Below, one piece after another: positions 1-64,000 of a DNA stretch of 64,000 nucleotides (positions are counted from its first letter, which is position 1; each line of letters opens with the position of its first letter). The notes under the pieces were generated by a model. That model was not told where the DNA came from, did no database searches, and was given only the letters and a program-made list of their open reading frames with translations. A program made the position numbers and the translations under genes. This DNA comes from Desulfocapsaceae bacterium (GTDB lineage Bacteria > Desulfobacterota > Desulfobulbia > Desulfobulbales > Desulfocapsaceae), in the NCBI GenBank assembly GCA_031292275.1, contig JARLHL010000039.1:1-64000 (forward strand), in the 5' to 3' direction.

Positions 1-1147
1 CGGGGGCGCTTGCCGAGGGCCGGGTTATGGTCGCTACCTGGTTCTGGGACGTGTATGTGTACGTGGTGGTGCGGGCCAGCGGCATACCTGAGGCTTCCAC
101 TTCGGTCAGGCGGCTGCCGTTGGCGGCATAGGTATATGCGGTGACCGTGCCGTTGGCGTCGGTACTGGATACAGGTCTCAGCCAGTCATCATACACGAAG
201 GATACGCCGGTCCCGGATCCACAGCCGGAACAGCCGGAGCCCGACATGGATTGCACCCGCAACATCCCGTTCAGAGAGGTCAGAGTATAAGTGGAGACAT
301 TGCCCAGAGCATCCGTAATCACTCTGGTCTGCGCGGACAAATAGGCGATTGTCACCTTGTCTTTGCCGTCGGCAAGCGTAGAGCCGACTACCCGGTCACT
401 GCTGTCATAGGTGATTGTCTGGATGCGGATTCCGGCCTCATCGACAATGCCGGTCAGATTGTGGATGTCCCTGGCGTCGGTATATTCATAGACTCTGAAG
501 GTTCCATCCGGACGGGTAACCCGGATCAGATTGCTGTTGCTGTCATACGTAAAAGTGAAATTCCCCGCAGGGGTGGCGACACCGGTTAATTTGTTGTTGG
601 CGTAGGTAAATGTCAGCATCCTGCCAAGGGTATCGGTGACTGCAGAGAGCTGCGCACCCGTCCAGGTACAGGTGATCCCCGTCCCGTTGCGCTGCGTAAT
701 GGCGGTCAGTCGGCCCTGGGCATCATAGGTGCGCGTAGCCCTGTCTGCCTGAATAAGCTGATATCCCCCGCCTGAAAGCCGGACAATGGTCTGAGGACTT
801 CCCAGGTTGGTGGTATAGTTGCCGTATGCGTCATACGGAAATCGAACGCGCTGGCCATCATGCTTCACCAGGGTAATGCTGAGCGAGGTGTCCACAAGAC
901 GCTCGGAGAATGAGTGCGACCAGCCATATCCCATAGCTCCGTTTTCCGCGGATTGGCTGTTGTACGTACGGCGAAAGGCCAAGCCGTTCACCGGCCCGTC
1001 CAGGATGATGTCCGTTTCCGATTGATATTTGTTGCCGACGGCAAAGTTGATTCCATGCCCGCTGATTATCGGAACGGAAGAAGCGTGACCGGTGGACGAC
1101 AAAACGACCAGGATGGCCGCAATAACAACACATGTCATTGATTTCAT
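1..1147 (-). CDS. RHS-repeat protein, N-terminal part (runs off the window)
   Basis: Open frame on the minus strand from an ATG at 1147 down to the window edge, about 382 codons with no stop, so the C-terminus is missing. It begins with a Sec-type signal peptide (MKSMTCVVIAAILVVL, then STGHASS). Next comes a segment typical of the start of RHS proteins (residues ~45-110, with LAFRRTYNSQ and GYGWSHSFSERL). Repeated YD-type units follow, such as LGRMLTFTYANNKL, FTFTYDSNSNLIRVTRPDG and ALGNVSTYTLTSL. RHS proteins are large secreted or surface shells, often carrying a variable C-terminal toxin or adhesin tip; that end is not visible here, so no effector function can be assigned. It lies 47 nt downstream of a secreted protein gene on the same strand and probably shares its transcript. 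Confidence 0.85.
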   Translation of the reverse strand, partial: MKSMTCVVIAAILVVLSSTGHASSVPIISGHGINFAVGNKYQSETDIILDGPVNGLAFRRTYNSQSAENGAMGYGWSHSFSERLVDTSLSITLVKHDGQRVRFPYDAYGNYTTNLGSPQTIVRLSGGGYQLIQADRATRTYDAQGRLTAITQRNGTGITCTWTGAQLSAVTDTLGRMLTFTYANNKLTGVATPAGNFTFTYDSNSNLIRVTRPDGTFRVYEYTDARDIHNLTGIVDEAGIRIQTITYDSSDRVVGSTLADGKDKVTIAYLSAQTRVITDALGNVSTYTLTSLNGMLRVQSMSGSGCSGCGSGTGVSFVYDDWLRPVSSTDANGTVTAYTYAANGSRLTEVEASGMPLARTTTYTYTSQNQVATITRPSASAP

Positions 1148-1194
1148 GGCAGCTCTCGGGAAACGGATAATGGGAAATACCTTTACGGGCCGGA

Positions 1195-1728
1195 TTATGG
1201 CGCGGAGGTTCCGGGAACAGGGCAGGGGCCTTGGTTATACGGGCCTGTCACACAAAACAAGCCGGGTGCCGAACAGGACCCTTCAAATCCGAACCCTAGC
1301 CACGCCTGGCCGGAAGGGAGCCTTGAGGTGTCAAGACCGGCGGCTATTCCGATAAAGGGATAGGTGCTGTTCAGGATGACGAGGATATGAGAACCGTTTT
1401 CGTTCCGGATTACACGATGCCCTAAAGAGACATAATATTGGGTGAGCGCCCCGGAAGAGGCCATGGTATCCCCGTAAGGGGCGTAACTGGCCAACGTGTT
1501 CCCCCGGCAGTCAACGGCATGAACAAGATAGATCCGCGTCTTGTTTTCGTCAGGCGGATCTGTGTCGCAGGCCGTATATTCAAGTCCGACCACATACACA
1601 CCGTTGCTTCCAACCGTACAATAACAGTTTGTGTAGGCTTCGGCGGCATTCGGAAGCATCGTGCAGAGCAGAAGTAAGAAGGTGGCGAAGATAATTTTAC
1701 CACCGGCATGCAGGGAGATCGATTGCAT
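1195..1728 (-). CDS. Secreted cysteine-rich protein of unknown function
   Basis: A 177-residue protein with a clear N-terminal signal peptide (hydrophobic core FATFLLLLCTMLP, likely cleavage after AAEA). The mature part has seven cysteines, including NCYC near the new N-terminus and GSC, LFC and GPC close to the C-terminus. That pattern suggests disulfides in an exported protein. I do not recognise the family. It sits between the mini-RHS gene and the large RHS gene on the same strand, so it may be an accessory of the RHS product or simply another envelope protein of the locus. No enzyme motif is visible. Confidence 0.6.
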   Translation of the reverse strand: MQSISLHAGGKIIFATFLLLLCTMLPNAAEAYTNCYCTVGSNGVYVVGLEYTACDTDPPDENKTRIYLVHAVDCRGNTLASYAPYGDTMASSGALTQYYVSLGHRVIRNENGSHILVILNSTYPFIGIAAGLDTSRLPSGQAWLGFGFEGSCSAPGLFCVTGPYNQGPCPVPGTSAP

Positions 1729-1918
1729 AAGATTTCTCGAGAGGGTGATGATTTACCTTTATCATGACGTCAGCCATTTTCCGAAAACTTCCGTCAGGAA
1801 CCCGTGTGCTGTCTCTTTCTCGTGCCCACTCCGATGTGAAAATGGGATGGGCAGATCGTGAACACCGCCTTTGGTTTGAATCGTGATGGGCAGTGAGCAA
1901 CTCACTCCGGCACCGGCT

Positions 1919-2128
1919 TCATGGTGCGGTTGATACGGTACGTAAACGATTTCCGGTACTGTCATAGGCGTATTCAACGGAACGGCCATCTCCATACATG
2001 GCTTTAATCAACCTGTGACGAGCATCATAGGTATATGTGACATCGGCAAATGAAGGGACAGCCATAAGACAACCAATGACAAGAGCTCCTGACAATAAAC
2101 ATATTTTTTTATACGATGTAGTCTTCAT
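1919..2128 (-). CDS. Mini-RHS peptide: signal peptide plus one or two YD repeats
   Basis: A 69-residue frame starting at MKTTSYKKICLL (ATG at 2128, AGGA just upstream). Residues 1-28 form a signal peptide ending PSFA. The whole mature part is RHS/YD sequence: VTYTYDARHRLIKAMYGDGR followed by SVEYAYDSTGNRLRTVSTAP and a stop. A free-standing unit this short is unusual, because YD repeats normally occur in tens. It may be the stump of a larger RHS gene cut by a stop, a degraded copy of the downstream RHS gene, or a genuine small exported peptide. An upstream in-frame start exists at 2158, but it would precede the signal peptide and is less likely. Confidence 0.55.
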   Translation of the reverse strand: MKTTSYKKICLLSGALVIGCLMAVPSFADVTYTYDARHRLIKAMYGDGRSVEYAYDSTGNRLRTVSTAP

Positions 2129-2178
2129 ATTCCTGTATTTTATGTAAAAGCCATGCAAGTATACGGATGTCTTGATAA

Positions 2179-3059
2179 TTATTTGCTTTCAGGTTGTTCT
2201 GCCCTGAATTTGTCTGCATTAACAATCATTTCCTTTATCATTTTTTCCTGCTCTTCTTTGCTCATCTGCAAATCCCCGACTGTAAGATCCGGCATGATTC
2301 CCTCGGGAAGCGCGGGGGCCAGGGACTCACTCCCGGTAGTTTTCCCGATCTCCGGAGATGCGAAAACAGCCATGGCTTGCCGTACGGCTTGCGTCGTCAT
2401 GGCCTCCCTCGTCCGGTCTGTCCGGATGGTTATGTCTCGGGCAGAGGTGAAAAGTGCTTCCGGAATTGGAGAGGTGGTGTCAATCCGGGTTGCCGTTATG
2501 CTGCGAACCTCCCCGGAAGGTGTGTAAAAATCAGCGCGAAGCGGTATATCCGTTCCCCGCAGATAATATATTTTTGAGTGGATCATCGATGCCTTATCGC
2601 CAGCTGTGACGATATCGCATGCATGCCCCAGTATTTTCTCCTCACCGGGGTATCCTGTTGGGTATGGTTTATATTGACGAGCATTTTTGTTAACGGCCTG
2701 CTGCTCTTTAGGGGTAAGCTTTGCGTATTCAAGTTGATACAGTTTATAGGGGCTTACCGTTTTGGTGCCGGTTTTTTCTGCTGGATTATACTGTATAACC
2801 CAGTCCTTATCGGAGATTTCCAGGCGATTGAGCGGAATTTCTTTCCCGCCGGCCTTCAGGATAACTGAGGTTTTTTTGGCACGAGCCGCGCCAAAATCTT
2901 TGATGTAAAGAGTTTCCGTTCCCTGCTGGAGACCTTGAATCTCGTAAGTGATCGTCGCTTCTTTAAACGGGAGCTTTGCCTGCCAAGGATGTTCTGCTGA
3001 AACAGCGGGTTGCGTGATTAAAAAAGGATAGCCATTACAGCAGTGATGTATCCATTCAT
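2179..3059 (-). CDS. Periplasmic DUF4412-like protein with a frameshifted signal peptide
   Basis: About 290 residues of acidic/basic soluble protein (ITYEIQGLQQGTETLYIKDF, then a middle segment KILGHACDIV and YYLRGTDIPLRADF). The pattern of a protein reporting bound ligand and 'resistant to release' residues recalls DUF4412-type periplasmic proteins, but this assignment is weak. A perfect ribosome binding site (AAGGAGG, 3066-3072) sits 6 nt before ATG 3059. From that ATG the frame reads MNGYITAVMAILF and then stops. One extra T in the T6 run (A6 on the plus strand, 3020-3025) would join it to LITQPAVSA and the rest of the protein, making a textbook signal peptide. As written, only a poorly spaced GTG at 3063 opens the main frame, and it lacks a good signal peptide. 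The gene is therefore a sequencing indel, a fresh pseudogene, or slippage-controlled. Confidence 0.6.
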
Positions 3060-3366
3060 ACACGTCCTCCTTATAGCAGAAAGTATAGTATTGTATGCTC
3101 CGTGCCTAACATGTTGAGCGTGTCTGGTCAACAGGTATTTCACCTAAGGACTAATTTTTAGTTCATGGGAAAGGTGTGACCTCCAGGCAGGCTGAGCGCG
3201 GATATTGGGGTGATGATGCCTCATTCATCGAATCGCGGAAAACGCTGAACCGCAAACGATTAATGAAGTGTTTCGTGGAGGCGATACGGTGACGACGATG
3301 ATGCCTGCAATCTTCTTCTGACACGGCAATCCCATAAACGCCCTGTCGAAGAATACCGTAAGTATT

Positions 3367-3468
3367 GGGAGGCGGAGGTCGAATCGAACCGGTCAGTTTC
3401 CCGGTTCAGGGTGTTGACGGCGGCTCGGTCTTCATGCCCGCCGTCCGGTTCTAGAGCCGGCGCCCCTC
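3367..3468. other. 102-nt highly structured element, tRNA-like but unassigned
   Basis: Outer arms GGGAGGCG (3367-3374) and CGCCCCTC (3461-3468) can pair over 7 of 8 positions. Inside lie three strong hairpins: AACCGG/CCGGTT, GACGGCGG/CCGCCGTC (8 bp, 14-nt loop) and CCGG/CCGG closing a TTCTAGAG loop. On the minus strand the 3' side carries GTTCGATTC followed by CCGCCTCC, as in a tRNA T-loop and acceptor, and the first inner arm has the 6-bp stem and 4-nt loop seen in tRNA-Sec D-arms. No 7-nt anticodon loop can be drawn. It may be a degenerate tRNA or an unknown structured RNA; the strand is undecided. The rest of 3060-3522 shows nothing else. Confidence 0.35.
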
Positions 3469-3522
3469 TCAGTGTGGTCCATGGGATAAGGCGCCATTCT
3501 TTTTGGGATCTGCGAACTCTGC

Positions 3523-4443
3523 TTACCCGTGGAGCTTGTTGGGGCTCATAATGTTGTCTTCCATATGCTTGAGTTCGTCGATACCGGAGATGATGATGGC
3601 GGGATCCGGGAGCAACTCCTCGTCTGGAAGCTTGTCTTCATAGGTCATGTTTGAAAGAAGAAACTTCATGCAGTTGATCCGTGCGAGCTTCTTGTCGTCC
3701 GAGCGGATGATGGTCCACGGCGCCAGGGTGCGGTTGGTTTCGGACAGCATCTGGAATTTCCTCACCGAATACTGATCCCAGTATTTCTGGGCCAGATTGT
3801 CGATGGGGGAGAGCTTGTATTGCTTGAGGAGGTCTGTCTTGCGGGAGTCAAACCGCTCCTTCTGGATGTTTTTAGATACGGAAAAATAAAATTTAAAGAG
3901 TTTTATCCCGTCCTTGACCAGCAGTTCCTCCACCATGGGGACATCTTTCAGAAATCGTTTGTTCTGCTCATCGGTGCAGAATCCCATGATCGGTTCCACC
4001 ATGGCCCGGTTGTACCAACTGCGGTCAAAAAAGACCAGTTCTCCCGCTGACGGCAGGCGCGAGGTGTAGCGTTGAAAATACCATTGGGTCTGCTCCGTCT
4101 CGTTGGGCTTGGTCAGGGCCACTACCCGGGCGGTCCTCGGGTTCAGGTGCTCGATGAACCGTTTGATGGTGCCGCCCTTGCCGGCTGCGTCCCGTCCCTC
4201 GAAGATCGCCACTACCCTCTGGCCGCTTTCCTTCATATGGCTTTGAAGCTTCATCAGCTCGATCTGGAGCTTTTTCAATTCCATTTCATAGGAGAGTTGG
4301 GTGGTTTTCACCCAGATGGCGGTCTTGTCTTTGCCTTTTTTCTGATCGACATTGGCCAGGGCGGTTCCCTCTGCCAGGATGATTGCTTCGGTCTTTTTTG
4401 CCGCCTTATCCTCTTTCTGCTTTTTGCTCATGATGGTCACCAT
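3523..4443 (-). CDS. ppk2: Polyphosphate kinase 2 family protein (copy A)
   Basis: 306 residues. PPK2 enzymes move phosphate between polyphosphate and nucleotides in the cytoplasm, usually making ATP or GTP from polyphosphate. Walker A is FEGRDAAGKGGTIKR (residues ~81-95). The family signature FFDRSWYNRAMVEPIMGFC lies at ~138-157 and the lid-region arginine motif KERFDSRKTDLLKQYKLS at ~205-222. Length fits a single-domain class I PPK2. A Lys-rich 45-residue N-terminal extension precedes the core. A second start four codons in (MSKKQK) is equally possible, as neither has a clear ribosome binding site. It follows a second ppk2 by 35 nt on the same strand. PPK2 is certain; nucleotide preference is not readable from sequence. 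Confidence 0.93.
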   Translation of the reverse strand: MVTIMSKKQKEDKAAKKTEAIILAEGTALANVDQKKGKDKTAIWVKTTQLSYEMELKKLQIELMKLQSHMKESGQRVVAIFEGRDAAGKGGTIKRFIEHLNPRTARVVALTKPNETEQTQWYFQRYTSRLPSAGELVFFDRSWYNRAMVEPIMGFCTDEQNKRFLKDVPMVEELLVKDGIKLFKFYFSVSKNIQKERFDSRKTDLLKQYKLSPIDNLAQKYWDQYSVRKFQMLSETNRTLAPWTIIRSDDKKLARINCMKFLLSNMTYEDKLPDEELLPDPAIIISGIDELKHMEDNIMSPNKLHG

Positions 4444-4478
4444 GTTGATGGAAAATAGAGAAAAGATCCACTGCCGGG

Positions 4479-5447
4479 TTAACGCAGAGGGGCACCGAAT
4501 TTTTTTTGTTCCCGCTTCATATTCTTGAGTTCAACGTCGCCCGGAATGACAACCTCCGGATCCATTGCAAAATTGAGGGACTTGCTGCGGCCCACATATT
4601 TAATAGAACTCAGGATGAGCTTCATAGTTTCCCGTCGGGCCAGGTGCTTGTTGTCCGAGCGGATGATCCACCATTTGGACTTTTCGGTATGGGTCTTTTC
4701 CAGCAGGACCTTTTTCTTCTCGGTGAATTCGTTCCAGAGCTCCTGGGCCTGCAGGTCCACCTCGCTGAGTTTCCACTGACGCAGGGGGTCGTTCCTTCTT
4801 CTTTCGAATCGCCGTGCCTGCTCCTCCTTGCTGACGGAAAAATAGAGCTTTAAAAGGATGGTCCTGCCGGCGTCAAGGATGAAATTCTCCTCATAAGAGG
4901 TGACTTTTCTTAAAAAACGGAGGTATTGGGCCTTGCTGCAGAAGCCCATCACCGGTTCAACCATGGCCCGGTTGTACCAACTGCGGTCAAAAAGGACTAT
5001 CTCGCCTGCATGGGGAAACTGTTCAATATACCGTTTCATGTGCAGCTCTGTCTTCTGGTACTCGTTGGGCTTGCCCAGGGCAGTGACGCGATAGCGTTTC
5101 CCGTTCATATAGCGGGTCAGCCGGCGGATAGTCCCGCCCTTGCCTGAGGCATCCCGGCCGTCGAAGAGGATGATCATCTTCTTGCCGGTGCGTTCCAGGT
5201 GGTTTTGCATCTTGATGAGCTCCGCCTGGTACGGCTTCAACTCCTCTGCGTTGTAATAGTCCAAGAGACAGGATTTGATGATCTGCTCTTTATCTTCTGA
5301 TTTCAATACACTGGCTATCTTTCGGCTCTGCTCGTTCGGGGGGCCCGCCGCGATGTCCTTCTCAAGATTCTTCACCAGATCCTTAATGGTGGCGGTCGTC
5401 CCCCTCCGATGTCGGGGCGGGGATTTTTTGTTGCCTGGGTCGCTCAT
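4479..5447 (-). CDS. ppk2: Polyphosphate kinase 2 family protein (copy B)
   Basis: 322 residues from MSDPGNKK; the ATG at 5447 has AGGAG 6 nt upstream, so the longer frame to 5492 is rejected. Walker A FDGRDASGKGGTIRR lies at ~96-110, LFDRSWYNRAMVEPVMGFC at ~152-170, and the lid motif ARRFERRRNDPLRQWKLS follows. It differs from its neighbour throughout, so this is an old paralogue pair rather than a recent duplication. The ~75-residue N-terminal extension (TIKDLVKNLEKDIAAG) is charged and predicted helical, a possible oligomerisation or partner region. First gene of the two-gene ppk2 transcript. In other bacteria PPK2 paralogues divide ADP- and AMP-phosphorylating roles; whether these do is unknown. 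Confidence 0.93.
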   Translation of the reverse strand: MSDPGNKKSPPRHRRGTTATIKDLVKNLEKDIAAGPPNEQSRKIASVLKSEDKEQIIKSCLLDYYNAEELKPYQAELIKMQNHLERTGKKMIILFDGRDASGKGGTIRRLTRYMNGKRYRVTALGKPNEYQKTELHMKRYIEQFPHAGEIVLFDRSWYNRAMVEPVMGFCSKAQYLRFLRKVTSYEENFILDAGRTILLKLYFSVSKEEQARRFERRRNDPLRQWKLSEVDLQAQELWNEFTEKKKVLLEKTHTEKSKWWIIRSDNKHLARRETMKLILSSIKYVGRSKSLNFAMDPEVVIPGDVELKNMKREQKKFGAPLR

Positions 5448-5605
5448 ACGATCTCCTGATTTGAAAAAAACCGGTCCTTCGGACCTGTACAATTATTATT
5501 TTCAATGTAATTTTGTGATTAGCCGATAAAAAAAGCAATTGATATTTTTCGGATAATGAATTTTCTGACAAAAAAAAACGGCTGATGGCGACGGTAGGGT
5601 GCAGG

Positions 5606-6331
5606 CTAATTGAGTTTTCTGCCCAGAACGAACATCCGGCCGTATATCTCCGGGAGTAAATTTTTTTTTAAACCGTCAACGACCTCCTGAACAGGATAGG
5701 CGATGCGGAAATGCCGGATCCGGATGGTCTCCGCAGTTAGGGCGAGGACAGCGCAGGAAGCGCTGGGGTCGTTGTCGAACATCCGGCCTACGCTGCCGGG
5801 ATTGATAAAATGGGTGGTTCCCGCAGTTCGGTGAAAGGGGCTGTGGGAATGGCCTGTTATGATTATTCGGGCTGGTGTCTGCGCCGCGAGTTCGGAGAGT
5901 CTTTCCGCAGAGGTTTCCGGAAAGAGGAACTCGTCATCGTCCAAAGGACTGCCATGGAACACCCCGATCTTCAGGGCCGGATTGCCGTCTGGATCAAGAA
6001 GAATTGAGGTGGGCAGGGAGCGGAGATAGATCGCATTCTCTGCCAGCATCTGTTCCGCAGTCCAGGTGTACATAATCCGTTTTTCATGCTTGGACGGTTT
6101 TTTTAAGGGTTTTCCCGCCAGGAGTTTCAGGACCTTTTTGTCGGTATTGCCGAGTATTGACAAGGACTGTCGCGCCCGCAGCCAGTTTATGGTCTCGTTG
6201 GGGAAGGGGCCGTAGACGGTTGAATCACCGGCATTGATGACGGCATCGAAGACTTCTCCTTCAAAATATCGTTCCACGGCGGCCAGGGCCGGGAAATTAG
6301 CGTGTATATCTGATACCAGCAGGATCTTCAT
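5606..6331 (-). CDS. Calcineurin-like metallophosphoesterase (YfcE/MJ0936 type)
   Basis: 241 residues from MKILLVSDIHAN; the longer frame from 6370 adds an unconserved tail. The metal-binding motifs appear in order: DIHAN (~8-12), GDSTVYGP (~35-42), GNTDKK (~60), FHGSPLDDD (~125) and GHSHSPFHRT (~160), then NPGSVG. These are the hallmarks of small two-metal phosphodiesterases/phosphatases of the YfcE group, which hydrolyse diester or phosphate-mononucleotide substrates in the cytoplasm. The true substrate is unknown. It is transcribed in the same direction as the ppk2 pair and lies 158 nt upstream of it, so it could belong to a phosphate-metabolism neighbourhood, though a shared transcript is not shown. 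Confidence 0.85.
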   Translation of the reverse strand: MKILLVSDIHANFPALAAVERYFEGEVFDAVINAGDSTVYGPFPNETINWLRARQSLSILGNTDKKVLKLLAGKPLKKPSKHEKRIMYTWTAEQMLAENAIYLRSLPTSILLDPDGNPALKIGVFHGSPLDDDEFLFPETSAERLSELAAQTPARIIITGHSHSPFHRTAGTTHFINPGSVGRMFDNDPSASCAVLALTAETIRIRHFRIAYPVQEVVDGLKKNLLPEIYGRMFVLGRKLN

Positions 6332-6669
6332 CTGTCTTGCCGTCTCCCTCTGTTGGTTGGGGCTGCGCAATTTCAGTCGGCTGTATCGGGGAGGAGGCGG
6401 AAAAGCGCTCTGCCTGCGATTGATCCAACCAGACTATGTATACAATAAATGGAAGTAATATTCTACAGATTGAGCTATTTTTTGTAGCATATTGAAACCT
6501 CCAGGTGGTAGAGTAAGTGTGGTGGTTTCTCGGGAGCGAGCGGAGGGGTTCTGCTGCCAGCGGTTACGTTTTACCCGGATCTTCGCAGCGCGAAAGGTTG
6601 CCGGGGGAACCCCAGGTAAGCGGTTTTGTCAGGTCTATGTTTTTCAGTTGAACAGGGTAGGATGTAAGA
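6332..6669. other. Divergent intergenic region, nothing recognised
   Basis: 338 bases between the divergently transcribed phosphoesterase and argJ genes. It must hold both promoters, but I see no convincing -35/-10 pair, operator, terminator or small gene here. Confidence 0.4.
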
Positions 6670-7854
6670 ATGATAATAAAAGGATTTTCGGCATCAGCGG
6701 TCCCGGCGGGTATTAAATACCCCGGCCGGTTGGATCTCGGGCTGATATGCAGTACCGCCCCGGCCGTTACCGCCGGTGTTTTTACGAAGAGTCTGGTCAA
6801 GGCGGCTCCTGTCGTTTTGGATATGGAGCGGTTGAAGCAGGGCCGGGCCCAGGCTATCCTGGTGAACAGCGGCTGTGCCAATGCGTGCACGGGCGAGCAG
6901 GGCATGGAGGCGGCCAGGGCGACCAGCCGTCTTGCCGCTCTGGCCCTGGGGATCCCTGAGGATATGGTCCAAGTCGCCTCCACCGGAGTCATAGGCGCCC
7001 CGCTCAATGTGGCTGCCTTCGAGGCGGCGATGGATTCGCTGGTCGGCGGGCTTGCCCCGGAGAATTTTGAAAAGGTTGCTCAGGCCATCATGACCACCGA
7101 TACGGTGATGAAGACCGCTTACCGCACCATCGTCATCGGCGGCAGGGAGATCAACTTCATGGGGATGGCCAAGGGAGCGGGGATGATCATGCCGAATATG
7201 GCAACAATGCTCGCCTTTATCCTCACCGATGCCCAGATAGGCTTTCCCGAATTGAATGCATGTCTGAAGGCAGGCGTGGCCCGGACCTTCAACCGTATCA
7301 CCATCGACGGTGATACCAGCACCAATGACATGGTCCTGGTGATGGCCAATGGCGCGGCGGGAAATAAATGGATTGATGACGAGGCGCCAGCGGATCAGCA
7401 GCTCTTCCGGGCAACCCTGGAGGATGTGATGCGGGAGCTGGCTCTGAAAATCGTGGCCGACGGCGAAGGCGCTACAAAGTGCATCACCATCCGTGTCTGC
7501 GGGGCTCGGGAGGCCGAAGAGGCCGAGCAGATGGCCAGAACCGTTGCTAATTCCAATCTGGTGAAAACGGCCTTTTTCGGCGAAGATGCCAACTGGGGCC
7601 GGATTATCGCCGCCATGGGGCGTTGCGGTGTACGCTTTCATCCCGAACAGGTTGATATCGCCTTTGGCGATGTGCAGATTGTAAGAAACGGTATAAGCCT
7701 GGGGTCTGACGCCGAGGAGGCGGCCACCGGGGTCTTGAAGCAGAAGGACATTACCGTCACCATCGACCTCAAGGACGGTAATGCTGCAGAAGAGATATAT
7801 ACCTGCGATTTTTCCATCGATTATGTAAAGATAAATGCCGATTACAGGACCTGA
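6670..7854 (+). CDS. argJ: Bifunctional glutamate N-acetyltransferase / amino-acid acetyltransferase (ornithine acetyltransferase)
   Basis: 394 residues, the usual length. ArgJ transfers acetyl from N-acetylornithine to glutamate in the cyclic arginine pathway; bifunctional forms also use acetyl-CoA. The self-cleavage site is intact: [16 protein letters not shown] with Thr179 as the nucleophile that becomes the N-terminus of the beta chain. [13 protein letters not shown] (~66-78) and STGVIGAPL (~104-112) form the oxyanion-hole region, and [16 protein letters not shown] lies near the C-terminus. It is followed after only 12 nt by the CHAD gene, so these probably share a transcript despite having no obvious functional link. 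Confidence 0.97.
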
Positions 7855-7866
7855 TGCCATTCTCTG

Positions 7867-9378
7867 ATGAAATCCGGATATCGTACGTTTACCATAGCCG
7901 GCCCTGAAGGCGTAGAACGGTTGCTCCGGAAAATACGCGGGCTCTATTCCTTGCGGGAAGAGACTGCCGACGATATAGACGAGCAGTATCTGGATACCTT
8001 TGATGGGCGACTGTCCAGCAGAAGATTAGCCCTCAGGCAGACGGAAAGGCGATTTGTGCTGGCCGCCTTTTCGGGGACTCCTTCCGAGGAAACTGAAGGG
8101 CCGCAGAAACCGAGAATCTTCTGGCAGGACTTCCCGGAAGGGAAGGTGAAGGACATGCTGGCGCCCATTTCCGGAGTTCGGGCCCTGTGTCCCCTGTTCA
8201 GGGTGGTCGGTCGGAGACGGCACTTCCGGGTGTGTAACCGGGACGAGAAGGTTGTCCTGCGTCTGCAGCTGGAAACGGGAGACCTCTATGTCGGAGAGGA
8301 AAAGCGGGAGGCCTTCGCTCCCCGCCTCCATTTAGAGGGAATGCGTGGATATCATAAACAATTTCAGCGCGTTTCTGAAGTTCTAGGGGAAAATGACTGT
8401 CAGAATCTGGAGCCTGGTCAGACCCCCGTGGATTTGTTTTTCAGTCAGCTGCAGATTCGGCCTGATGAAAACAAAATTCGGTTATGTTTGGGGAAAGACC
8501 AGACTGCCAGCCAGGCGATAAGTCTCATCGGACAGGGACTTCTGGCGGGAATGAAGAGAAATCTGCCCGGGGTACTAGAGGATATTGATTCGGAATTCCT
8601 CCACGATTTCAGGGTTGCAATTCGCCGGACACGGGCGCTGCTCTCTCAGTTTAAACAGGAGATTCCTCCCGGTCAGGCGGGAATCTTCCAGGATGAATTC
8701 CGGTGGCTGGGCTCGGTTGCGGGGCCGGTACGGGATCTTGATGTATGCCTGCAGAAGGAGGCGATCTACCGGGGACTGCTGCCGGATGATATGCATGCGG
8801 GGCTCTCTGGATTTATGGAGAAAATTGCTGAATGGCGGGAGAGGCAGGCGGTGATCATGCGCGATCACCTCCAGTCGGCGAGGGCGGCGGCCCTGTTCGC
8901 CAACTGGTCCGATTTCCTTAGCGCCCTGCCCTCTAAAATCCAGATGCCACAGGGGCAGATCCCCTGCCGGAAGGCGGCCAGGAAAGTCGTGCGGCGGTGT
9001 TTCCTGCGGCTGCTCAGGGATGCCAGGAGGACCATCCGGGGAGATATGCAGGACGTATCCATTCACAAGCTGCGAATCCAGGCCAAAAAATTCCGGTATA
9101 TGGCCGAATTCTTCCGCGGTTTTTTTCCTGCACCCGACATGGACGCCCTGGTCAGCGACCTGCGGGGACTGCAGGATGATCTTGGCGATTTCAATGACCT
9201 GGCGGTGCAGATCCGAAGATTTCAGGAATATGGAACAGCCTTGTCCCTGGACCGGATTGCCGGGGAGACCCTGGATGCGCTGCTAGTACGTCTCGAGGTC
9301 GAAAAAAAACGGCTGCTGAAGAAATGCCTGAAGCGATGTATGCAGTTTATGAAACAAGATCGAACAGGCCTGTTTTGA
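7867..9378 (+). CDS. CHAD domain protein with CYTH-like N-terminal region
   Basis: 503 residues. The N-terminal ~200 residues resemble a divergent CYTH (triphosphate tunnel) domain (FTIAGPEGVERLLRKI, DEQYLDTFDGRLSSRRLALRQ). From ~235 the CHAD helical bundle begins: LHDFRVAIRRTRALLSQF and, near 400, HKLRIQAKKFRYMAEFF, with the basic His/Arg/Lys faces that bind polyphosphate in this family. CHAD proteins associate with polyphosphate granules. Strong context support comes from two ppk2 genes 3.5 kb away and from the following ParA and SixA genes. Spacing is 12 nt after argJ and 58 nt before the ParA gene. Structural or granule-targeting role is inferred; an inorganic triphosphatase activity would need the CYTH ExExK motif, which I cannot place with confidence. 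Confidence 0.88.
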   Translation: MKSGYRTFTIAGPEGVERLLRKIRGLYSLREETADDIDEQYLDTFDGRLSSRRLALRQTERRFVLAAFSGTPSEETEGPQKPRIFWQDFPEGKVKDMLAPISGVRALCPLFRVVGRRRHFRVCNRDEKVVLRLQLETGDLYVGEEKREAFAPRLHLEGMRGYHKQFQRVSEVLGENDCQNLEPGQTPVDLFFSQLQIRPDENKIRLCLGKDQTASQAISLIGQGLLAGMKRNLPGVLEDIDSEFLHDFRVAIRRTRALLSQFKQEIPPGQAGIFQDEFRWLGSVAGPVRDLDVCLQKEAIYRGLLPDDMHAGLSGFMEKIAEWRERQAVIMRDHLQSARAAALFANWSDFLSALPSKIQMPQGQIPCRKAARKVVRRCFLRLLRDARRTIRGDMQDVSIHKLRIQAKKFRYMAEFFRGFFPAPDMDALVSDLRGLQDDLGDFNDLAVQIRRFQEYGTALSLDRIAGETLDALLVRLEVEKKRLLKKCLKRCMQFMKQDRTGLF

Positions 9379-9436
9379 TGACATTTCAATATATAGCGGA
9401 TGATTGGGTGGTGCATATGCCGGATCTGGTCTCAGG

Positions 9437-10174
9437 ATGGATATAATCGCCATTTATAGTAACAAAGGCGGCGTCGGCAAGACCGCCGCTGCCGTCAACC
9501 TGGCCTATGAGGCATCCCGAAGCGGGATGGCTGTCCTGCTCTGCGACATGGATTCGCAGGGAGCGGCCTCGTATTATTTTCGTGTGCGGCCGAAAAAAAA
9601 ATTCAGTGATAAAAAATTTCTTCAGGGTGATATAAACGACTTTATCAGGGGGACGGATTTTGACGGTCTCGATCTGCTCCCCGCTCTTTTTTCTTTCCGT
9701 CATCTGGATCTCAGGCTGGATAAAATGGAGAAGAGGAAGAACGGCTCGGTCTTTGATACGGTCTTTAAGACCATTGCAGGCGAGTACGACCTGGTAATCC
9801 TCGACTGTCCCCCCAACCCGACGCTCCTGACCGAGCACATCGTCCGGACTGCGGATATCCTGGTGACGCCGGTTATACCGACTACCTTATCCATACTGGC
9901 CCTGCAGCAGCTCTTGAAACTGACCGTTGAGCTGAAGATCGGCCACAGAAAGATCAAAGCCTTTTTTTCCATGGTGGAGAGAAGGAAAAATCTGCATTCG
10001 GCGACCATTGAGCAGTATAAAAAGTACCCTGTTTTTATGAAGACGGAGATTCCTTTTCTGGCGGAAGTCGAAAAAATGGGGATTAACAGGCAACCGGTGG
10101 GGGCGGCGGCAAGAAATTCGGCCTCTGCTCTTGCCTATGAGAGGCTTTGGCAGGAAATCTGGCAGAGGAGCTGA
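9437..10174 (+). CDS. ParA/MinD-like ATPase in the polyphosphate neighbourhood
   Basis: 245 residues from MDIIAIYSNKGGVGKT; the upstream in-frame start at 9404 would add a non-family tail. Deviant Walker A KGGVGKTAAAVNL carries the signature lysine (~10), A' LLCDMDSQGAAS is at ~40, and Walker B LVILDCPPNPT at ~120. ParA ATPases position DNA or cellular cargo by dimerising on nucleoid DNA. There is no parB and no parS-like repeat nearby, and its neighbours are CHAD (upstream) and SixA (TTG six bases downstream). A cargo-positioning role of the McdA type, here for polyphosphate granules, is a plausible inference but is not demonstrated by the sequence. Confidence 0.85.
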   Translation: MDIIAIYSNKGGVGKTAAAVNLAYEASRSGMAVLLCDMDSQGAASYYFRVRPKKKFSDKKFLQGDINDFIRGTDFDGLDLLPALFSFRHLDLRLDKMEKRKNGSVFDTVFKTIAGEYDLVILDCPPNPTLLTEHIVRTADILVTPVIPTTLSILALQQLLKLTVELKIGHRKIKAFFSMVERRKNLHSATIEQYKKYPVFMKTEIPFLAEVEKMGINRQPVGAAARNSASALAYERLWQEIWQRS

Positions 10175-10179
10175 GCACA

Positions 10180-10683
10180 TTGAAGCGACTATTTCTTATC
10201 CGGCATGCAAAATCGAGTTGGTCCAATTTGAAGATAACCGATTTTGACAGGCCCTTGAACAAGCGGGGGAAGCAGGAGGCGCCTCTTATGGCCCAGAGGC
10301 TGGCAAAACAGGAGGTCTGTCCCGACGCCCTGATCTCCAGCCCGGCAAAACGGGCCAAGGCCACAGCGGAGATTGTTGCCAGGAGCGTGAAGTATCCGGT
10401 AAAGCAGATTTACTACCTTGATTCGGTCTACACTTCGGAAACCAAAGACCTGCTGCGGGTCCTGCAGAAAATCGATGACCGGATTGAGACTGCCTTTGTG
10501 GTGGGGCACAACTATGCGATCACCGATCTGGCAGTGATGCTCACCAGCGTCTATATTGCCAAGATTCCCACCTGCGGCGTTGTGGCCATGGATCTGGCCG
10601 TGGGAAAATGGGCTGAGACAGGGGCTGGAAAAGGGGGCCTGCTCTTTTTCGACTTTCCAGGAAAGCATGAAGTGGAGAAATGA
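10180..10683 (+). CDS. sixA: SixA-type phosphohistidine phosphatase
   Basis: 167 residues from a TTG start at 10180 (LKRLFLIRHAKSSW); GAGGAG 9 nt upstream overlaps the end of the ParA gene, so translation is likely coupled. An in-frame TTG at 10147 also exists but lies inside the ParA coding sequence. The catalytic RHG-type motif is LIRHAKSSW. ISSPAKRAKATAE supplies the second arginine, and VVGHNYAITDLA the second histidine. SixA removes phosphate from phosphohistidine in Hpt or PTS proteins. SixA genes often accompany CHAD genes, where the true substrate is less clear and may be a small phosphorylated molecule. Confidence 0.9.
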   Translation: MKRLFLIRHAKSSWSNLKITDFDRPLNKRGKQEAPLMAQRLAKQEVCPDALISSPAKRAKATAEIVARSVKYPVKQIYYLDSVYTSETKDLLRVLQKIDDRIETAFVVGHNYAITDLAVMLTSVYIAKIPTCGVVAMDLAVGKWAETGAGKGGLLFFDFPGKHEVEK

Positions 10684-10800
10684 AACGATGCCCGTAACGT
10701 TTTCATCGGCGGCTGGCCGCTACCGGCCGGTCTGCGGCGATTCCCCCGGCTTGGTGTCGCTCTCCTGAGGCCGGCCGAATATTCCTCCTTCCTTTTCCCG

Positions 10801-10992
10801 ATGGCCGATCATCCCTGCTGCACTGCATGCATCCATTATTACATCACCTATGATGCCTTGATGCCCTACGGCTGCCGGGCCTTGAAGTTCAAAACCGCCA
10901 AAAATCCGGCCCGGGTGGTCTTTGCCTCTTCCGGCATGGACTGCCAGCTCTTTGCATTGAAGAAGGGGGCAGTCACGAGAAGAGGAAAATGA
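10801..10992 (+). CDS. Small conserved four-cysteine protein
   Basis: 63 residues with the pattern C7-x2-C10-x-HYYITYDALMPYGC25RALKFK and SSGMDC48QLF. This pattern recurs in short proteins of many proteobacteria, where it is annotated only as hypothetical; the four cysteines are arranged like a zinc or iron-sulfur site. The start ATG has no clear Shine-Dalgarno sequence. It lies 117 nt downstream of sixA and 103 nt upstream of avtA on the same strand. No function can be assigned beyond probable metal binding. Confidence 0.7.
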   Translation: MADHPCCTACIHYYITYDALMPYGCRALKFKTAKNPARVVFASSGMDCQLFALKKGAVTRRGK

Positions 10993-11095
10993 ATAACGGT
11001 GCAGCCTGAATTAAGAACGCCTGCCTGGCATGAGGAAGAGGCCTCAGTTTCTCAAATCCTCTTGTCTCCGGCAGGTCCTATCTCTTCTGGTGAAC

Positions 11096-12367
11096 ATGGA
11101 ATTTTCAGAATTCGGTAAAAAATTTACGGACAAGGCCGGGATACTCTCCCTTATGGAGGACATGGCCAGGGCCATGGGCGGCAGCCGCGACATGATTATG
11201 ATGGGGGGCGGCAATCCCGGATATATTGAGACGGTGCAGGAGATTGTCAGGAAAAGGCTACTGCGGATCTGCGCGGACAGACAGGCCTTTCATCGCCTGG
11301 TGGGGGTCTATAATTCTCCCCAGGGGGAACCGGGCTTTATCAGGGATCTGGCGGCCCTGCTGCGGCGTGAGTACAATTGGCCCCTCGGACCGGAAAATAT
11401 CTGTCTGACCAACGGCAGCCAGACAAGCTTCTTCCTGCTGTTCAACATGTTTGCCGGAGAATACGCAGGGAAGGAGAGGAAGAGGATCCGGCTCCCCTTG
11501 ACACCTGAATACATCGGATATGCCGATATCGGCCTCAATCGGGATTTCTTCATTGCCACAAGACCGAGAATAGATTATCTGGAGGACCACCTGTTCAAGT
11601 ACAGGATCGATTTCGATGGGATCAGACTGGGTGAAGAGACTGGTGCAATCTGCGTGTCCCGGCCCACAAATCCCACCGGCAATGTGGTGACCGATGAGGA
11701 GGTGGGCCGGCTGGACCGGCTGGCCGGGGAGCATGGCGTTCCCTTGATCATTGACAGTGCCTATGGGCAGCCGTTTCCGGGGATTGTCTATTCCGAGGTG
11801 ATGCCGATCTGGAATGAGAATATCGTCCTCTGCCTGTCGCTGTCCAAGCTGGGGCTGCCTGCCGTGCGTACCGGTATTATCGTTGCAAGGCAGGAAATTG
11901 TCGCCGCCGTTTCGGGGATGAACGCCATCATGTCCCTGGCGCCCGGCAGCTTTGGGGCGGTTTTGGCCGGGGAGCTGGTGGGCTCTGGCGATATCCTGTC
12001 CGTCAGCAAAACCTTGATCAGGCCCTTTTATCGGGATAAAGTGGAGAAGGCCCTGGCTATAATCGATCGGGAGTTTAAAGGTCTCGCCTATCGGGTGCAC
12101 CGACCGGAAGGAGCCATGTTCCTCTGGCTCTGGTTCCAAGGCCTGCCGATTTCCAGCCTTGAACTCTACGAGAGGCTGAAAGTCCGGGGCGTGCTGGTGA
12201 TCTCCGGACATTATTTCTTCCCCGGGCTGGAGGATGATCCCTGGATGCATAAGAATGAATGCCTCAGGCTGACCTATTCCCAAGATGAGGCGCAGGTGGC
12301 GGCAGGGATCGTAATTATTGCACAAGAGGTGAGACGGGCCTTTGCCGAGGCGGGGATGCGGGTGTAA
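11096..12367 (+). CDS. avtA: Valine--pyruvate aminotransferase
   Basis: 423 residues from MEFSEFGKKF, the conserved AvtA N-terminus; the frame from 11030 adds 22 unconserved residues. A PLP-dependent fold-type I enzyme that makes valine and alanine by transamination. It has MMGGGNPG near the N-terminus and LTNGSQTSFFLLFNMF in the large domain. PTNPTGNVVTDEE and IIDSAYGQPFPG bind the cofactor. The Schiff-base lysine is in LSLSKLGLPAVRTG, and the arginine is in NECLRLTYSQ. Length and motifs match AvtA rather than the alanine/aspartate families. No other branched-chain gene is adjacent. Confidence 0.9.
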   Translation: MEFSEFGKKFTDKAGILSLMEDMARAMGGSRDMIMMGGGNPGYIETVQEIVRKRLLRICADRQAFHRLVGVYNSPQGEPGFIRDLAALLRREYNWPLGPENICLTNGSQTSFFLLFNMFAGEYAGKERKRIRLPLTPEYIGYADIGLNRDFFIATRPRIDYLEDHLFKYRIDFDGIRLGEETGAICVSRPTNPTGNVVTDEEVGRLDRLAGEHGVPLIIDSAYGQPFPGIVYSEVMPIWNENIVLCLSLSKLGLPAVRTGIIVARQEIVAAVSGMNAIMSLAPGSFGAVLAGELVGSGDILSVSKTLIRPFYRDKVEKALAIIDREFKGLAYRVHRPEGAMFLWLWFQGLPISSLELYERLKVRGVLVISGHYFFPGLEDDPWMHKNECLRLTYSQDEAQVAAGIVIIAQEVRRAFAEAGMRV

Positions 12368-12469
12368 GGCACGCCGGGGCGGAACAATATCTTTTGTCCG
12401 GTGCGGATCTCGAGATGCCGGACAAGAAGAGAGCGGGGCGGTTTTCAGGAATTCATACGAGGGAAAAGG

Positions 12470-12940
12470 ATGCGTTGGAGTTATAAAATTGTCCATTACG
12501 ATTACAAAAAGGAAGGAATTCTCGGCGGGACCTTTCTTGACGAGGCCGAGATCGAACAATCCATGAATGAGATCGGAAAGGAGGGGTGGGAGCTGATTTC
12601 CCTGCTTGAGGTCCATGATGGTCTGGCGGCGACCTTCAAAATGCCCTTTGAGGCACGTGCTCAGCCGGTTATACGACCCTCGGGTGAGATGCAGGAGGCG
12701 GAACGGCCTGTAGCTGCGCCACCCCCGCGTTTTCTTCGGCCCGAGCAGACTCAACAGCCTGTGCCCCTTGTTGAGGAGGTGGTGAAAAGGGATGTTGCGA
12801 ACACAGAGCCTGCAGAAGACAGCCGGGCATTCAGACCGCCCAGACCTGTGCGGCCTGAACCGCCGATCAGGGGGGAGAATACGCGAAAGCCTGCGGAAAA
12901 CGACAAGAGCGGCGGGGTTGGTTCAATCCGTATTGAGTAA
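12470..12940 (+). CDS. DUF4177 protein with proline-rich tail
   Basis: 156 residues starting MRWSYKIVHYDYKKEG. Residues 2-60 form a DUF4177 domain, including the typical IGKEGWELISLLEVHDG followed by AATFKMP. From ~65 to the end the chain is low-complexity and proline/arginine-rich (VAAPPPRFLRPEQ, FRPPRPVRPEPPIRG) and probably disordered. DUF4177 has no known activity. It is the last gene before a strong bidirectional terminator and lies 102 nt after avtA. A tail this long on a DUF4177 domain is unusual; it may be a linker or interaction region. Confidence 0.75.
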   Translation: MRWSYKIVHYDYKKEGILGGTFLDEAEIEQSMNEIGKEGWELISLLEVHDGLAATFKMPFEARAQPVIRPSGEMQEAERPVAAPPPRFLRPEQTQQPVPLVEEVVKRDVANTEPAEDSRAFRPPRPVRPEPPIRGENTRKPAENDKSGGVGSIRIE

Positions 12941-12961
12941 GAAGAATCTCTTTTTTTCTCC

Positions 12962-13005
12962 AAAAGGCGCCTGTTGGAATACACTCCGGCAGGCGCCTTT
13001 TTTTT
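12962..13005. terminator. Bidirectional Rho-independent terminator
   Basis: Perfect stem AAAAGGCGCCTG (12962-12973) / CAGGCGCCTTTT (12990-13001) with a 16-nt loop, followed by further Ts. The A-tract on the left arm makes it work on both strands, and it lies between the converging DUF4177 (+) and feoB (-) genes. Confidence 0.85.
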
Positions 13006-13053
13006 ACCCGGAGCCCGAAAGCTTTTCTGTCTGGTGATGACCTAATCCGGGCC

Positions 13054-15231
13054 TCAGATCAGGCTGAGCAGTCTTGGCATCTGATAGCAGGCTGTGGCCA
13101 GAATAAAGGCAAAGACGGTATTGTACAGCATGGAAAAAACAGCCCATTTCCACGATGCTTCCCGGGCTATACAGATGACGGTGACCAGGCAGGGGCTGTA
13201 AAACATGATGAAGATCAGCGCTGCTATGGCGACCCACCGGTTCCAGTGCGGGTCCTGCTGCAGGCGAGTTGCCAGCGGGGCCGACTCCCTGCTTTCGACC
13301 TTGCCCATGGAATAGGCTGTCCCCAGGGTGGAGACGATGACTTCTTTTGCCGCAAATCCGCCTATCAGCGCTATATTGGTCCGCCAGTCGAAACCGGCGT
13401 ATCGGGAAACGGGTTCCATGGCCGTGCCCAGCGTTCCCGCCATAGAGTTTCTCAAGGCTTCCTCTGCCTGCGCATCGTCGATACTCTTGCGCTCTTGTGA
13501 AGCTGTCTCGGTATTTGCATGATGCTGGGTTTCGAGGTTCAGCCGCTGCTGATCAAAGACGGCGACCTGATCCGGCGAGAGGCGGGGAAAGGTCATCATT
13601 GCCCAGAGGAGGATCGAGATGCCCAGAATCACGGTGCCGGCTTTCTTGATATATTGCCAGGTCCGCTCCCAGGTATGGATGAGCAGACCTGGCAGGGTTG
13701 GGAGACGATAGGGGGGGAGTTCCATGACAAAAGGGGTCGGGTCGCCTTTAAGTACCGTTGAACGGAAAAGTTTTGCCGACAGCAGGGCCACCAGCCAGCT
13801 CACCACTGTGAATAAAAACATATAACGGGCCTTGTCTTCGCTGAAGAAGGCGCCGATCAACAGGGCCAGCACCGGCAGTTTAGCCCCGCAGTTCATAAAG
13901 GGGACGGTCAGGAGGGTGGCCAGCCGTTCCTTGGGCGAACGGAGCGTTCGGGTCGCAAGCACCCCGGGAACAGCACAGCCTCCTGCTATGCCGCCTGAAA
14001 TGATGAAAGGCATGACCGAGGAGCCGTGCAGACCGAAAATTCTAAAGATCCTGTCCATCATGAAGGCGACTCGGGCCAGGTAGCCGGAATCTTCAAGGAT
14101 GGCGATGCCGAAGAACATGAACATGATCAGGGGCACGAAGCCTAAGACGCCTCCGACCCCGTGAACGGCCCCGGAGATGATCATCGATTTAAAGAGACCT
14201 TCGGGCAGGGCGCCGTCAATAAGGCCGCTGAGCCAGCCGAAGAGGCTGTCCAGCCAGTGGACCGGCAACTCGCTCCAGGAAAAGGTGAACTGATAAAGTC
14301 CGAAAAGCACGGCCAGCATGATAAGCGGTCCCAGCAGGCGGTCGGTGACGACCTTGTCGATCTTATCGGAGGCGTAGAGCCGGTCTGTATCGAAGGTGCG
14401 GGTCTGCACGCCTTGGCGGATGATGGACTTGATAAAGCCGTACCGGTGGTCGGCGATAATGGCCTCGGGGAAGACGCCCATGGTCTTGCGCAGATGGTCG
14501 GAGACCAAGTCGGCCTGGGCCTCTACCCTTGCAGCCACGGCCTGGTCGACCACACGCCCCCTGGCCATGATCTGATCGTCATGTTCCAGATACTTGATGG
14601 CTGTGAAACGGGAAGGATAGGTGTCGGTCAGAAAGCTCTGCCGATGGATTTCGGCCATGAGCGTCATCACAGTCCCGTCAAGGTCCTCACCGTAGGAGAT
14701 ATCAAGGGGCTGCCATATCCTTTTGTCTTCAGCAACCGCGACGGCCCGGTCGATAAGAGCGTCCGTCCCGAAACCTGAGCGGGCGATTATCGGGACCACC
14801 GGAACGCCCAGGAGGGCTTCCAGCTGTCCGGCGTTGACTTCAATACCGCGATCCTTGGCCACGTCAATCATATTGAGGGCGATGATCATGGGGACGCCCA
14901 GCTCTAGAAACTGGCAGGTCAGATAGAGATTGCGTTCAAGATTGGAGGCGTCCACGATATTGATCACCACCTGCGGCTTTTCGTTGACCAGATAGTCTCT
15001 GGCAACCAGCTCTTCGACCGAATAGGCGGTGAGGGAATAGGTCCCGGGGAGATCTGTGAGAAGAATTTCGCGGCCGCCCCGCTCGAAATGTCCCTCTTTA
15101 TAATCAACCGTTATTCCAGGATAATTTCCGACATGTTGACGTGCACCAGTGAGTTTGTTGAAAAGCGTTGTTTTTCCGGCATTAGGGTTGCCCGCAAGGG
15201 CCATGGTAATTCTTACTTTTGGAGCATCCAT
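13054..15231 (-). CDS. feoB: Ferrous iron transporter B
   Basis: 725 residues. FeoB carries Fe(II) across the inner membrane. The N-terminal G-domain has G1 GNPNAGKT (14-21), G2 VGNYPGITVD, G3 DLPGTYSL (60-67) and G4 NMID (120-123). A helical GDI-like spacer follows, and then two Gate modules from ~285 (EGLFKSMIISGAVHGVGGVLGFVPLIMFMFFG, and the FAAKEVIVSTLGTAYSMG stretch near 640). About ten membrane segments are visible. It is the last gene of the feo region, 56 nt downstream of the small Cys-rich membrane protein, and ends against a bidirectional terminator. Length and motifs are complete. Confidence 0.97.
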   Translation of the reverse strand: MDAPKVRITMALAGNPNAGKTTLFNKLTGARQHVGNYPGITVDYKEGHFERGGREILLTDLPGTYSLTAYSVEELVARDYLVNEKPQVVINIVDASNLERNLYLTCQFLELGVPMIIALNMIDVAKDRGIEVNAGQLEALLGVPVVPIIARSGFGTDALIDRAVAVAEDKRIWQPLDISYGEDLDGTVMTLMAEIHRQSFLTDTYPSRFTAIKYLEHDDQIMARGRVVDQAVAARVEAQADLVSDHLRKTMGVFPEAIIADHRYGFIKSIIRQGVQTRTFDTDRLYASDKIDKVVTDRLLGPLIMLAVLFGLYQFTFSWSELPVHWLDSLFGWLSGLIDGALPEGLFKSMIISGAVHGVGGVLGFVPLIMFMFFGIAILEDSGYLARVAFMMDRIFRIFGLHGSSVMPFIISGGIAGGCAVPGVLATRTLRSPKERLATLLTVPFMNCGAKLPVLALLIGAFFSEDKARYMFLFTVVSWLVALLSAKLFRSTVLKGDPTPFVMELPPYRLPTLPGLLIHTWERTWQYIKKAGTVILGISILLWAMMTFPRLSPDQVAVFDQQRLNLETQHHANTETASQERKSIDDAQAEEALRNSMAGTLGTAMEPVSRYAGFDWRTNIALIGGFAAKEVIVSTLGTAYSMGKVESRESAPLATRLQQDPHWNRWVAIAALIFIMFYSPCLVTVICIAREASWKWAVFSMLYNTVFAFILATACYQMPRLLSLI

Positions 15232-15287
15232 AATTGTGCGACTCGTGCTGTTTGGTTATTGTGATGCCGGAACCGGCTGAAAGGATA

Positions 15288-15482
15288 TCAGCGGGGGGAG
15301 ACCCCGTTTTTCACGCGTTTTTTTTCCGGGCAGACGGAGACCCCGCATCCGCCAGAACATCCGCATCCGCATTCAAATCCGGCCGCCGGGTTGGTGGCTG
15401 CCTTAAATTGCCGGTAGAGTTTTCGCCCAATGAAAAAGGAGCAGACGCAGAGAGTAATTCCTACTGCAAGGGAATCCCACAT
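15288..15482 (-). CDS. FeoB-associated Cys-rich membrane protein
   Basis: 64 residues from MWDSLAVG, where the ATG at 15482 has GGAG 6 nt upstream; an ATG at 15494 has none. One N-terminal membrane helix (SLAVGITLCVCSFFIG) is followed by a basic stretch and the cluster FECGCGCSGGCGVSVC, then a basic tail. This layout is that of the small 'FeoB-associated Cys-rich membrane protein' family, thought to assist ferrous iron transport; biochemical role unknown. It usually sits after feoB, whereas here it precedes it by 56 nt. It follows a terminator and a candidate operator, so it is likely the first gene of the feoB transcript. Confidence 0.8.
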   Translation of the reverse strand: MWDSLAVGITLCVCSFFIGRKLYRQFKAATNPAAGFECGCGCSGGCGVSVCPEKKRVKNGVSPR

Positions 15483-15507
15483 GATTGTCTCCATAGAATG
15501 CGAATGA

Positions 15508-15521
15508 TTAGGTGCCCCTAA
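15508..15521. promoter_or_regulatory. Palindrome TTAGG-N4-CCTAA, candidate iron-regulator operator (site 1)
   Basis: TTAGGTGCCCCTAA, palindromic except at the central positions, lies 26 nt before the start of the Cys-rich/feoB unit. A close relative lies in the feoA promoter (15921-15934). TTAGG/CCTAA half-sites resemble those of DtxR/IdeR-family iron repressors; the regulator itself is not in the window. Confidence 0.5.
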
Positions 15522-15533
15522 CTAAAAAAGTCG

Positions 15534-15558
15534 AAAAAAAGTCCGGAAAACCCGGACC
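15534..15558 (-). terminator. Rho-independent terminator after feoA
   Basis: Read on the minus strand: GTCCGG, loop GTTTT, CCGGAC, then seven Ts (arms 15552-15557 and 15541-15546; T-run 15534-15540). It separates the feoA unit from the Cys-rich/feoB unit. Confidence 0.8.
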
Positions 15559-15582
15559 GAACAAACCTTCAGGTAAGTATCT

Positions 15583-15894
15583 CTACTCTAATGACTCAAC
15601 AAAAATATTCCTGCTGGCAGTCTTATCAAGACTCACGGTGCCCCCCTGGATTTTGAGGATACAGCGGGCATCAGCTTCCTGACAAAGAACCTCTACCTCT
15701 TCACCGGCATGGAAACCGAGGGCGGCCATTCTGGCACAGAGTTTCCTGTCCCCGGTTATCTTACAGATTCTCTTCCTTCCGCGGCGGCCGATTTTCGACA
15801 GTGGCGCCACCTCACCGGCTGGCCTATCGCCCATACACTGCCTGAACTTTCCGGCAAGACAGCTGCAGGCATGATTAAACTGTTTAAACCTCAT
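15583..15894 (-). CDS. feoA: FeoA-domain protein with Cys-containing N-terminus
   Basis: 103 residues. The C-terminal ~70 residues are a FeoA/SH3-like domain (LCARMAALGFHAGEEVEVL, RCILKIQGGTVSLDKTASRNIFVE). The first 35 residues carry three cysteines (CSC and C20 in FRQCMGDRP), an extension often seen in one of two tandem FeoA paralogues and of unknown use. FeoA is a small cytoplasmic partner of FeoB. A promoter with an overlapping TTAGG operator lies directly upstream and a terminator directly downstream, so this gene may be its own iron-controlled unit, apart from read-through from the upstream feoA. Confidence 0.88.
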   Translation of the reverse strand: MRFKQFNHACSCLAGKFRQCMGDRPAGEVAPLSKIGRRGRKRICKITGDRKLCARMAALGFHAGEEVEVLCQEADARCILKIQGGTVSLDKTASRNIFVESLE

Positions 15895-15920
15895 CGCATT
15901 CCTCCGTCAAAGAACAACCT

Positions 15921-15950
15921 TTAGGTACACCAAACAATAGTCCGTGTCAA
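15921..15950 (-). promoter_or_regulatory. feoA promoter with overlapping TTAGG operator (site 2)
   Basis: On the minus strand TTGACA (15950-15945), a 17-nt spacer, then TACCTA (15927-15922). The operator-like TTAGGTACACCAAA (15921-15934) covers the -10 element, as expected of a repressor site, and matches the palindrome upstream of the feoB unit in 11 of 14 positions. Confidence 0.5.
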
Positions 15951-16005
15951 AGGATTTTTCAAGAGGAGTGAAAAAATAAGGGGGGGCTAATACGTGGGAA
16001 AAAGC

Positions 16006-16266
16006 TTATGCCTCCGGGCTTGTATCCGTCTCTTCGGCAATCTCGACCATGATATGATCGGCTTCATTGTTTCTCAGGGTCAGAGTCCCGCCCATAACCC
16101 TGAGGGCTACCGGATCATAGAGTGGTGCCCGGCCCTGGACGGTGACCTCGGTGCCGGGTACCAGGCCCATTTCCCGGATGCGCTGGCCAAGCATACCGCC
16201 GACCTTGACCGATGTGATTATTCCTGACTGGCGGACCTTCATCCGTCGTAAGCTGATTTCTGCCAT
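16006..16266 (-). CDS. feoA: FeoA family protein
   Basis: 86 residues, a single FeoA domain: MAEISLRRMKVRQSGIITSV, GGMLGQRIREMGLVPGTEVTVQGRAPLYDP and LRVMGGTLTLRNNEADHIMVE. The RxREMGLxPG motif is complete. Two FeoA proteins with one FeoB is common in deltaproteobacteria. It lies 50 nt downstream of glnS on the same strand and 111 nt upstream of the second feoA. No TTAGG operator precedes it, so it may be carried on the glnS transcript. Which paralogue serves FeoB cannot be told from sequence. Confidence 0.9.
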   Translation of the reverse strand: MAEISLRRMKVRQSGIITSVKVGGMLGQRIREMGLVPGTEVTVQGRAPLYDPVALRVMGGTLTLRNNEADHIMVEIAEETDTSPEA

Positions 16267-16316
16267 GATCTTTCTTTGCCTGAAAATGTGATCGATTGAA
16301 GGCCGGAGGCCTTGGC

Positions 16317-18008
16317 TTATTTATCCTGTTCCCTGGCCCATGAATCACGCAGGGTGACTATCCGGTTGAAGACCGGCTTTCCCTTCTGTGAATCGATCTG
16401 GTCAATGCAGAAGTATCCCTGACGTTCAAACTGGACGCGGCTCCCCGGTTCCATATCAGCCAGTGCCGGCTCCATCCGGCAATCGTTTAAAACCCGCATG
16501 GAGTCAGGATTCAGATAAGTCTTGAAATCCACATCCTTGACGGCATCGGGGTGGGCGACGGTGAAGAGACGGTCATAGAGACGGACGGGGCAGTTGAGGC
16601 TGCGGGCTGCCGAAACCCAGTGAATGGTCCCTTTGACCTTCCTGCCGTCCGCTGCGTTGCCGCCTCTGGTCAATGGATCGTAGATGCAGTGAATCTCAAG
16701 TATCTCTCCAGACTTCTCATCCTTGACCATGGAGACGAAACGGATCAGGTAGGCGTAGCGGAGCCTGACCTCTCGGCCGGGTCCCAAACGGAAGTATTTC
16801 TTGGGAGGATCCTCCATGAAATCGGAGCGTTCAATGTAGATTTCTTTGCTAAAGGGTAGCTTTCTGGTCCCCAGTTCAGGCTTGAAGGGGTGGTTCTGGG
16901 CCTCCATCTCTTCGACCTGACCTTCGGGATAATTGTCAATGATCATCTTCAGCGGCTCAAGTACCCCCATGACTCTGGGGGCCGTCTCATTGAGGTCCTC
17001 ACGCACCGCATTTTCCAGGACCCCCATATCGATCCAGCTCTCCTTTTTGCCGATGCCGATGAGGCTACAGAAATTACGAATGGATGCAGGCGAATAGCCG
17101 CGCCGTCTGAGACCTGAAATGGTCAGCATGCGGGGGTCGTCCCAACCTGCCACATAGCCGCCGCTGACGAGCTGAAGGATCTTGCGCTTACTCATGACCG
17201 TGTAGGTCAGGTTGAGCCGGGCGAACTCTATCTGTCGGGGATGACAGGGCGTCGCCAGGGTGTCCAGAACCCAGTCGTAGAGGGGACGATGGTCCTCGAA
17301 TTCCAGCGTACAGAGGGAATGGGTGATTCCTTCGATGGCGTCAGAGATGCAATGGGTATAGTCATACATGGGATAGATGCACCACCTGTCGCCGGTGCGA
17401 TGATGGGGGACCTTCAATATCCTGTAGATAACCGGATCCCGCATATTGACGTTGGGGGAGGCCATATCGATCCTGGCCCGCAGAACCCGGCTGCCCTCCT
17501 CAAATTCGCCCTGGCGCATACGGTTGAAAAGATCCAGATTCTCTTCCGGCGTCCGGTCCCGGTAGGGGCTCTCCCGGCCCGGCTCTGTCAGCGTCCCTCG
17601 GTATTCCCTTATTTGTTCCCCCGTGAGATCGCAGACATAGGCCTTTCCCATCCGAATGAGCTGCACGGCATAGTCGTAGAGCCGGTCGAAATAATCCGAG
17701 GCATAGAAGAGATTTTTTCCCCAGTCAAACCCCAGCCATTGCACATCCCGCATGATGGATTCGACGTAGGCGCTCTCCTCCTTGCTGGGGTTGGTGTCGT
17801 CAAAGCGCATGTGGCAGGGGCTGCTGTTTTCCTGGGCGATGCCAAAATTCAAGCAGATCGACTTAGCGTGGCCGATATGCAGGAAGCCGTTAGGCTCCGG
17901 CGGAAAACGAGTGACGGTATGATCATGTTTGCCGGTCCGCAGGTCGTCGGCGATGATCTGCCGGATGAAGTCCAGGGGCTTGTCTTGGGTATTCTCTTGC
18001 ATGTCCAT
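16317..18008 (-). CDS. glnS: Glutaminyl-tRNA synthetase
   Basis: 563 residues, class I synthetase that charges tRNA-Gln with glutamine in the cytoplasm. [15 protein letters not shown] carries HIGH (44-47) and the GlnRS-type Glu-Pro that separates it from Glu[12 protein letters not shown] is the KMSKS-like loop. The C-terminal half has the anticodon-binding beta-barrels ([33 protein letters not shown]). Family-typical length. Its presence implies direct glutaminylation. It lies 42 nt downstream of gltX and 50 nt upstream of feoA on the same strand. Confidence 0.97.
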
Positions 18009-18050
18009 GATGTTGTCGATTCCCTCCGGATCAGAGGATAGTGATTGAAT

Positions 18051-19526
18051 TCAAAAGAGTTCTCCGGTCCTGCGCAACCGCTGTACAACCCGGTCGCGAC
18101 CGATGGCCGTCAGGACCTCGATCATGGACGGCCCTGCCAGCTGACCGGTGACCACCGTTCGCATGCCGTTGATGATCACACCCGGTTTGACATCCTTCTC
18201 CTCGGCCAATTCCCTTGCCAGCCGTTCCGCCTCCTCGGCGGAGAATTCGTCCATCCGGGCATAACGGTCGGCGAGTGCGGGGAGCCAGTCCTGCAGTTCC
18301 GGAAATTTGAGGACATTTTTCTGGAGCGGCTTGTCTTCAATCCGGAAATCTTCGGCGAAATAGGCCCTGCCCAGGGTGGCAAAATCCTTCAGCGTATGAA
18401 AGCGTTCCCGGATCAGATCCAGGGTCTTGAGATACCACTGCCGTTTTTCGCCCGCATATTCCTGGTTCCAGAGCCCTGCTTCCTCAAGCTCCTGCCGGAC
18501 CAGTTCGCCAATCTCCTCAATGGCCATGGTCCGGAGATAGTGCTCGTTGATGGCAATGGCCTTGGGGTCGGTGAAGAATTTGGGGTCATCCTTCCTGAAG
18601 TTGAAGATGGAGCTGGATTTATTGATCCTCTCCAGGGTGAAGGCCTCGATCATCTCCTGCCTGGTGAAGATCTCGCGGTCATTGCCCGGCGACCAGCCCA
18701 GCAGGGCCAGGAAGTTATTGAAAGCCCAAGGGATAAATCCGTGCTCGCGATAGAAATGAACCGCCACAATCTCTCCGTGGCTCCGCTTGGAGATCTTCGC
18801 CTTTTTTGTGTCCAGGGTGAGGGGGATATGGGCGAAGACCGGCAGTGGAGCGCCCAGCGCTTCATAGAGGAGCACCTGCCGGGTGGTGTTGGTCATATGG
18901 TCCTGGCCGCGGATGATATGGCTTATTTTGTCCCTGATGTCGTCAACGACGTTGCAGAGAAGATAAAGAGGCTTGCCGTTGGAGCGGACAATGACGAAAT
19001 CGTCCACCTCCCGGTAGTCGCATTCAATGCGGCCCAGTACTTTATCGTCATAGCCCAGCGTTCCCTGACGTTCGGGGACCCTGAACCGGACCACGAAGGG
19101 AATGCCAGCCTCCTCCTTCGCCCTGACTTCGGCGGGCTTCAGGTGTCTGCAGGTCCCGTCATAGCCGAGATTCTGTTTGGCGGCCAGGGCCGCCTCCCGC
19201 TTTGCATCCAAGACTTCCTTGGTGCAGAAACATTTATAGGCATTGCCCTGATCCAGCAATTTCCGCGCGGCGGCCAGGTGATCGTCACTGAAACGGGTCT
19301 GGAAGTAGGGGCCTTCGTCCCAGTCGATACCCAGCCATTTCAGGCCGTCCAGTATGCCGTTGATGGATTCCTCCGTCGATCGTTCCGCATCTGTGTCTTC
19401 AATGCGCAGGATCAGTTTACCGCCGGTTTTTTTCGCGAAGAGCCAGTTGTAAAGAGCGGTTCTGGCGCCGCCTATATGGAGATACCCGGTAGGGCTGGGG
19501 GGAAAACGAAGCCGTGTTTCTGTCAT
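18051..19526 (-). CDS. gltX: Glutamyl-tRNA synthetase
   Basis: 491 residues from MTETRLRFPPSPTG; the ATG at 19526 has AAGGAG upstream, so the frame to 19610 is not used. SPTGYLHIGGARTALYNW contains the HIGH variant. The zinc-site region CFCTKEVLDAKR is followed by GTCRHL, with cysteines preserved in the Cys-x-Cys spacing, and AKISKRSHG is the KMSKS loop. A helical anticodon-binding domain follows from ~330. Charges tRNA-Glu, also supplying the tetrapyrrole precursor. First gene of a same-strand run gltX-glnS-feoA. Confidence 0.97.
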   Translation of the reverse strand: MTETRLRFPPSPTGYLHIGGARTALYNWLFAKKTGGKLILRIEDTDAERSTEESINGILDGLKWLGIDWDEGPYFQTRFSDDHLAAARKLLDQGNAYKCFCTKEVLDAKREAALAAKQNLGYDGTCRHLKPAEVRAKEEAGIPFVVRFRVPERQGTLGYDDKVLGRIECDYREVDDFVIVRSNGKPLYLLCNVVDDIRDKISHIIRGQDHMTNTTRQVLLYEALGAPLPVFAHIPLTLDTKKAKISKRSHGEIVAVHFYREHGFIPWAFNNFLALLGWSPGNDREIFTRQEMIEAFTLERINKSSSIFNFRKDDPKFFTDPKAIAINEHYLRTMAIEEIGELVRQELEEAGLWNQEYAGEKRQWYLKTLDLIRERFHTLKDFATLGRAYFAEDFRIEDKPLQKNVLKFPELQDWLPALADRYARMDEFSAEEAERLARELAEEKDVKPGVIINGMRTVVTGQLAGPSMIEVLTAIGRDRVVQRLRRTGELF

Positions 19527-20054
19527 GCCTGCTCCTTGAATGGTTGCCTCTGAGCCTCTCAGCATGTCTCCGATCTGCCTGCATGGCTGCCGGAGGGGTA
19601 AAATAGTCATACCGCCTGTCTGAAAAGGAGAACACTCTGATCTCTAAGAACTGTACAGCATTTTGAATTCGAGTGCTATATATCGTCTCCAAATTGATTG
19701 TTCAATAGCTTTGATGGAATTCGGGAAAAATAGAAGGCCTGTGGCTGGAAGAGAAGGATAAATGGTGAATATTCATTGATGAAGCGTATCTATTTTTTCT
19801 TGTTCTCTTCCTGTATCCCCTGTATATTTTCTGATTTTATGGAAAAGAGGGGCATCTCGTTTGAGATGCCGTCATACTTTTCCCGGAGATCGATGGCTGC
19901 TGAAAGAGTTGCAGTCGTATGATTTGACCGTATAATCCATTTTCTATGAGATACCCTGGGCGTACAGCGCGGCCTTAGTCTGCAGGATGGTTTTTCTGGG
20001 CACCATACCATTTCTTTGGGGGATAAGGGCGAAGGGTTCATTCGAGGAGCTGAA
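19527..20054. other. Intergenic region between gltX and serA
   Basis: 528 bases between divergent genes. It contains a perfect hairpin GGCATCTC/GAGATGCC with a GTTT loop (19851-19870) and the serA promoter candidate described separately. No convincing small gene is seen. Confidence 0.4.
19909..19936 (+). promoter_or_regulatory. Candidate promoter for serA
   Basis: TTGCAG (19909-19914), 16-nt spacer, perfect TATAAT (19931-19936). This would give a leader of about 110 nt before serA. Confidence 0.45.
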
Positions 20055-21647
20055 ATGAAGGTACTGATTAGTGACAATCTGGCCCCGGCAGGGGCACAGA
20101 TTTTGCGGGATGCAGGTCTTGAGGTTGATATTAACACCGGGCTGCCTCCGGAAGAGCTGAAGAAGATCATCGGCAGCTACGATGGCCTGGTTATCCGCAG
20201 CGCCACCAAGGTGACTGCCGATGTTATCGAATGTGCGACCAACCTGAAGGTCATCGGCCGCGCCGGCATCGGTCTCGACAATGTCGATGTGCCTGCCGCA
20301 AGCCAGAAGGGGATCGTTGTCATGAATGCCCCCGACGGCAATGCAACCACCGCCGCCGAGCATGCCATCGCCATGATGATGTCCCTCTCCCGCAATATTC
20401 CGCAGGCGACTGCCTCGATGAAGGCGGGGAAATGGGAGAAGAAGAGCTTCATGGGCAGGGAGGTGACCGGCAAGGTCCTGGGTATTGTCGGTATCGGCCG
20501 CATCGGCGGCATTGCCGCCAGCAGGGCCCAGGGGCTGAAGATGAAGACCATCGCCTACGATCCCTTCCTCCCCAAAGATATCGCTGATAAAATCGGGGTT
20601 GAGCTGGTCGATCTGATGGAGCTTGCCCGCAGGTCGGACTATATCACTGTGCATGTACCCCTGACCAAGGAGACCAAAGGGCTGCTTTCCACCGAGTTCT
20701 TCGGCAATATGAAGAAGGATGCGATGTTTATCGACTGTGCCCGCGGCGGGGTCTGCGATGAGGCTGCCCTGTATCAGGCCCTGGTCGACGGGAAACTGGC
20801 CGGAGCTGCCCTTGATGTGTTCGGCTCGGAGCCGACAACGCCTGAAAACTGCCCCCTGCTGGGGCTGAAGAATTTTATCTGTACCCCGCATCTGGGGGCC
20901 TCCACCAGTGAGGCTCAGGAAAATGTGGCTCTGATTATCGCCGAGCAGATGGCGGATTACCTGAACAAGGGGGCTGTCACCAATGCGGTGAACGTCCCGT
21001 CGGTCAGCGATGATGTCCTGGCCCAGGTCGGCCCGTACATCACCCTGGGTGAGATGCTCGGCAATATGCATATGCAGATCGCCAGAGGCGGGGTTCGGGA
21101 GGTCAGTATCGAGTATTGCGGCGAACTGGCCGAGCTGAACACCAGCCCGATCACCGTAGCCTTTCTGAAAGGGCTGTTCACACCGATTCTGAAAGATGCG
21201 GTCAATTATGTTAATGCCCCCATTATTGCTAAAGAAAGAGGCATTCGAGTGGTTGAGTCCAAGACCGATCGCGCTCCCGATTTCACCAATGTCCTGTCTG
21301 TCAAGGTTATCACCAATGAAGGGGAAAATATCCTGGTGGGGACAGTTTTCGGAAAGAAGGAACCGCGTCTGGTCAGGTTGAATTCCTTCCGTCTGGAGGC
21401 CCTTCCCGCAGGTCCGATGCTGCTGGTTTACAATAATGACGTTCCGGGGGTTATCGGCGACCTCGGCACTACCCTTGGCAAGGCTGGAGTCAATATCTCC
21501 AGAATGACTGTGGGACGTGAGGAGGAAAGCCAGCAGAATATCATTTTGCTGGGTACCGATCAGTTGATATCAAAAGAATTGCTGACCAAAGTGTTGAATC
21601 TGGACAATATCGACGGTGCCGTGGTGCTTGAGCTTGCAAATTTCTGA
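20055..21647 (+). CDS. serA: D-3-phosphoglycerate dehydrogenase
   Basis: 530 residues from MKVLISDNLAPAG; the ATG at 20055 has GAGGAG 6 nt upstream. First step of serine synthesis, oxidising 3-phosphoglycerate with NAD. Substrate-binding IGRAGIGLDNVD and nucleotide-binding LGIVGIGRIGG (~140) are followed by catalytic Arg in DCARGGVCDE and Glu/His in TPHLGAST. The long form is complete, with the intervening domain from ~315 and a C-terminal ACT domain (LLVYNNDVPGVIGDLGTTLG and VNISRMTVGR), which suggests serine feedback. Followed by a DUF1844 gene after 45 nt. Confidence 0.97.
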   Translation: MKVLISDNLAPAGAQILRDAGLEVDINTGLPPEELKKIIGSYDGLVIRSATKVTADVIECATNLKVIGRAGIGLDNVDVPAASQKGIVVMNAPDGNATTAAEHAIAMMMSLSRNIPQATASMKAGKWEKKSFMGREVTGKVLGIVGIGRIGGIAASRAQGLKMKTIAYDPFLPKDIADKIGVELVDLMELARRSDYITVHVPLTKETKGLLSTEFFGNMKKDAMFIDCARGGVCDEAALYQALVDGKLAGAALDVFGSEPTTPENCPLLGLKNFICTPHLGASTSEAQENVALIIAEQMADYLNKGAVTNAVNVPSVSDDVLAQVGPYITLGEMLGNMHMQIARGGVREVSIEYCGELAELNTSPITVAFLKGLFTPILKDAVNYVNAPIIAKERGIRVVESKTDRAPDFTNVLSVKVITNEGENILVGTVFGKKEPRLVRLNSFRLEALPAGPMLLVYNNDVPGVIGDLGTTLGKAGVNISRMTVGREEESQQNIILLGTDQLISKELLTKVLNLDNIDGAVVLELANF

Positions 21648-21692
21648 TCGATCCCGGAGTCTTGTGGTTAATAGCTTAAAAGGCAGGTAGTT

Positions 21693-22013
21693 ATGGAATC
21701 AAAGAAAGAAGACGGATGCTCGTGTGAAGAGGGGAAAGTCCCCGACAAGGACGGAAAGTGTGTGATGCCCGAGGTCACGTTTTCAGCCTTGACCATGTCT
21801 TTCAGCACCTCGGTGCTGTATCATCTGGGAGAGATCGGTGATCCAAGGACAGGCAAGAAAGAGATCGACCTGGATCTGGCAAAACATGGAATCGACACGC
21901 TTTCCCTTCTACAGCAGAAGACAAAGGGCAATCTCACTGAAGACGAGGAAGAGATGTTGAAGTCCATCCTTTATGATGTGAAGATGCGTTTTGTCAAGGC
22001 TGTTAAAAAATGA
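21693..22013 (+). CDS. DUF1844 protein
   Basis: 106 residues. The core FSALTMSFSTSVLYHLGEI and GDPRTGKKEIDLDLAKHGID, LSLLQQKTKGNLTEDEEEML is a full DUF1844 domain, widespread in deltaproteobacteria and of unknown function. The first 25 residues are a charged, Cys-containing head (GCSCEEGKVPDKDGKC) not always present. It lies between serA and ispE on the same strand, 34 nt before ispE. Confidence 0.85.
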   Translation: MESKKEDGCSCEEGKVPDKDGKCVMPEVTFSALTMSFSTSVLYHLGEIGDPRTGKKEIDLDLAKHGIDTLSLLQQKTKGNLTEDEEEMLKSILYDVKMRFVKAVKK

Positions 22014-22047
22014 GGACAGAGGTGTTGAAGACACTGCAGGCCGGGGA

Positions 22048-22953
22048 ATGGCGCTTCTGAGTTCGATTCTGCCCTCTCTCTGCCTGCAGGCCCCTGCCAA
22101 GGTCAACCTTTTTCTGAAGGTTCTGGGGAAGAGGCCGGATGGATACCATGATCTGGAGACCTGGATGCAGAAGCTGGATCTCTGTGACCGGATCACCCTG
22201 ACTTTGCGGGACATTCCTGGGATTTCGCTCAGATGCGCAGGGGGCGATCTCCCGGCGGACGGGTCCAATCTGGCCTGGAGGGCCGCTGCCGCTTTCTTTG
22301 CCGCCAGCAGGCATGCCGCTGCATACGGGGTGGATATCGTCCTGGAAAAAATAATCCCCGTCGCGGCGGGACTTGGAGGCGGGAGCAGTGACGCCGGGGC
22401 GGTGCTCAGAGGGCTGAATAACCTTTTCGGCGATGAACTCCCTGTGGAAATGCTCCTGGAACTCGGCAGAAGGCTCGGAGCCGATGTCCCTTTCTTTGTC
22501 AGCGGTCACGATGCGGTTCTGGCAACGGGGATCGGCGATCGGATGGAAGCTGTAGATTCCCTGAGGCACTGCACGTTTCTACTGGTTAACCCTGGTTTTT
22601 CCGTTTCAACGCAATGGGTCTATGAAAATTTTACATTGACAAAAGATGTGAAAAAATCTACAGTCTCAGGTTCTCAAAAATTGGATTCCGGCACATTTCC
22701 ATTGACGAAAACCATCAATGATCTGGAAGGGGTCACCATAGGCAGGTATCCGGAAATCGCAGATATTAAGAGAAAGCTTCTGGCTGCCGGAGCCGTGTCT
22801 GCTTTGATGTCGGGAAGCGGGCCGACTGTCTTTGGGGTTTTTCCGGATAGGGAAGGTCCTCATTCGGCGGATATCAGTGGTGTTGCCCACAGGCTGCGCC
22901 AGGAGTTCGGGGAAAAGATTTTTGTGGCGAGAGCAGCAGGTGCTGGGGCGTAG
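22048..22953 (+). CDS. ispE: 4-diphosphocytidyl-2-C-methyl-D-erythritol kinase
   Basis: 301 residues from ATG 22048; a TTG at 21991 would extend it into the DUF1844 gene. GHMP kinase of the MEP isoprenoid pathway. PAKVNLFLKVLGKRPDGYHDLET is the family N-terminus, PVAAGLGGGSSDAGAVLRGLN the ATP-binding loop and LMSGSGPTVFGVF the C-terminal loop. Unusually the last codons and the TAG stop (22951-22953) lie inside the tRNA-Gln gene that starts at 22944, so the protein ends in Ala-Gly-Ala encoded by the tRNA acceptor stem. Confidence 0.95.
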   Translation: MALLSSILPSLCLQAPAKVNLFLKVLGKRPDGYHDLETWMQKLDLCDRITLTLRDIPGISLRCAGGDLPADGSNLAWRAAAAFFAASRHAAAYGVDIVLEKIIPVAAGLGGGSSDAGAVLRGLNNLFGDELPVEMLLELGRRLGADVPFFVSGHDAVLATGIGDRMEAVDSLRHCTFLLVNPGFSVSTQWVYENFTLTKDVKKSTVSGSQKLDSGTFPLTKTINDLEGVTIGRYPEIADIKRKLLAAGAVSALMSGSGPTVFGVFPDREGPHSADISGVAHRLRQEFGEKIFVARAAGAGA

Positions 22954-23018
22954 CCAAGCGGTAAGGCACCGGGTTTTGATCCCGGCATTCGCAGGTTCGA
23001 ATCCTTCCGCCCCAGCCA
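22944..23018 (+). tRNA. tRNA-Gln (anticodon TTG)
   Basis: TGGGGCG/CGCCCCA acceptor stem, anticodon arm CCGGG-TTTTGAT-CCCGG with TTG, T-arm with GTTCGAATC, discriminator G and an encoded CCA (23016-23018). It overlaps the 3' end of ispE by 10 nt and is followed by prs. Since ispE has no terminator before it, the tRNA is probably cut out of the operon transcript. A glnS gene is present in the same window. Confidence 0.96.
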
Positions 23019-23064
23019 TTTCCCTGGGTCCCGAACAGTACACCCTAGACTAAGAAGTCGTACG

Positions 23065-24003
23065 ATGCCAAATATAATTAAAATTGTTACAGGCAATGCC
23101 CATCCGTTGATGGCCAAGGAAATTGCCGATCATCTGGGGTTGCCCGTTTCGACCGCAGACGTCAGGAAATTCAGTGACGGTGAAATATTCGTCGAGATGA
23201 AGGAAAATGTCAGGGGTGCTGATGTGTATATCATCCAGCCGACCTGCACACCTGTAAACGACCATCTGATGGAACTGGTCCTGATGGTTGATGCGCTTCG
23301 CCGGGCCTCGGCCAGAAGGATCACTGCCGTCGTTCCATATTACGGTTATGCCCGTCAGGACAGAAAGGTCGCGCCAAGGGTGCCGATCTCTGCGAAGGTT
23401 GTAGCCGAGATGCTGATGGCTGTCGGTGTCCGGCGGGTTCTCTGTATGGATCTGCATGCAGGTCAGATCCAGGGATTTTTCAATATTCCTGTTGATCATC
23501 TGTACGCCGCTCCGGTGCTGCTGCGCTATATCAAGGCCAATTTCAAAGAAGTGATCATGGTCTCTCCGGATGCCGGTGGCGTTGAGCGGACCAGGGCCTT
23601 TGCCAAGCGGTTGAACACCGGGCTTGCCATCATCGATAAACGGCGTGACCGGCCGAATGAGTGCGAGGCGATGCACGTGATCGGGGATGTGAAGGGGAAG
23701 ACGGCTATCCTGCTGGATGATATGGTGGATACGGCCGGGACCCTCTGCAATGGTGCCGCGACGCTCCTGAAAAACGGGGCAAAGGAGGTTCATGCCTGCT
23801 GTTCGCATCCAGTCCTGTCAGGACCGGCCGTGGAGAGACTTAATGCCTCGGATATCAAATCGCTTGTTGTGACCAATACGATTCCGCTCAAAGGCGCCGC
23901 ATTGGAATGTGAGAAAATTAAAGTGCTTTCCGTCTCAAGTCTGTTGGCTGAGGCCATAAAAAGGATTCATAACGAAGATTCGGTCAGTTCGCTTTTTGTA
24001 TAG
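23065..24003 (+). CDS. prs: Ribose-phosphate pyrophosphokinase
   Basis: 312 residues. Makes PRPP from ribose 5-phosphate and ATP for nucleotide, His and Trp synthesis. The flexible-loop region [23 protein letters not shown], and the PRPP-binding loop [14 protein letters not shown] are all intact. Standard bacterial class I length. The ATG at 23065 begins [14 protein letters not shown], as in the family. Between tRNA-Gln and rplY, an arrangement common in deltaproteobacteria. Confidence 0.97.
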
Positions 24004-24112
24004 TTGATTGTGCTGGAGCAAAGAGAGTTCGTCTTAATTGTATATAAAACGCTCAGCTGCCCTGGAAAGGGGATGTCCTTGACAGGCAGGGTGTGAAGCG
24101 AAGGAGAAGAAT

Positions 24113-24691
24113 ATGTTACAGATAGAAATGTCTGCGTCTGTCAGGAAGGGAGCCGGAAAAGGGGCCATGCGTCGTCTTCGTATGGAAGGAAAGACCCCGG
24201 CGGTCGTCTATGGAGGCGGATCTAAAGCCCTGCCTCTTGAGCTGGAAACGTCGTCATTTTTTCAGCAGCTTCTGGAGGTATACCGCAGCAACTGCGTGGT
24301 GACCCTGAAGGTGGATGATGGTTCTACACGCCATGTGCTTATGGGAGAGGTCCAGACCGATCCGATTCGCGATACCATTCTGCATGCAGACTTTGTCGAG
24401 GTTGATCTGAATAAGCCGCGCCGTTTCACCGTGCAGCTTGCCTTCACCGGCAAGGCAAAGGGTGTCGACTTCGGCGGTGTGTTGCAGATCGGCAAAAAAG
24501 AGGTCGTCCTTGAGGGCAATCCGCTCGATATTCCTGATGATATCAAGGTCGATATCACTCCTTTGAAGATTGGAGACAATATTACTGTGGGTTCCGTATC
24601 AATTGCCGACAATATCAAATTGATCACCAAGGCGTCTACCGTCTGTGTCGCTGTTGTTGCACCAGGTGCGGCCGCAGCTGCAGCGGAATAA
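24113..24691 (+). CDS. rplY: Large ribosomal subunit protein bL25 (CTC form)
   Basis: 192 residues. N-terminal bL25 domain that binds 5S rRNA (SASVRKGAGKGAMRRLRMEGKTPAVVYGGG) plus the C-terminal TL5/CTC extension (FTGKAKGVDFGGVLQIGKKEVVLEG and DIKVDITPLKIGDNITVGSV). A good ribosome binding site (AAGGAGAAGA) precedes the ATG. An alanine-rich tail ends the protein. 140 nt before pth. Confidence 0.95.
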   Translation: MLQIEMSASVRKGAGKGAMRRLRMEGKTPAVVYGGGSKALPLELETSSFFQQLLEVYRSNCVVTLKVDDGSTRHVLMGEVQTDPIRDTILHADFVEVDLNKPRRFTVQLAFTGKAKGVDFGGVLQIGKKEVVLEGNPLDIPDDIKVDITPLKIGDNITVGSVSIADNIKLITKASTVCVAVVAPGAAAAAAE

Positions 24692-24831
24692 TTTCCGTAG
24701 GGAGGGATGGACTTTCGGGTCCTCCCCTCCTGCTTGCAGTTTGAGAAGCGGTCTGTGTAAAGTGTCCGGGAAGGGTTATGCCCTTTCCGGATTTTCTATT
24801 TCCGGATGTTGTTCCTGTCGAGCGCATATCA

Positions 24832-25425
24832 ATGGGTGAAGATACTTTCATTATCGTAGGACTTGGAAATCCTGGCGACCTGTATGCCGGCACCAGGCAT
24901 AATGCCGGTTTTATGGTCGTGGATGAATTGGCCAGAAGATGGGATTGTACCCCTGGTCCTGAAAAATGGGACGCCTCTTCTGTCAGGATTTCAATTTTCG
25001 GGAAAAAAGTTTGTCTTGTAAAACCAATAACATATATGAATATGAGCGGTAAAGCCGTTGTCCGATTCGTTGATTTTTATAAGACTCCGTTGCCGTGTCT
25101 GCTGGTTATTCATGATGACCTGGATATGAAACCCGGACGCATTAAGCTGATCGCCGGCGGAGGCGCCGGGGGACATAAAGGTATTCGTTCCCTCATTGAA
25201 CATCTTGGCGGTCGGGAATTTGTGCGTTTGAAGATTGGCATAGGCAAACCAGGTCAGGGCTCTGCCCATGCCGATATGCCGGTGGAAAAGTATGTCCTCG
25301 CTCCGTTTTCAAGAGAGGAACAGGACCTTCTGGCTGGTCGGATGAACGTGCTGGTCCAGGGGATTGAACTGTTTCTTCAGGACAATGCCGGCAGGGCCAT
25401 GAATCTGCTGAACGGCCTGAAATAA
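24832..25425 (+). CDS. pth: Peptidyl-tRNA hydrolase
   Basis: 197 residues from MGEDTFIIVGLGNPG at 24832; the frame from 24778 adds an unconserved stretch. Releases peptidyl-tRNA dropped by ribosomes. GLGNPGDLYAGTRHNAGF includes the catalytic His, KPITYMNMSG the substrate-binding Asn, and HDDLDMKPGRIKL the catalytic Asp. HKGIRSLIEHLGG and FVRLKIGIGKP follow. Complete, usual length, last of the ispE-prs-rplY-pth run. Confidence 0.96.
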   Translation: MGEDTFIIVGLGNPGDLYAGTRHNAGFMVVDELARRWDCTPGPEKWDASSVRISIFGKKVCLVKPITYMNMSGKAVVRFVDFYKTPLPCLLVIHDDLDMKPGRIKLIAGGGAGGHKGIRSLIEHLGGREFVRLKIGIGKPGQGSAHADMPVEKYVLAPFSREEQDLLAGRMNVLVQGIELFLQDNAGRAMNLLNGLK

Positions 25426-25826
25426 AGGGAGTCTCCTCCCGTCCGCCACACTCTCCTTTCCCGTTGGCCAGAAAACACGGGCGTTTCCGGCCATTCTGTG
25501 ATAGAGTACATCTTCCGGCAATTTCAAAATGTATCAGGCCGCAGGATACTCATCTTCCCTTTTCGATTCGGAACCCTTGGGGTTTGTCCTAATTTGGGGT
25601 TTATCCCAGCAGATTTATCGGGGTTATCTCAGGGATGGTATCTATCTGCCTTGATTATTGTGAGTTTTCGCCTGAAATCAACGTATGCGGAAATTTTCAC
25701 CACTGGTAAAGCAGGAGTGTTCAGGGGTTGAAGATTCGAGCATGACAAACAGATCGGCCGGATGACTAAGTGCTCATGGCAGTCTTTACTGACTGATGCG
25801 TGGGCCTTTGAAGGAAGGAGAGGACA
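25426..25826. other. carD upstream region with three short imperfect repeats
   Basis: 401 bases without a gene. Three related 13-mers occur at 25577-25589 (TTGGGGTTTGTCC), 25594-25606 (TTGGGGTTTATCC) and 25618-25630 (TCGGGGTTATCTC). They could be regulator sites for carD or chance. No clear promoter or terminator is seen. Confidence 0.35.
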
Positions 25827-26306
25827 GTGTTTGCAAAAGGCGATATGGCTGTATATCCGGCTCATGGTGTAGGGGTCATTACTTCGATTGAGACGCAAAG
25901 AGTTGCTGGAGTAGATCAGACATTCTATGTTTTACAGATCCTTGAAAATAGAATGACAATCCTGATCCCGACCCAGAGCAGTAAACATGCAGGACTCCGT
26001 TCCATTGTCTCGAAGCAGGAGGTTGACAAGGTGCTCTCCATCCTGGAAGACAGGGACATGGAGATTGGGCCCCAGACCTGGAACCGACGTTATCGCGACT
26101 ATATGGATAAAATCAAGACCGGTTCAATTTGTGATTTGGCCGAGGTGCTCAGGGATCTCTTCCTGCTCAGCGTGGACAAGGATCTTTCCTATGGAGAGAG
26201 AAAAATGCTTGACACGGCAAGAAGTCTGCTGGTCAAGGAACTCTCTCTGGCCCAGCAGGTTGATGAGGAAAAGATGTCCCAGAGGATAGACAGAATTTTC
26301 CCCTGA
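25827..26306 (+). CDS. carD: CarD/CdnL-type transcriptional regulator
   Basis: 159 residues with a GTG start at 25827 behind GGAAGGAGAGG. N-terminal CarD/TRCF RNA-polymerase-interaction domain (FAKGDMAVYPAHGVGVITSIE, FYVLQILENRMTILIPTQSS, HAGLRSIVSKQEV). The helical C-terminal DNA-contacting domain follows (RRYRDYMDKIKTGSICDLAEVLRDLFLL, LSYGERKMLDTARSLLVKEL). Such proteins stabilise open complexes at rRNA and other promoters. Own promoter expected in the 400-nt upstream region. Confidence 0.95.
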   Translation: MFAKGDMAVYPAHGVGVITSIETQRVAGVDQTFYVLQILENRMTILIPTQSSKHAGLRSIVSKQEVDKVLSILEDRDMEIGPQTWNRRYRDYMDKIKTGSICDLAEVLRDLFLLSVDKDLSYGERKMLDTARSLLVKELSLAQQVDEEKMSQRIDRIFP

Positions 26307-26371
26307 ATACCGCGTAAATCTTCATCCTAGATGGCCATCTGTCATGGTTTTTCTCGTGTTTTCTTTGTGCC

Positions 26372-27337
26372 ATGGGCTCACACAGTAATACGCATCCGGA
26401 CTGCAGTCCCGTCACCTGCAGGATATCGTTTCAGATCGCCCAGCTCCAGGCAGGGCTGCGGCTGGATCACTTCCTGGCCCAGCACCTGCCCGAAGTGTCC
26501 CGTTCCCAGTTGACATCCTCAATCCGGGCCGGAGATATCCTCGTCAACGGTGCCGTCCGGAAGAGCGGTTACCGCTTAAAACCTGAAGAGCGGATCACAG
26601 GGCATATCTCGCCTCCCGCTGCCATCGATGTGAAGCCCGAGAACATCCAGTTGACCATCCTTTATGAGGATGAATATCTTCTTATTATCTCTAAACCGCC
26701 AGGCTTGGTGGTGCATCCGGGCAGCGGCAATGCCTCGGGGACCCTGGTCAATGGTCTGCTCCATCACTGCAGTTCCCTTGCCGGGGTCGGCGACAGCATC
26801 AGGCCGGGCCTTGTCCACAGGCTCGACAAGGACACCTCCGGAGTTATGGTGATCGCCAAGCGCGATGACGTCCACAGAAAGCTTGTCGATGCTTTTAAGG
26901 CACGGACCATGCAGAAAGAATATACGGCTCTTGTGCATGGGATTCTGGCCAGGCCTCAAGGGCGTCTGGTCGCCGCCATCGGCAGGCATCCCGTGCATCG
27001 TCAGAAGATGGCGGTGCGTGAGGTGGGAGGCCGGTATGCGGCCACGTATTGGCAGGTCATTAAGGATTTCTGCAGGATGTATAGCCTGCTCACGGTTGGG
27101 ATTGAGACCGGCAGGACCCATCAGATCAGGGTGCATATGGCCCATCTGGGGCATCCCGTGGCAGGTGACAGACTCTACGGCAGGGGCGGGTCACACTTTC
27201 CGCGGCAGATGCTGCATGCCTCACGAATACGTTTTGTCCATCCCGCAACCGGCGAGGCCCTGGATTTTGAGGCGCCGCTCTGGCCAGATTTTGTCGCCGT
27301 CCTGGAAGAGTTGGAACAGCAGGCTGCCTGCAAATAA
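26372..27337 (+). CDS. rluD: 23S rRNA pseudouridine synthase, RluA/RluD family
   Basis: 321 residues. N-terminal S4 RNA-binding domain (AGLRLDHFLAQHLPEVSRSQLTSSIRAGDILVNG) and RluA-type catalytic domain with the nucleophile Asp in VHRLDKDTSGVMVIAKRD, followed by GRTHQIRVHMAHLGHPVAGDRLYG. RluD modifies helix 69 of 23S rRNA in Escherichia coli; the exact target site here is inferred from overall similarity. The first 18 residues are not conserved, so the real start may be slightly downstream. Confidence 0.9.
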   Translation: MGSHSNTHPDCSPVTCRISFQIAQLQAGLRLDHFLAQHLPEVSRSQLTSSIRAGDILVNGAVRKSGYRLKPEERITGHISPPAAIDVKPENIQLTILYEDEYLLIISKPPGLVVHPGSGNASGTLVNGLLHHCSSLAGVGDSIRPGLVHRLDKDTSGVMVIAKRDDVHRKLVDAFKARTMQKEYTALVHGILARPQGRLVAAIGRHPVHRQKMAVREVGGRYAATYWQVIKDFCRMYSLLTVGIETGRTHQIRVHMAHLGHPVAGDRLYGRGGSHFPRQMLHASRIRFVHPATGEALDFEAPLWPDFVAVLEELEQQAACK

Positions 27338-27500
27338 AGGTGGTCAGGTAGGTCTTGTGCCGTGCTGCCGGGAGAATCGTACAAACTCCTGATGCTCTCC
27401 CCTTGTCTGAAACCAGCGCATCTGCTAAGCTGTCGCACAGGTTTCTTTTGCATGTACGTCTCTTCTGGAATATCGGGGGTCTCGCTTGAGGTGCGGGAAT

Positions 27501-28091
27501 ATGAAAATCGCAGTCACAGGCGGGATCGCCACGGGCAAAAGTACAGTTTGCAGGCTACTTGCCAGGCTTCTCAAGGTCTGCGCAATGGATGCCGATCAGA
27601 TCTGCCATGAGCTGATGGAAAAGGGGCAGCCTGGCTGGCTGGGCATCCGGCGGGCCTGGGGGGAGCGGTTTTTTGACGCTGAAGGCGCAGTTGATCGGAC
27701 CTTATTAAGGAAGACAGTCTTTGTCGAAGAAGGCATCCGGCATGAGTTGGAGGCCATCCTGCACCCGCTGGTCCGGACCGGGATAGCAGCCCGGGAGAGA
27801 GCGTTGGCCGGAGAGAATCTCCTTGTTGAGGTTCCCTTGATATATGAAGTGGGATGGCAGAGCGATTTTGACAGGATTGTGACCGTTTACGCAACGGAGA
27901 GCAGGTGCATCCAGCGGATAATTGCCAGGGACAGGACGACGGTACAGGATGCCAGGAGGATCCTTGCCGCGCAGATGCCGGTCGTTTGCAAAGCCTTGCA
28001 GGCCGATTCTGTCATTGACAATTCCGGCCCGTGGGCCTATACCTGTCTTCAAACCTATGATTTGGCCCGATTCTTGCGAAAAACGCCCTGA
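27501..28091 (+). CDS. coaE: Dephospho-CoA kinase
   Basis: 196 residues from MKIAVTGGIATGKST at 27501; the longer frame to 27486 is disregarded. Last step of CoA synthesis. P-loop GGIATGKST (7-15), MDADQICHELMEKG as the substrate-binding region, NLLVEVPLIYEVGW, and the CoA-binding/lid segment QRIIARDRTTVQDARRILAAQ. Normal length. It is 163 nt after rluD on the same strand. Confidence 0.93.
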   Translation: MKIAVTGGIATGKSTVCRLLARLLKVCAMDADQICHELMEKGQPGWLGIRRAWGERFFDAEGAVDRTLLRKTVFVEEGIRHELEAILHPLVRTGIAARERALAGENLLVEVPLIYEVGWQSDFDRIVTVYATESRCIQRIIARDRTTVQDARRILAAQMPVVCKALQADSVIDNSGPWAYTCLQTYDLARFLRKTP

Positions 28092-28128
28092 CATTATAGA
28101 ATCTGACGTTTTTTCGCCAGGAAAAGTC

Positions 28129-28157
28129 TTGACAGTCTTTTGGTGAAGCCGTATAAG
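28129..28157 (+). promoter_or_regulatory. Strong sigma-70-type promoter for rho
   Basis: Perfect TTGACA (28129-28134), 17-nt spacer, TATAAG (28152-28157). Transcription would start near 28164. Confidence 0.7.
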
Positions 28158-28163
28158 GTGGGT

Positions 28164-28533
28164 ATCAGTCTGGAAATTGAAAAACCCGCCTCTGATAGAT
28201 CTTTAGATGTTCCGTTGGAAAAACCTGAGTTTTGTCTTGATGCCCCTGTCTTGGGTATATATTTGATGGTGCAGGCCTGAAGTCTTCAAAGACGCAACTG
28301 TGCTGCAAAAATCTAATCAATAGTTCCATTCTATCTTTAATCTTAAATATAAAAACCTCATAAAAAAAATCTTTCCGGTTTGTCTTGCCACATGCGTACA
28401 GCAAAAGGTGCATTCATATTCAATCCGGAATGGATCATACTCGAATATTTGAGCCGCTGGATATGTTGAACAGCATAAACAGTAATACCTGTAGTGTCCT
28501 GCCAAGCAAAACCATGTAAGGAGATAGTGATTA
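28164..28533 (+). promoter_or_regulatory. Long AT-rich rho leader
   Basis: About 370 nt between the predicted start site and the rho ATG, AT-rich and with few Gs. In other bacteria rho controls itself by premature Rho-dependent termination in its leader, and a G-poor leader fits that. I see no ORF with a ribosome binding site in it and no intrinsic terminator. Confidence 0.4.
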
Positions 28534-29784
28534 ATGAATCTGGCGGAATTGAAACTGAAAAAGATTGGTGAACTGGTAAAACTCGCGCGGCAGTTCAAAG
28601 TGGAAGGGTTCAGCTCCATGCGGAAGCAGGAGCTGATCTTCTCTCTGTTGCAGGCACAGGCTGAAGAAGACGGGAAGATGCGCGGCAACGGCGTACTCGA
28701 AATTCTGCCCGACGGTTTTGGCTTTCTCCGGTCCCCGGATTACAACTATCTGCCAGGTCCTGATGATATATACGTTTCTCCCTCCCAGATTCGCCGTTTG
28801 AACCTGCGAACAGGGGATGTCGTCGACGGGCTTGTCCGTGCCCCCAAAGAGGGTGAGCGGTATTTTGCCCTGCTCAAGGTGGAAAGCGTCAACTTCGATC
28901 CCCCAGAGGCCGTCAAACAGAAGACCCTTTTTGGAAATCTGACGCCGCTTCACCCTAACGAAAAATTCAATCTTGAATGGCAGCCGGACAACTATTCCAT
29001 GCGGCTGATGGACATGTTCTGCCCAATCGGAAAAGGACAGAGGGGGCTGCTGGTGGCCCCGCCCAGGACGGGGAAAACTGTCCTGATGCAGAAGATCGCC
29101 AACTCCATCGTCAGAAATCATAAGGAGGTCTACCTGATCGTCCTCCTGATTGATGAACGTCCTGAAGAGGTGACCGAAATGGCGCGGAGCGTCAAGGCTG
29201 CCGAGGTTGTAAGTTCCACCTTCGACGAACCTCCCCAGCGCCATATTCAGGTGGCCGAGATGGTCATCGAAAAAGCCAAGCGGCTGGTTGAGCATAAAAA
29301 GGATGTCGTGATCCTGCTGGACAGCATTACCCGTCTGGCCAGGGCCTATAATACCGTGACTCCCTCCAGCGGCAAGATCCTCTCCGGCGGTGTCGAGGCA
29401 AATGCCCTTCATCGCCCCAAACGGTTTTTCGGCTCCGCCAGAAATATTGAAGAGGGCGGCAGTCTTACGATCCTTGCCACGGCTCTGGTTGAGACAGGCA
29501 GCCGGATGGACGAGGTCATCTTCGAGGAGTTTAAGGGCACCGGCAATATGGAGTTGGTGCTGGACCGGAAGATGTCTGATAAACGGGTCTTCCCGGCCAT
29601 GGACATCAAACGGTCGGGGACGCGTAAGGAGGACCTGCTCCTGAAGCCTGAAACCCTCAATAGACTCTGGATCCTGCGCAAACTGCTTTCCTCAATGAAT
29701 CCGGCTGACGGCATGGAGTTTCTGTTAGACAAACTGAAACAGCAGAAGACAAATAGTGATTTCCTCGATTCCATGAACAGCTGA
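28534..29784 (+). CDS. rho: Transcription termination factor Rho
   Basis: 416 residues. Hexameric RNA helicase that ends transcription. Rho_N helices at 1-45 ([20 protein letters not shown]) and the cold-shock-like RNA-binding domain at 50-115 ([36 protein letters not shown]). P-loop [15 protein letters not shown] near 173-186 and Walker [17 protein letters not shown]. The Q- and R-loop segments are present ([28 protein letters not shown]). A good ribosome binding site (AAGGAGATAG) precedes the ATG. Complete, no insertions. Confidence 0.97.
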
Positions 29785-29953
29785 TTCCGTCTTCAACGAC
29801 CGGCTGCTCCGCTTGACGCTTGAGCGCAGCGGCTTGCTAGAATTATGTTGAATTATTTGACCGGGCGGTTATAATGATTCGTTTAAATCTGTCAGTACTG
29901 TGAATTGTATTCTAAACCCCATTGTGGAAGTTAAGATAGAGGAGTCAGGGATC

Positions 29954-30175
29954 ATGAAAGAAGGTATCCATCCGGAATATCATCAAATAAATGCAGTTTG
30001 TGCCTGCGGAAACGAGGTCGCGATCGGCTCAGTGGATAAGGAAGTGCGGGTGGAGATCTGTTCTGCCTGTCATCCGTTTTTTACCGGAAAGCAGAAGCTT
30101 GTTGATACGGCCGGTCGAATTGAAAAATATAAGAAACGTTACGCCAAGCATTTCGAAAATCAGAATAAGGCATGA
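29954..30175 (+). CDS. rpmE: Large ribosomal subunit protein bL31, Cys-containing form
   Basis: 73 residues from [11 protein letters not shown] at 29954; upstream frame to 29900 is not family-like. Zinc-ribbon cysteines are kept (CACGNE and [13 protein letters not shown]), so this is the zinc-binding 'C+' type. [15 protein letters not shown] is the usual C-terminal signature. A strong terminator follows directly. Confidence 0.93.
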
Positions 30176-30228
30176 TCTTCATTCCGCATCGGGAAAAACG
30201 TTCCCGTGCTGATTGAAAGCTTTTCCTG

Positions 30229-30269
30229 GTCCACAGCGGTTTATACCCAAAGCTGTGGACTTTTTTTTT
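30229..30269 (+). terminator. Strong Rho-independent terminator after rpmE
   Basis: Nine-bp stem GTCCACAGC (30229-30237) / GCTGTGGAC (30252-30260) followed by nine Ts (30261-30269). It lies only 31 nt before the prfA start, with no visible promoter in between, so it may act as a partial terminator or attenuator for prfA. Confidence 0.9.
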
Positions 30270-30300
30270 GTCTGATCGTCCACCATCGCTCCGGGTTCCT

Positions 30301-31368
30301 ATGTTTGATAAATTTGATGATATTGGAGAAAAGATTTCCGATCTGGAAGGAAGGCTCTCCGATCCTGCTCTGCTTAACAATCAGAAGGAGTATCAGCGGG
30401 TTGTCCGGGAGCATGCTCATCTGAGCCGGCTCAACAGTCTCTATACCAAATATAAGCAGGTCCGCAAAAATATTGATGAAAATCGGGCCATGCTCCATGA
30501 CGAAGACGAAGATCCGGAACTCAGGGAGCTGGCCCGGGCTGAGATTGACGACCTGGTGAGCCAGGAAGCTCAGCTTGAGAACGAGATCAGACTTTTTCTT
30601 CTCCCCAAAGATCCTAACGACGAGAAAAATACCTTCCTGGAGATCCGTGCCGGCACCGGAGGCGACGAGGCGGCCCTTTTTGTCGGAGATCTGTTCCGGA
30701 TGTATTGCCGGTATGCCGAATCTCTGGGTTGGAAGGTGGAGGTTGTCGATTCCAGCCCTTTGGGGATTGGCGGTTTTAAGGAGATTATTGCCCTGATCAG
30801 CGGCGACAGCGTCTATTCCAGACTCAAGTATGAAAGTGGTGTGCATCGGGTCCAGCGCGTTCCGGAGACGGAGGCCCAGGGCCGTGTGCACACCTCGGCC
30901 GTGACGGTGGCCATCCTGCCGGAGGTCGACGAGGTCGAGTTAGATATTGATATGAACGAGCTGAAATTCGATGTCTACCGTTCTTCGGGGCCGGGTGGCC
31001 AGAGCGTCAATACCACCGATTCGGCCGTTCGGGTTACGCATTTGCCGACGGGACTGGTGGTTACCTGTCAGGACGAGAAGTCCCAGCATAAGAACAAGGC
31101 GAAGGCACTGACGGTCCTCCGCGCCCGCCTGCTTGACAAAATGCAGCAGGAACAGCACGATAAGATCTCTCAGGACAGGAAGAGCCAGGTCGGCAGCGGG
31201 GATCGGAGCGAACGGATCCGGACCTATAATTTCCCGCAGAGCCGGATTACCGATCATCGGATCAACCTGACTCTCTACAAGCTGGAGACCGTGATCAACG
31301 GCAAGCTGGACGAGATCCTCTATCCGCTGATTGCCCACGATCAGGCGGAAAAGCTGAAGAATTCATGA
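30301..31368 (+). CDS. prfA: Peptide chain release factor 1
   Basis: 355 residues from [11 protein letters not shown] at 30301. Recognises UAA and UAG. Domain 1 is a long helical arm, PxT-like anticodon loop is [18 protein letters not shown], and the catalytic GGQ is in [21 protein letters not shown]. The C-terminal [19 protein letters not shown] is typical. RF1 rather than RF2: no programmed frameshift and the PET-type tripeptide. Modified on GGQ by PrmC, encoded next. Confidence 0.97.
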
Positions 31369-31515
31369 CCCGTCTTCGTTTATATGAAAGCTCGTTTAAG
31401 CAATGGCTTTGCGATGCTGGACCGGCAGGCCGGATCGCTGCTTTCAGCAGGATGCCGGCAGGATGTGATTGAAGGCTGCGGTCCTGAAGAGGATCCTGCA
31501 AGAGGGAGCGGCGGC

Positions 31516-32388
31516 GTGCGAATCGGTGAACTTTTACGAAGGGGGACAGTCGAGCTGACGGCTGCGGGCGTCTCCGATGCCGTCACGGATATCCAGCTCC
31601 TGCTCGGATACTGCCTGAACAAGAGTCGTACCCAGCTCTATCTGGCAGCAGGAGAGAAGGTCGTTGGCGCCGATGTGAGGCGGTTTCTGGAACTCCTCGA
31701 GCGCAGGAAAAGACGCGAGCCGGTGGCCTATATCCTTGGCGAGCGGGAATTCTGGTCTCTGCCCTTCCATGTGACCCCGGATGTGCTGATACCACGGCCT
31801 GAAACCGAATTTCTGCTGGAACAGGTCCTGAAGCGGATCCGGACTACGGCTCCACCTTCCGGAGCCCTTCTGGATCTTTGCTGCGGCAGCGGCGTGATAG
31901 CCATCGTGCTGGCACTCGAGCTGAAAAGGCAGGTGTTTGCCTCGGATATCTCCATGGCGGCTCTGGGGGTGGCCCGGCGGAATGCTGAGCGCCATGGCGT
32001 ACAGGGTCTGATCGATTTTATCCGGGCCGATCTGCTGGCCCCGGTCCTGCCGAAGAACGGGTTCTCGGTCATAGTCTCCAATCCCCCCTACGTCAGCGGG
32101 GCTGAGATGCGGGGGGGGATGCAGCCTGAGGTTATAGGGTATGAACCCCATCTTGCCTTAAGCGGAGGGGATGAAGGGCTGGATATCATCAGGAGGATCA
32201 GACGGGCTCTGCCTTTTGTGCTCTGCCGGGGCGGGTATTTCTGGATGGAGATCGGCGAGGCGCAGGGGAGGGCGGTGCAGGAAATGTTTTCCGGCGGTGA
32301 TGGCCCGCACGATTCCTTTGACCTGGTCGAGATTGTTGCCGATTATGCGGGAAAGGATCGGGTGTTATGCGCACGATTGACGAAATAA
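31516..32388 (+). CDS. prmC: Release-factor glutamine N5-methyltransferase
   Basis: 290 residues from the GTG at 31516 (AGAGGGAG about 8 nt upstream). This gives the family's usual length, whereas the ATG at 31384 would add 44 unconserved residues. Methylates the GGQ glutamine of RF1/RF2 using SAM. Helical N-terminal domain, then SAM-binding LLDLCCGSGVIAIVLAL and catalytic SNPPYVSGAEM (NPPY). ISGGDEGLDIIRRI-type and FWMEIGEAQG motifs follow. 11 nt before murA, likely co-transcribed with prfA. Confidence 0.93.
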   Translation: MRIGELLRRGTVELTAAGVSDAVTDIQLLLGYCLNKSRTQLYLAAGEKVVGADVRRFLELLERRKRREPVAYILGEREFWSLPFHVTPDVLIPRPETEFLLEQVLKRIRTTAPPSGALLDLCCGSGVIAIVLALELKRQVFASDISMAALGVARRNAERHGVQGLIDFIRADLLAPVLPKNGFSVIVSNPPYVSGAEMRGGMQPEVIGYEPHLALSGGDEGLDIIRRIRRALPFVLCRGGYFWMEIGEAQGRAVQEMFSGGDGPHDSFDLVEIVADYAGKDRVLCARLTK

Positions 32389-32399
32389 TGAGGAAATAG

Positions 32400-33677
32400 A
32401 TGGAAAAACTGGTCATTCAAGGTGGAAAACCCCTCCATGGTGAGGTTCGGATCAGCGGCGCGAAAAATGCGGCACTTCCTTTGATTGCCGCGACCCTGCT
32501 GGCCCCTGGAACGCATGTCCTGCGCAATGTCCCCGATCTGCGGGATACCCGGACTATTTTGAAGCTGATCGAGAACCTTGGCGTTACCTGGACCAGGCAG
32601 GATACCACCCTGCGGGTTGACAGCACCCATCTCACCTATTCGGAGGCCTCTTACGACCTGGTGAAGACCATGCGGGCCTCCGTACTGGTCCTGGGCCCCC
32701 TGCTTGCCCGACTGGGGCGGGCCAAGGTCTCTCTTCCCGGCGGCTGCGCCATCGGCGCACGTCCTATTAATTTTCATATCAAGGGTTTTGAACAGCTCGG
32801 AGTGACCTGTCGGCTCGAAAACGGCTATGTCGATGCGGAAATCGGTGGGCGGATGCAGGGAAATGTGATTTATTTCGATATCCCTTCGGTGACCGGTACT
32901 GAAAATCTGCTCATGGCTGCGGTCATGGCCAAGGGGAAAACGGTCATCAAGAATGCAGCCAAGGAACCGGAGATCGGCAACCTCATCGATATGCTGACGG
33001 GTATGGGGGCTGAGATTAAAGGCCGCGATACGGACAGGCTGGAGGTTTACGGCGTCGACCGGCTGTCCTCAGCCGACTGCGCCATCATCCCGGACAGGAT
33101 AGAGACCGGGACGTATCTGATCGCGGTGGGCGCGACCGGCGGAGAGGCAACCATTACCGACTGCAACCCGGCCCATCTCCCCTCGCTGCTGGAGAAACTT
33201 CGGGCCGTCGGCATGGAGATTAAAGAGACGGCAGACGCCATCTCCGTCTCCGCCCGCCGTCTCAACGGTAACGGCATCCTGAAGAGCATCGACATCAAGA
33301 CCATGCCCTATCCCGGCTATCCCACCGACCTGCAGGCCCAGTTTATGGCCCTGATGACCCTCAGTTCCGGTGTCTGCGTGGTCAACGAGACCATCTTTGA
33401 AAACCGTTTCATGCACGTGGGGGAACTGCAGAGGATGGGTGCAGATATCAGGACCAACGGCCATACGGCGGTGGTCTATGGGAAGGGACCAAAAGGCCTG
33501 TGCGGCGCGCCTGTGATGGCCACTGATCTGCGGGCCAGCTCATCCTTGGTTATTGCCGGCCTGGCAGCCTCAGGCAGAACCGAAATATCAAGGATCTACC
33601 ATCTTGAGCGCGGCTATGAGCAGATGGTGGAAAAACTCACCCGGCTGGGGGCCGAGGTCTGGAAGGAAAAGGAGTAG
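32400..33677 (+). CDS. murA: UDP-N-acetylglucosamine 1-carboxyvinyltransferase
   Basis: 425 residues. First committed step of peptidoglycan synthesis, transferring enolpyruvate from PEP to UDP-GlcNAc. [18 protein letters not shown] at the N-terminus, catalytic loop [20 protein letters not shown] with Cys116 (so the usual fosfomycin-sensitive type), and C-terminal [22 protein letters not shown]. Complete. Downstream a 10-bp inverted repeat (GCCTGGCGTC...GACGCCAGGC, about 33782-33818) lacks a T-run. Confidence 0.97.
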
Positions 33678-33825
33678 GGAAGCTGGCTGGCAGCACCCCT
33701 TCCTCTGATTGTTGCGGAGCAGGAGCGGAATCCTGACTGGATCGATCGTGATTCCGCCGCCGCCCCCCGACAAAGAGCAGCCTGGCGTCTCTGAGGCGGT
33801 ATCCCCCGACGCCAGGCGCGGATGC

Positions 33826-35436
33826 CTAATTGACCTTGCGGTCCCGTCCCATCCACTCCTTTTCCCGGAGCTTGAACTTGAGGATCTTGCCGGTGGCCGT
33901 TTTCGGAAGCTGGCAGAACTCCACCGTTTTCGGGGCCTTGAAACGGGCCATGTTGTCCTTGCAGAAATTGATGATATCTTCGGCTGTCGGGGAGCAGCCC
34001 TCCTTGACCACCACGTAGGCCTTCGGTACCTCGCCCCATTTGGGATCCGGGCTGGAGACCACTGCCACCTCCAGCACTTCCGGGTGGCGGAAGATCACAT
34101 TTTCGATCTCCACTGAGGAGATATTTTCGCCGCCGCTGATGATGATATCCTTGTCCCGGTCTTTGATCTCCACATATCCGTCGGGGTGCATCACGGCCAG
34201 ATCGCCGCTGTGAAACCAATCACCCCTGAAGGCCTTCTCCGTCGCCATAGCGTCCTTGTAATAGCCGAGCATGATGTTATTGCCGCGCATGACGATCTCG
34301 CCGATAGTCTTGCCGTCCCGTGGCACCGGGACCATGGTCTCCAGATCGACCACATCCATATATCTGCTGGTGACATAGGGGACTCCCTGCCGTGATTTGA
34401 TCCGGGCCTGCTGGTCCATGGGAAGGGTGTTCCATTCATTCTGCCATGCGCAGACGCTGTGCGGGCCATAAACCTCTGTCAATCCGTATACATGGATGAT
34501 ATTAGCTCCCATGGCCTCCATCTTCTGGATGACCGTGGGGGATGGCGGTGCGCCGGCGGTAAGGATCCTTAAGGGGCGCTGCATCTTTACCTGCTGGGCA
34601 CCGGGATGAGAGATCATCATGATCAGAATCGTCGGGGCGGCACAGAGATGGGAGACATTTTCCTTCTCGATGGCCTCGAATATATCGGCGGCCACGACTT
34701 GTCGAAGGCAGACATGGGTCCCGCCGATGGCCGTCACGGCCCATGTGAAACACCAGCCGTTACAGTGGAACATGGGCAGGGTCCAGAGGTAGGCGGAGGA
34801 CGGATCCATGTCGGCCTCCAGGATCTCTCCCAGCGCATTCAGGTAGGCGCCCCTGTGGTGATACATTACGCCTTTGGGCTTGCCGGTGGTCCCGCTGGTG
34901 TAGTTTAGGGTGATTATCTGACGCTCATCTTCCACTGCCACAGGTCCGGGCTCCGGGGAACCTGCAGCGAGGAAACTCTCATAATCGATGCCCGGCAGGG
35001 GCTTGGCATCGGTTCCGTCACAGATGTTGACGAAAAACTTCACATCCTGCAGCTCCTCCAAGACCGGCAGCACTGATTTTGCGAATTCTGTATCGACAAA
35101 TACAGCCTTTGCATCGGAATGATTAACTATATAAGATATTTCGCTTGGTGCCAGACGGATGTTTACGCTGACCAGAACGGCACCTATCATCGGCACTGCA
35201 TAATGGGCCTCCAGCATGGGCGGGATATTCGGGCACAAAAAAGCCACCTTGTCGTCCTTGCCGATACCCTGTTTTTTCAGGGCGTCGGCAAAACGATTCA
35301 CCCTGGCGTAGAATTCGGCGTATGTATAACGGGAATTACCGTAAACGACAGCGGTTTTATCCGGATAGACAGAAGCACTCCGGACTAAGAACTGGATTGG
35401 ACTGAGAACATCGAAATTGACACATGGTTCATTCAT
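33826..35436 (-). CDS. AMP-forming acyl-CoA ligase (fatty-acid type)
   Basis: 536 residues from MNEPCVNFDVL; the ATG at 35436 has GGAGGAAAT upstream. ANL superfamily enzyme that activates a carboxylic acid to its CoA thioester. A3 motif YTSGTTGKPKGVMY, A5 YGLTEVYGP, A8 GDWFHSGDLAVMHPDGYVEIKDRDKDIIISGGENIS, and A10 Lys in PKTATGKILKFKLR. Overall closest to medium- and long-chain fatty acyl-CoA synthetases in which the ligase is a stand-alone cytoplasmic enzyme. Isolated between murA and citrate synthase. Chain-length preference is not readable. Confidence 0.88.
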   Translation of the reverse strand: MNEPCVNFDVLSPIQFLVRSASVYPDKTAVVYGNSRYTYAEFYARVNRFADALKKQGIGKDDKVAFLCPNIPPMLEAHYAVPMIGAVLVSVNIRLAPSEISYIVNHSDAKAVFVDTEFAKSVLPVLEELQDVKFFVNICDGTDAKPLPGIDYESFLAAGSPEPGPVAVEDERQIITLNYTSGTTGKPKGVMYHHRGAYLNALGEILEADMDPSSAYLWTLPMFHCNGWCFTWAVTAIGGTHVCLRQVVAADIFEAIEKENVSHLCAAPTILIMMISHPGAQQVKMQRPLRILTAGAPPSPTVIQKMEAMGANIIHVYGLTEVYGPHSVCAWQNEWNTLPMDQQARIKSRQGVPYVTSRYMDVVDLETMVPVPRDGKTIGEIVMRGNNIMLGYYKDAMATEKAFRGDWFHSGDLAVMHPDGYVEIKDRDKDIIISGGENISSVEIENVIFRHPEVLEVAVVSSPDPKWGEVPKAYVVVKEGCSPTAEDIINFCKDNMARFKAPKTVEFCQLPKTATGKILKFKLREKEWMGRDRKVN

Positions 35437-35941
35437 GGGCATTTCCTCCATTTATTGAATGCCGGAATTTCTTGGATGCCGATGGTTTTTACGCTCCACC
35501 AGAGTCCTTGACTGCCAGGAAATCAAACCTGTCTTAACCACTGGCCGAAAGGATGGCGATGTGAACCGGCCTGTAGTATGCGAGCGAGGCTATTGTATAT
35601 CCAGAATGCGCGCAATCGGAAAAGAACTGAATTTCAGCTTGGGAAAAAACTGGCGATCCGCAGGCTTACAACCTGGATAAACCGTACTGTCCCTGAGCAG
35701 AATTTTTTTCTCATTCTGGAAACGACACTGTATCATACAATCTGTATTAAATGGAAGAATCTATGCATGGCATTACGTTTTTGTGTAAAAGAGCGGTGTG
35801 GACAGGGCCTTTATCCAAAGGGGGAAAAGGGTCCGTTTAAGGCCGTGCAGGGGGGGGCCGTTTAATTCTTGACCTTTGGTGAGGACGCAAGGAAAAAGGA
35901 GGGCTGCCGTGATCTCCATGCACGGCACCCGCGGTCTGGGC
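35437..35941. other. Intergenic region upstream of the acyl-CoA ligase
   Basis: 505 bases. It holds the ligase promoter region, a run of eight Gs (35850-35857) and the gltA terminator listed separately. No gene is supported. Confidence 0.35.
35893..35930 (-). terminator. Probable terminator after citrate synthase
   Basis: On the minus strand GGG-TGCCGTG, a 9-nt loop, CACGGCA, a bulge and CCC, then TCCTTTTTCC. It lies just past the gltA stop. Confidence 0.5.
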
Positions 35942-37228
35942 TCAGCGTTGTTCGATGGGAACGAAGGGGCGTTCCGTATAGCCGGTGTAGATCTGTCGCG
36001 GCCGGGATATGCGCTGATCATGCTGCAGCAGTTCCTTCCAGTTGGAGATCCAGCCAGGCATCCTGCCGATAGCGAACATGACTGTGTACATATTCAAGGG
36101 GATACCGATGGCCCGGAGCAGGATACCGCTATAGAAGTCCACATTGGGATAGAGATGCCGGCTGAGGAAATAGTCGTCATTGAGGATGGCCGCCTCAAGC
36201 TCGAGGGCGATTTCCAGCAGGGAATCGTCGAGATTCAATTCGTGCAGGACCTCATGGACCTGTTTTTTCAGGATGATGGAACGGGGATCGAAGTTCTTGT
36301 AAACCCGGTGGCCGAAGCCCATCAGCCTGAAGCCGCTGTTTTTATCCTTGGCCTTCTCGATATAGTAGGTGAGGGGACGGCCCGAGGCCTTAATATCTTC
36401 AAGCATTTTTATGACGCCGGCGTTGGCCCCTCCGTGCAGGGGGCCCCAGAGCGCGCAGACCCCGGCGGCTACGGAGCTGAAGAGGTTGGCCCTGGAACTG
36501 CCGACGACTCGGACCGTTGAGGTGGAGCAGTTCTGTTCGTGATCTGCGTGCAGCACAAAAAAGAGATTCATTGCCCTTTCCACCACCGGACTGGCGATGT
36601 ACTCCTTATACGGCTCCGAGAACATCATATGGAGGAAATTGGAGCAGTAGCTCAGGTGTGGATTCGGATGATTGAAGGGCTTGCCGGTGGCCATCCGGTA
36701 GGCGAAGGCGCTGATGGTCCGGACCTTGGACAGCAGCAGAGCCGCCGTTTTATCAAATTCCGGGCCTTCGGAGTGGACCTCGAGGACCTCGGGATGGAAA
36801 CAGGCTACCAGATTAAGCATGGCCGAAAGGATGGCCATGGGCGGTGCATCTTTGGGGAATCCGGAAAAATGATGTTCCAGATTGGTGTGCAGGGCCGCGT
36901 GTTCGTTCAGGGCGGCCGAAAAGACCTTCCGTTCACTCTCCTGGGGCAACTCTCCATAGAGGATCAGATAGGCGATCTCGACAAAAGTCGCCTGTTCAGC
37001 CACCTGCTCAATGGGATAGCCGCGATAGCGGAGGATGCCGTTGGTCCCGTCCACATAGGTGATTGAAGAGTAGCAGGAACCGGTATTGCCGTAACCGGGA
37101 TCCATGGTTATATATCCTGACTTTGATCGCAATTCCTGGATATCGATGCATTTTTCGTTTTCAGTTCCGGTAAATACGTCAAGATCGTAATGCTTATCGC
37201 CTATCTGCAGTGTTGCCTTCTCGCTCAT
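35942..37228 (-). CDS. gltA: Citrate synthase (type II)
   Basis: 428 residues from MSEKATLQIGDK at 37228; the frame from 37294 runs into the upstream gene. Condenses acetyl-CoA with oxaloacetate. Catalytic His in GPLHGGANAGVIKML and RLMGFGHRVYKNFDPR, and Asp in the ILNDDYFLSRHLYPNVDFYSG region. The N-terminal beta-strand domain (LDVFTGTENEKCIDIQELRSKSG) is that of the Gram-negative, NADH-sensitive hexameric type. Si-type citrate synthase fits acetyl-CoA oxidation through a TCA cycle. 62 nt downstream of the DUF3786 gene. Confidence 0.96.
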   Translation of the reverse strand: MSEKATLQIGDKHYDLDVFTGTENEKCIDIQELRSKSGYITMDPGYGNTGSCYSSITYVDGTNGILRYRGYPIEQVAEQATFVEIAYLILYGELPQESERKVFSAALNEHAALHTNLEHHFSGFPKDAPPMAILSAMLNLVACFHPEVLEVHSEGPEFDKTAALLLSKVRTISAFAYRMATGKPFNHPNPHLSYCSNFLHMMFSEPYKEYIASPVVERAMNLFFVLHADHEQNCSTSTVRVVGSSRANLFSSVAAGVCALWGPLHGGANAGVIKMLEDIKASGRPLTYYIEKAKDKNSGFRLMGFGHRVYKNFDPRSIILKKQVHEVLHELNLDDSLLEIALELEAAILNDDYFLSRHLYPNVDFYSGILLRAIGIPLNMYTVMFAIGRMPGWISNWKELLQHDQRISRPRQIYTGYTERPFVPIEQR

Positions 37229-37290
37229 GGTCTCTCCGTTCGGTTCTAAAGGTTTATCGCAACCGGTTTTGCTGCTGCCTGCAAGGCGTT

Positions 37291-38085
37291 TCAACTGTGC
37301 CGTAGCGCGATCCTCTGCAGCATTCGGACAAATCCGGTCGTCAGTGAGTTTAGTGAATCTGTATCAAGGTTGTCAGCCGCGGTCATATCAAAAAAAAGTT
37401 TCAGGTCCGAATCCAGGTCCGTCTCTGCTTTCCAGTAGCAGATCAGCATCGGCAGTCTGGGCAGAGGCCAGAGGACTATGGAAATATCCGAATCGGAGTG
37501 ATTTTCGATCTGTCGGCCACTGAAGAGATGGATGATATCTGCAAACAGATCGGTATAGGTGTCGGCCAGCTTCTTGAGCGGCTTTTCACACCGCTGGGTA
37601 AAGATGCCGGCGCCTTCCCGTCCGTCCGGCAGTTCGCGAAAGGAGACCCAGTTCCCGGATACCTCCTTCTTTGCCCCTTTAAGGATGTATTTATAGGCCG
37701 GTACGGCGATCCAGGGATTGACATGGATCTCGGTGGAGATGACGCCCCGGGTATCAACGCTGAAATTCTTCCCCAGGACCTTCAGCGTCAATTTGCCGTC
37801 GGCGAAGTCCTCACCGATCAGCCGGGCCCTCTCGGCAAGATCGATGTCCTGGATCTCCTTCTGCAACTGCCCCATGAGCCCATCGATAATCTGATCGAAG
37901 GGGGCTGTGGCCAGAGTGTTCCCCCCGAGACGGCGGATCAGTTCGGGAGGGAGATTAGGGCATTGGCTCAGCTGTTTCTGGCCGGTAAAGACGCTCCCGG
38001 CAAAGGCGAGACAGGAGGGGAGAAAACACTTCCTGCAATTGGACTTATCAAGGAGAGTGTATATCTCCATTGCGTTTTTAAACAT
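37291..38085 (-). CDS. DUF3786 protein with N-terminal Fe-S cysteine motif
   Basis: 264 residues. Residues ~16-42 carry C-x2-C-x4-C and a further Cys (NCRKCFLPSCLAFAG, QLSQC), the pattern of the 4Fe-4S domain at the N-terminus of the corrinoid/iron-sulfur protein of acetyl-CoA synthase. The rest matches the DUF3786 domain (WVSFRELPDG and, near the C-terminus, SDISIVLWPLPRLPMLICYWKAE). Related proteins occur in anaerobes next to Wood-Ljungdahl genes, and their role is unknown. It precedes gltA by 62 nt on the same strand, so it may be co-expressed with it. Confidence 0.75.
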   Translation of the reverse strand: MFKNAMEIYTLLDKSNCRKCFLPSCLAFAGSVFTGQKQLSQCPNLPPELIRRLGGNTLATAPFDQIIDGLMGQLQKEIQDIDLAERARLIGEDFADGKLTLKVLGKNFSVDTRGVISTEIHVNPWIAVPAYKYILKGAKKEVSGNWVSFRELPDGREGAGIFTQRCEKPLKKLADTYTDLFADIIHLFSGRQIENHSDSDISIVLWPLPRLPMLICYWKAETDLDSDLKLFFDMTAADNLDTDSLNSLTTGFVRMLQRIALRHS

Positions 38086-38539
38086 GGTGCCATTCCCTGT
38101 TGTGCCGGTCGGTTGGCCTTGAACGGACGATTCTCTTTATCATTATGGAGGATACAATGAAGATATCTGTAAAAGCTAGGACCAATTCCGTCAATACGTT
38201 TTTTCTGGAAGGGCCCTGTTGAAATGGTTAGGAATCATGTCTGCTGCTGGGGCCGGAAGAGGTCTTGCCGGACGCCTCTTTGCAAGGAGGTTATCCCTCT
38301 CCGATGGGGTCTGCCTGCCCTTTCGGCCGTCCCGGAAGGAGGCGGAGGACAAAAATCTCTTTGCGTGCGCTACGGGCAGGCCCGGAAAAGCGGGATGGCG
38401 GCCGGTTGGAGGCCGGATTTCAGGAGAATATACCTCCTGGCAGGGACTGCAGATTGCTTTCCCCCAATCAACGGGGTATTCTGCAATCTCTAATAGGTGA
38501 GAAGGTTGAATCGTTTCAACGATTTTTGGGTTCTTATTG
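38086..38539. other. Divergent intergenic region, no gene supported
   Basis: 454 bases between the DUF3786 gene and the SpmA/SpmB gene. Several overlapping open frames exist, Arg- and Pro-rich with no family signal, and I take them to be chance. No clear promoter or terminator. Confidence 0.35.
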
Positions 38540-39775
38540 ATGCTGAATGCCATCTGGGTCGGTTTTTTTCTGATTGCCTTCCTTTCCGCCCTCTACCAGT
38601 TTCTGGTCAATGGGCAGCAGGATATCTTTGCCCTTCTGGTCAGGGCGGGCCTCGATAATGCCAGAACAGCCTTTGAGATTGGCCTGGGATTGACCGGGGT
38701 CATGTGTCTGTGGCTGGGGATAATGCGTATCGGTGAGGAGGCCGGCTTTCTCCGGATATTGGCCCGGTGTCTCTCCCCTCTGTTTGCAAGGATCTTCCCT
38801 GATGTGCCGCAGGGGCATCCGGCTTTAGCCTCCATCACCATGAATATGGCCGCCAATATGATGGGGCTTGATAATGCGGCTACACCCATGGGCATCAAGG
38901 CCATGCAGGAGCTGCAGGACTTGAACACCGACAAGGGCCGGGCGAGCAACGCCCAGGTCATGTTTCTGGTGCTCAACGCCTCGTCAATGACCCTGCTGCC
39001 GGTGACCATCTTCACCTACCGGGCCCAGATGGGGGCCGTCAATCCCACCGATGTGTTCGTCCCGATCCTGATCGCCACCTACTGCTCGACACTTGCCGGT
39101 TTCATCCTTGTGTCGTTAACGCAGCATATCCGGCTTGATCGGGTGGTGCTGTCCTGGATGGGCGGCTTGACGGCGGCAGTGGGGGGACTGACCCTGTGGC
39201 TCATGCGCCTTCCTCCCCAGGAGTTGGCCCAACAGTCGTCACTGGTCGGCAATCTGATCCTGATCGGCCTGATTGTCACCTTCCTTGTGGGGGCCATGAT
39301 CAGGAGAGTCAATGCCTACGAGGCCTTCATCGACGGGGCGAAAAACGGATTCCAGACCGCCGTCACCATTATTCCGTATCTGGTGGCGATGCTGGTGGCC
39401 ATCGGGATGCTGCGGGCCAGCGGCGCCCTGGATGTGGTCATGGACCTAGTGCGCTGGGGGGTAAGGGGGGTGGGCATGGACCCTGCCTGGGTGAACGGTC
39501 TGCCCACCATGCTGATAAAGCCGCTCTCCGGCAGCGGCGCCAGGGCCATGATGGTGGAGACCATGAAGACCTTCGGCCCTGACAGCTTTGCAGGGCATCT
39601 GGCCTCCATTGTACAAGGCAGCACTGAGACCACCTTTTACGTGCTGAGTGTCTATTGCGGTTCCGTTGGGATCAAACGTATGCGCTATGCGGTGGCCGGT
39701 GGACTTGTTGCCGATCTGGCGGGGATGGTTGCGGCGGTGCTCACTGCCTATATGTTCTTTGGCAGGGGGAGCTGA
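38540..39775 (+). CDS. Fused SpmA/SpmB-type nucleoside-recognition (Gate) membrane protein
   Basis: 411 residues, multi-pass inner-membrane protein. Two Gate modules: the first around 55-165 (FEIGLGLTGVMCLWLGIMRIGEEAG, ASITMNMAANMMGLDNAATPMGIKAM, MFLVLNASSMTLLP), matching SpmA. The second is around 270-400 (FQTAVTIIPYLVAMLVAIGMLRASG, LPTMLIKPLSGSGARAMMVE, VQGSTETTFYVLSVYCGSVG), matching SpmB. In Bacillus these two act in spore maturation; non-sporing bacteria carry the fused form with unknown cargo. Start is the ATG at 38540. Confidence 0.88.
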   Translation: MLNAIWVGFFLIAFLSALYQFLVNGQQDIFALLVRAGLDNARTAFEIGLGLTGVMCLWLGIMRIGEEAGFLRILARCLSPLFARIFPDVPQGHPALASITMNMAANMMGLDNAATPMGIKAMQELQDLNTDKGRASNAQVMFLVLNASSMTLLPVTIFTYRAQMGAVNPTDVFVPILIATYCSTLAGFILVSLTQHIRLDRVVLSWMGGLTAAVGGLTLWLMRLPPQELAQQSSLVGNLILIGLIVTFLVGAMIRRVNAYEAFIDGAKNGFQTAVTIIPYLVAMLVAIGMLRASGALDVVMDLVRWGVRGVGMDPAWVNGLPTMLIKPLSGSGARAMMVETMKTFGPDSFAGHLASIVQGSTETTFYVLSVYCGSVGIKRMRYAVAGGLVADLAGMVAAVLTAYMFFGRGS

Positions 39776-40216
39776 TGCCGGTTTGGTGACAGGCGTCTCG
39801 GCTGGACGGTATTTCTTCACGGCATTCTGGTCCGCCTCCGTCACGTTTCAATCTCATTTTTCCTTTCCCTCCCCTTTCAGGGGAGAGGAGTGTGCCGGCG
39901 TTTTTTCTGAGGTGTGTTTAAAGCATTGAAAACAGAGTTTAACTCTGCTAGTCTGCATAGATGGGATGGAATTGGACTCCACGTGGATGCCGTTCATTCC
40001 TGTCCTGTGACGATGGTTGCCTTGCTTGAATGGACTTTCCGACGGATAGCTTCCTGCCTCCGGCAAGCCTCCCCTCATTTCCCCAGGCAGCCTGCAGCTT
40101 CTCCCCTTACATTGTTTCGGTATTTCCGGGGGCGATAATGAGAAGGTCGTCTGGGAATACGCCTTTGGGCGTACGTGCTGAACGATAATAAACATATTGC
40201 CACGGAGATCAGAGTG
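39776..40216. other. Intergenic region with a short perfect hairpin repeat
   Basis: 441 bases with no supported gene. CTCCCCT (39869-39875) and AGGGGAG (39879-39885) form a perfect 7-bp hairpin with a 3-nt loop. Pyrimidine/purine-rich hairpins of this kind are often dispersed repeats. A second copy was not found in the window. Confidence 0.3.
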
Positions 40217-41266
40217 ATGATCGTTGTACCTAAAGAGACACCGATAATTGAAGGACTGAACAGCTATTATCTGAATATTGAAAAACTTTTCGCCTATTAC
40301 CAAAGTATCCTCGATGGGGGATGCGCTTTTTTCCAGTTGCCGGCAGCCCAGGGGGTTATTTTTTTCAATGCCTCTTCCCTGCTGGAGGGGACGCTCAGGG
40401 AAAAGACCTCCTTCCGCATGGGACAGGAGGCGGTCGAAGGCATTATTGATGCGACGAAGTCAAAAAATGTACTGATTTCTATTTATAAGGTGCCTGCAGA
40501 AAAAATTCCCTTCTGGACCTCGGTTGCCAATGCCGAGGATCTCTTTAAGGACCTCTCTACGGAATTTACCGATCTTGAGGGCCTTGTCCGCAAGATGATC
40601 TCCGATCATCTGACCGGTTATATTGAGGTGGCCTTTAACGACGGTGAGATGGCAGTCCTGTTTTTGCGGAACGATCAGATGGTCGGTATGATGTCCAGTG
40701 CGGGCGGGTGGCGGCTGCTCAAGACGGATAAGCTGCCGTTAGAACTCATTGAGAAGTCACGTAAAACCGGGGCAGTTTTGAATGTGCGACGTATTGCTCC
40801 GGAGAAGTCGGTCATGGTTGGTCCCCCGCTAGAAACGGAAATGCCGGCCCGTGAGGGCGGGATTCCTGCCTTTTCACAGCCAGGGGCTGCTGTCAGTGCG
40901 CCTCAAGCCGGTCAGCCGATCTTGAAGATCAGAGAGATGCTTCAGTATCTGCTGCTCATCTATGATAAGTACATCTCCGGCAATCGGAAAATTCAAGGTG
41001 ATTTCCAGACCATCCTGAAACGGAAATTTATTGAAAGAGTGGATAAATACGACTTCCTCGATCCCTTTGCGGCCGACTTCAGATATGCAAAGGGTGTGAT
41101 GGAATATACCGGACCGGTGGATGATGTCCGTCTGGCTACCGCTCTGCTCGAATGCCTGCAGGAGATAGCGGCTGAAAATGATATGCGGGCCTGGCTGGAT
41201 AAGTCGATGTGGCCGTTCAAAGAAAAATATTCTTCTGAAATTGACTACTTAAACGTCAAGATTTGA
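40217..41266 (+). CDS. Conserved soluble protein, family not recognised
   Basis: 349 residues from MIVVPKETPIIEGLNSYYLN at 40217; an upstream in-frame start (40175) is possible. No signal peptide or membrane segment. The middle part (TDLEGLVRKMISDHLTGYIEVAFNDGEMAVLFLRNDQMVGMM) resembles the beta-rich DUF4388-type ligand/regulatory domains, only by pattern. A flexible Pro/Ala-rich linker (~215-250) precedes a helical C-terminal domain (LQYLLLIYDKYISG). Stands alone with ~440 nt of free sequence before it and a flavin reductase 124 nt after. No function proposed. Confidence 0.6.
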   Translation: MIVVPKETPIIEGLNSYYLNIEKLFAYYQSILDGGCAFFQLPAAQGVIFFNASSLLEGTLREKTSFRMGQEAVEGIIDATKSKNVLISIYKVPAEKIPFWTSVANAEDLFKDLSTEFTDLEGLVRKMISDHLTGYIEVAFNDGEMAVLFLRNDQMVGMMSSAGGWRLLKTDKLPLELIEKSRKTGAVLNVRRIAPEKSVMVGPPLETEMPAREGGIPAFSQPGAAVSAPQAGQPILKIREMLQYLLLIYDKYISGNRKIQGDFQTILKRKFIERVDKYDFLDPFAADFRYAKGVMEYTGPVDDVRLATALLECLQEIAAENDMRAWLDKSMWPFKEKYSSEIDYLNVKI

Positions 41267-41390
41267 ATCTTTGCAGGAGCCGTAAGAGAACGGGGCGAGT
41301 CCTGACGACAGCATGATGCGGCGGGAAGGTCAGGGGAATCCGGGGACACCGGATGGGTGCATGAATGATGAATATTACCAGGGATCATGA

Positions 41391-41999
41391 ATGAAGAGGA
41401 AAGAGCAGCCCGGCAGTGTCTCCGGCAAGGTCGACTGGAAGCCGGGAACCATGATTTATCCCCTGCCGGCCGTGATGGTCAGCACCGGAGCCACGCCGGA
41501 AGAGTATAACATCATCACCATCGCCTGGACGGGTACCATCTGTTCCGATCCCCCCATGTGCTATATCTCGGTCAGGCCCGGCAGACATTCCTATGACATC
41601 CTGCAGCGGACCGGCGAGTTTGTCATAAACCTCACCACCCGCCAGCTTTCCTTTGCCACGGACTGGTGCGGCGTGCGCTCGGGACGGGACCACAACAAGT
41701 TCGCCGAGATGCATCTGACTCCGGGGAAGGCCACCAAGGTAAAGGCCCCGATAATTGAGGAGTCGCCGCTGAATATCGAATGCCGGATTACCGAGATAAA
41801 GCCCCTGGGGACCCACGACATGTTCATAGCCGAGGTGGTCAATGTGAAGGCTGACCGGGCGCTTATCAATGCCAGGACCGGGGCCTTTTCCCTGGAGAAG
41901 GCGGACCCCCTGGCCTTTGCCCACGGCAATTATTTCGTGCTTGGAAAAAAAATCGGTAAATTTGGGTTTTCCGTCGAAAAAAAACGTCGGAGAAAATAA
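41391..41999 (+). CDS. Flavin reductase family protein
   Basis: 202 residues, one flavin-reductase-like FMN-binding domain (NIITIAWTGTICSDPPMCYISVRPGRHSYDILQRTGEFVINLTT). The conserved segment NIECRITEIKPLGTHDMFIAEVVNV and the C-terminal basic tail follow. Proteins of this type bind FMN and reduce it with NAD(P)H or use it as a redox cofactor; partners are not known. Ends 75 nt before the convergent acyl-CoA dehydrogenase gene. Confidence 0.85.
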   Translation: MKRKEQPGSVSGKVDWKPGTMIYPLPAVMVSTGATPEEYNIITIAWTGTICSDPPMCYISVRPGRHSYDILQRTGEFVINLTTRQLSFATDWCGVRSGRDHNKFAEMHLTPGKATKVKAPIIEESPLNIECRITEIKPLGTHDMFIAEVVNVKADRALINARTGAFSLEKADPLAFAHGNYFVLGKKIGKFGFSVEKKRRRK

Positions 42000-42074
42000 T
42001 CGGAGAGACCGGCGCCGGCATCAAACGCCCGCCTCTCCGTCCCGGATACAGCCAAGGGAAGTGCCCGATTTTGT

Positions 42075-43238
42075 TCAGTGCCCCTCGAAGGAGCGCAGGA
42101 TCTCGCGAGATATGATCAGACGCTGGATCTCGCTGGTCCCCTCGTAGATAGAGGTGATGCGGGCATCCCTGGACAGCCGTTCGATGGGATAGTCCCGGGT
42201 ATAGCCATAACCGCCCAGGATCTGCATCGCCTCGTAACAGGCCATGTTGGCGGATTCCGTGGCAAAGACCTTGGCCATGGAGGCCTCTTTGGAAAAGGGG
42301 CGTCCCTGTTCCTTTCTGAAAGCGGCATTCATCAGCAGGAGGCGGGCGGCCTCAAGTCGAGTGTACATGTCGGCTATCTTCCACTGTATTGCTTCGAATT
42401 CACAGATTTTTTTGCCGAACTGGGAACGATCGAGAGCATACCTCGTCGCATGGTCCATGGCGGCCAAGCCCAGGCCCAGACCCAGAGAACCGATGCCGAT
42501 CCTGCCTCCGGCCAGCTCGCCCACGGCAACCCGGAATCCTTCATTCAGTCTTCCCATCAATGCATCGCCGGGGATCCGGCAGTCCTGAAAGAGGACCTCG
42601 TTGGTGGAAGATGCGTGCTGCCCCATCTTCTCTTCCCTCTTGCCGATGACCAGGCCCGGCGTTCCGGCCTCGACCAGAAAGGTACTTATGCCCTTGCCCT
42701 TGGCCGCCTTGGTATCCGTTACCGCCCAGACCACGAAGATTCCCGAATAGGGGGCGCTGGTGATGAAGATCTTTGAGCCGTTCAGTACCCAGGTGTCGCC
42801 GTCGGATCTGGCCGTAGTCAACATTCCGGCCGGATCCGACCCGGCTCCGGGTTCGGTGAGGGCAAAGGCCCCGGCGGCAAACTCGCCGCTGCAGATCTTC
42901 GGGATGTACCGCTGCTTCTGCTCTTCGGTGCCCAGGGCCTGGATAACCTCGCCCACCATGTTGTTCACCGACACGGTGACGGCGGTTGAGGCACAGGCCC
43001 GGGCGATTTCCGTCATGGCCACGCTGAAGGCGACCACCCCTGCCTCGGATCCGCCATACTCGTCCTTGATATTCAGGCCCATGAAACCCAGTTCGGCCAG
43101 TTTTTTCAAATTGGTGAAGAAGATCCCGTTGTCCTGGCCCTGATCCAGCGCTGCGGCCACTGGGGCGAGTTCAGCTGTGGAAAATTCCCTGGCCGTATCC
43201 TGGATGAGCTTCTGCTCTTCGTTCAAATCAAGATTCAT
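42075..43238 (-). CDS. Acyl-CoA dehydrogenase (short/medium-chain, butyryl-CoA type)
   Basis: 387 residues. FAD enzyme forming 2-enoyl-CoA, the first oxidative step of beta-oxidation. Signature FALTEPGAGSDPAGM and the FAD-binding region VLNGSKIFITSAPYSGIFVV. Catalytic Glu is in ITSIYEGTSEIQRLII near the C-terminus, the position used by short/medium-chain members, and the MQILGGYGYTRDYPIER motif is intact. Last gene of the six-gene operon, 16 nt after the enoyl-CoA hydratase. An electron-transfer flavoprotein is needed but is not encoded nearby. Confidence 0.95.
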   Translation of the reverse strand: MNLDLNEEQKLIQDTAREFSTAELAPVAAALDQGQDNGIFFTNLKKLAELGFMGLNIKDEYGGSEAGVVAFSVAMTEIARACASTAVTVSVNNMVGEVIQALGTEEQKQRYIPKICSGEFAAGAFALTEPGAGSDPAGMLTTARSDGDTWVLNGSKIFITSAPYSGIFVVWAVTDTKAAKGKGISTFLVEAGTPGLVIGKREEKMGQHASSTNEVLFQDCRIPGDALMGRLNEGFRVAVGELAGGRIGIGSLGLGLGLAAMDHATRYALDRSQFGKKICEFEAIQWKIADMYTRLEAARLLLMNAAFRKEQGRPFSKEASMAKVFATESANMACYEAMQILGGYGYTRDYPIERLSRDARITSIYEGTSEIQRLIISREILRSFEGH

Positions 43239-43254
43239 AGTGATCCCGTCTCCC

Positions 43255-44052
43255 TTATTTTCCCTGGAATCGCGCCGGGCGTTTTTCCAGGAATGCTGTC
43301 ATCCCTTCTTTCTGCTCCGGGCTGGCAAAGCAGAGGGCGAAGGTGTCGGCCTCAAGAACACAGGCCCTGGCCAGATCCATCTCCAATCCGTTGTTGATTG
43401 CCTCCTTACTCAATCTGACCGCCACGGGGCCGCGCGCGACGATCCTTGCCGCCATCTCGCGGCAGGTCGGGAGCAATTGCTCCTGCGTAACGACCTTATT
43501 GACCAGGCCGATCCGGTAAGCCTCCTGGGCATCGATCATATCGCCGGTGAAGATCAGCTCACAGGCCCTGCCCTTGCCGATCAGTCGCGGCAGACGCTGG
43601 GTCCCGGCAAAGCCGGGTATGACGCCAAGATTCACCTCCGGCTGGCCGAAACGGGCGTTTTCACTAGCCAGCCGGAGGTCGCAGGCGAGGGCCAGCTCGC
43701 AGCCGCCTCCCAGGGCAAAGCCGTTGACAGCGGCGATGACCGGTTTGTTCAGCCCCTCGATGGTGTTCATCAGCTCCTGCCCGAGGCAGGCGAATTCCCT
43801 GGCGGCCAGGGGACTCAGCTCCCGCATGAAGGCGATATCGGCGCCGGCGACAAAGGCCTTGGCCCCGGAACCGGTGAGGATCACAACCCGGACCTCATCG
43901 TTGTTCCTGCATTCCCGAAGACAGGTCATGGCCTCAAGCAGGGTCGCCTTGTTCAGGGCATTGAGGGCCTTGGGGCGGTTGAAGGTGATGGTGGCGATTT
44001 TATCTTCTATCGCAAAGAGCAGATTTTCAAGGGTGTTGTCTGAAAAAGGCAT
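43255..44052 (-). CDS. Enoyl-CoA hydratase (crotonase family)
   Basis: 265 residues. Hydrates 2-enoyl-CoA to 3-hydroxyacyl-CoA. Oxyanion-hole motif FVAGADIAFMREL and the catalytic region GGGCELALACDLRLASENARFGQPEVNLGVIPGFAGTQRL, with both expected glutamates (in GCELALACD and QPEVNLG). Standard length. Sits between the DUF6125 gene (66 nt upstream) and the acyl-CoA dehydrogenase (16 nt downstream). Confidence 0.95.
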   Translation of the reverse strand: MPFSDNTLENLLFAIEDKIATITFNRPKALNALNKATLLEAMTCLRECRNNDEVRVVILTGSGAKAFVAGADIAFMRELSPLAAREFACLGQELMNTIEGLNKPVIAAVNGFALGGGCELALACDLRLASENARFGQPEVNLGVIPGFAGTQRLPRLIGKGRACELIFTGDMIDAQEAYRIGLVNKVVTQEQLLPTCREMAARIVARGPVAVRLSKEAINNGLEMDLARACVLEADTFALCFASPEQKEGMTAFLEKRPARFQGK

Positions 44053-44118
44053 TGATTCTCTCCATTACTGTCTTGGATGTTCGTGGACGGGTGGCATTCC
44101 CACTTTGTTCTCAGGGCT

Positions 44119-44871
44119 TCAGCTTCCCTGGGGCAGCGAGAATTTCCAGGCGCAGTACCATGTCTCCGGATGAGGATCCGGCGGGCAGCCGACACATTCC
44201 GTGATAATTCTTTTGTCAATGGTGCGGGCGAAATAGCTGTATTCCACCAGTCCTCCGGATTTGCAGGGGTAATCTGCAAGGTTCTTCCGCTTTCTGGCGG
44301 CCTGGACCCGGCAGTTGTTCATCTGGAAGACGAAACTCTCCGGGGTCTCCTCAACTATGGACTGGGTGTTGATGCCGGCGTAGACCCTGAATCCCAGGGC
44401 CCTTTTTAAGCCATCCAGGCCGGCCATGTCGGGGAGCCCCAGCAACTGCTTGATGGACGAGGCCTCAAAGGGGGAAAAACGGGCCCAGCAGGAATCATTG
44501 CAGCGCTTGGCATCATTCATGCCCTGAGAAAACTCCACGGCCTGGAACCAGACGCCGTCGTTGGCAAGCCAGTTCTTGGCGGCCCGGTCTTTGAGATCGT
44601 TCAGGGCCTGATCGTCCATATCCAGGAGAGGGGAGGGGATCCCGTCTTTCATCTCGAAGCCCAAGGTCTTGGCCAGGTGCTGCATCTGGATATCATAGCT
44701 TCTCTTGGTGGCCGTATGCAGGATTTCCATGGCCTTCTCAAGTCCGATCTGGTGGCTTACTTCATTAAACCAGAGCGCATGATGGATCATGGTCCGGTGA
44801 AAGAGATCCAGGATAAAACGGGCCGTTCCTTCGCGGTCCAGTTCAGAATGGTGGGTGGCGTCAATAGGCAT
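44119..44871 (-). CDS. DUF6125 family Cys-rich cytosolic protein
   Basis: 250 residues, no export signal. The C-terminal half is full of invariant-looking cysteines: KRCNDSCWARFSPFEAS, NNCRVQAARKRKNLADYPCKSGG and ITECVGCPPDPHPETWYC. This is the pattern of the DUF6125 group found in fatty- and aromatic-acid-degrading deltaproteobacteria. The cysteines could hold an Fe-S cluster or zinc. No catalytic role is known. Its place inside the beta-oxidation operon, between the M24 homologue and the hydratase, is the best clue. Confidence 0.7.
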   Translation of the reverse strand: MPIDATHHSELDREGTARFILDLFHRTMIHHALWFNEVSHQIGLEKAMEILHTATKRSYDIQMQHLAKTLGFEMKDGIPSPLLDMDDQALNDLKDRAAKNWLANDGVWFQAVEFSQGMNDAKRCNDSCWARFSPFEASSIKQLLGLPDMAGLDGLKRALGFRVYAGINTQSIVEETPESFVFQMNNCRVQAARKRKNLADYPCKSGGLVEYSYFARTIDKRIITECVGCPPDPHPETWYCAWKFSLPQGS

Positions 44872-44892
44872 TTTCGTCTCTTTTGTTAAATA

Positions 44893-46098
44893 TTATTCGG
44901 GAAGAATTGTGATCTGATCGCTGAGATTTGACAGCGATTCCAGACCGGTATCGGTCACCAGGAAAGTGTTTTCAATGCCGACAACCCCTTTCCCCGGCAG
45001 GATGACTTTGGGTTCCAGAGCAATGATCATGCCGTTTTCCAGCGGCAGCTTCTGGCCCTTGGCCAGGAAGGGAAATTCATCCAGTTCCAGGCCCACGCCA
45101 TGGCCGGTAAAACGGATTTTCCGCTCGCCCGCCCCCATGAAAAATTTACCGTAGCCCTTTTCTTCGGCCATGGAGACCATCTTTTCGTAGATGTCTCCCG
45201 ATATGGCCCCGGTGCAGGCCTGCTTCTTGATCTCCTCCTGGATGAAGAGCATGGCTTCATGGGCCCGCATCAGGTCATCGGGGAGGGAGCCGATAGCGAA
45301 AATCCGAGCATGATCGGAAATATAGCCCTGAAGTGCAAAGACATAATCGAAGAGGACCGGCTCATTTTTGGCAATTTTCTTGAAACCCGCGCCCTGGCCG
45401 ATCAGCGGGCTTACCCCCTGGCCCGCGGTCGGGGATGCCAGATAGCCCGGCACCGCCGCGGCAGGTCCTGACAGCAGGTGGCCGTAGAAGAGCTCGCTGC
45501 CGAAGAGCCGCATCCGGACGATGCCCTGATGCCCGAGGCTGCGGGCGTAGCCCTCTATCTCGCCGGCCAGTTCCACCTCGGTCTTGCCGGGCCGCAGCAG
45601 TTCGGGCAGCCTGGCGGCAAGCCTATCTGAAAAGGCAACTGCCTGCCGGATGATGGCAATCTCATAGGCCGACTTGACCGCCCTGATCAGCCGTATCTCG
45701 GTCGAAATGTCAGTGATCGAGCTCCCCTTGAAGATATCCGCATACTGAAAGTATAAATTTGCCGGGAGCACGTCCATTTCCAGGCCGAGGATTTGGGGAT
45801 ACGGGTATCCGTACTCTGCCAGGATTCCGGGAATCTGTTTGGGGTTGAGTACGGAAATGACTCTCTCAAGGGCCGATTCCACCCTCGCCCGGTCGAATTC
45901 CTTGAAGATCAGCAGCAGGGGAAGGCCGGAGTCGGGGACATAAAGCCAGCCCTGCTGCGAAGTGGCGGCGAAATAAAAAAGATCTGTCTTCTGAACGATC
46001 AGGCTGCCGCTGATGCCTTTCTGCCGCATGGCCTTCTGCAGTTTTTCAATTCGTGTCTGCAGTTCCTGAAGCGGTGCGCCAGGCTTGTACAATTCCAT
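44893..46098 (-). CDS. M24 family metallopeptidase (Xaa-Pro dipeptidase-like)
   Basis: 401 residues from MELYKPGAPLQELQTR; the ATG at 46098 has AAGGAAAAG upstream, and the frame to 46236 runs into the neighbouring gene. N-terminal creatinase-like domain, then the pita-bread fold. The five metal ligands are placeable: Asp in VLFDYV and ISDHARIF, His in GHGVGLELDEFPF, Glu in ALEPKVILPGKG and in GIENTF. Active dipeptidase or prolidase is possible. A peptidase inside a beta-oxidation operon is unexpected; this family also includes non-peptidase members. Confidence 0.85.
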   Translation of the reverse strand: MELYKPGAPLQELQTRIEKLQKAMRQKGISGSLIVQKTDLFYFAATSQQGWLYVPDSGLPLLLIFKEFDRARVESALERVISVLNPKQIPGILAEYGYPYPQILGLEMDVLPANLYFQYADIFKGSSITDISTEIRLIRAVKSAYEIAIIRQAVAFSDRLAARLPELLRPGKTEVELAGEIEGYARSLGHQGIVRMRLFGSELFYGHLLSGPAAAVPGYLASPTAGQGVSPLIGQGAGFKKIAKNEPVLFDYVFALQGYISDHARIFAIGSLPDDLMRAHEAMLFIQEEIKKQACTGAISGDIYEKMVSMAEEKGYGKFFMGAGERKIRFTGHGVGLELDEFPFLAKGQKLPLENGMIIALEPKVILPGKGVVGIENTFLVTDTGLESLSNLSDQITILPE

Positions 46099-46129
46099 GA
46101 TTCTTTTCCTTGTTGTCATGCAGAGGGGC

Positions 46130-46978
46130 CTAATAGGTGTAAAAGCCCCTGCCGGTCTTTTTCCCCAACCATCCGGCCTCGACGTATTTTCGGAGCAGGG
46201 GGCAGGGACGATATTTTGAGTCCTTGAAACCATCATACAAGGTTTCCATGATTGCCAGGCAGGTGTCGAGTCCGATGAGGTCGGCTAAGGCCAGCGGACC
46301 CATGGGGTGATTCATGCCGAGCCTCATCACGGTATCGATATCCTCGGCCTTGCCCACGCTCTGATAGAGGCAGAAGATGGCCTCGTTGATCATCGGCATC
46401 AGGATCCGGTTGGCGATAAAACCCGGAAAATCATTGGCCTCCGCCGGCGTCTTGTTGAATTTCAGGCAGAGGTCCCAGGTTGTCTTAAAGGTCTGTTCCG
46501 AGGTGGTCAGGCCTCTGATCACCTCCACCAGCTTCATCACCGGCACCGGATTCATGAAATGCATGCCGATCACCTGAGCGGGGCGCCGGGTCTGGGATGC
46601 AATCCTGCCGATGGGGATCGAGGAGGTATTGGTGGACAGGATGGTGCCGGGGGGACAGATTGCGTCAAGGTCCCTGAATATTTTGAACTTCAGGTCTTCA
46701 CGCTCGACTGCCGCCTCGACGACGAAGTCTGCAGCCGCCATATCCTGGAGGCTGGTTGTGGTCCTGATCCTGTCCAGAATAGCGCCCCGGCGGGCAGATT
46801 CGAGTTTTCCCTTGCTGACGCTGCGGTCCAGATTTCTGGTGATGTTTGCCAGGCCTTTTTGCGTGTATTCTTCCTTAATATCACTCATCAGGACCTGCAG
46901 ACCGCTTGCCGCCGCCACCTGGGCAATGCCGTTGCCCATCTGGCCTGCGCCGATAACACCGAATGTCTTTATCTCCAT
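46130..46978 (-). CDS. hbd: 3-hydroxyacyl-CoA dehydrogenase (3-hydroxybutyryl-CoA type)
   Basis: 282 residues from MEIKTFGVIGAGQMG; the ATG at 46978 has GAGGAG upstream, so the longer frame is not used. NAD-binding GAGQMGNGIAQVAAASG at ~10-26, catalytic His in IGMHFMNPVPVMKLVEVIRG and Asn in DFPGFIANRILMPMINEA. C-terminal GPLALADLIGLDTCLAIMETLY completes the short single-domain form used for C4 and other short chains. 31 nt upstream of the M24 gene, 67 nt downstream of the thiolase. Confidence 0.95.
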   Translation of the reverse strand: MEIKTFGVIGAGQMGNGIAQVAAASGLQVLMSDIKEEYTQKGLANITRNLDRSVSKGKLESARRGAILDRIRTTTSLQDMAAADFVVEAAVEREDLKFKIFRDLDAICPPGTILSTNTSSIPIGRIASQTRRPAQVIGMHFMNPVPVMKLVEVIRGLTTSEQTFKTTWDLCLKFNKTPAEANDFPGFIANRILMPMINEAIFCLYQSVGKAEDIDTVMRLGMNHPMGPLALADLIGLDTCLAIMETLYDGFKDSKYRPCPLLRKYVEAGWLGKKTGRGFYTY

Positions 46979-47045
46979 GGTTTCTCCTCGCCCGGCCCTG
47001 GAACCCGGGACCGAGACAGAAAGGTGCATATCAGGCCGTCGCCGG

Positions 47046-48221
47046 CTATCTGTTGACGATCAGGGCCACAGCCTCGCCGCCGCCCAGGCAGAGGGAGGCC
47101 AGGCCTCTTTTCGCGTTCTGCCTCTGCATCTGGTGGAGGAGGGTGGTCAGGATTCGTGCCCCGCTGGCTCCGATGGGATGCCCCAGGGCGACGCTGCCGC
47201 CGTTGACATTGACCTTTTCAGGATCCAGGCCCAGCACCTTGTTGATCCCCACCGATGTGCCGCTGAAGGCCTCGTTGATCTCAAAGAGGTCGATGTCGGC
47301 GATGGTCAGGCCCGCTTTTTTCAGAACCTTGGGGATTGCGTAAATGGGCGCCATCAGCACATACTGCAGCTCGATGGCGCAGGAGGCCTGGGCGCCGATC
47401 TCGGCCATGATGGTGCAGTCCAGCTGCTCGGCTTTTTCCCGGCTCATCAGGACCACGGCTGCAGCCCCGTCGCTGATGCTTGAGGCGTTGCCGGCGGTGC
47501 CGACGCCACCCTTTTTGAAGACGGCCTTCATTTTCATCAGCTGCTCATAGGAGGTCTCCTGCGGACATTCATCCGTGTCGAAGAGCAGCGGCTCTCCTTT
47601 CCTCCGGGGAATCAGCAGCGGGGCGATCTCGTTTTTAAAGAGGCCGTCCCTTATGGCCCGCAGCGCTCTCCTGTAGGAGGTCTCGGCGAAGCGGTCCTGA
47701 TCCTCGCGGGTCATCTCCCATTTTTCGCTGGACAGTTCGTTGGACATGCCCATGTGAAAATCGTTGACGATATCCCAGAGGCCATCATGGACCATATGGT
47801 CCTCAATCTTGCCGGTCCCCATGCGCAGCCCCCAGCGGGCCTTGTCGATATAATAGGGAGCCATGCTCATGTTTTCCATGCCGCCGGCCACAACAACCTC
47901 TGCGTCGCCGCACTGGATGGCCTGGGCCGCGAGCATCACCGCCTTCAGCGAGGAACCGCAGACCTTGTTGACGGTGATGGCCTCCACATCCTGAGGGAGA
48001 CCGGCCTTGATGGCGGCCTGTTTGCCGGGATTCTGACCGTAGCCGCAGGGAAGGACCATGCCCATGATGCATTCGTCCACATCTTTGCCGCGGATTCCTG
48101 CCCGTGCCACCGCCTCTTTGATGGCATGACCACCGAGATCGGTCGCTCCTATGGTACTCAGAGATCCCCCGAAGTTTCCCAGGGGGGTTCGGACTGCACT
48201 GACAATTACGGCCTTTTTCAT
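47046..48221 (-). CDS. Acetyl-CoA acetyltransferase (thiolase)
   Basis: 391 residues from MKKAVIVSAVRTPLG; the ATG at 48221 has GAGGAA upstream, so the longer frame is rejected. Nucleophile Cys88 in NKVCGSSLKAV, GGMENMSMAPY loop, catalytic His in GGSVALGHPIGASGAR and second Cys in CLGGGEAVALIV. Cleaves acetoacetyl-CoA and other 3-ketoacyl-CoAs. First gene of the operon. A TATA-rich stretch about 60 nt upstream (TAGTATAGTATAT) may hold its promoter. Confidence 0.95.
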   Translation of the reverse strand: MKKAVIVSAVRTPLGNFGGSLSTIGATDLGGHAIKEAVARAGIRGKDVDECIMGMVLPCGYGQNPGKQAAIKAGLPQDVEAITVNKVCGSSLKAVMLAAQAIQCGDAEVVVAGGMENMSMAPYYIDKARWGLRMGTGKIEDHMVHDGLWDIVNDFHMGMSNELSSEKWEMTREDQDRFAETSYRRALRAIRDGLFKNEIAPLLIPRRKGEPLLFDTDECPQETSYEQLMKMKAVFKKGGVGTAGNASSISDGAAAVVLMSREKAEQLDCTIMAEIGAQASCAIELQYVLMAPIYAIPKVLKKAGLTIADIDLFEINEAFSGTSVGINKVLGLDPEKVNVNGGSVALGHPIGASGARILTTLLHQMQRQNAKRGLASLCLGGGEAVALIVNR

Positions 48222-48310
48222 ATCGTTCCTCATAGCGTGTAGGGTCACCTTCTTCGTGTCTTTCTGATATACTATACTACCTAATGTGCTGTATGCCCGT
48301 TTGTTTGAAA

Positions 48311-48368
48311 ATTCGCCATGCCGGGGGCTTAAGCAGGGGAGAGAAAGAGGCCCCCGGTATGGCGAAAA
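48311..48368. repeat. Long inverted repeat / possible terminator
   Basis: TTCGCCATGCCGGGGGC (48312-48328) pairs with GCCCCCGGTATGGCGAA (48350-48366) over 17 bases with a single G.T mismatch around a 21-nt loop. On the minus strand a short TTTT follows the left arm, so it may terminate transcripts from the membrane-protein gene. It is stronger than needed for that. Confidence 0.55.
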
Positions 48369-48393
48369 CGCGCAGCCCATTTGAAAAAATCGC

Positions 48394-48549
48394 TTATATC
48401 TCCTCGAGTGGCTCTCCAGTCTGATCTCTGCCTTTCCGGAACAGCCCCCGTATTTTTCCGGCAGTTTTCTGGTCTTTGTCAAGGAGAAACCTTTGATACT
48501 CGGGGCAAGCCCTGGCAATCCGTAATCCTTTATCAACCTTCACGGACAT
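48394..48549 (-). CDS. Small basic protein overlapping the membrane-protein stop
   Basis: 51 residues (MSVKVDKGLRIARACPEYQR and so on, ending TGEPLEEI). Its ATG at 48549 lies inside the end of the upstream membrane-protein gene, and the two frames overlap by 17 nt, so translation would be coupled rather than initiated at its own ribosome binding site. Composition is protein-like (charged, one cysteine, no runs). No family recognised. It could be chance; the coupling and position argue for a real gene. Confidence 0.4.
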   Translation of the reverse strand: MSVKVDKGLRIARACPEYQRFLLDKDQKTAGKIRGLFRKGRDQTGEPLEEI

Positions 48550-49744
48550 AAAACGGCCACTTGTGAAAGAACCACTCATTCCAGAGAAGGGGAATGATCC
48601 ACCAGAAGTTCCAGACCAGGGATTCGCCATCGACAAACCGGTGCGATAACTCTTCCATATGATGATTGCCAAGTCCCCAGTAACCGAAATTGGCATAATA
48701 ATAGATCCAGTAACTTACCGCCGCGAAAACCAGCACCCCTCCGGTTCGGAAGAAGAAGGCTGCCCAGCCGTCCTTGTCGGCCATGGGGACCATGTCGTCA
48801 AAATAATGATGCCAGACCAGGAACGGAATCAGGGTAAAGCCCGCGATCTCGGCTGAATGAACCCAGAGGAACCGCTGCATTTCGGGTAGCCCCTTTTCCT
48901 GCAGAAGATGATGGAAGGTCTCCTCGGGAACCCACAGGGGGATGATCTGCCGGCAGACAAGGGCCAGACCATAGGCCATGGCGAACGAAACGATCATGGA
49001 AATGAGGCCCTTCCACGGCTGGGGCAGGGAGATCAGGCTCCAGGGTTTCATCCGCCAGACATTGGCTGTCATGAAGAGAATGACAATGGCCCATTCCCAC
49101 CAGCCGAAGACCCAGTGCACATGGGGGGTTCCGCCAATGGATTCCCACCAGGCCGGATTCAGCACCGGTCCCTTGAAGATGGTGCCGAAGAAAGGCACGA
49201 TCAGGGCTGCATAAAAGAACAGGGTTATGAAGGATGCCCAGCCGATCTCGGCCAGTCCGGTCTCAGGCTGCTTCAGATTGCTGGGCTGGACGGGCCATTT
49301 ACCGAAGAAGATAGTGAAGACCGGATAGGTGTAGAAACCGATCAGGACAAAGCCGACCACGGCGATTTGGGCCATCTTCCCCGGCTGTTTCACTGCGTCG
49401 AGGCCGTAATAACTGAGAAAATTGAATCCGATGCCAAGGACGCGGTAAAAAAGGATATCGATCACGAACCAGACCAGAACCACGTTCATGACGGTCTCGA
49501 CGATCCCCCGCAAGGGTTGGGCAAGCCCGTTAAAGGGCCAGTCTCCGAGGAACATATGTTGAAAGAGACCCGCCAGGATCATCATGGCCAGATACATAAC
49601 GAAGGGATATGGAAACCAGTGCACTGGGCCTCGGGGATCACTGAGCAGATACCAGGTCAGCCAGGCTATTCCGAAAAAGACCCCAAGCGAAACGATGCCG
49701 GTGAGAGGTTGTCCCCACCGGGGTTTTAGCACTCCTGTTGCCAT
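48533..49744 (-). CDS. Multi-pass inner-membrane protein of unknown function
   Basis: 403 residues from MATGVLKPRWGQP; the ATG at 49744 has AAGGAGGAG 3 nt upstream. Roughly ten hydrophobic spans, many Trp/Phe and several His near span ends (GGTPHVHWVFGWWEWA, WHHYFDD, LGNHHMEELSH). I do not recognise the family. It is divergent from the acyl-CoA synthetase gene, and the shared region has three TetR-type palindromes, one of them 130 nt upstream of this start. That suggests co-regulation and a role in uptake or membrane handling of acids, which is inference. Confidence 0.75.
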   Translation of the reverse strand: MATGVLKPRWGQPLTGIVSLGVFFGIAWLTWYLLSDPRGPVHWFPYPFVMYLAMMILAGLFQHMFLGDWPFNGLAQPLRGIVETVMNVVLVWFVIDILFYRVLGIGFNFLSYYGLDAVKQPGKMAQIAVVGFVLIGFYTYPVFTIFFGKWPVQPSNLKQPETGLAEIGWASFITLFFYAALIVPFFGTIFKGPVLNPAWWESIGGTPHVHWVFGWWEWAIVILFMTANVWRMKPWSLISLPQPWKGLISMIVSFAMAYGLALVCRQIIPLWVPEETFHHLLQEKGLPEMQRFLWVHSAEIAGFTLIPFLVWHHYFDDMVPMADKDGWAAFFFRTGGVLVFAAVSYWIYYYANFGYWGLGNHHMEELSHRFVDGESLVWNFWWIIPLLWNEWFFHKWPFYVREG

Positions 49745-49872
49745 ACGCTCCTCCTTAAATTGTGTATTTGCTCTGTCTGCCCGGAGGATTGCGAGAAGGA
49801 CCTCGGCCGGTCTGCAACCTTCGGATATGCCATATTCCACGGATCCTGTCTTTGGGGTATACCTCCGATTGC

Positions 49873-49889
49873 GTCTGAGCGCTCAGTCA
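49873..49889. promoter_or_regulatory. TetR-type operator A (CTGAGCGCTCAG palindrome)
   Basis: Perfect 12-bp palindrome CTGAGC/GCTCAG (49875-49886), flanks GT and TC. Nearest the membrane-protein gene. Confidence 0.6.
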
Positions 49890-49959
49890 GTAATAAAATA
49901 AAACAATTCCAATATATTATCATTCGTACAAAAAACAGCTCTTCATTGCGATCAATTCC

Positions 49960-49974
49960 GACCAAGCGCTCAAT
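49960..49974. promoter_or_regulatory. TetR-type operator B
   Basis: GACCAAGCGCTCAAT, the same core (AGCGCT, 49965-49970) with weaker flanks than sites A and C. Confidence 0.5.
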
Positions 49975-50136
49975 CTCTTTTTCGGGATCTTTAACTGCTG
50001 GCAGATTTTTGTCAACTGTTTTTTCTGCAAAGAGGGACCCTCCTTCCTGCGGGTAAGGCCTGGAGAGTCCAGGGGGCTGCGGGGTTTTCCTGCGCGGGTG
50101 GAGAAACTCCAAGAAACATCGAGATAAAAATTTTCT

Positions 50137-50165
50137 TTGACAAATATCACCAATTATTATTTAGT
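50137..50165 (+). promoter_or_regulatory. Promoter of the acyl-CoA synthetase gene
   Basis: Perfect TTGACA (50137-50142), 17-nt spacer, TTTAGT (50160-50165, 4 of 6). The predicted start near 50172 falls at operator C, the classical layout for repression. Confidence 0.6.
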
Positions 50166-50174
50166 TTGCAAACC

Positions 50175-50189
50175 GACCGAGCGCTCAGT
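50175..50189. promoter_or_regulatory. TetR-type operator C
   Basis: GACCGAGCGCTCAGT with core GAGCGCTC (50179-50186). Directly downstream of the -10 element of the acyl-CoA synthetase promoter. Confidence 0.65.
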
Positions 50190-50260
50190 AGAATTTGTGC
50201 AGGAGAGAAGGCAACCACCTTTGGGATTTCATTTCAAATCAGAACTGCGAGGAGTTGAAC

Positions 50261-52024
50261 ATGGGTATGGAATTGCTTTACAGAGAGGTTATGGATCTGA
50301 ATAGGATGGAAGATAATGAGCAGAAGCAGGCCAAGGCCAAGGCCTTTTTCAATACGCTCAACTCCATGGAGATGCCCGACTGCTTCAACTGGGCTGAAGA
50401 GATCTTTGAAAATCTGCACGTCAAGGAACGGGGTGATAAAAAGGCCCTCATCTGGGCTGACATCACAACAAAAGAAAGCAAAAGCTATACCTATAAGGAG
50501 TTTGCAGCCCATGGCAATCAGTGCTTGAATCTTCTTCGCAGGTCCGGGGTCGAGAAGGGGAACAATATGTACATGGTTGTTCCCATTGTCCCTGAGACCT
50601 GGTTTGCAAGCTATGCCTGCATCAAAGGCGGGCTGGTGGCTGTGCCGACGGCCACCACCATGACCCTGCGGGAAATGGAATTCAGATTTGAAACGTATCC
50701 CCCCGATGTGATCGTAGCCGCCGAGACCTATGCCTCCATGATCGACGAGGCCATGGCCAACATGGGGGTGAAGCCGAAAGTCAAGCTGGTCCTGGGGACA
50801 AAAGACGGGTGGACAAGCTACGCCGAACTGGAAAAGGAAGAAAAAACCGCCGAGGCTGCAAAGACCAAGTCCAACGATCTTCTCTTCTGCTTTTTCACCT
50901 CAGGGACAACCGGTCTGCCCAAACGCGTCGGTCATACGGCTGTCTCCTATCCTGTCGGCCATCTGTCCACCACGGTGATGGCCGGGATCAGGACCGATGA
51001 CATTCACAATAATCTTGGTGCCCCGGGTTGGGCAAAATGGGCATGGAGCAGTTTTTTCGGGCCTCTCAATGTGGGAGCCACGGCATCGGGATTCTACTTC
51101 GGCGTTCTTGACGGCGAAAAATACCTGGAGACAATTTCCACCCATAAGGTCACGACCTTCTGTGCCCCTCCCACCGCCTGGAGGATGTTCATCAACCTTG
51201 ACACCTCTAAATTCGATCTCTCCCATCTCCGTCAGTCCATAGGCGCCGGCGAGCCCCTGAACCCCGAGGTCATTTCCCAGTGGAAGAAGCTGACCGGCAC
51301 GGAGATCCGCGATTTCTACGGTCAGACCGAATCCACTGCCATGATCGGCAATCCGCCCTGGATGAAGGGGAAGATGAAGAGCGGTTCCTTCGGCTATCCT
51401 TCTTATATGTATGATGTGACCCTGGTGGACGATGACGGCAAAGAAATTACCACGCCCGATGAGCCCGGCCATATAGTGGTCAAACTCGATAAGTGGCGCT
51501 CTATCGGTCTGTTTACGGAATATATAGGCAATCCTGAGAAGATGGCCAGTGTCTTCAGGGACAATTATTACTATACGGGTGATCGGGCCAGTATCGACGC
51601 CGACGGCTACTGGTGGTTTGTCGGTCGAGCCGATGATGTGATCAAATCCTCGGATTTCCGGGTCGGGCCCTTTGAGGTGGAGAGTGCGTTGATCGAACAC
51701 TACTCTGTCGGGGAGGCTGCCGTCGTCGGCGTGCCGGATCCCAAGAGGCATCAGTTGGTGAAGGCCTATGTCATCTTGAAAAAAGGCTATGAACCGTCGC
51801 GGGAACTGGCCCTGGAACTGTTCCAGCATTCGATAAACATCCTGGCCAAGTTCAAGATTCCCAGGATCATCGAGTTTATTCCCGAGGTGCCCAAGACCAT
51901 CAGCGGCAAGATCCGCAGGATAGAGCTGCGCGAGCGGGAAGTGGTCCGGCAGGAAAAAAGCCAGGGGCCGGTAAATCACGAGTATTTCTATTGGGATTTT
52001 CCGGAGTTGAGTTCGAAGAAATAG
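50261..52024 (+). CDS. Acyl-CoA synthetase, AMP-forming (medium-chain type)
   Basis: 587 residues from MGMELLYREVMDLN at 50261, with GAGGAG 8 nt upstream; the frame to 50195 is rejected. ANL enzyme: A3 FFTSGTTGLPKRVGH, A5 YGQTESTAMIGNPP, A8 YYYTGDRASIDADGYWWFVGRADDVIKSSDFRVGPFEVES, A10 Lys in PKTISGKIRRIELR. The conserved SIGAGEPLNPEVI and the length resemble the AcsM/medium-chain group more than long-chain FadD. Divergent from the membrane protein under shared operators, with the TetR gene 382 nt downstream. Confidence 0.9.
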   Translation: MGMELLYREVMDLNRMEDNEQKQAKAKAFFNTLNSMEMPDCFNWAEEIFENLHVKERGDKKALIWADITTKESKSYTYKEFAAHGNQCLNLLRRSGVEKGNNMYMVVPIVPETWFASYACIKGGLVAVPTATTMTLREMEFRFETYPPDVIVAAETYASMIDEAMANMGVKPKVKLVLGTKDGWTSYAELEKEEKTAEAAKTKSNDLLFCFFTSGTTGLPKRVGHTAVSYPVGHLSTTVMAGIRTDDIHNNLGAPGWAKWAWSSFFGPLNVGATASGFYFGVLDGEKYLETISTHKVTTFCAPPTAWRMFINLDTSKFDLSHLRQSIGAGEPLNPEVISQWKKLTGTEIRDFYGQTESTAMIGNPPWMKGKMKSGSFGYPSYMYDVTLVDDDGKEITTPDEPGHIVVKLDKWRSIGLFTEYIGNPEKMASVFRDNYYYTGDRASIDADGYWWFVGRADDVIKSSDFRVGPFEVESALIEHYSVGEAAVVGVPDPKRHQLVKAYVILKKGYEPSRELALELFQHSINILAKFKIPRIIEFIPEVPKTISGKIRRIELREREVVRQEKSQGPVNHEYFYWDFPELSSKK

Positions 52025-52406
52025 GGATGTGAAGAACCAGGGGGGACTCGTGCTTTTGTCCCCTCTGATTTCAGAGGGGCGGGGGGGCGCATGTACTTCC
52101 CAGGTCTCTACATCCAGCACAGCCAGGAATTCTATCTGATAAATCCCGATGTCAAACGTGATGATCCTGGCTGTTCCTGATCCAGCCGGGATTGCCGAGG
52201 GGGCATCGTGGATCCAGGTTCGGATTTGACGGGTTTGTTCCTTAAATAGATAGGCATTCTGCAGGGATGAATTTTTTCTAGTGTTCTTTTCGGTAATTGT
52301 ATATTCTTCTTATTTGGCAATATTTTCCTGGAAGGGGCAGTCGAAATTTTTCTGATGCGCCTTCTCATATGCTACGAAAATTGACCATTGCAGGGGGTTG
52401 TCACAA
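52025..52406. other. Intergenic region, synthetase to TetR
   Basis: 382 bases. No gene is supported, and none of the GAGCGCTC operators found upstream of the synthetase recurs here. A possible inverted repeat (GATCCTGGCT...) is too weak to call a terminator. Confidence 0.35.
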
Positions 52407-53042
52407 TTGGAAGCCGAAACAAATGATGCGCGTGAAGTCGTAACACAAATCAAGAATCAGGAGCTGGTAAAACAGCGCCGGCGGCAGATAGTTGATGCAG
52501 CTGTCCAGCTTTTTATCAGGCACGGTTATCACAAGACTACTACCAGGGCCCTTGCAAAGGAGACCGGGCTTTCCATCGGTTCCCTGTATGAATACGTTTC
52601 TTCCAAGGACGACGTCCTGTATCTCGTCTGCATCGCCATCCATTCGGAGGTTGAAGAGGGAATCCAGGGGGCCCTGGCCCGTTCATCCCACGGCAGAGAG
52701 GCCCTGGCTGAAATAATCCGCGCCTATTTCAGCGTCTGTAACCGGATGAGCGATCATGTTCTGCTCATGTATCAGGTCACCCACTTTCTTCCGGTCAAAT
52801 GGCAGAAGAAGGTCCTGGAGACCGAAATCCGGATAACCAATCTTATCATTGAGGCCATAAAAGAACTCAATAACAAGGGCACTTTCAAAAAGCTCGACGA
52901 GGATCTGATCGATCTGATCGGTCATAATATTTCGGTACTGGGGCAGACCTGGGCATTCAGGCGGTGGTACTTTGCCAAGCGTTTCACCCTGGATCAGTAT
53001 ATTGAGCACCAAACCTCCTTTATCATGGAGTTTCTGAAATAG
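52407..53042 (+). CDS. TetR/AcrR family transcriptional regulator
   Basis: 211 residues from a TTG at 52407 (GGGGG 9 nt upstream); a TTG at 52398 is also in frame and ATGs are not. HTH at ~20-65 (RRRQIVDAAVQLFIRHGYHKTTTRALAKETGLSIGSLYEYVSSKDD), then a helical ligand domain (HSEVEEGIQGALARSS, SVCNRMSDHVLLMYQVTHF). This type of TetR protein commonly senses acyl-CoA and controls fatty-acid degradation. By position it is the best candidate to bind the three palindromes at 49.87-50.19 kb. No operator is found in front of its own gene. Confidence 0.9.
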   Translation: MEAETNDAREVVTQIKNQELVKQRRRQIVDAAVQLFIRHGYHKTTTRALAKETGLSIGSLYEYVSSKDDVLYLVCIAIHSEVEEGIQGALARSSHGREALAEIIRAYFSVCNRMSDHVLLMYQVTHFLPVKWQKKVLETEIRITNLIIEAIKELNNKGTFKKLDEDLIDLIGHNISVLGQTWAFRRWYFAKRFTLDQYIEHQTSFIMEFLK

Positions 53043-53287
53043 ATTTTCCTGATTGTGCCCGATGTCGGAACCCGAGCCGGGGCTTTTGAAGAAGAGGGGG
53101 GAGAGACCGCAGGCGACGGGGAAGAGCCGATGCCTGCGGGAGGATGCGTTGAGGCGCTCTTTGAGAGTTTCCTTCTGCCTGTCGTGTCGTTATATCCGGA
53201 ATTCAGGCACTCGGACTATCATTTCCCGCGATAAAATGCTTTTGCATGCCTTGATTTGAACGATAGTTATCAATATTCAGGCGGTCT

Positions 53288-53719
53288 TCAGTCCTTGCTG
53301 ATCTTGGGGAGAGGGGTCTTGACCTGATGGCTGGAATTTTCCAGAATAACCTGCAGCGCCCGGTTAGCATGAGGGGTAAAGAAGATAGGCGCAGCCAGAT
53401 TGATCGTGATATGCTGATCCGGCGGTACTGTGACGACAGTAAGGACGTAACACGGATCATCGTCTTCCAGATGCAGGATCTGTCGTACTGATTCGTCGGG
53501 CTGAACGTTATATTCAAGAAAGAAATTATTGGGATCGGTCAGGACAAAGGCGATAGCCGGGTCGTCAACACTTTGTATCCAGAAGAGCGGTCCCTCTTTT
53601 CTGTTGGGCATGACAATGAAGCTGCGGAGTGTCGGGAAGCCGATCATCCCGGCCGGAAAGGTGAGGAGGTTTTTTTCATCGTATTCAACTTCACCGAATC
53701 GGGTCAGTATCTTGCTCAT
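53288..53719 (-). CDS. fliW: Flagellar assembly factor FliW
   Basis: 143 residues. FliW binds flagellin and antagonises CsrA, so it ties filament supply to csrA-controlled translation. Recognisable by FPAGMIGFPTLRSFIV, FWIQSVDDPAIAFVLTDP and the beta-strand stretch CYVLTVVTVPPDQHITINLAAPIFF. Its ATG overlaps the csrA stop by four bases (ATGA), the usual csrA-fliW coupling. Last gene of the flagellar run; flagellin is not in the window. Confidence 0.93.
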   Translation of the reverse strand: MSKILTRFGEVEYDEKNLLTFPAGMIGFPTLRSFIVMPNRKEGPLFWIQSVDDPAIAFVLTDPNNFFLEYNVQPDESVRQILHLEDDDPCYVLTVVTVPPDQHITINLAAPIFFTPHANRALQVILENSSHQVKTPLPKISKD

Positions 53720-53958
53720 TTTGATTTTTCCTCGAGTGATAAATTATCGCTTAATGCATCAAGATCCGTCATATTCCACTGTAACGCCTCACGATTCTGC
53801 CGCGAAATACGATCATAGACTTCCTGTCTATAGATCTTTTTGTCGGAAGGGGCCTCAATGCCGACTCGGATTCCGCCCCCTTTGATCTCTATGATCTTGA
53901 TGACAATGTCGTCTCCAATAACAATACCGTCGCCTGCTTTCCTGGTTAGTACCAGCAT
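53716..53958 (-). CDS. csrA: Carbon storage regulator CsrA
   Basis: 80 residues, RNA-binding dimer that blocks or stabilises mRNAs with GGA motifs. MLVLTRKAGDGIVIGDDIVI and GGIRVGIEAPSDKKIYRQEVYDRI cover the RNA-binding strands. The C-terminal ~25 residues (LQWNMTDLDALSDNLSLEEKSK) form a longer, acidic tail than the ~60-residue enterobacterial form, as in many FliW-linked CsrA proteins. 125 nt after flgL. Confidence 0.95.
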   Translation of the reverse strand: MLVLTRKAGDGIVIGDDIVIKIIEIKGGGIRVGIEAPSDKKIYRQEVYDRISRQNREALQWNMTDLDALSDNLSLEEKSK

Positions 53959-54083
53959 ATATCACCCCATGTTTTCCTGAAAAAGAAATCGGGCTGAATC
54001 GACACCGACACACCTCACCCGTTCACCCATCGCATGGTATTTCAAGGATAGGTGAAAGTCAAAGGATATCGGGATAAAAGGAT

Positions 54084-55067
54084 CTACATATAGTTCAAAA
54101 TCGAGATTTTGGAGATCTGGGCCGTTATGGAGAGTGCCGCCTGAAAGGCCGTCTGCATGTTGGTCAAATCACTGAAGGTCGTGATGGCATCGGCGTCCTG
54201 GTAGTTGGAGAGGGTCTGGGTAAGATCGGTCTGGACACTCTGCTGCTGCTGGGTTGCGTTATCCACCCTGGTGGCCTCATTGCCGAGCTGGGCGCGGAGC
54301 AGCTCGGATTGGCTGGCGGCAGTTTGAAGATTGGTGAGACTGGAGGAAATGGCAGTTGTATTCCCTGACCTGATTGCTTCAGAGGCTTGGGTCAGCGCAG
54401 TGAAGATGTCAACCTTACCTGATTCCGGCTGGTTGGTTGCCGCTGTTGTCGTACCTTGCCAGTTAGAGTTGGAGATGCCCAGGAACAGCTGATTCCCGGT
54501 GATATTTGTCTGAACGGTTTCCCCGGGGGTTATTCCTACGCTGGTCTGCTGGGCGTTGCCGTTGTAGCGCACCGGCCAGGTGGTGGAGTCTGCCGGGTTA
54601 TAAGTTGACGCACTGTAGTTCGGGTTGACGGTAAAAGGCTCGGTTGTTATCTCATTTCCAGCAAAGAGATAGTGGCCGTTGATGGAGGCGTTGGCTGTAT
54701 CGAGAAGCTGCTGCTTGAGCTGATCAACCTGATCGGCAAGCGTTGAGAGATCCGAACTGCTGAGGGTCGCATTGACCGCGTTCGTGACAACAGTCTGGGC
54801 GCTGGTCAGTATGGTGTTGATATTGCCAAGATACGTGTCTGTTGACGACATCTGGTTGGAGATCGTGCCCATGGTGGTTATAAAGCGGTTGGTCTGGGTT
54901 ATTTGAGCGCGGGTGGCTATAACCGGGCCGATGGCTGTGGGGTCGTCGGACGGTGAATTCAGCTTCAAGCCTGTCGCCCCCTGAGTCTCAATGTTCTGTA
55001 CATTGGCTGATATTCGCTCAAGGTTTGTTACCATTATCCTGTAGGAAGAGTTTGTGGAAACGATCAT
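54084..55067 (-). CDS. flgL: Flagellar hook-associated protein 3 (FlgL)
   Basis: 327 residues. Junction protein between hook-filament zone and flagellin. Flagellin-like D0/D1 helices at both ends: RITTNSSYRIMVTNLERISANVQNIETQ-type N-terminus and ITTFSDLTNMQTAFQAALSITAQISKISILNYM C-terminus. The centre is variable and Ser/Thr-rich. 27 nt after flgK. Confidence 0.93.
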   Translation of the reverse strand: MIVSTNSSYRIMVTNLERISANVQNIETQGATGLKLNSPSDDPTAIGPVIATRAQITQTNRFITTMGTISNQMSSTDTYLGNINTILTSAQTVVTNAVNATLSSSDLSTLADQVDQLKQQLLDTANASINGHYLFAGNEITTEPFTVNPNYSASTYNPADSTTWPVRYNGNAQQTSVGITPGETVQTNITGNQLFLGISNSNWQGTTTAATNQPESGKVDIFTALTQASEAIRSGNTTAISSSLTNLQTAASQSELLRAQLGNEATRVDNATQQQQSVQTDLTQTLSNYQDADAITTFSDLTNMQTAFQAALSITAQISKISILNYM

Positions 55068-55094
55068 GGCCGACCTCTTTGTTTATTGGCAGAC

Positions 55095-56495
55095 TTAGCT
55101 AGCAACAGATGAAATAAGGCTGTTCATCATATCATTGACTGTGGATAGGAATTTTGCCGAGGCCTGGAATCCCTGCTGGTACTGTATCATTTGGACCATC
55201 TGGTCCTGCAGAGACACCCCGGCTATGCTGTCGCGCAGGTTCTGCAGCTGGTTGACCGCATCCTGGGCACCAGAGACCGCCAGGGCGTTCTGGTTGGTTG
55301 CAAGACCGATGGTGGCTGAGATGTTGGCGTAATAGGAATTGAAGGTATCTGTGCCGTTAATAAGAAAACTGCTGCCGAGGTTTCCGATGGTCAGGGCGTT
55401 CGAATTGTCACCCGGGGCAACGGTGCTTGTGGCGGTGGGGGCAGCGCCTGCTGCGACCTGATTCGGATCAGTCAGGGTGACCTTCATGTTCCGGGCGGCA
55501 TCTGTAGAGGTTGCCTGGGTGTTGAAAAAATTTACACCGGTGGAGTTATCCAGACCGCCGCCTGCCGATTGCTGGGCATTGACCTGGGTTGCTATTGCGT
55601 TTGCAAGCGTATCAAGACTGTTTTTTGCCGCAGGAATTGTTTGATCCCGGATGGCAAGCAGTCCCTGTATTTCACCGCCGACGGTGTTGACGCTGAGGTT
55701 CCGCACAGTGCCTGCGGCGTTTAACTGCAGCGTGACATTTGAACCGGTGCTGGTGGTCTGCAGAGACATGGCGGTGGTTCCCTGAACCAGGGGCAATCCG
55801 CCGGGCAGCTGGACAGCCAGCATTCCGCGATTGTCGGTGTAGGTGTTCACGCCCAGCGATTGTGCGAGCTGTTGGGCCAGAAGATCGCGCTGATCCCTGG
55901 CGCTGTTGTTGGTCTGCCCGTGTATCTCTGTGGTATAGATCTGATCATTCAGACTGGCGATCTGTGATATCTTGGAGTTCAGATCGGATATATCGGAGGT
56001 CAGGGTAGTATTGATATTCCCGGTGATGGTGTCCAGGGCATTAGAGGCATTGTTGAAGCTGGTTGCCAGGATGCCGCCTTGCTGGATTACTGCATTTCTC
56101 AGGGTCAGATCGCTGGGGTCGGTGGACAGTTGCTGCCAGGAATCGAAAAAATTATTGATATTGGTGGAGATATTGCTGCCGCTGACACTGAACACCCCTT
56201 CTAACTGGTTCAGGGCGCTGGTCTGGCCGTTGGCGTACCCCAGGCCGACGGAGGCATTTTGGAGCTGATTGGTGACAAAATTGTCATGGGCCCGCTGGAT
56301 ATCCGATACCTTCACGCCCTGGCCGATAAAAAAACTGCCCATGGTCAGTGCGGGAAAGGGCGTGAGCTGAACATTCTGCAGAGAATATCCTGCAGTGTTC
56401 ATGTTGGATATATTGTTGCCGATGACCTCAATAGTCGTTTGATTCGCATTCAGAGATGTTGCAGTGGCGTTGAGTGCAGCCATCAGACCGGACAT
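55095..56495 (-). CDS. flgK: Flagellar hook-associated protein 1 (FlgK)
   Basis: 466 residues. N-terminal rod/hook domain LNATATSLNANQTTIEVIGNNISNMNTAGYSLQNV. C-terminal helix QDQMVQMIQYQQGFQASAKFLSTVNDMMNSLI is the typical FlgK ending. The long middle domain has coiled-coil-forming repeats (QIASLNDQIYTTEIHG, NSARDQRDLLAQQLAQ). Starts one base after the flgN stop, so translation is coupled. Confidence 0.95.
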   Translation of the reverse strand: MSGLMAALNATATSLNANQTTIEVIGNNISNMNTAGYSLQNVQLTPFPALTMGSFFIGQGVKVSDIQRAHDNFVTNQLQNASVGLGYANGQTSALNQLEGVFSVSGSNISTNINNFFDSWQQLSTDPSDLTLRNAVIQQGGILATSFNNASNALDTITGNINTTLTSDISDLNSKISQIASLNDQIYTTEIHGQTNNSARDQRDLLAQQLAQSLGVNTYTDNRGMLAVQLPGGLPLVQGTTAMSLQTTSTGSNVTLQLNAAGTVRNLSVNTVGGEIQGLLAIRDQTIPAAKNSLDTLANAIATQVNAQQSAGGGLDNSTGVNFFNTQATSTDAARNMKVTLTDPNQVAAGAAPTATSTVAPGDNSNALTIGNLGSSFLINGTDTFNSYYANISATIGLATNQNALAVSGAQDAVNQLQNLRDSIAGVSLQDQMVQMIQYQQGFQASAKFLSTVNDMMNSLISSVAS

Positions 56496-56496
56496 A

Positions 56497-56850
56497 TCAC
56501 ACCTTCCCTGACAAAAGTCTTCCGTTAATGTGCGAGGGTACGCTGGCGGCGCTGGAGGAATATGTCGCCGTTACCGTCCGCTTCCCAAAAAATTCCATCA
56601 TATCTCTGATCCACCCGAGAGTCGCACTGAAGAGGAAGGCGTTCCTGCGGTTTTCATTCCGTATCTGTTCTGCCAGTGGACCGTCTTCTTCATCGAGGGT
56701 CTCAACATGTGACAGATACTGCAGAAGTTCTTCCTTTTCACCCATGGCCCGTGCCATCTCAGTTATATCAAGTTTTTTGGCGCATTCCCGCTCATCAATG
56801 ATCACTTTGTGCAGGCGGACAAGATACTCATGGGTTTTTCCGGTGGACAT
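56497..56850 (-). CDS. flgN: Flagellar chaperone FlgN
   Basis: 117 residues from MSTGKTHEYLVRLHK; the upstream frame to 56922 overlaps flgM. Short all-helical protein of the FlgN type (VIIDERECAKKLDITEMARAMGEKEELLQYLSHVE), chaperone for FlgK/FlgL. Sequence identity in the family is low, and the identification leans on place between flgM and flgK. Confidence 0.75.
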   Translation of the reverse strand: MSTGKTHEYLVRLHKVIIDERECAKKLDITEMARAMGEKEELLQYLSHVETLDEEDGPLAEQIRNENRRNAFLFSATLGWIRDMMEFFGKRTVTATYSSSAASVPSHINGRLLSGKV

Positions 56851-56851
56851 G

Positions 56852-57142
56852 CTAATCCCCTTTGAACATGAATTGCAGCAAAGAAGCTGAAACCTTTTTG
56901 AGGTCGGGCTGGTATGATCCATCTGCTATTTGGGCCTTAATTGCCTGGACCCGTTCGGCCCTTGCCGAATCACTGGTGCTCTTTGCTGCCTGGGCCTTGT
57001 GTACATCCTGCAGAACCGACGAGAACTGAACTTTGTCCGTATCTGTCTGGCCTTCGGTTTTCGTGTCGGTTTGCGGCTTCTGGGTCTTGTTTGTAGCACC
57101 AATCTGGCCAAGCCCTCCGACTCCAATAAATTTAATGCTCAT
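56852..57142 (-). CDS. flgM: Anti-sigma-28 factor FlgM
   Basis: 96 residues. Disordered, charged N-terminus and the sigma-28-binding C-terminal helices (SDSARAERVQAIKAQIADGSYQPDLKKVSASLLQFMF). Holds FliA inactive until export through the finished hook. One base before flgN. FliA is encoded 6 kb away in the same cluster. Confidence 0.88.
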   Translation of the reverse strand: MSIKFIGVGGLGQIGATNKTQKPQTDTKTEGQTDTDKVQFSSVLQDVHKAQAAKSTSDSARAERVQAIKAQIADGSYQPDLKKVSASLLQFMFKGD

Positions 57143-57389
57143 GACATCACCCGATAGTCTAAGTAACCTGGATCACTGCTCTCTGTTGTTTCCCAAGTCG
57201 TGTATTCATGCATGATTTTGAATATTTCATGATAATCCGCATCCTTGCGTTATTATTCCTGGCTCCGTGCATGGTGTCAGGGGGCTCTTGACTCCTTTAT
57301 TATTTTCTTTATCGGTAGAAATCCGGCAGAAGTTTAGCAGAAAAACAATGTCGCAGGGGGTGGTAAAGGTCAGGCGGAAGGTCGCCCGA

Positions 57390-57704
57390 TTATTTTTTTT
57401 TGATTGTTCCTTGCATCTGGTTATACATGCTTTCACCTATGCCGATGCCGTGGCCTTTTGCAGTTTCCTTGGCCAACTCGGCGTCCAGCATGTCCTGATA
57501 CATCCTGGTTGCGTTATTCTGCGGTGTGAGACCGTCGTCAGGGACATTTTTCCGCATTGACTGATACATCTGCTGGACGAAAATAGCCTCGAAGTCCCGG
57601 CATGATTCCCGCAGGGCTTTCAGGTCACGGGCGGTTTTTTCCTTGGCAGTGAGCCGGTGCGGGGTGATTGCCTGCACTCCGGTGGAGTATGTTGAGATGT
57701 CCAT
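57390..57704 (-). CDS. flgJ: Flagellar rod-binding protein (FlgJ N-terminal domain only)
   Basis: 104 residues. SCRDFEAIFVQQMYQSMRKNVPDD and the helix YQDMLDAELAKETAKGHGIGIGESMYNQM are the rod-capping domain of FlgJ. The muramidase half found in enterobacteria is absent, as in most deltaproteobacteria, so peptidoglycan is opened by another enzyme. 61 nt after flgI. The 247 nt before flgM hold no gene. Confidence 0.9.
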   Translation of the reverse strand: MDISTYSTGVQAITPHRLTAKEKTARDLKALRESCRDFEAIFVQQMYQSMRKNVPDDGLTPQNNATRMYQDMLDAELAKETAKGHGIGIGESMYNQMQGTIKKK

Positions 57705-57765
57705 GTCGTATTGGTGATAAAGATTGTTGTTGAGTTATCTCTTGATTGCCTGCCCGGTCCGGGTT

Positions 57766-58902
57766 TTAGAGCACGATCAATTCGCCTTGCATCGCCCCGG
57801 AGGCCTTGATGGCTTGAAAAATAGCGATCAGATCTCTGGGCGTTGCGCCTATGGAATTCAGCGCGTTGGCAATTTCACCTATGCTGACCCCTTTGGGCAT
57901 GTTCAGGACGGTGAGTTCACCCCCCTCTTCTCCGGTCGGGGGTGAAGCGGGTTGCGAAGCTGCCGGCGCCGGGGGTCCGTTTTCCAGGGGGTTGGGCTGG
58001 AGAGGTCCGGGAGGGGTTTCCTTGACAACCAGGCTCAGGTTGCCGTGGGATACTGCAAAGGTTGAGAGCTTCACCTCTTTGCCCATGACGATGGTGCCTG
58101 TCCGTTCATCCACAACCACCCTTGCCACGGAATCCGTTTCTACATTCAAGGATTCAACGCTTGCAACGAAATCTACAATCCTGGATCTGTACCCTCTGGG
58201 GATAGTGACCTTCACCGTTCCCGAGTCGGTCGGTTCGGCGGTTGACTGGCCAAAGGTCTGGTTGATTACTTTGCTTATACGATCCGCTGTTGTGAAATCT
58301 GCATTCTCAAGCTGATAGGTGATGGTCCCGTTCTCACCGATGGTGAACGGGACTGTATTCTCGATGAGGGCGCCATTGGGAATGCGGCCGACCGTCAACT
58401 GATTTTTCTGGGCCTTGGCTGTTTTGCCGGCAAATGAAAAGGCCCCGATGGTCAAGGGCCCCTGGGCTACGGCGTAGACCTGATGGTCAACGCCTTTGAG
58501 CGGGGTCATTATCAGGGTGCCTCCGGCAAGGCTTTTGGCGTCTCCCATGGAAGACACTTCCACATCAATGGTGGAACCAGGTTTGGCAAAGGGAGGGAGG
58601 TCGGCTGTCACCATTACCGCCGCAACATTCTTGATTTTGACGTTGCTGATCTGTGCCGGATCGATGGTAATACCGTTTCTGACCAGCATATTGTTAACCG
58701 ACTGGAGGGTGAAGAGGGAGTTCTTCATATCATCCCCAGTGCCGGAGAGACCTGTTACCAGTCCGTATCCGATGAGCTGATTGGACCTGACCCCGTTCAG
58801 TTTGGCAATGTCCTTAATCCTTGCAGCCGAAACGGTCTGCACGAAAAAGAGCTGAACAAACATAAAGCAGAAGATTCCGGTGGCGAATAAGATGGTTTTC
58901 AT
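57766..58902 (-). CDS. flgI: Flagellar P-ring protein FlgI
   Basis: 378 residues from MKTILFATGIFCFMF (58902); a GTG four codons earlier is also possible. Periplasmic ring around the rod. Signal peptide, then RIKDIAKLNGVRSNQLIGYGLVTGLSGTGDD, IVMGKEVKLSTFAVSHGNLSLVV and LNSIGATPRDLIAIFQAIKASGAMQGELIVL at the C-terminus. A Pro-rich insert (PPGPLQPNPLENGPPAPAAS) around residues ~295-330 is longer than usual. Confidence 0.95.
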   Translation of the reverse strand: MKTILFATGIFCFMFVQLFFVQTVSAARIKDIAKLNGVRSNQLIGYGLVTGLSGTGDDMKNSLFTLQSVNNMLVRNGITIDPAQISNVKIKNVAAVMVTADLPPFAKPGSTIDVEVSSMGDAKSLAGGTLIMTPLKGVDHQVYAVAQGPLTIGAFSFAGKTAKAQKNQLTVGRIPNGALIENTVPFTIGENGTITYQLENADFTTADRISKVINQTFGQSTAEPTDSGTVKVTIPRGYRSRIVDFVASVESLNVETDSVARVVVDERTGTIVMGKEVKLSTFAVSHGNLSLVVKETPPGPLQPNPLENGPPAPAASQPASPPTGEEGGELTVLNMPKGVSIGEIANALNSIGATPRDLIAIFQAIKASGAMQGELIVL

Positions 58903-58987
58903 GATGTTGCCCACTGTTGATCCGTAAAAAATTTTTTCATGCTGCCTGTGCTGTCCGGGCGCCCCGGCGAAAGACTGTCAACCTGTG

Positions 58988-59671
58988 TTAGAAGGGCCAG
59001 AGGGCCCCCAGGGCCCTGCCCAGCAATCCAGGCGACTGCTGGTCGGCAATAACGCCCTTGCCCGTATATGAAATCCGGGCATTCAGAATCTTGTTGGAAT
59101 CGATGGTGTTGGCGGCAGTGACATCAACAGGCCTGATTATACCGGTGAGGTAGACGACCTGTGTCTCATTGTTGACCATAACCTCCTTGCCTCCCCGGAT
59201 TTTGAGATTCCCGTTGGGATAGAGGCCGATGACCTGGACTGAGAGCTGCGCCGTAAGATTGCCATTCCGGGCGGTCTTGCCGTCACTGGTATATCCGTTT
59301 TTGAAATTGGTGTTCACCAGGGCGCCCAAATTCATATTGGTATGATTTTCCAGCCCGAAGAGGTTGGAGATTCCGGCTGAATATGTTGATGTGGCGCCGG
59401 TAGCGGTTGTGGCCTCTTTGGAGGCGCTGTCCTTTTCGACAATGGTTACGACGATGATATCACCAACATTTTTCGCTTTGTAATCCGAAAAGATGGAACC
59501 GTCCGCATTGGTCCAGAGGGAGCCCGGGGTTTTTGGCTGGGCCTGGGGCATGGCAATCTCGTCCAAGGGCTCTGTATCAGCGGCCTTGACCGGAGAGTCG
59601 TTGGTGAAGCTGTTTCTGGCGCAACCGGAGAGCAGGAGCAGGAGTAAGGCGTAAGATGTAAGTCTTTTCAT
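58988..59671 (-). CDS. flgH: Flagellar L-ring lipoprotein FlgH
   Basis: 227 residues. Outer-membrane ring. Lipobox LLLLLLSGC near residue 17. Core ADGSIFSDYKAKNVGDIIVVTIVEKDSASKEATT, LSVQVIGLYPNGNLKIRGGKEVMVNNETQVVYLTGIIRPVDV. Its ATG overlaps the flgA stop by one base (TAATG). Confidence 0.95.
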   Translation of the reverse strand: MKRLTSYALLLLLLSGCARNSFTNDSPVKAADTEPLDEIAMPQAQPKTPGSLWTNADGSIFSDYKAKNVGDIIVVTIVEKDSASKEATTATGATSTYSAGISNLFGLENHTNMNLGALVNTNFKNGYTSDGKTARNGNLTAQLSVQVIGLYPNGNLKIRGGKEVMVNNETQVVYLTGIIRPVDVTAANTIDSNKILNARISYTGKGVIADQQSPGLLGRALGALWPF

Positions 59672-60618
59672 TATTGTACCTCCACAATGCCTGGAGCCGT
59701 GACCCGGCAGGAGAGCATTTTTTTAGAACTGATATTCTGAACCCGGATGATCTGATCTTTCATTCCATTCATATTGGCAATACCTTCTGTCGTGAGATGC
59801 AGGTCACCGTGATTGAGGACGATTTTCACTGTCTGTCCCCTGGAAATCATGGGGGGGATATCGATCCAGGCCCTTTCGATTACGGTTCCTTCGGCAACAG
59901 AGCGGTTGATTTTTTTGCCGACGAGCTCGTTCGTGTCGAAGCAGGGGGACGAAACCTCTGCGATGTTTCTGGTGAGAAGGCTGAGCTGGGCTGCTGTCAG
60001 GACGCTGCCCTTCTGGAGTGCCGTTGCAGCCACCGTCACTGGGGTCATAGCCTCAATATGGCCGAATATAGCGATATTTTTTCGTACCTTGCCGTCAACG
60101 CTGAAAATAAGGGTCATGCTGGAGCTGGCAAGTACTCCCGGATTGGAGGGGGTGACTGTCCAGGTCACGTTTCCTACAGGGATCATGAAGGGCAGGGGCA
60201 GGGTAGCCGGTATGAACCGGATCTCCATTTCCGGCTGATTCGATTTACTTTTTTTTAGGAATTCAGCTATGATAGACTGAATTTTCTCCGGTCCGATGCG
60301 GACGCCGTTCCGGTATACCTTGACGGTCGCCGAGCCCTTCCAGAGCACCGAGGCCGGGACCTGCAGGGTTTTGGTCAGATTCCGGACGATCTCTGCAGTC
60401 TGCAGCATGTTTTCCTGGCCGGGAGGCGGTGCCTGCGAGACGGTCTGCGTCTGCAGGGCCTGGGCCATATCGGACTGGTCGTCAAAATCTGCAATATCGA
60501 CCAGGGACACCGAGGCGGCATCAATGGACACCGAAGGCTTGAAGGTGATTTCGAGCCCTCGGCATGTCCCGGCGACGGAGAGAAGAAGACAGACTGTGAG
60601 GAAGAGTAAACGGATCAT
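59671..60618 (-). CDS. flgA: Flagellar basal-body P-ring formation chaperone FlgA
   Basis: 315 residues. Signal peptide MIRLLFLTVCLLLSVAGTCRG. C-terminal SAF/ChapFlgA domain (ATALQKGSVLTAAQLSLLTRNIA, INRSVAEGTVIERAWIDIPPMISRGQTVKIVL). The ~150-residue N-terminal part is longer than in E. coli. Assists P-ring assembly in the periplasm. 30 nt after flgG. Confidence 0.92.
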   Translation of the reverse strand: MIRLLFLTVCLLLSVAGTCRGLEITFKPSVSIDAASVSLVDIADFDDQSDMAQALQTQTVSQAPPPGQENMLQTAEIVRNLTKTLQVPASVLWKGSATVKVYRNGVRIGPEKIQSIIAEFLKKSKSNQPEMEIRFIPATLPLPFMIPVGNVTWTVTPSNPGVLASSSMTLIFSVDGKVRKNIAIFGHIEAMTPVTVAATALQKGSVLTAAQLSLLTRNIAEVSSPCFDTNELVGKKINRSVAEGTVIERAWIDIPPMISRGQTVKIVLNHGDLHLTTEGIANMNGMKDQIIRVQNISSKKMLSCRVTAPGIVEVQ

Positions 60619-60648
60619 ATCAATCAGGAGCCTTTGCCATTTCGGAAA

Positions 60649-61437
60649 TCAGGTGATGAGAGCATTTGTGGTCTGCATCATTTCATTGGATGTCGTTATG
60701 GTCTTTGAATTAATTTCATAGGCCCGCTGAGCGGTGATCATATTGGCCATTTCCTGGACGATGTTGACATTGGATCCCTCCAGGAAGGTCTGAGCAAGCG
60801 TTCCGTAACCGTTATCTCCGGGGTTCCCGGTGGACGCCGTTCCGGAGGCGTCTGTCTCCAGGAAAAGGTTGTTGCCGGCAGCGGCGAGCCCTGGACTGTT
60901 GATGAACGTGGCCAGCTGGATGGTCCCCAGCTGGGTGCTGGCGGTTTCACCTGCAAGAATGGCACTGACTATCCCGGTATTGCTGACAGTAATCTGATTG
61001 GCGCCCTGGGGGATGGTGATTGCCGGCAGGAGCAGATAGCCGTCGGGAGTGGTGACCCGGCCATTGCTGTCCGTCTGGAAATTCCCCGCCCTGGTGTAGG
61101 CCGTGTTGCCGTTGGGAAGTTGTATCTGAAAAAAACCTGAGCCCTGTATGGCAACATCCAGCGGGTTGTCGGTCTGGGTGAGCGGCCCCTGGCTGAAAAT
61201 TTTTTCGACCGCTCCCGTACTGACGCCCATGCCGACCAGGATGCCCGTCGGGGTCTGGGTGTCGCTGGATGTCTGGCTGCCGGGAACTTTGATCGTCTCG
61301 TAGAGGAGATCCTGAAAGCTGGGGATGCTCCTCTTGAATCCGGTGGTGCTGACGTTGGCCAGATTGTTGGCGATGACGTCGATATTCAGCTGCTGGGCAT
61401 TCATGCCGGTCGTGCCGGTGTAGAGAGACCTGATCAT
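60649..61437 (-). CDS. flgG: Flagellar distal rod protein FlgG
   Basis: 262 residues. N-terminal SLYTGTTGMNAQQLNIDVIANNLANVSTTGFKRS; DNPLDVAIQGSGFFQIQLPNGNTAYTRAGNF; C-terminal LEGSNVNIVQEMANMITAQRAYEINSKTI. These three motifs and the length define FlgG. 48 nt after flgF. Confidence 0.96.
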   Translation of the reverse strand: MIRSLYTGTTGMNAQQLNIDVIANNLANVSTTGFKRSIPSFQDLLYETIKVPGSQTSSDTQTPTGILVGMGVSTGAVEKIFSQGPLTQTDNPLDVAIQGSGFFQIQLPNGNTAYTRAGNFQTDSNGRVTTPDGYLLLPAITIPQGANQITVSNTGIVSAILAGETASTQLGTIQLATFINSPGLAAAGNNLFLETDASGTASTGNPGDNGYGTLAQTFLEGSNVNIVQEMANMITAQRAYEINSKTITTSNEMMQTTNALIT

Positions 61438-61485
61438 AGTTGCGTGCCTTTAGTGGTGTTGATTACGAATTCGATCACAGTGCCT

Positions 61486-62235
61486 TTATTCCAGTGTTCC
61501 CAGGTCGTCCTGCGTATCGCCTATAGTTGCATAGGTCTTCAGTACCTTGTTGTAGGTTTCGAAGGTGCGTTGGGTATTAATCATGTCCGCCATTTCTTTG
61601 ACCATATTCACATTTGAAATTTCAAGGCCTCCCTGCACGACGCTGGGCCGCTCAATGGGGACTTCCTGGCCTCCGGCTACCAGCGAAAAGGTCGTATCCG
61701 ACTCCTTCTGCAGTTTCAGCGGGTCGTCCACCTTGACGATGCCGAGTCTGCCTATCTGCGCCAGATTGCCGGAATCGTCTATAACCGAAATTGTGCCATC
61801 ACCGGTAATAGTGATGCGGTTTCCGTCGGTGCTCGGAATGGTGATCGGGCTGTTGGAATCGTCAAGCACTGGCTTCCCGGATGATGAAAGCAGGGTTCCG
61901 GCAGCATCCAGAGTGAAACTGCCGTCCCGGGTATAGAGGACGCCGTTCTGGCCCTGCACCTTGAAAAAGCCCTCGCCATTGATCGCAACGTCCAGCGGCG
62001 AGTCCGTTTTGTTGATAGGCCCGTTGGCAAAATCCGTGTAATTTGCCCGGATACGCGTGTAGTTAATCCCGGTTGCCTGTTTGATCTGCTGCGCTCCGCG
62101 GAGCAGGGATTCAAAGCTGACATTGGATTTCTTGTAGCCAACGGTACTGACGTTGGCCAGATTGGCGGAGATATTGTCCAGGTTTTGTTCGAAGGCAACT
62201 GCTCCAGAGAGAGCGCTGTATTTTCCCGAGACCAT
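61486..62235 (-). CDS. flgF: Flagellar proximal rod protein FlgF
   Basis: 249 residues. Related to FlgG but with the FlgF-type ISANLANVSTVGYKKSNVSFESLLRG, GEGFFKVQGQNGVLYTRDGSF and C-terminal GLEISNVNMVKEMADMINTQRTFETYNKVL. First gene of the flgFGAHIJ run, with ~350 nt of AT-rich sequence before it for a promoter. Confidence 0.9.
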   Translation of the reverse strand: MVSGKYSALSGAVAFEQNLDNISANLANVSTVGYKKSNVSFESLLRGAQQIKQATGINYTRIRANYTDFANGPINKTDSPLDVAINGEGFFKVQGQNGVLYTRDGSFTLDAAGTLLSSSGKPVLDDSNSPITIPSTDGNRITITGDGTISVIDDSGNLAQIGRLGIVKVDDPLKLQKESDTTFSLVAGGQEVPIERPSVVQGGLEISNVNMVKEMADMINTQRTFETYNKVLKTYATIGDTQDDLGTLE

Positions 62236-62581
62236 TGATGCCTCTCTACACAGTAATGTTTGATAAGGTTTGAGGGGAAATCACTTCGCCTCAGTTGATT
62301 AAAATTTCCGATAGAAAGTGTATAGTTATATATCGGTCTGAATGCTTTCTTTCTTAAGAGGGAAAGTTCCGGCTCCGAGGCGAAATCAACAGAGCCGGCC
62401 TCTTTTCGCCAGGCTGGGGGAACATTGACAAAAAAATATAATCTTAAACATTAAATATATTTATTATATTTTTGATAAATCATGTAAAATAAACTTCTTA
62501 TTCCAGCGCTTCCTCCTCCAGGCCGACCCTGGCCGGGGGGTGTTGCAACAGCAGCCGGCAGGGATGATGCCGGTCTGGAAT
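62236..62581. other. AT-rich region upstream of flgF with a hairpin
   Basis: 346 bases. CCGGCTC (62369-62375) and GAGCCGG (62392-62398) make a 7-bp hairpin with a weak T-run, perhaps ending the fliA unit. 62425-62500 is very AT-rich and could be an upstream activating or promoter element for flgF. No sigma-54 site fits the GG-N10-GC rule. Confidence 0.4.
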
Positions 62582-63019
62582 TCAGGCCGGGACCTGCGAT
62601 AATCGAGTCTGCGCCAGCCTGGAGAGGTTGACCAGCTGATCGGCCTCATGGATGGAGATCGACAGGACCGAAGCGATTTCCTGTGATGACATGCCGTTGG
62701 CCGCAAGCGAATGGACATACCGATACCGTTCCGGTGGAGACATGCTGTGGGTGTGTCCCTGGGCTGACAAACGGGATTTCTGCAGTCTGGTTGTCAGTTC
62801 GGCCTGGTTGAGGGTGTTGCTGAACGTGTTGGACTGCTGGTTTTTTTCCTGCAGGCTGACAAGTTTTCTGCAGAGATCTTCCATGCATTCGTTGGTTTCG
62901 GTCAACAGCCGTGACTGCTGCTGTATTCTTTTTCTGAAGATGGCGGCACGCCATGTTGCCAGAAATCCCAGCAGAAGTGCCAGAATGCTCACAAGTTCCT
63001 GGGGCTCTATTACCGGCAT
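62582..63019 (-). CDS. Membrane-anchored helix-turn-helix protein (DUF2802-like)
   Basis: 145 residues. One membrane helix at ~10-26 (LVSILALLLGFLATW), then a basic, coiled-coil-like stretch (RKRIQQQSRLLTETNECMEDL). The C-terminal HTH at ~100-135 (HSLAANGMSSQEIASVLSISIHEADQLVNL) is like the short domain found in DUF2802 proteins near motility genes. Between fliA and flgF. Function unknown; not a classical DNA-binding regulator because it is tethered. Confidence 0.65.
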   Translation of the reverse strand: MPVIEPQELVSILALLLGFLATWRAAIFRKRIQQQSRLLTETNECMEDLCRKLVSLQEKNQQSNTFSNTLNQAELTTRLQKSRLSAQGHTHSMSPPERYRYVHSLAANGMSSQEIASVLSISIHEADQLVNLSRLAQTRLSQVPA

Positions 63020-63141
63020 GGGGAGCCCTCATACTGAGTATTCTTCCGGCAGACATGCAGGCTTGTCCATTGAGGAGACTTCCGGTCTGTGATGGGCAGG
63101 CTTGCCCTGAGGTATCGGAGCTTCATGGGGACGGTTATCCT

Positions 63142-63873
63142 TTAGTGCAGGTGGGCCTGGACTTTATTTTTGAGTTTGATCAGGGCTTGACTGTGCAGCT
63201 GCGACACTCGCCCCTCGGAAATTTCCATCGCCTCGGCGATTTCTTTCTGGGTCAGTTCCTCGTAATAGTACAACGAGATGACCAGCTGTTCCTTTTCGGA
63301 CAGCTTTTTAAGGATTTCAGCCATGATCTTCGTCAGTTCATGGTTCTCGAGGCGGGTTCCGGGCAAGGAGTTCTCGTTGAGGTCCTCCAGGGTGTCGATG
63401 AAGGTCTTTCCCTGCTCGGAGTTGTCCAGGGTCTCATTCAGGCTTACGCAGCCCAGATGGCTTACCTCCCCGAGCATCTTGTGGTATTCGTCCAGAGAAA
63501 CTCCCAGGGCCTGAGCCATTTCGTGGTCATCCGGATCCCTGACGAGCCTGCGCTCCAGTTGGGAGAGGGTCCTGGCTATTTTGTTCTGTTTATCGCGCAG
63601 AGATCGGGAAAACCAGTCGAGTTTGCGCATCTCGTCGAGGATTGCGCCTCTGATTCGATATTCGGCAAAGGTCTTGAAAAGGATATTTTTCGAGGAATCA
63701 AATTTGTTGGCTGCATCAATGAGTCCCACCATGCCGGCGCTGCGCATGTCATCGCGGTTCATGAAGGATGGCACCTGGGTAACCATGCGGCCGACGAGGA
63801 TATCCACAAGATCCAGATTGTCCCGGATAAGCTTGGATTTGTCGTCAGGTTGCGGGGGTTGTGTGTAGAGCAT
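63142..63873 (-). CDS. fliA: RNA polymerase sigma factor for flagellar genes (sigma-28)
   Basis: 243 residues. Region 2 is GRMVTQVPSFMNRDDMRSAGMVGLIDAANKFD with FKTFAEYRIRGAILDEMRKLDWFSRSLRDK, and region 4 YYYEELTQKEIAEAMEISEGRVSQLHSQALIKL. This is the short form of the sigma-28 family. It starts 6 nt after the flhG stop. FlgM, its anti-sigma, is encoded in the same cluster. Confidence 0.95.
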   Translation of the reverse strand: MLYTQPPQPDDKSKLIRDNLDLVDILVGRMVTQVPSFMNRDDMRSAGMVGLIDAANKFDSSKNILFKTFAEYRIRGAILDEMRKLDWFSRSLRDKQNKIARTLSQLERRLVRDPDDHEMAQALGVSLDEYHKMLGEVSHLGCVSLNETLDNSEQGKTFIDTLEDLNENSLPGTRLENHELTKIMAEILKKLSEKEQLVISLYYYEELTQKEIAEAMEISEGRVSQLHSQALIKLKNKVQAHLH

Positions 63874-63879
63874 GATCTC

Positions 63880-64000
63880 TTACCTTCTGCTGCCGAAATT
63901 GAGAAGTTTTTTCCAGAAAAATTGAATATTCCCTTTTGGTACCGATGGGGGGTGTTCCGAACAGAGCCTGGCGGCCAGTTCATTAAAGGCCATGGAGATC
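63880..64000 (-). CDS. flhG: FlhG (MinD-like ATPase), C-terminal end only
   Basis: The minus-strand frame entering from the window edge ends ISMAFNELAARLCSEHPP then SVPKGNIQFFWKKLLNFGSRR and TAA at 63880-63882. The IQFFWKKLL ending directly before fliA is typical of FlhG/YlxH, which limits flagellar number. Only 39 codons are visible, so this rests on the short tail and gene order. Confidence 0.65.
   Translation of the reverse strand, partial: ISMAFNELAARLCSEHPPSVPKGNIQFFWKKLLNFGSRR

Follow-up and report, generated by a model that had tools for sequence, protein, structure and literature searches.

A ParA-type ATPase encoded beside a CHAD protein: a candidate organiser of polyphosphate granules

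What does a ParA-type ATPase act on when no ParB gene adjoins its own? The question is raised by a gene on the forward strand at 9437..10174 of a 64,000-nucleotide stretch of DNA from a Desulfocapsaceae bacterium; the whole stretch is called the window here. In ParA and McdA systems, the ATPase covers the nucleoid and is released where a partner fixed to the cargo stimulates hydrolysis; the cargo spreads evenly and is inherited. Few inclusions are commoner in bacteria than polyphosphate granules, and a number of species space them out or segregate them. We know of no ATPase of the ParA kind for these granules.

The initial annotation had guessed that the gene product positions polyphosphate granules. 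The first part of this proposal stands: a tie between the ParA clade and polyphosphate is strongly supported by genome comparison, in the form of CHAD-parA gene pairs, linkage to the polyphosphate kinases PPK1 and PPK2, and co-occurrence. The second part, active positioning, is something we infer; the protein probably positions or organises polyphosphate storage granules.

The gene encodes a ParA-type ATPase of 245 amino acids, placed in the polyphosphate-linked clade by Pfam, motifs, clade profile and tree. Its ATG start lies at 9437 and its stop at 10174. An alternative in-frame TTG at 9404 would make the protein 256 amino acids long; the ATG is taken as the start because the conserved N-terminus M-(K)-I-I-A aligns there. 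Pfam matches are found to AAA_31 (1.1e-31) and CbiA (1.7e-15).

As first annotated, the ATPase is complete. The deviant Walker A motif KGGVGKT, with its signature lysine (residues 10-16; 9464..9484, + strand), is invariant in 40 relatives. Walker A' DMDSQG (residues 37-42, D37-x-D39-x-Q41-G42; 9545..9562, +) and Walker B DLVILDCPP (residues 118-126, containing D123-C-P-P; 9788..9814, +) are recognised from the sequence and from the alignment of relatives, in which neither the Walker A columns nor those of the catalytic aspartates vary. The protein thus carries the motifs by which the ParA/MinD (deviant Walker A) family is defined, namely KGGxGK[T/S] with the signature lysine, Walker A' and Walker B. 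By sequence it is a ParA/MinD-family ATPase, neither Soj nor McdA, with predicted ATPase activity. No extra domain is present. Inspection by eye reveals no C-terminal membrane-targeting amphipathic helix of the MinD or FlhG type, and the protein stops at the last conserved helix.

Evidence that the protein belongs to a discrete clade is provided by profiles and by phylogeny. Among 93 genomes of the same family (Desulfocapsaceae), 79 encode a close homologue at 44-76% identity, and the others reach about 30% at most. A profile built from 20 clade members (A1) was run on a phylum-wide sample of 395 genomes, where it gave at least 256 bits for the ParA proteins of 22 genomes and at most 130 bits for any other protein; Soj and FlhG of the same genomes score far lower. 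Outside the phylum, where the survey covered a plasmid collection, the edge of the clade is blurrier, with sphingomonad plasmid proteins at 188-209 bits. A single-protein pattern scan of genome contigs returned one distant Soj-like protein only.

Two stretches are characteristic of the clade. The first is the basic stretch FFSMVERRKNLH (residues 176-187; 9962..9997, +), in which K184 and H187 are nearly or fully invariant. The second is EKMGINRQP (residues 212-220; 10070..10096, +), where Soj proteins differ and which comes after the PRNVR motif of Soj. Basic residues are conserved in the clade at positions 172, 182-184, 187, 213 and 218. In the alignment, the arginines of the Soj PRNVR stretch (207 and 210) are replaced in the clade, so that nucleoid binding by this ParA is not assured.

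The simplest explanation of such a gene would be an ordinary ParA for chromosome or plasmid partition that lies beside a CHAD gene by chance. Membership of the ParA superfamily is in keeping with this, as is the presence of some relatives on plasmids. Against it, the initial annotation had already remarked that no ParB gene or parS-like repeats lie nearby, and both observations are borne out. No parS-like site with up to three mismatches occurs in the 64-kb window (0.13 expected), and no ParB gene adjoins the ParA gene. The only ParB_N match of the genome is found on another contig (C45), directly beside a separate Soj. An FlhG gene adjoins FlhF just beyond the end of the window. With a Soj-ParB pair and FlhG accounted for elsewhere, the protein is a third ParA-family member with a place of its own.

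Phylogeny, which had been proposed as a check, points the same way. In a tree of 86 proteins, a single branch with support 99 separates the ParA clade from Soj (a quick tree whose only support values are SH-aLRT, without bootstrap), and a topology that places the window protein inside Soj is rejected (p-AU 0.014). The linkage to CHAD is moreover seen in ten families and a second phylum, in differing surroundings. The chromosomal partition reading was rejected on the missing parS-like site, the ParB beside the other Soj and the p-AU value; partition in general, with CHAD as a chance neighbour, is very improbable.

In the window, the genes argJ, CHAD, parA and sixA follow one another on the + strand, separated by 12, 58 and about 5 bases. 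The CHAD protein (7867..9378; 503 amino acids, CHAD domain at residues 224-452, Pfam 3.5e-51) is the probable cargo-side partner. A SixA-like histidine phosphatase (10180..10683) matches Pfam SixA at 2.9e-14, below the curated cut-off, and lies behind ParA in many relatives, though not in every one. The view that CHAD and SixA are the only close partners proved too narrow: argJ, a gene of arginine biosynthesis (6670..7854), ends 12 bases before CHAD, and two PPK2 genes lie 4-6 kb from parA. These PPK2 genes form a tandem pair on the - strand (4479..5492, by Pfam and neighbourhood; 3523..4443, by neighbourhood and genome search) and are the only ones of the genome. No PPK1 was found in the same genome, where polyphosphate synthesis would therefore rest on PPK2. 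A calcineurin-like phosphoesterase identified by Pfam (5606..6370, -) is a neighbour conserved in the family.

SixA was considered as an essential component and rejected, since many pairs have no SixA gene beside them and, at two loci (L155 and L061), SixA adjoins CHAD genes without ParA. In a related genome, a protein of many MORN-like repeats (L042, 1151-2938) neighbours the same gene cluster.

CHAD domains bind polyphosphate, and in CtCHAD of Chlorobium mutations of His253, Arg256, Arg260, Arg296, Arg418 and Tyr419 lower binding (PMC6537752). CtCHAD is also the solved structure closest to the window CHAD (3e0s/6qv7, 6e-32). Alignment to the structure equates H246, R249 and R253 (8602..8625, +) with His253, Arg256 and Arg260, R289 (8731..8733, +) with Arg296, and R410/Y411 (9094..9099, +) with Arg418/Tyr419. 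All six predicted polyphosphate-contacting residues are thus kept, and they vary little or not at all across 51 relatives. The N-terminal part of about 200 residues (7867-8470) has no Pfam match. It contains a conserved DTFDWRL-like motif and is possibly, judging from its sequence, a degenerate CYTH domain.

Known partners of cargo-positioning ATPases use a charged, disordered N-terminus (PMC10241942). A basic disordered tail of this kind was not seen at the N-terminus of 51 CHAD proteins, and the site of interaction with ParA, if there is one, therefore lies elsewhere. AlphaFold2 models made without an alignment had a mean pLDDT of 40 for ParA alone and 38 for CHAD alone and were discarded.

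The pair itself is widely conserved. In 70 of the 88 family loci, CHAD is the gene directly upstream of ParA and shares its strand, and nine other families of the phylum (ten in all) have the pair too, with different surroundings. Within the family sample, both genes are present in 69 genomes and both are missing from 13; 10 have ParA alone, and 1 has CHAD alone, cut off by a contig end. Elsewhere in the phylum, CHAD occurs in 16 of 18 genomes with ParA and in 28 of 373 others. The p-values for co-occurrence are 5e-9 and 5e-15, respectively, and overstate independence, the genomes being related; more weight is carried by the return of the pair in dissimilar surroundings.

The pair is also carried by plasmids of Paracoccus (Alphaproteobacteria), with a ParA about 45% identical and with CYTH and NUDIX genes behind. 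The ATPase thus has a dedicated, conserved partner gene in ten families and Paracoccus, though not in every genome. An apparent natural fusion of CHAD and ParA (L113, 1965-4160, - strand, one frame of 731 amino acids) was rejected, as both domains are truncated and a frameshift in an additional copy of the pair is the probable cause.

CHAD could, alternatively, be linked to ParA through shared expression in phosphate starvation only, with ParA serving another cargo or regulatory task. A Pst-PhoU-PhoB cluster lies in front of the Paracoccus marcusii copy of the pair, and argJ lies in the same apparent transcript as the window parA. Furthermore, no CHAD gene was seen in the gene neighbourhoods of distant ParA relatives from Marinobacter and Halomonas (Gammaproteobacteria), Pontibacter (Bacteroidota) and sphingomonads, and two of these relatives, on Marinobacter and Halomonas plasmids (L220, 6001-6747, and L219, 101-835), are near pyruvate kinase genes. 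The Marinobacter plasmid relative is also near a PHB gene (phbB).

What speaks against such an arrangement is the constancy of the pair while argJ, SixA, MFS and Pst genes come and go. For instance, argJ shares the apparent transcript in Desulfocapsaceae and in family f2 and is absent from the other contexts of the pair. In addition, stop and start codons overlap at 39 of 60 CHAD/parA junctions, and at 25 of these the overlap is exactly 4 bases. Such overlaps suggest that translation is coupled; the junction in the window, with its gap of 58 bases, is not one of the 39. Linkage through shared expression only is accordingly held to be quite improbable.

The polyphosphate kinases extend the association beyond CHAD. 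PPK1 is found within 5 kb of ParA at 16 loci of the family. These loci come from a second branch of the family (genera g9, g10 and g15), in which PPK1 is divergent beside the CHAD-ParA pair. In four further groups (f89, f37, f98 and f101), PPK1, CHAD and ParA all point the same way. At two loci, ParA comes immediately after PPK1 and CHAD is missing (L178, 2994-6023, and L179, 3989-6876). The PPK1 of these two loci is a second copy, which shares about 40% identity with the PPK1 linked to CHAD and is paired with its own copy of ParA. At another locus (L166), ParA adjoins Ppx/GppA, again without CHAD. With PPK1, PPK2, Ppx/GppA and CHAD around one ParA clade, several kinds of polyphosphate gene recur there.

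The ten family genomes with ParA but without any CHAD match comprise nine from genus g3 and one from g16. In most of the nine, parA has kept its place, with argJ on one side and an MFS or aminotransferase gene on the other. CHAD is sited elsewhere in the genome in three further g3 genomes (G005, G020 and G024) and in G022. Within one genus (L162-L172), CHAD has been lost or moved from the interval between argJ and parA, with parA in place.

These arrangements bear on a different role within the polyphosphate system, in which ParA would not position granules but recruit or switch a polyphosphate kinase, or limit the number and size of granules. There are models for this among its relatives: FleN/FlhG-type proteins control how many flagella are made, and BcsQ is a companion of cellulose synthase. 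The PPK1-ParA pairs and the Ppx neighbour without CHAD fit such a role, as does the linkage to PPK2 that persists where CHAD is lost. It is at odds, however, with the retention of all Soj-like ATPase motifs in a protein that has no membrane or extra domain, and the solved structures nearest to it are Soj/ParA proteins (8ray, 6iub, 1wcv) rather than FleN. Regulation of the kinase is considered unlikely, and it remains a serious rival because of the CHAD-less genomes, the missing basic tail of CHAD and the replaced PRNVR arginines.

We consider it rather likely that the protein is instead a dedicated ParA ATPase of the polyphosphate-granule system that positions granules in the manner of McdA/McdB. 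This is supported, at the level of sequence and genome comparison, by intact motifs, a discrete clade, an overlapping gene pair, kinase linkage and the binding residues of CHAD. The events that we infer are contact of ParA with CHAD, stimulation of the ATPase, binding to DNA and movement of granules. ATP-bound ParA dimers would coat the nucleoid through basic C-terminal residues, and the CHAD protein, by its conserved phosphate-binding surface, would coat polyphosphate granules. Where the two proteins meet, ATP hydrolysis would be stimulated and ParA cleared locally. Granules would then track gradients of ParA, stay apart and be shared between daughter cells, as carboxysomes are with McdA/McdB.

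On a broader scale, PPK, CHAD and ParA may form a widespread, ATP-driven system for the positioning and inheritance of granules in two phyla, with ParA acting on granules of an inorganic polymer; in branches without CHAD, ParA may use its basic C-terminal face to contact polyphosphate kinase or else polyphosphate directly. To this wider proposal we would give an even chance. If it is true, a mineral-like storage polymer joins the known cargos of ParA ATPases.

No paper joining a ParA ATPase with CHAD or polyphosphate granules, and no published ParA-CHAD-PPK system, was found in the open-access literature, nor, in the literature searched, any instance of a CHAD protein tied to a ParA ATPase. 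A 2025 review names AlgP as the sole granule placement factor and lists the ATP dependence of placement as unknown (PMC13052382). The conserved ppk-CHAD-parA unit, found on Paracoccus plasmids too, supplies a named candidate placement factor and makes the question directly testable.

Several known systems can be compared with the one proposed here. Soj/ParA proteins share the fold family, the deviant Walker A with its signature lysine, and Walker A' and B. The window protein differs from them in its separate clade, in its E-x-M-G-x-x-R-x-P signature and replaced PRNVR stretch, and in having no ParB partner. The chemotaxis-array ATPases ParC and PpfA are likewise ParA relatives that place protein cargo, whereas the conserved neighbourhood of the window ParA is without a chemotaxis gene. 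CHAD phosins and CtCHAD (PMC6537752) have in common with the window CHAD the six mutation-tested polyphosphate residues and the clustering with polyphosphate enzymes. AlgP of Pseudomonas aeruginosa, which acts in polyphosphate granule spacing (PMC9239181), performs the very task proposed for the window ParA, to distribute polyphosphate granules evenly over the nucleoid, but is a histone H1-like DNA-binding protein without an ATPase.

Finally, McdA/McdB offers the closest parallel in organisation, although orthology with McdA is not borne out: the window ParA is remote from the solved McdA (6noo, 43 bits, against 113 bits for the Soj-like 8ray), its putative adaptor CHAD is not McdB-like and has no basic N-terminal tail, and its conserved neighbourhood, made up of CHAD, PPK1/PPK2, SixA and argJ, contains no McdB or carboxysome genes. 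What the two systems share is the gene of a ParA-type ATPase beside that of a cargo-side protein, the absence of ParB and parS, and, as proposed here, a storage or metabolic body as cargo.
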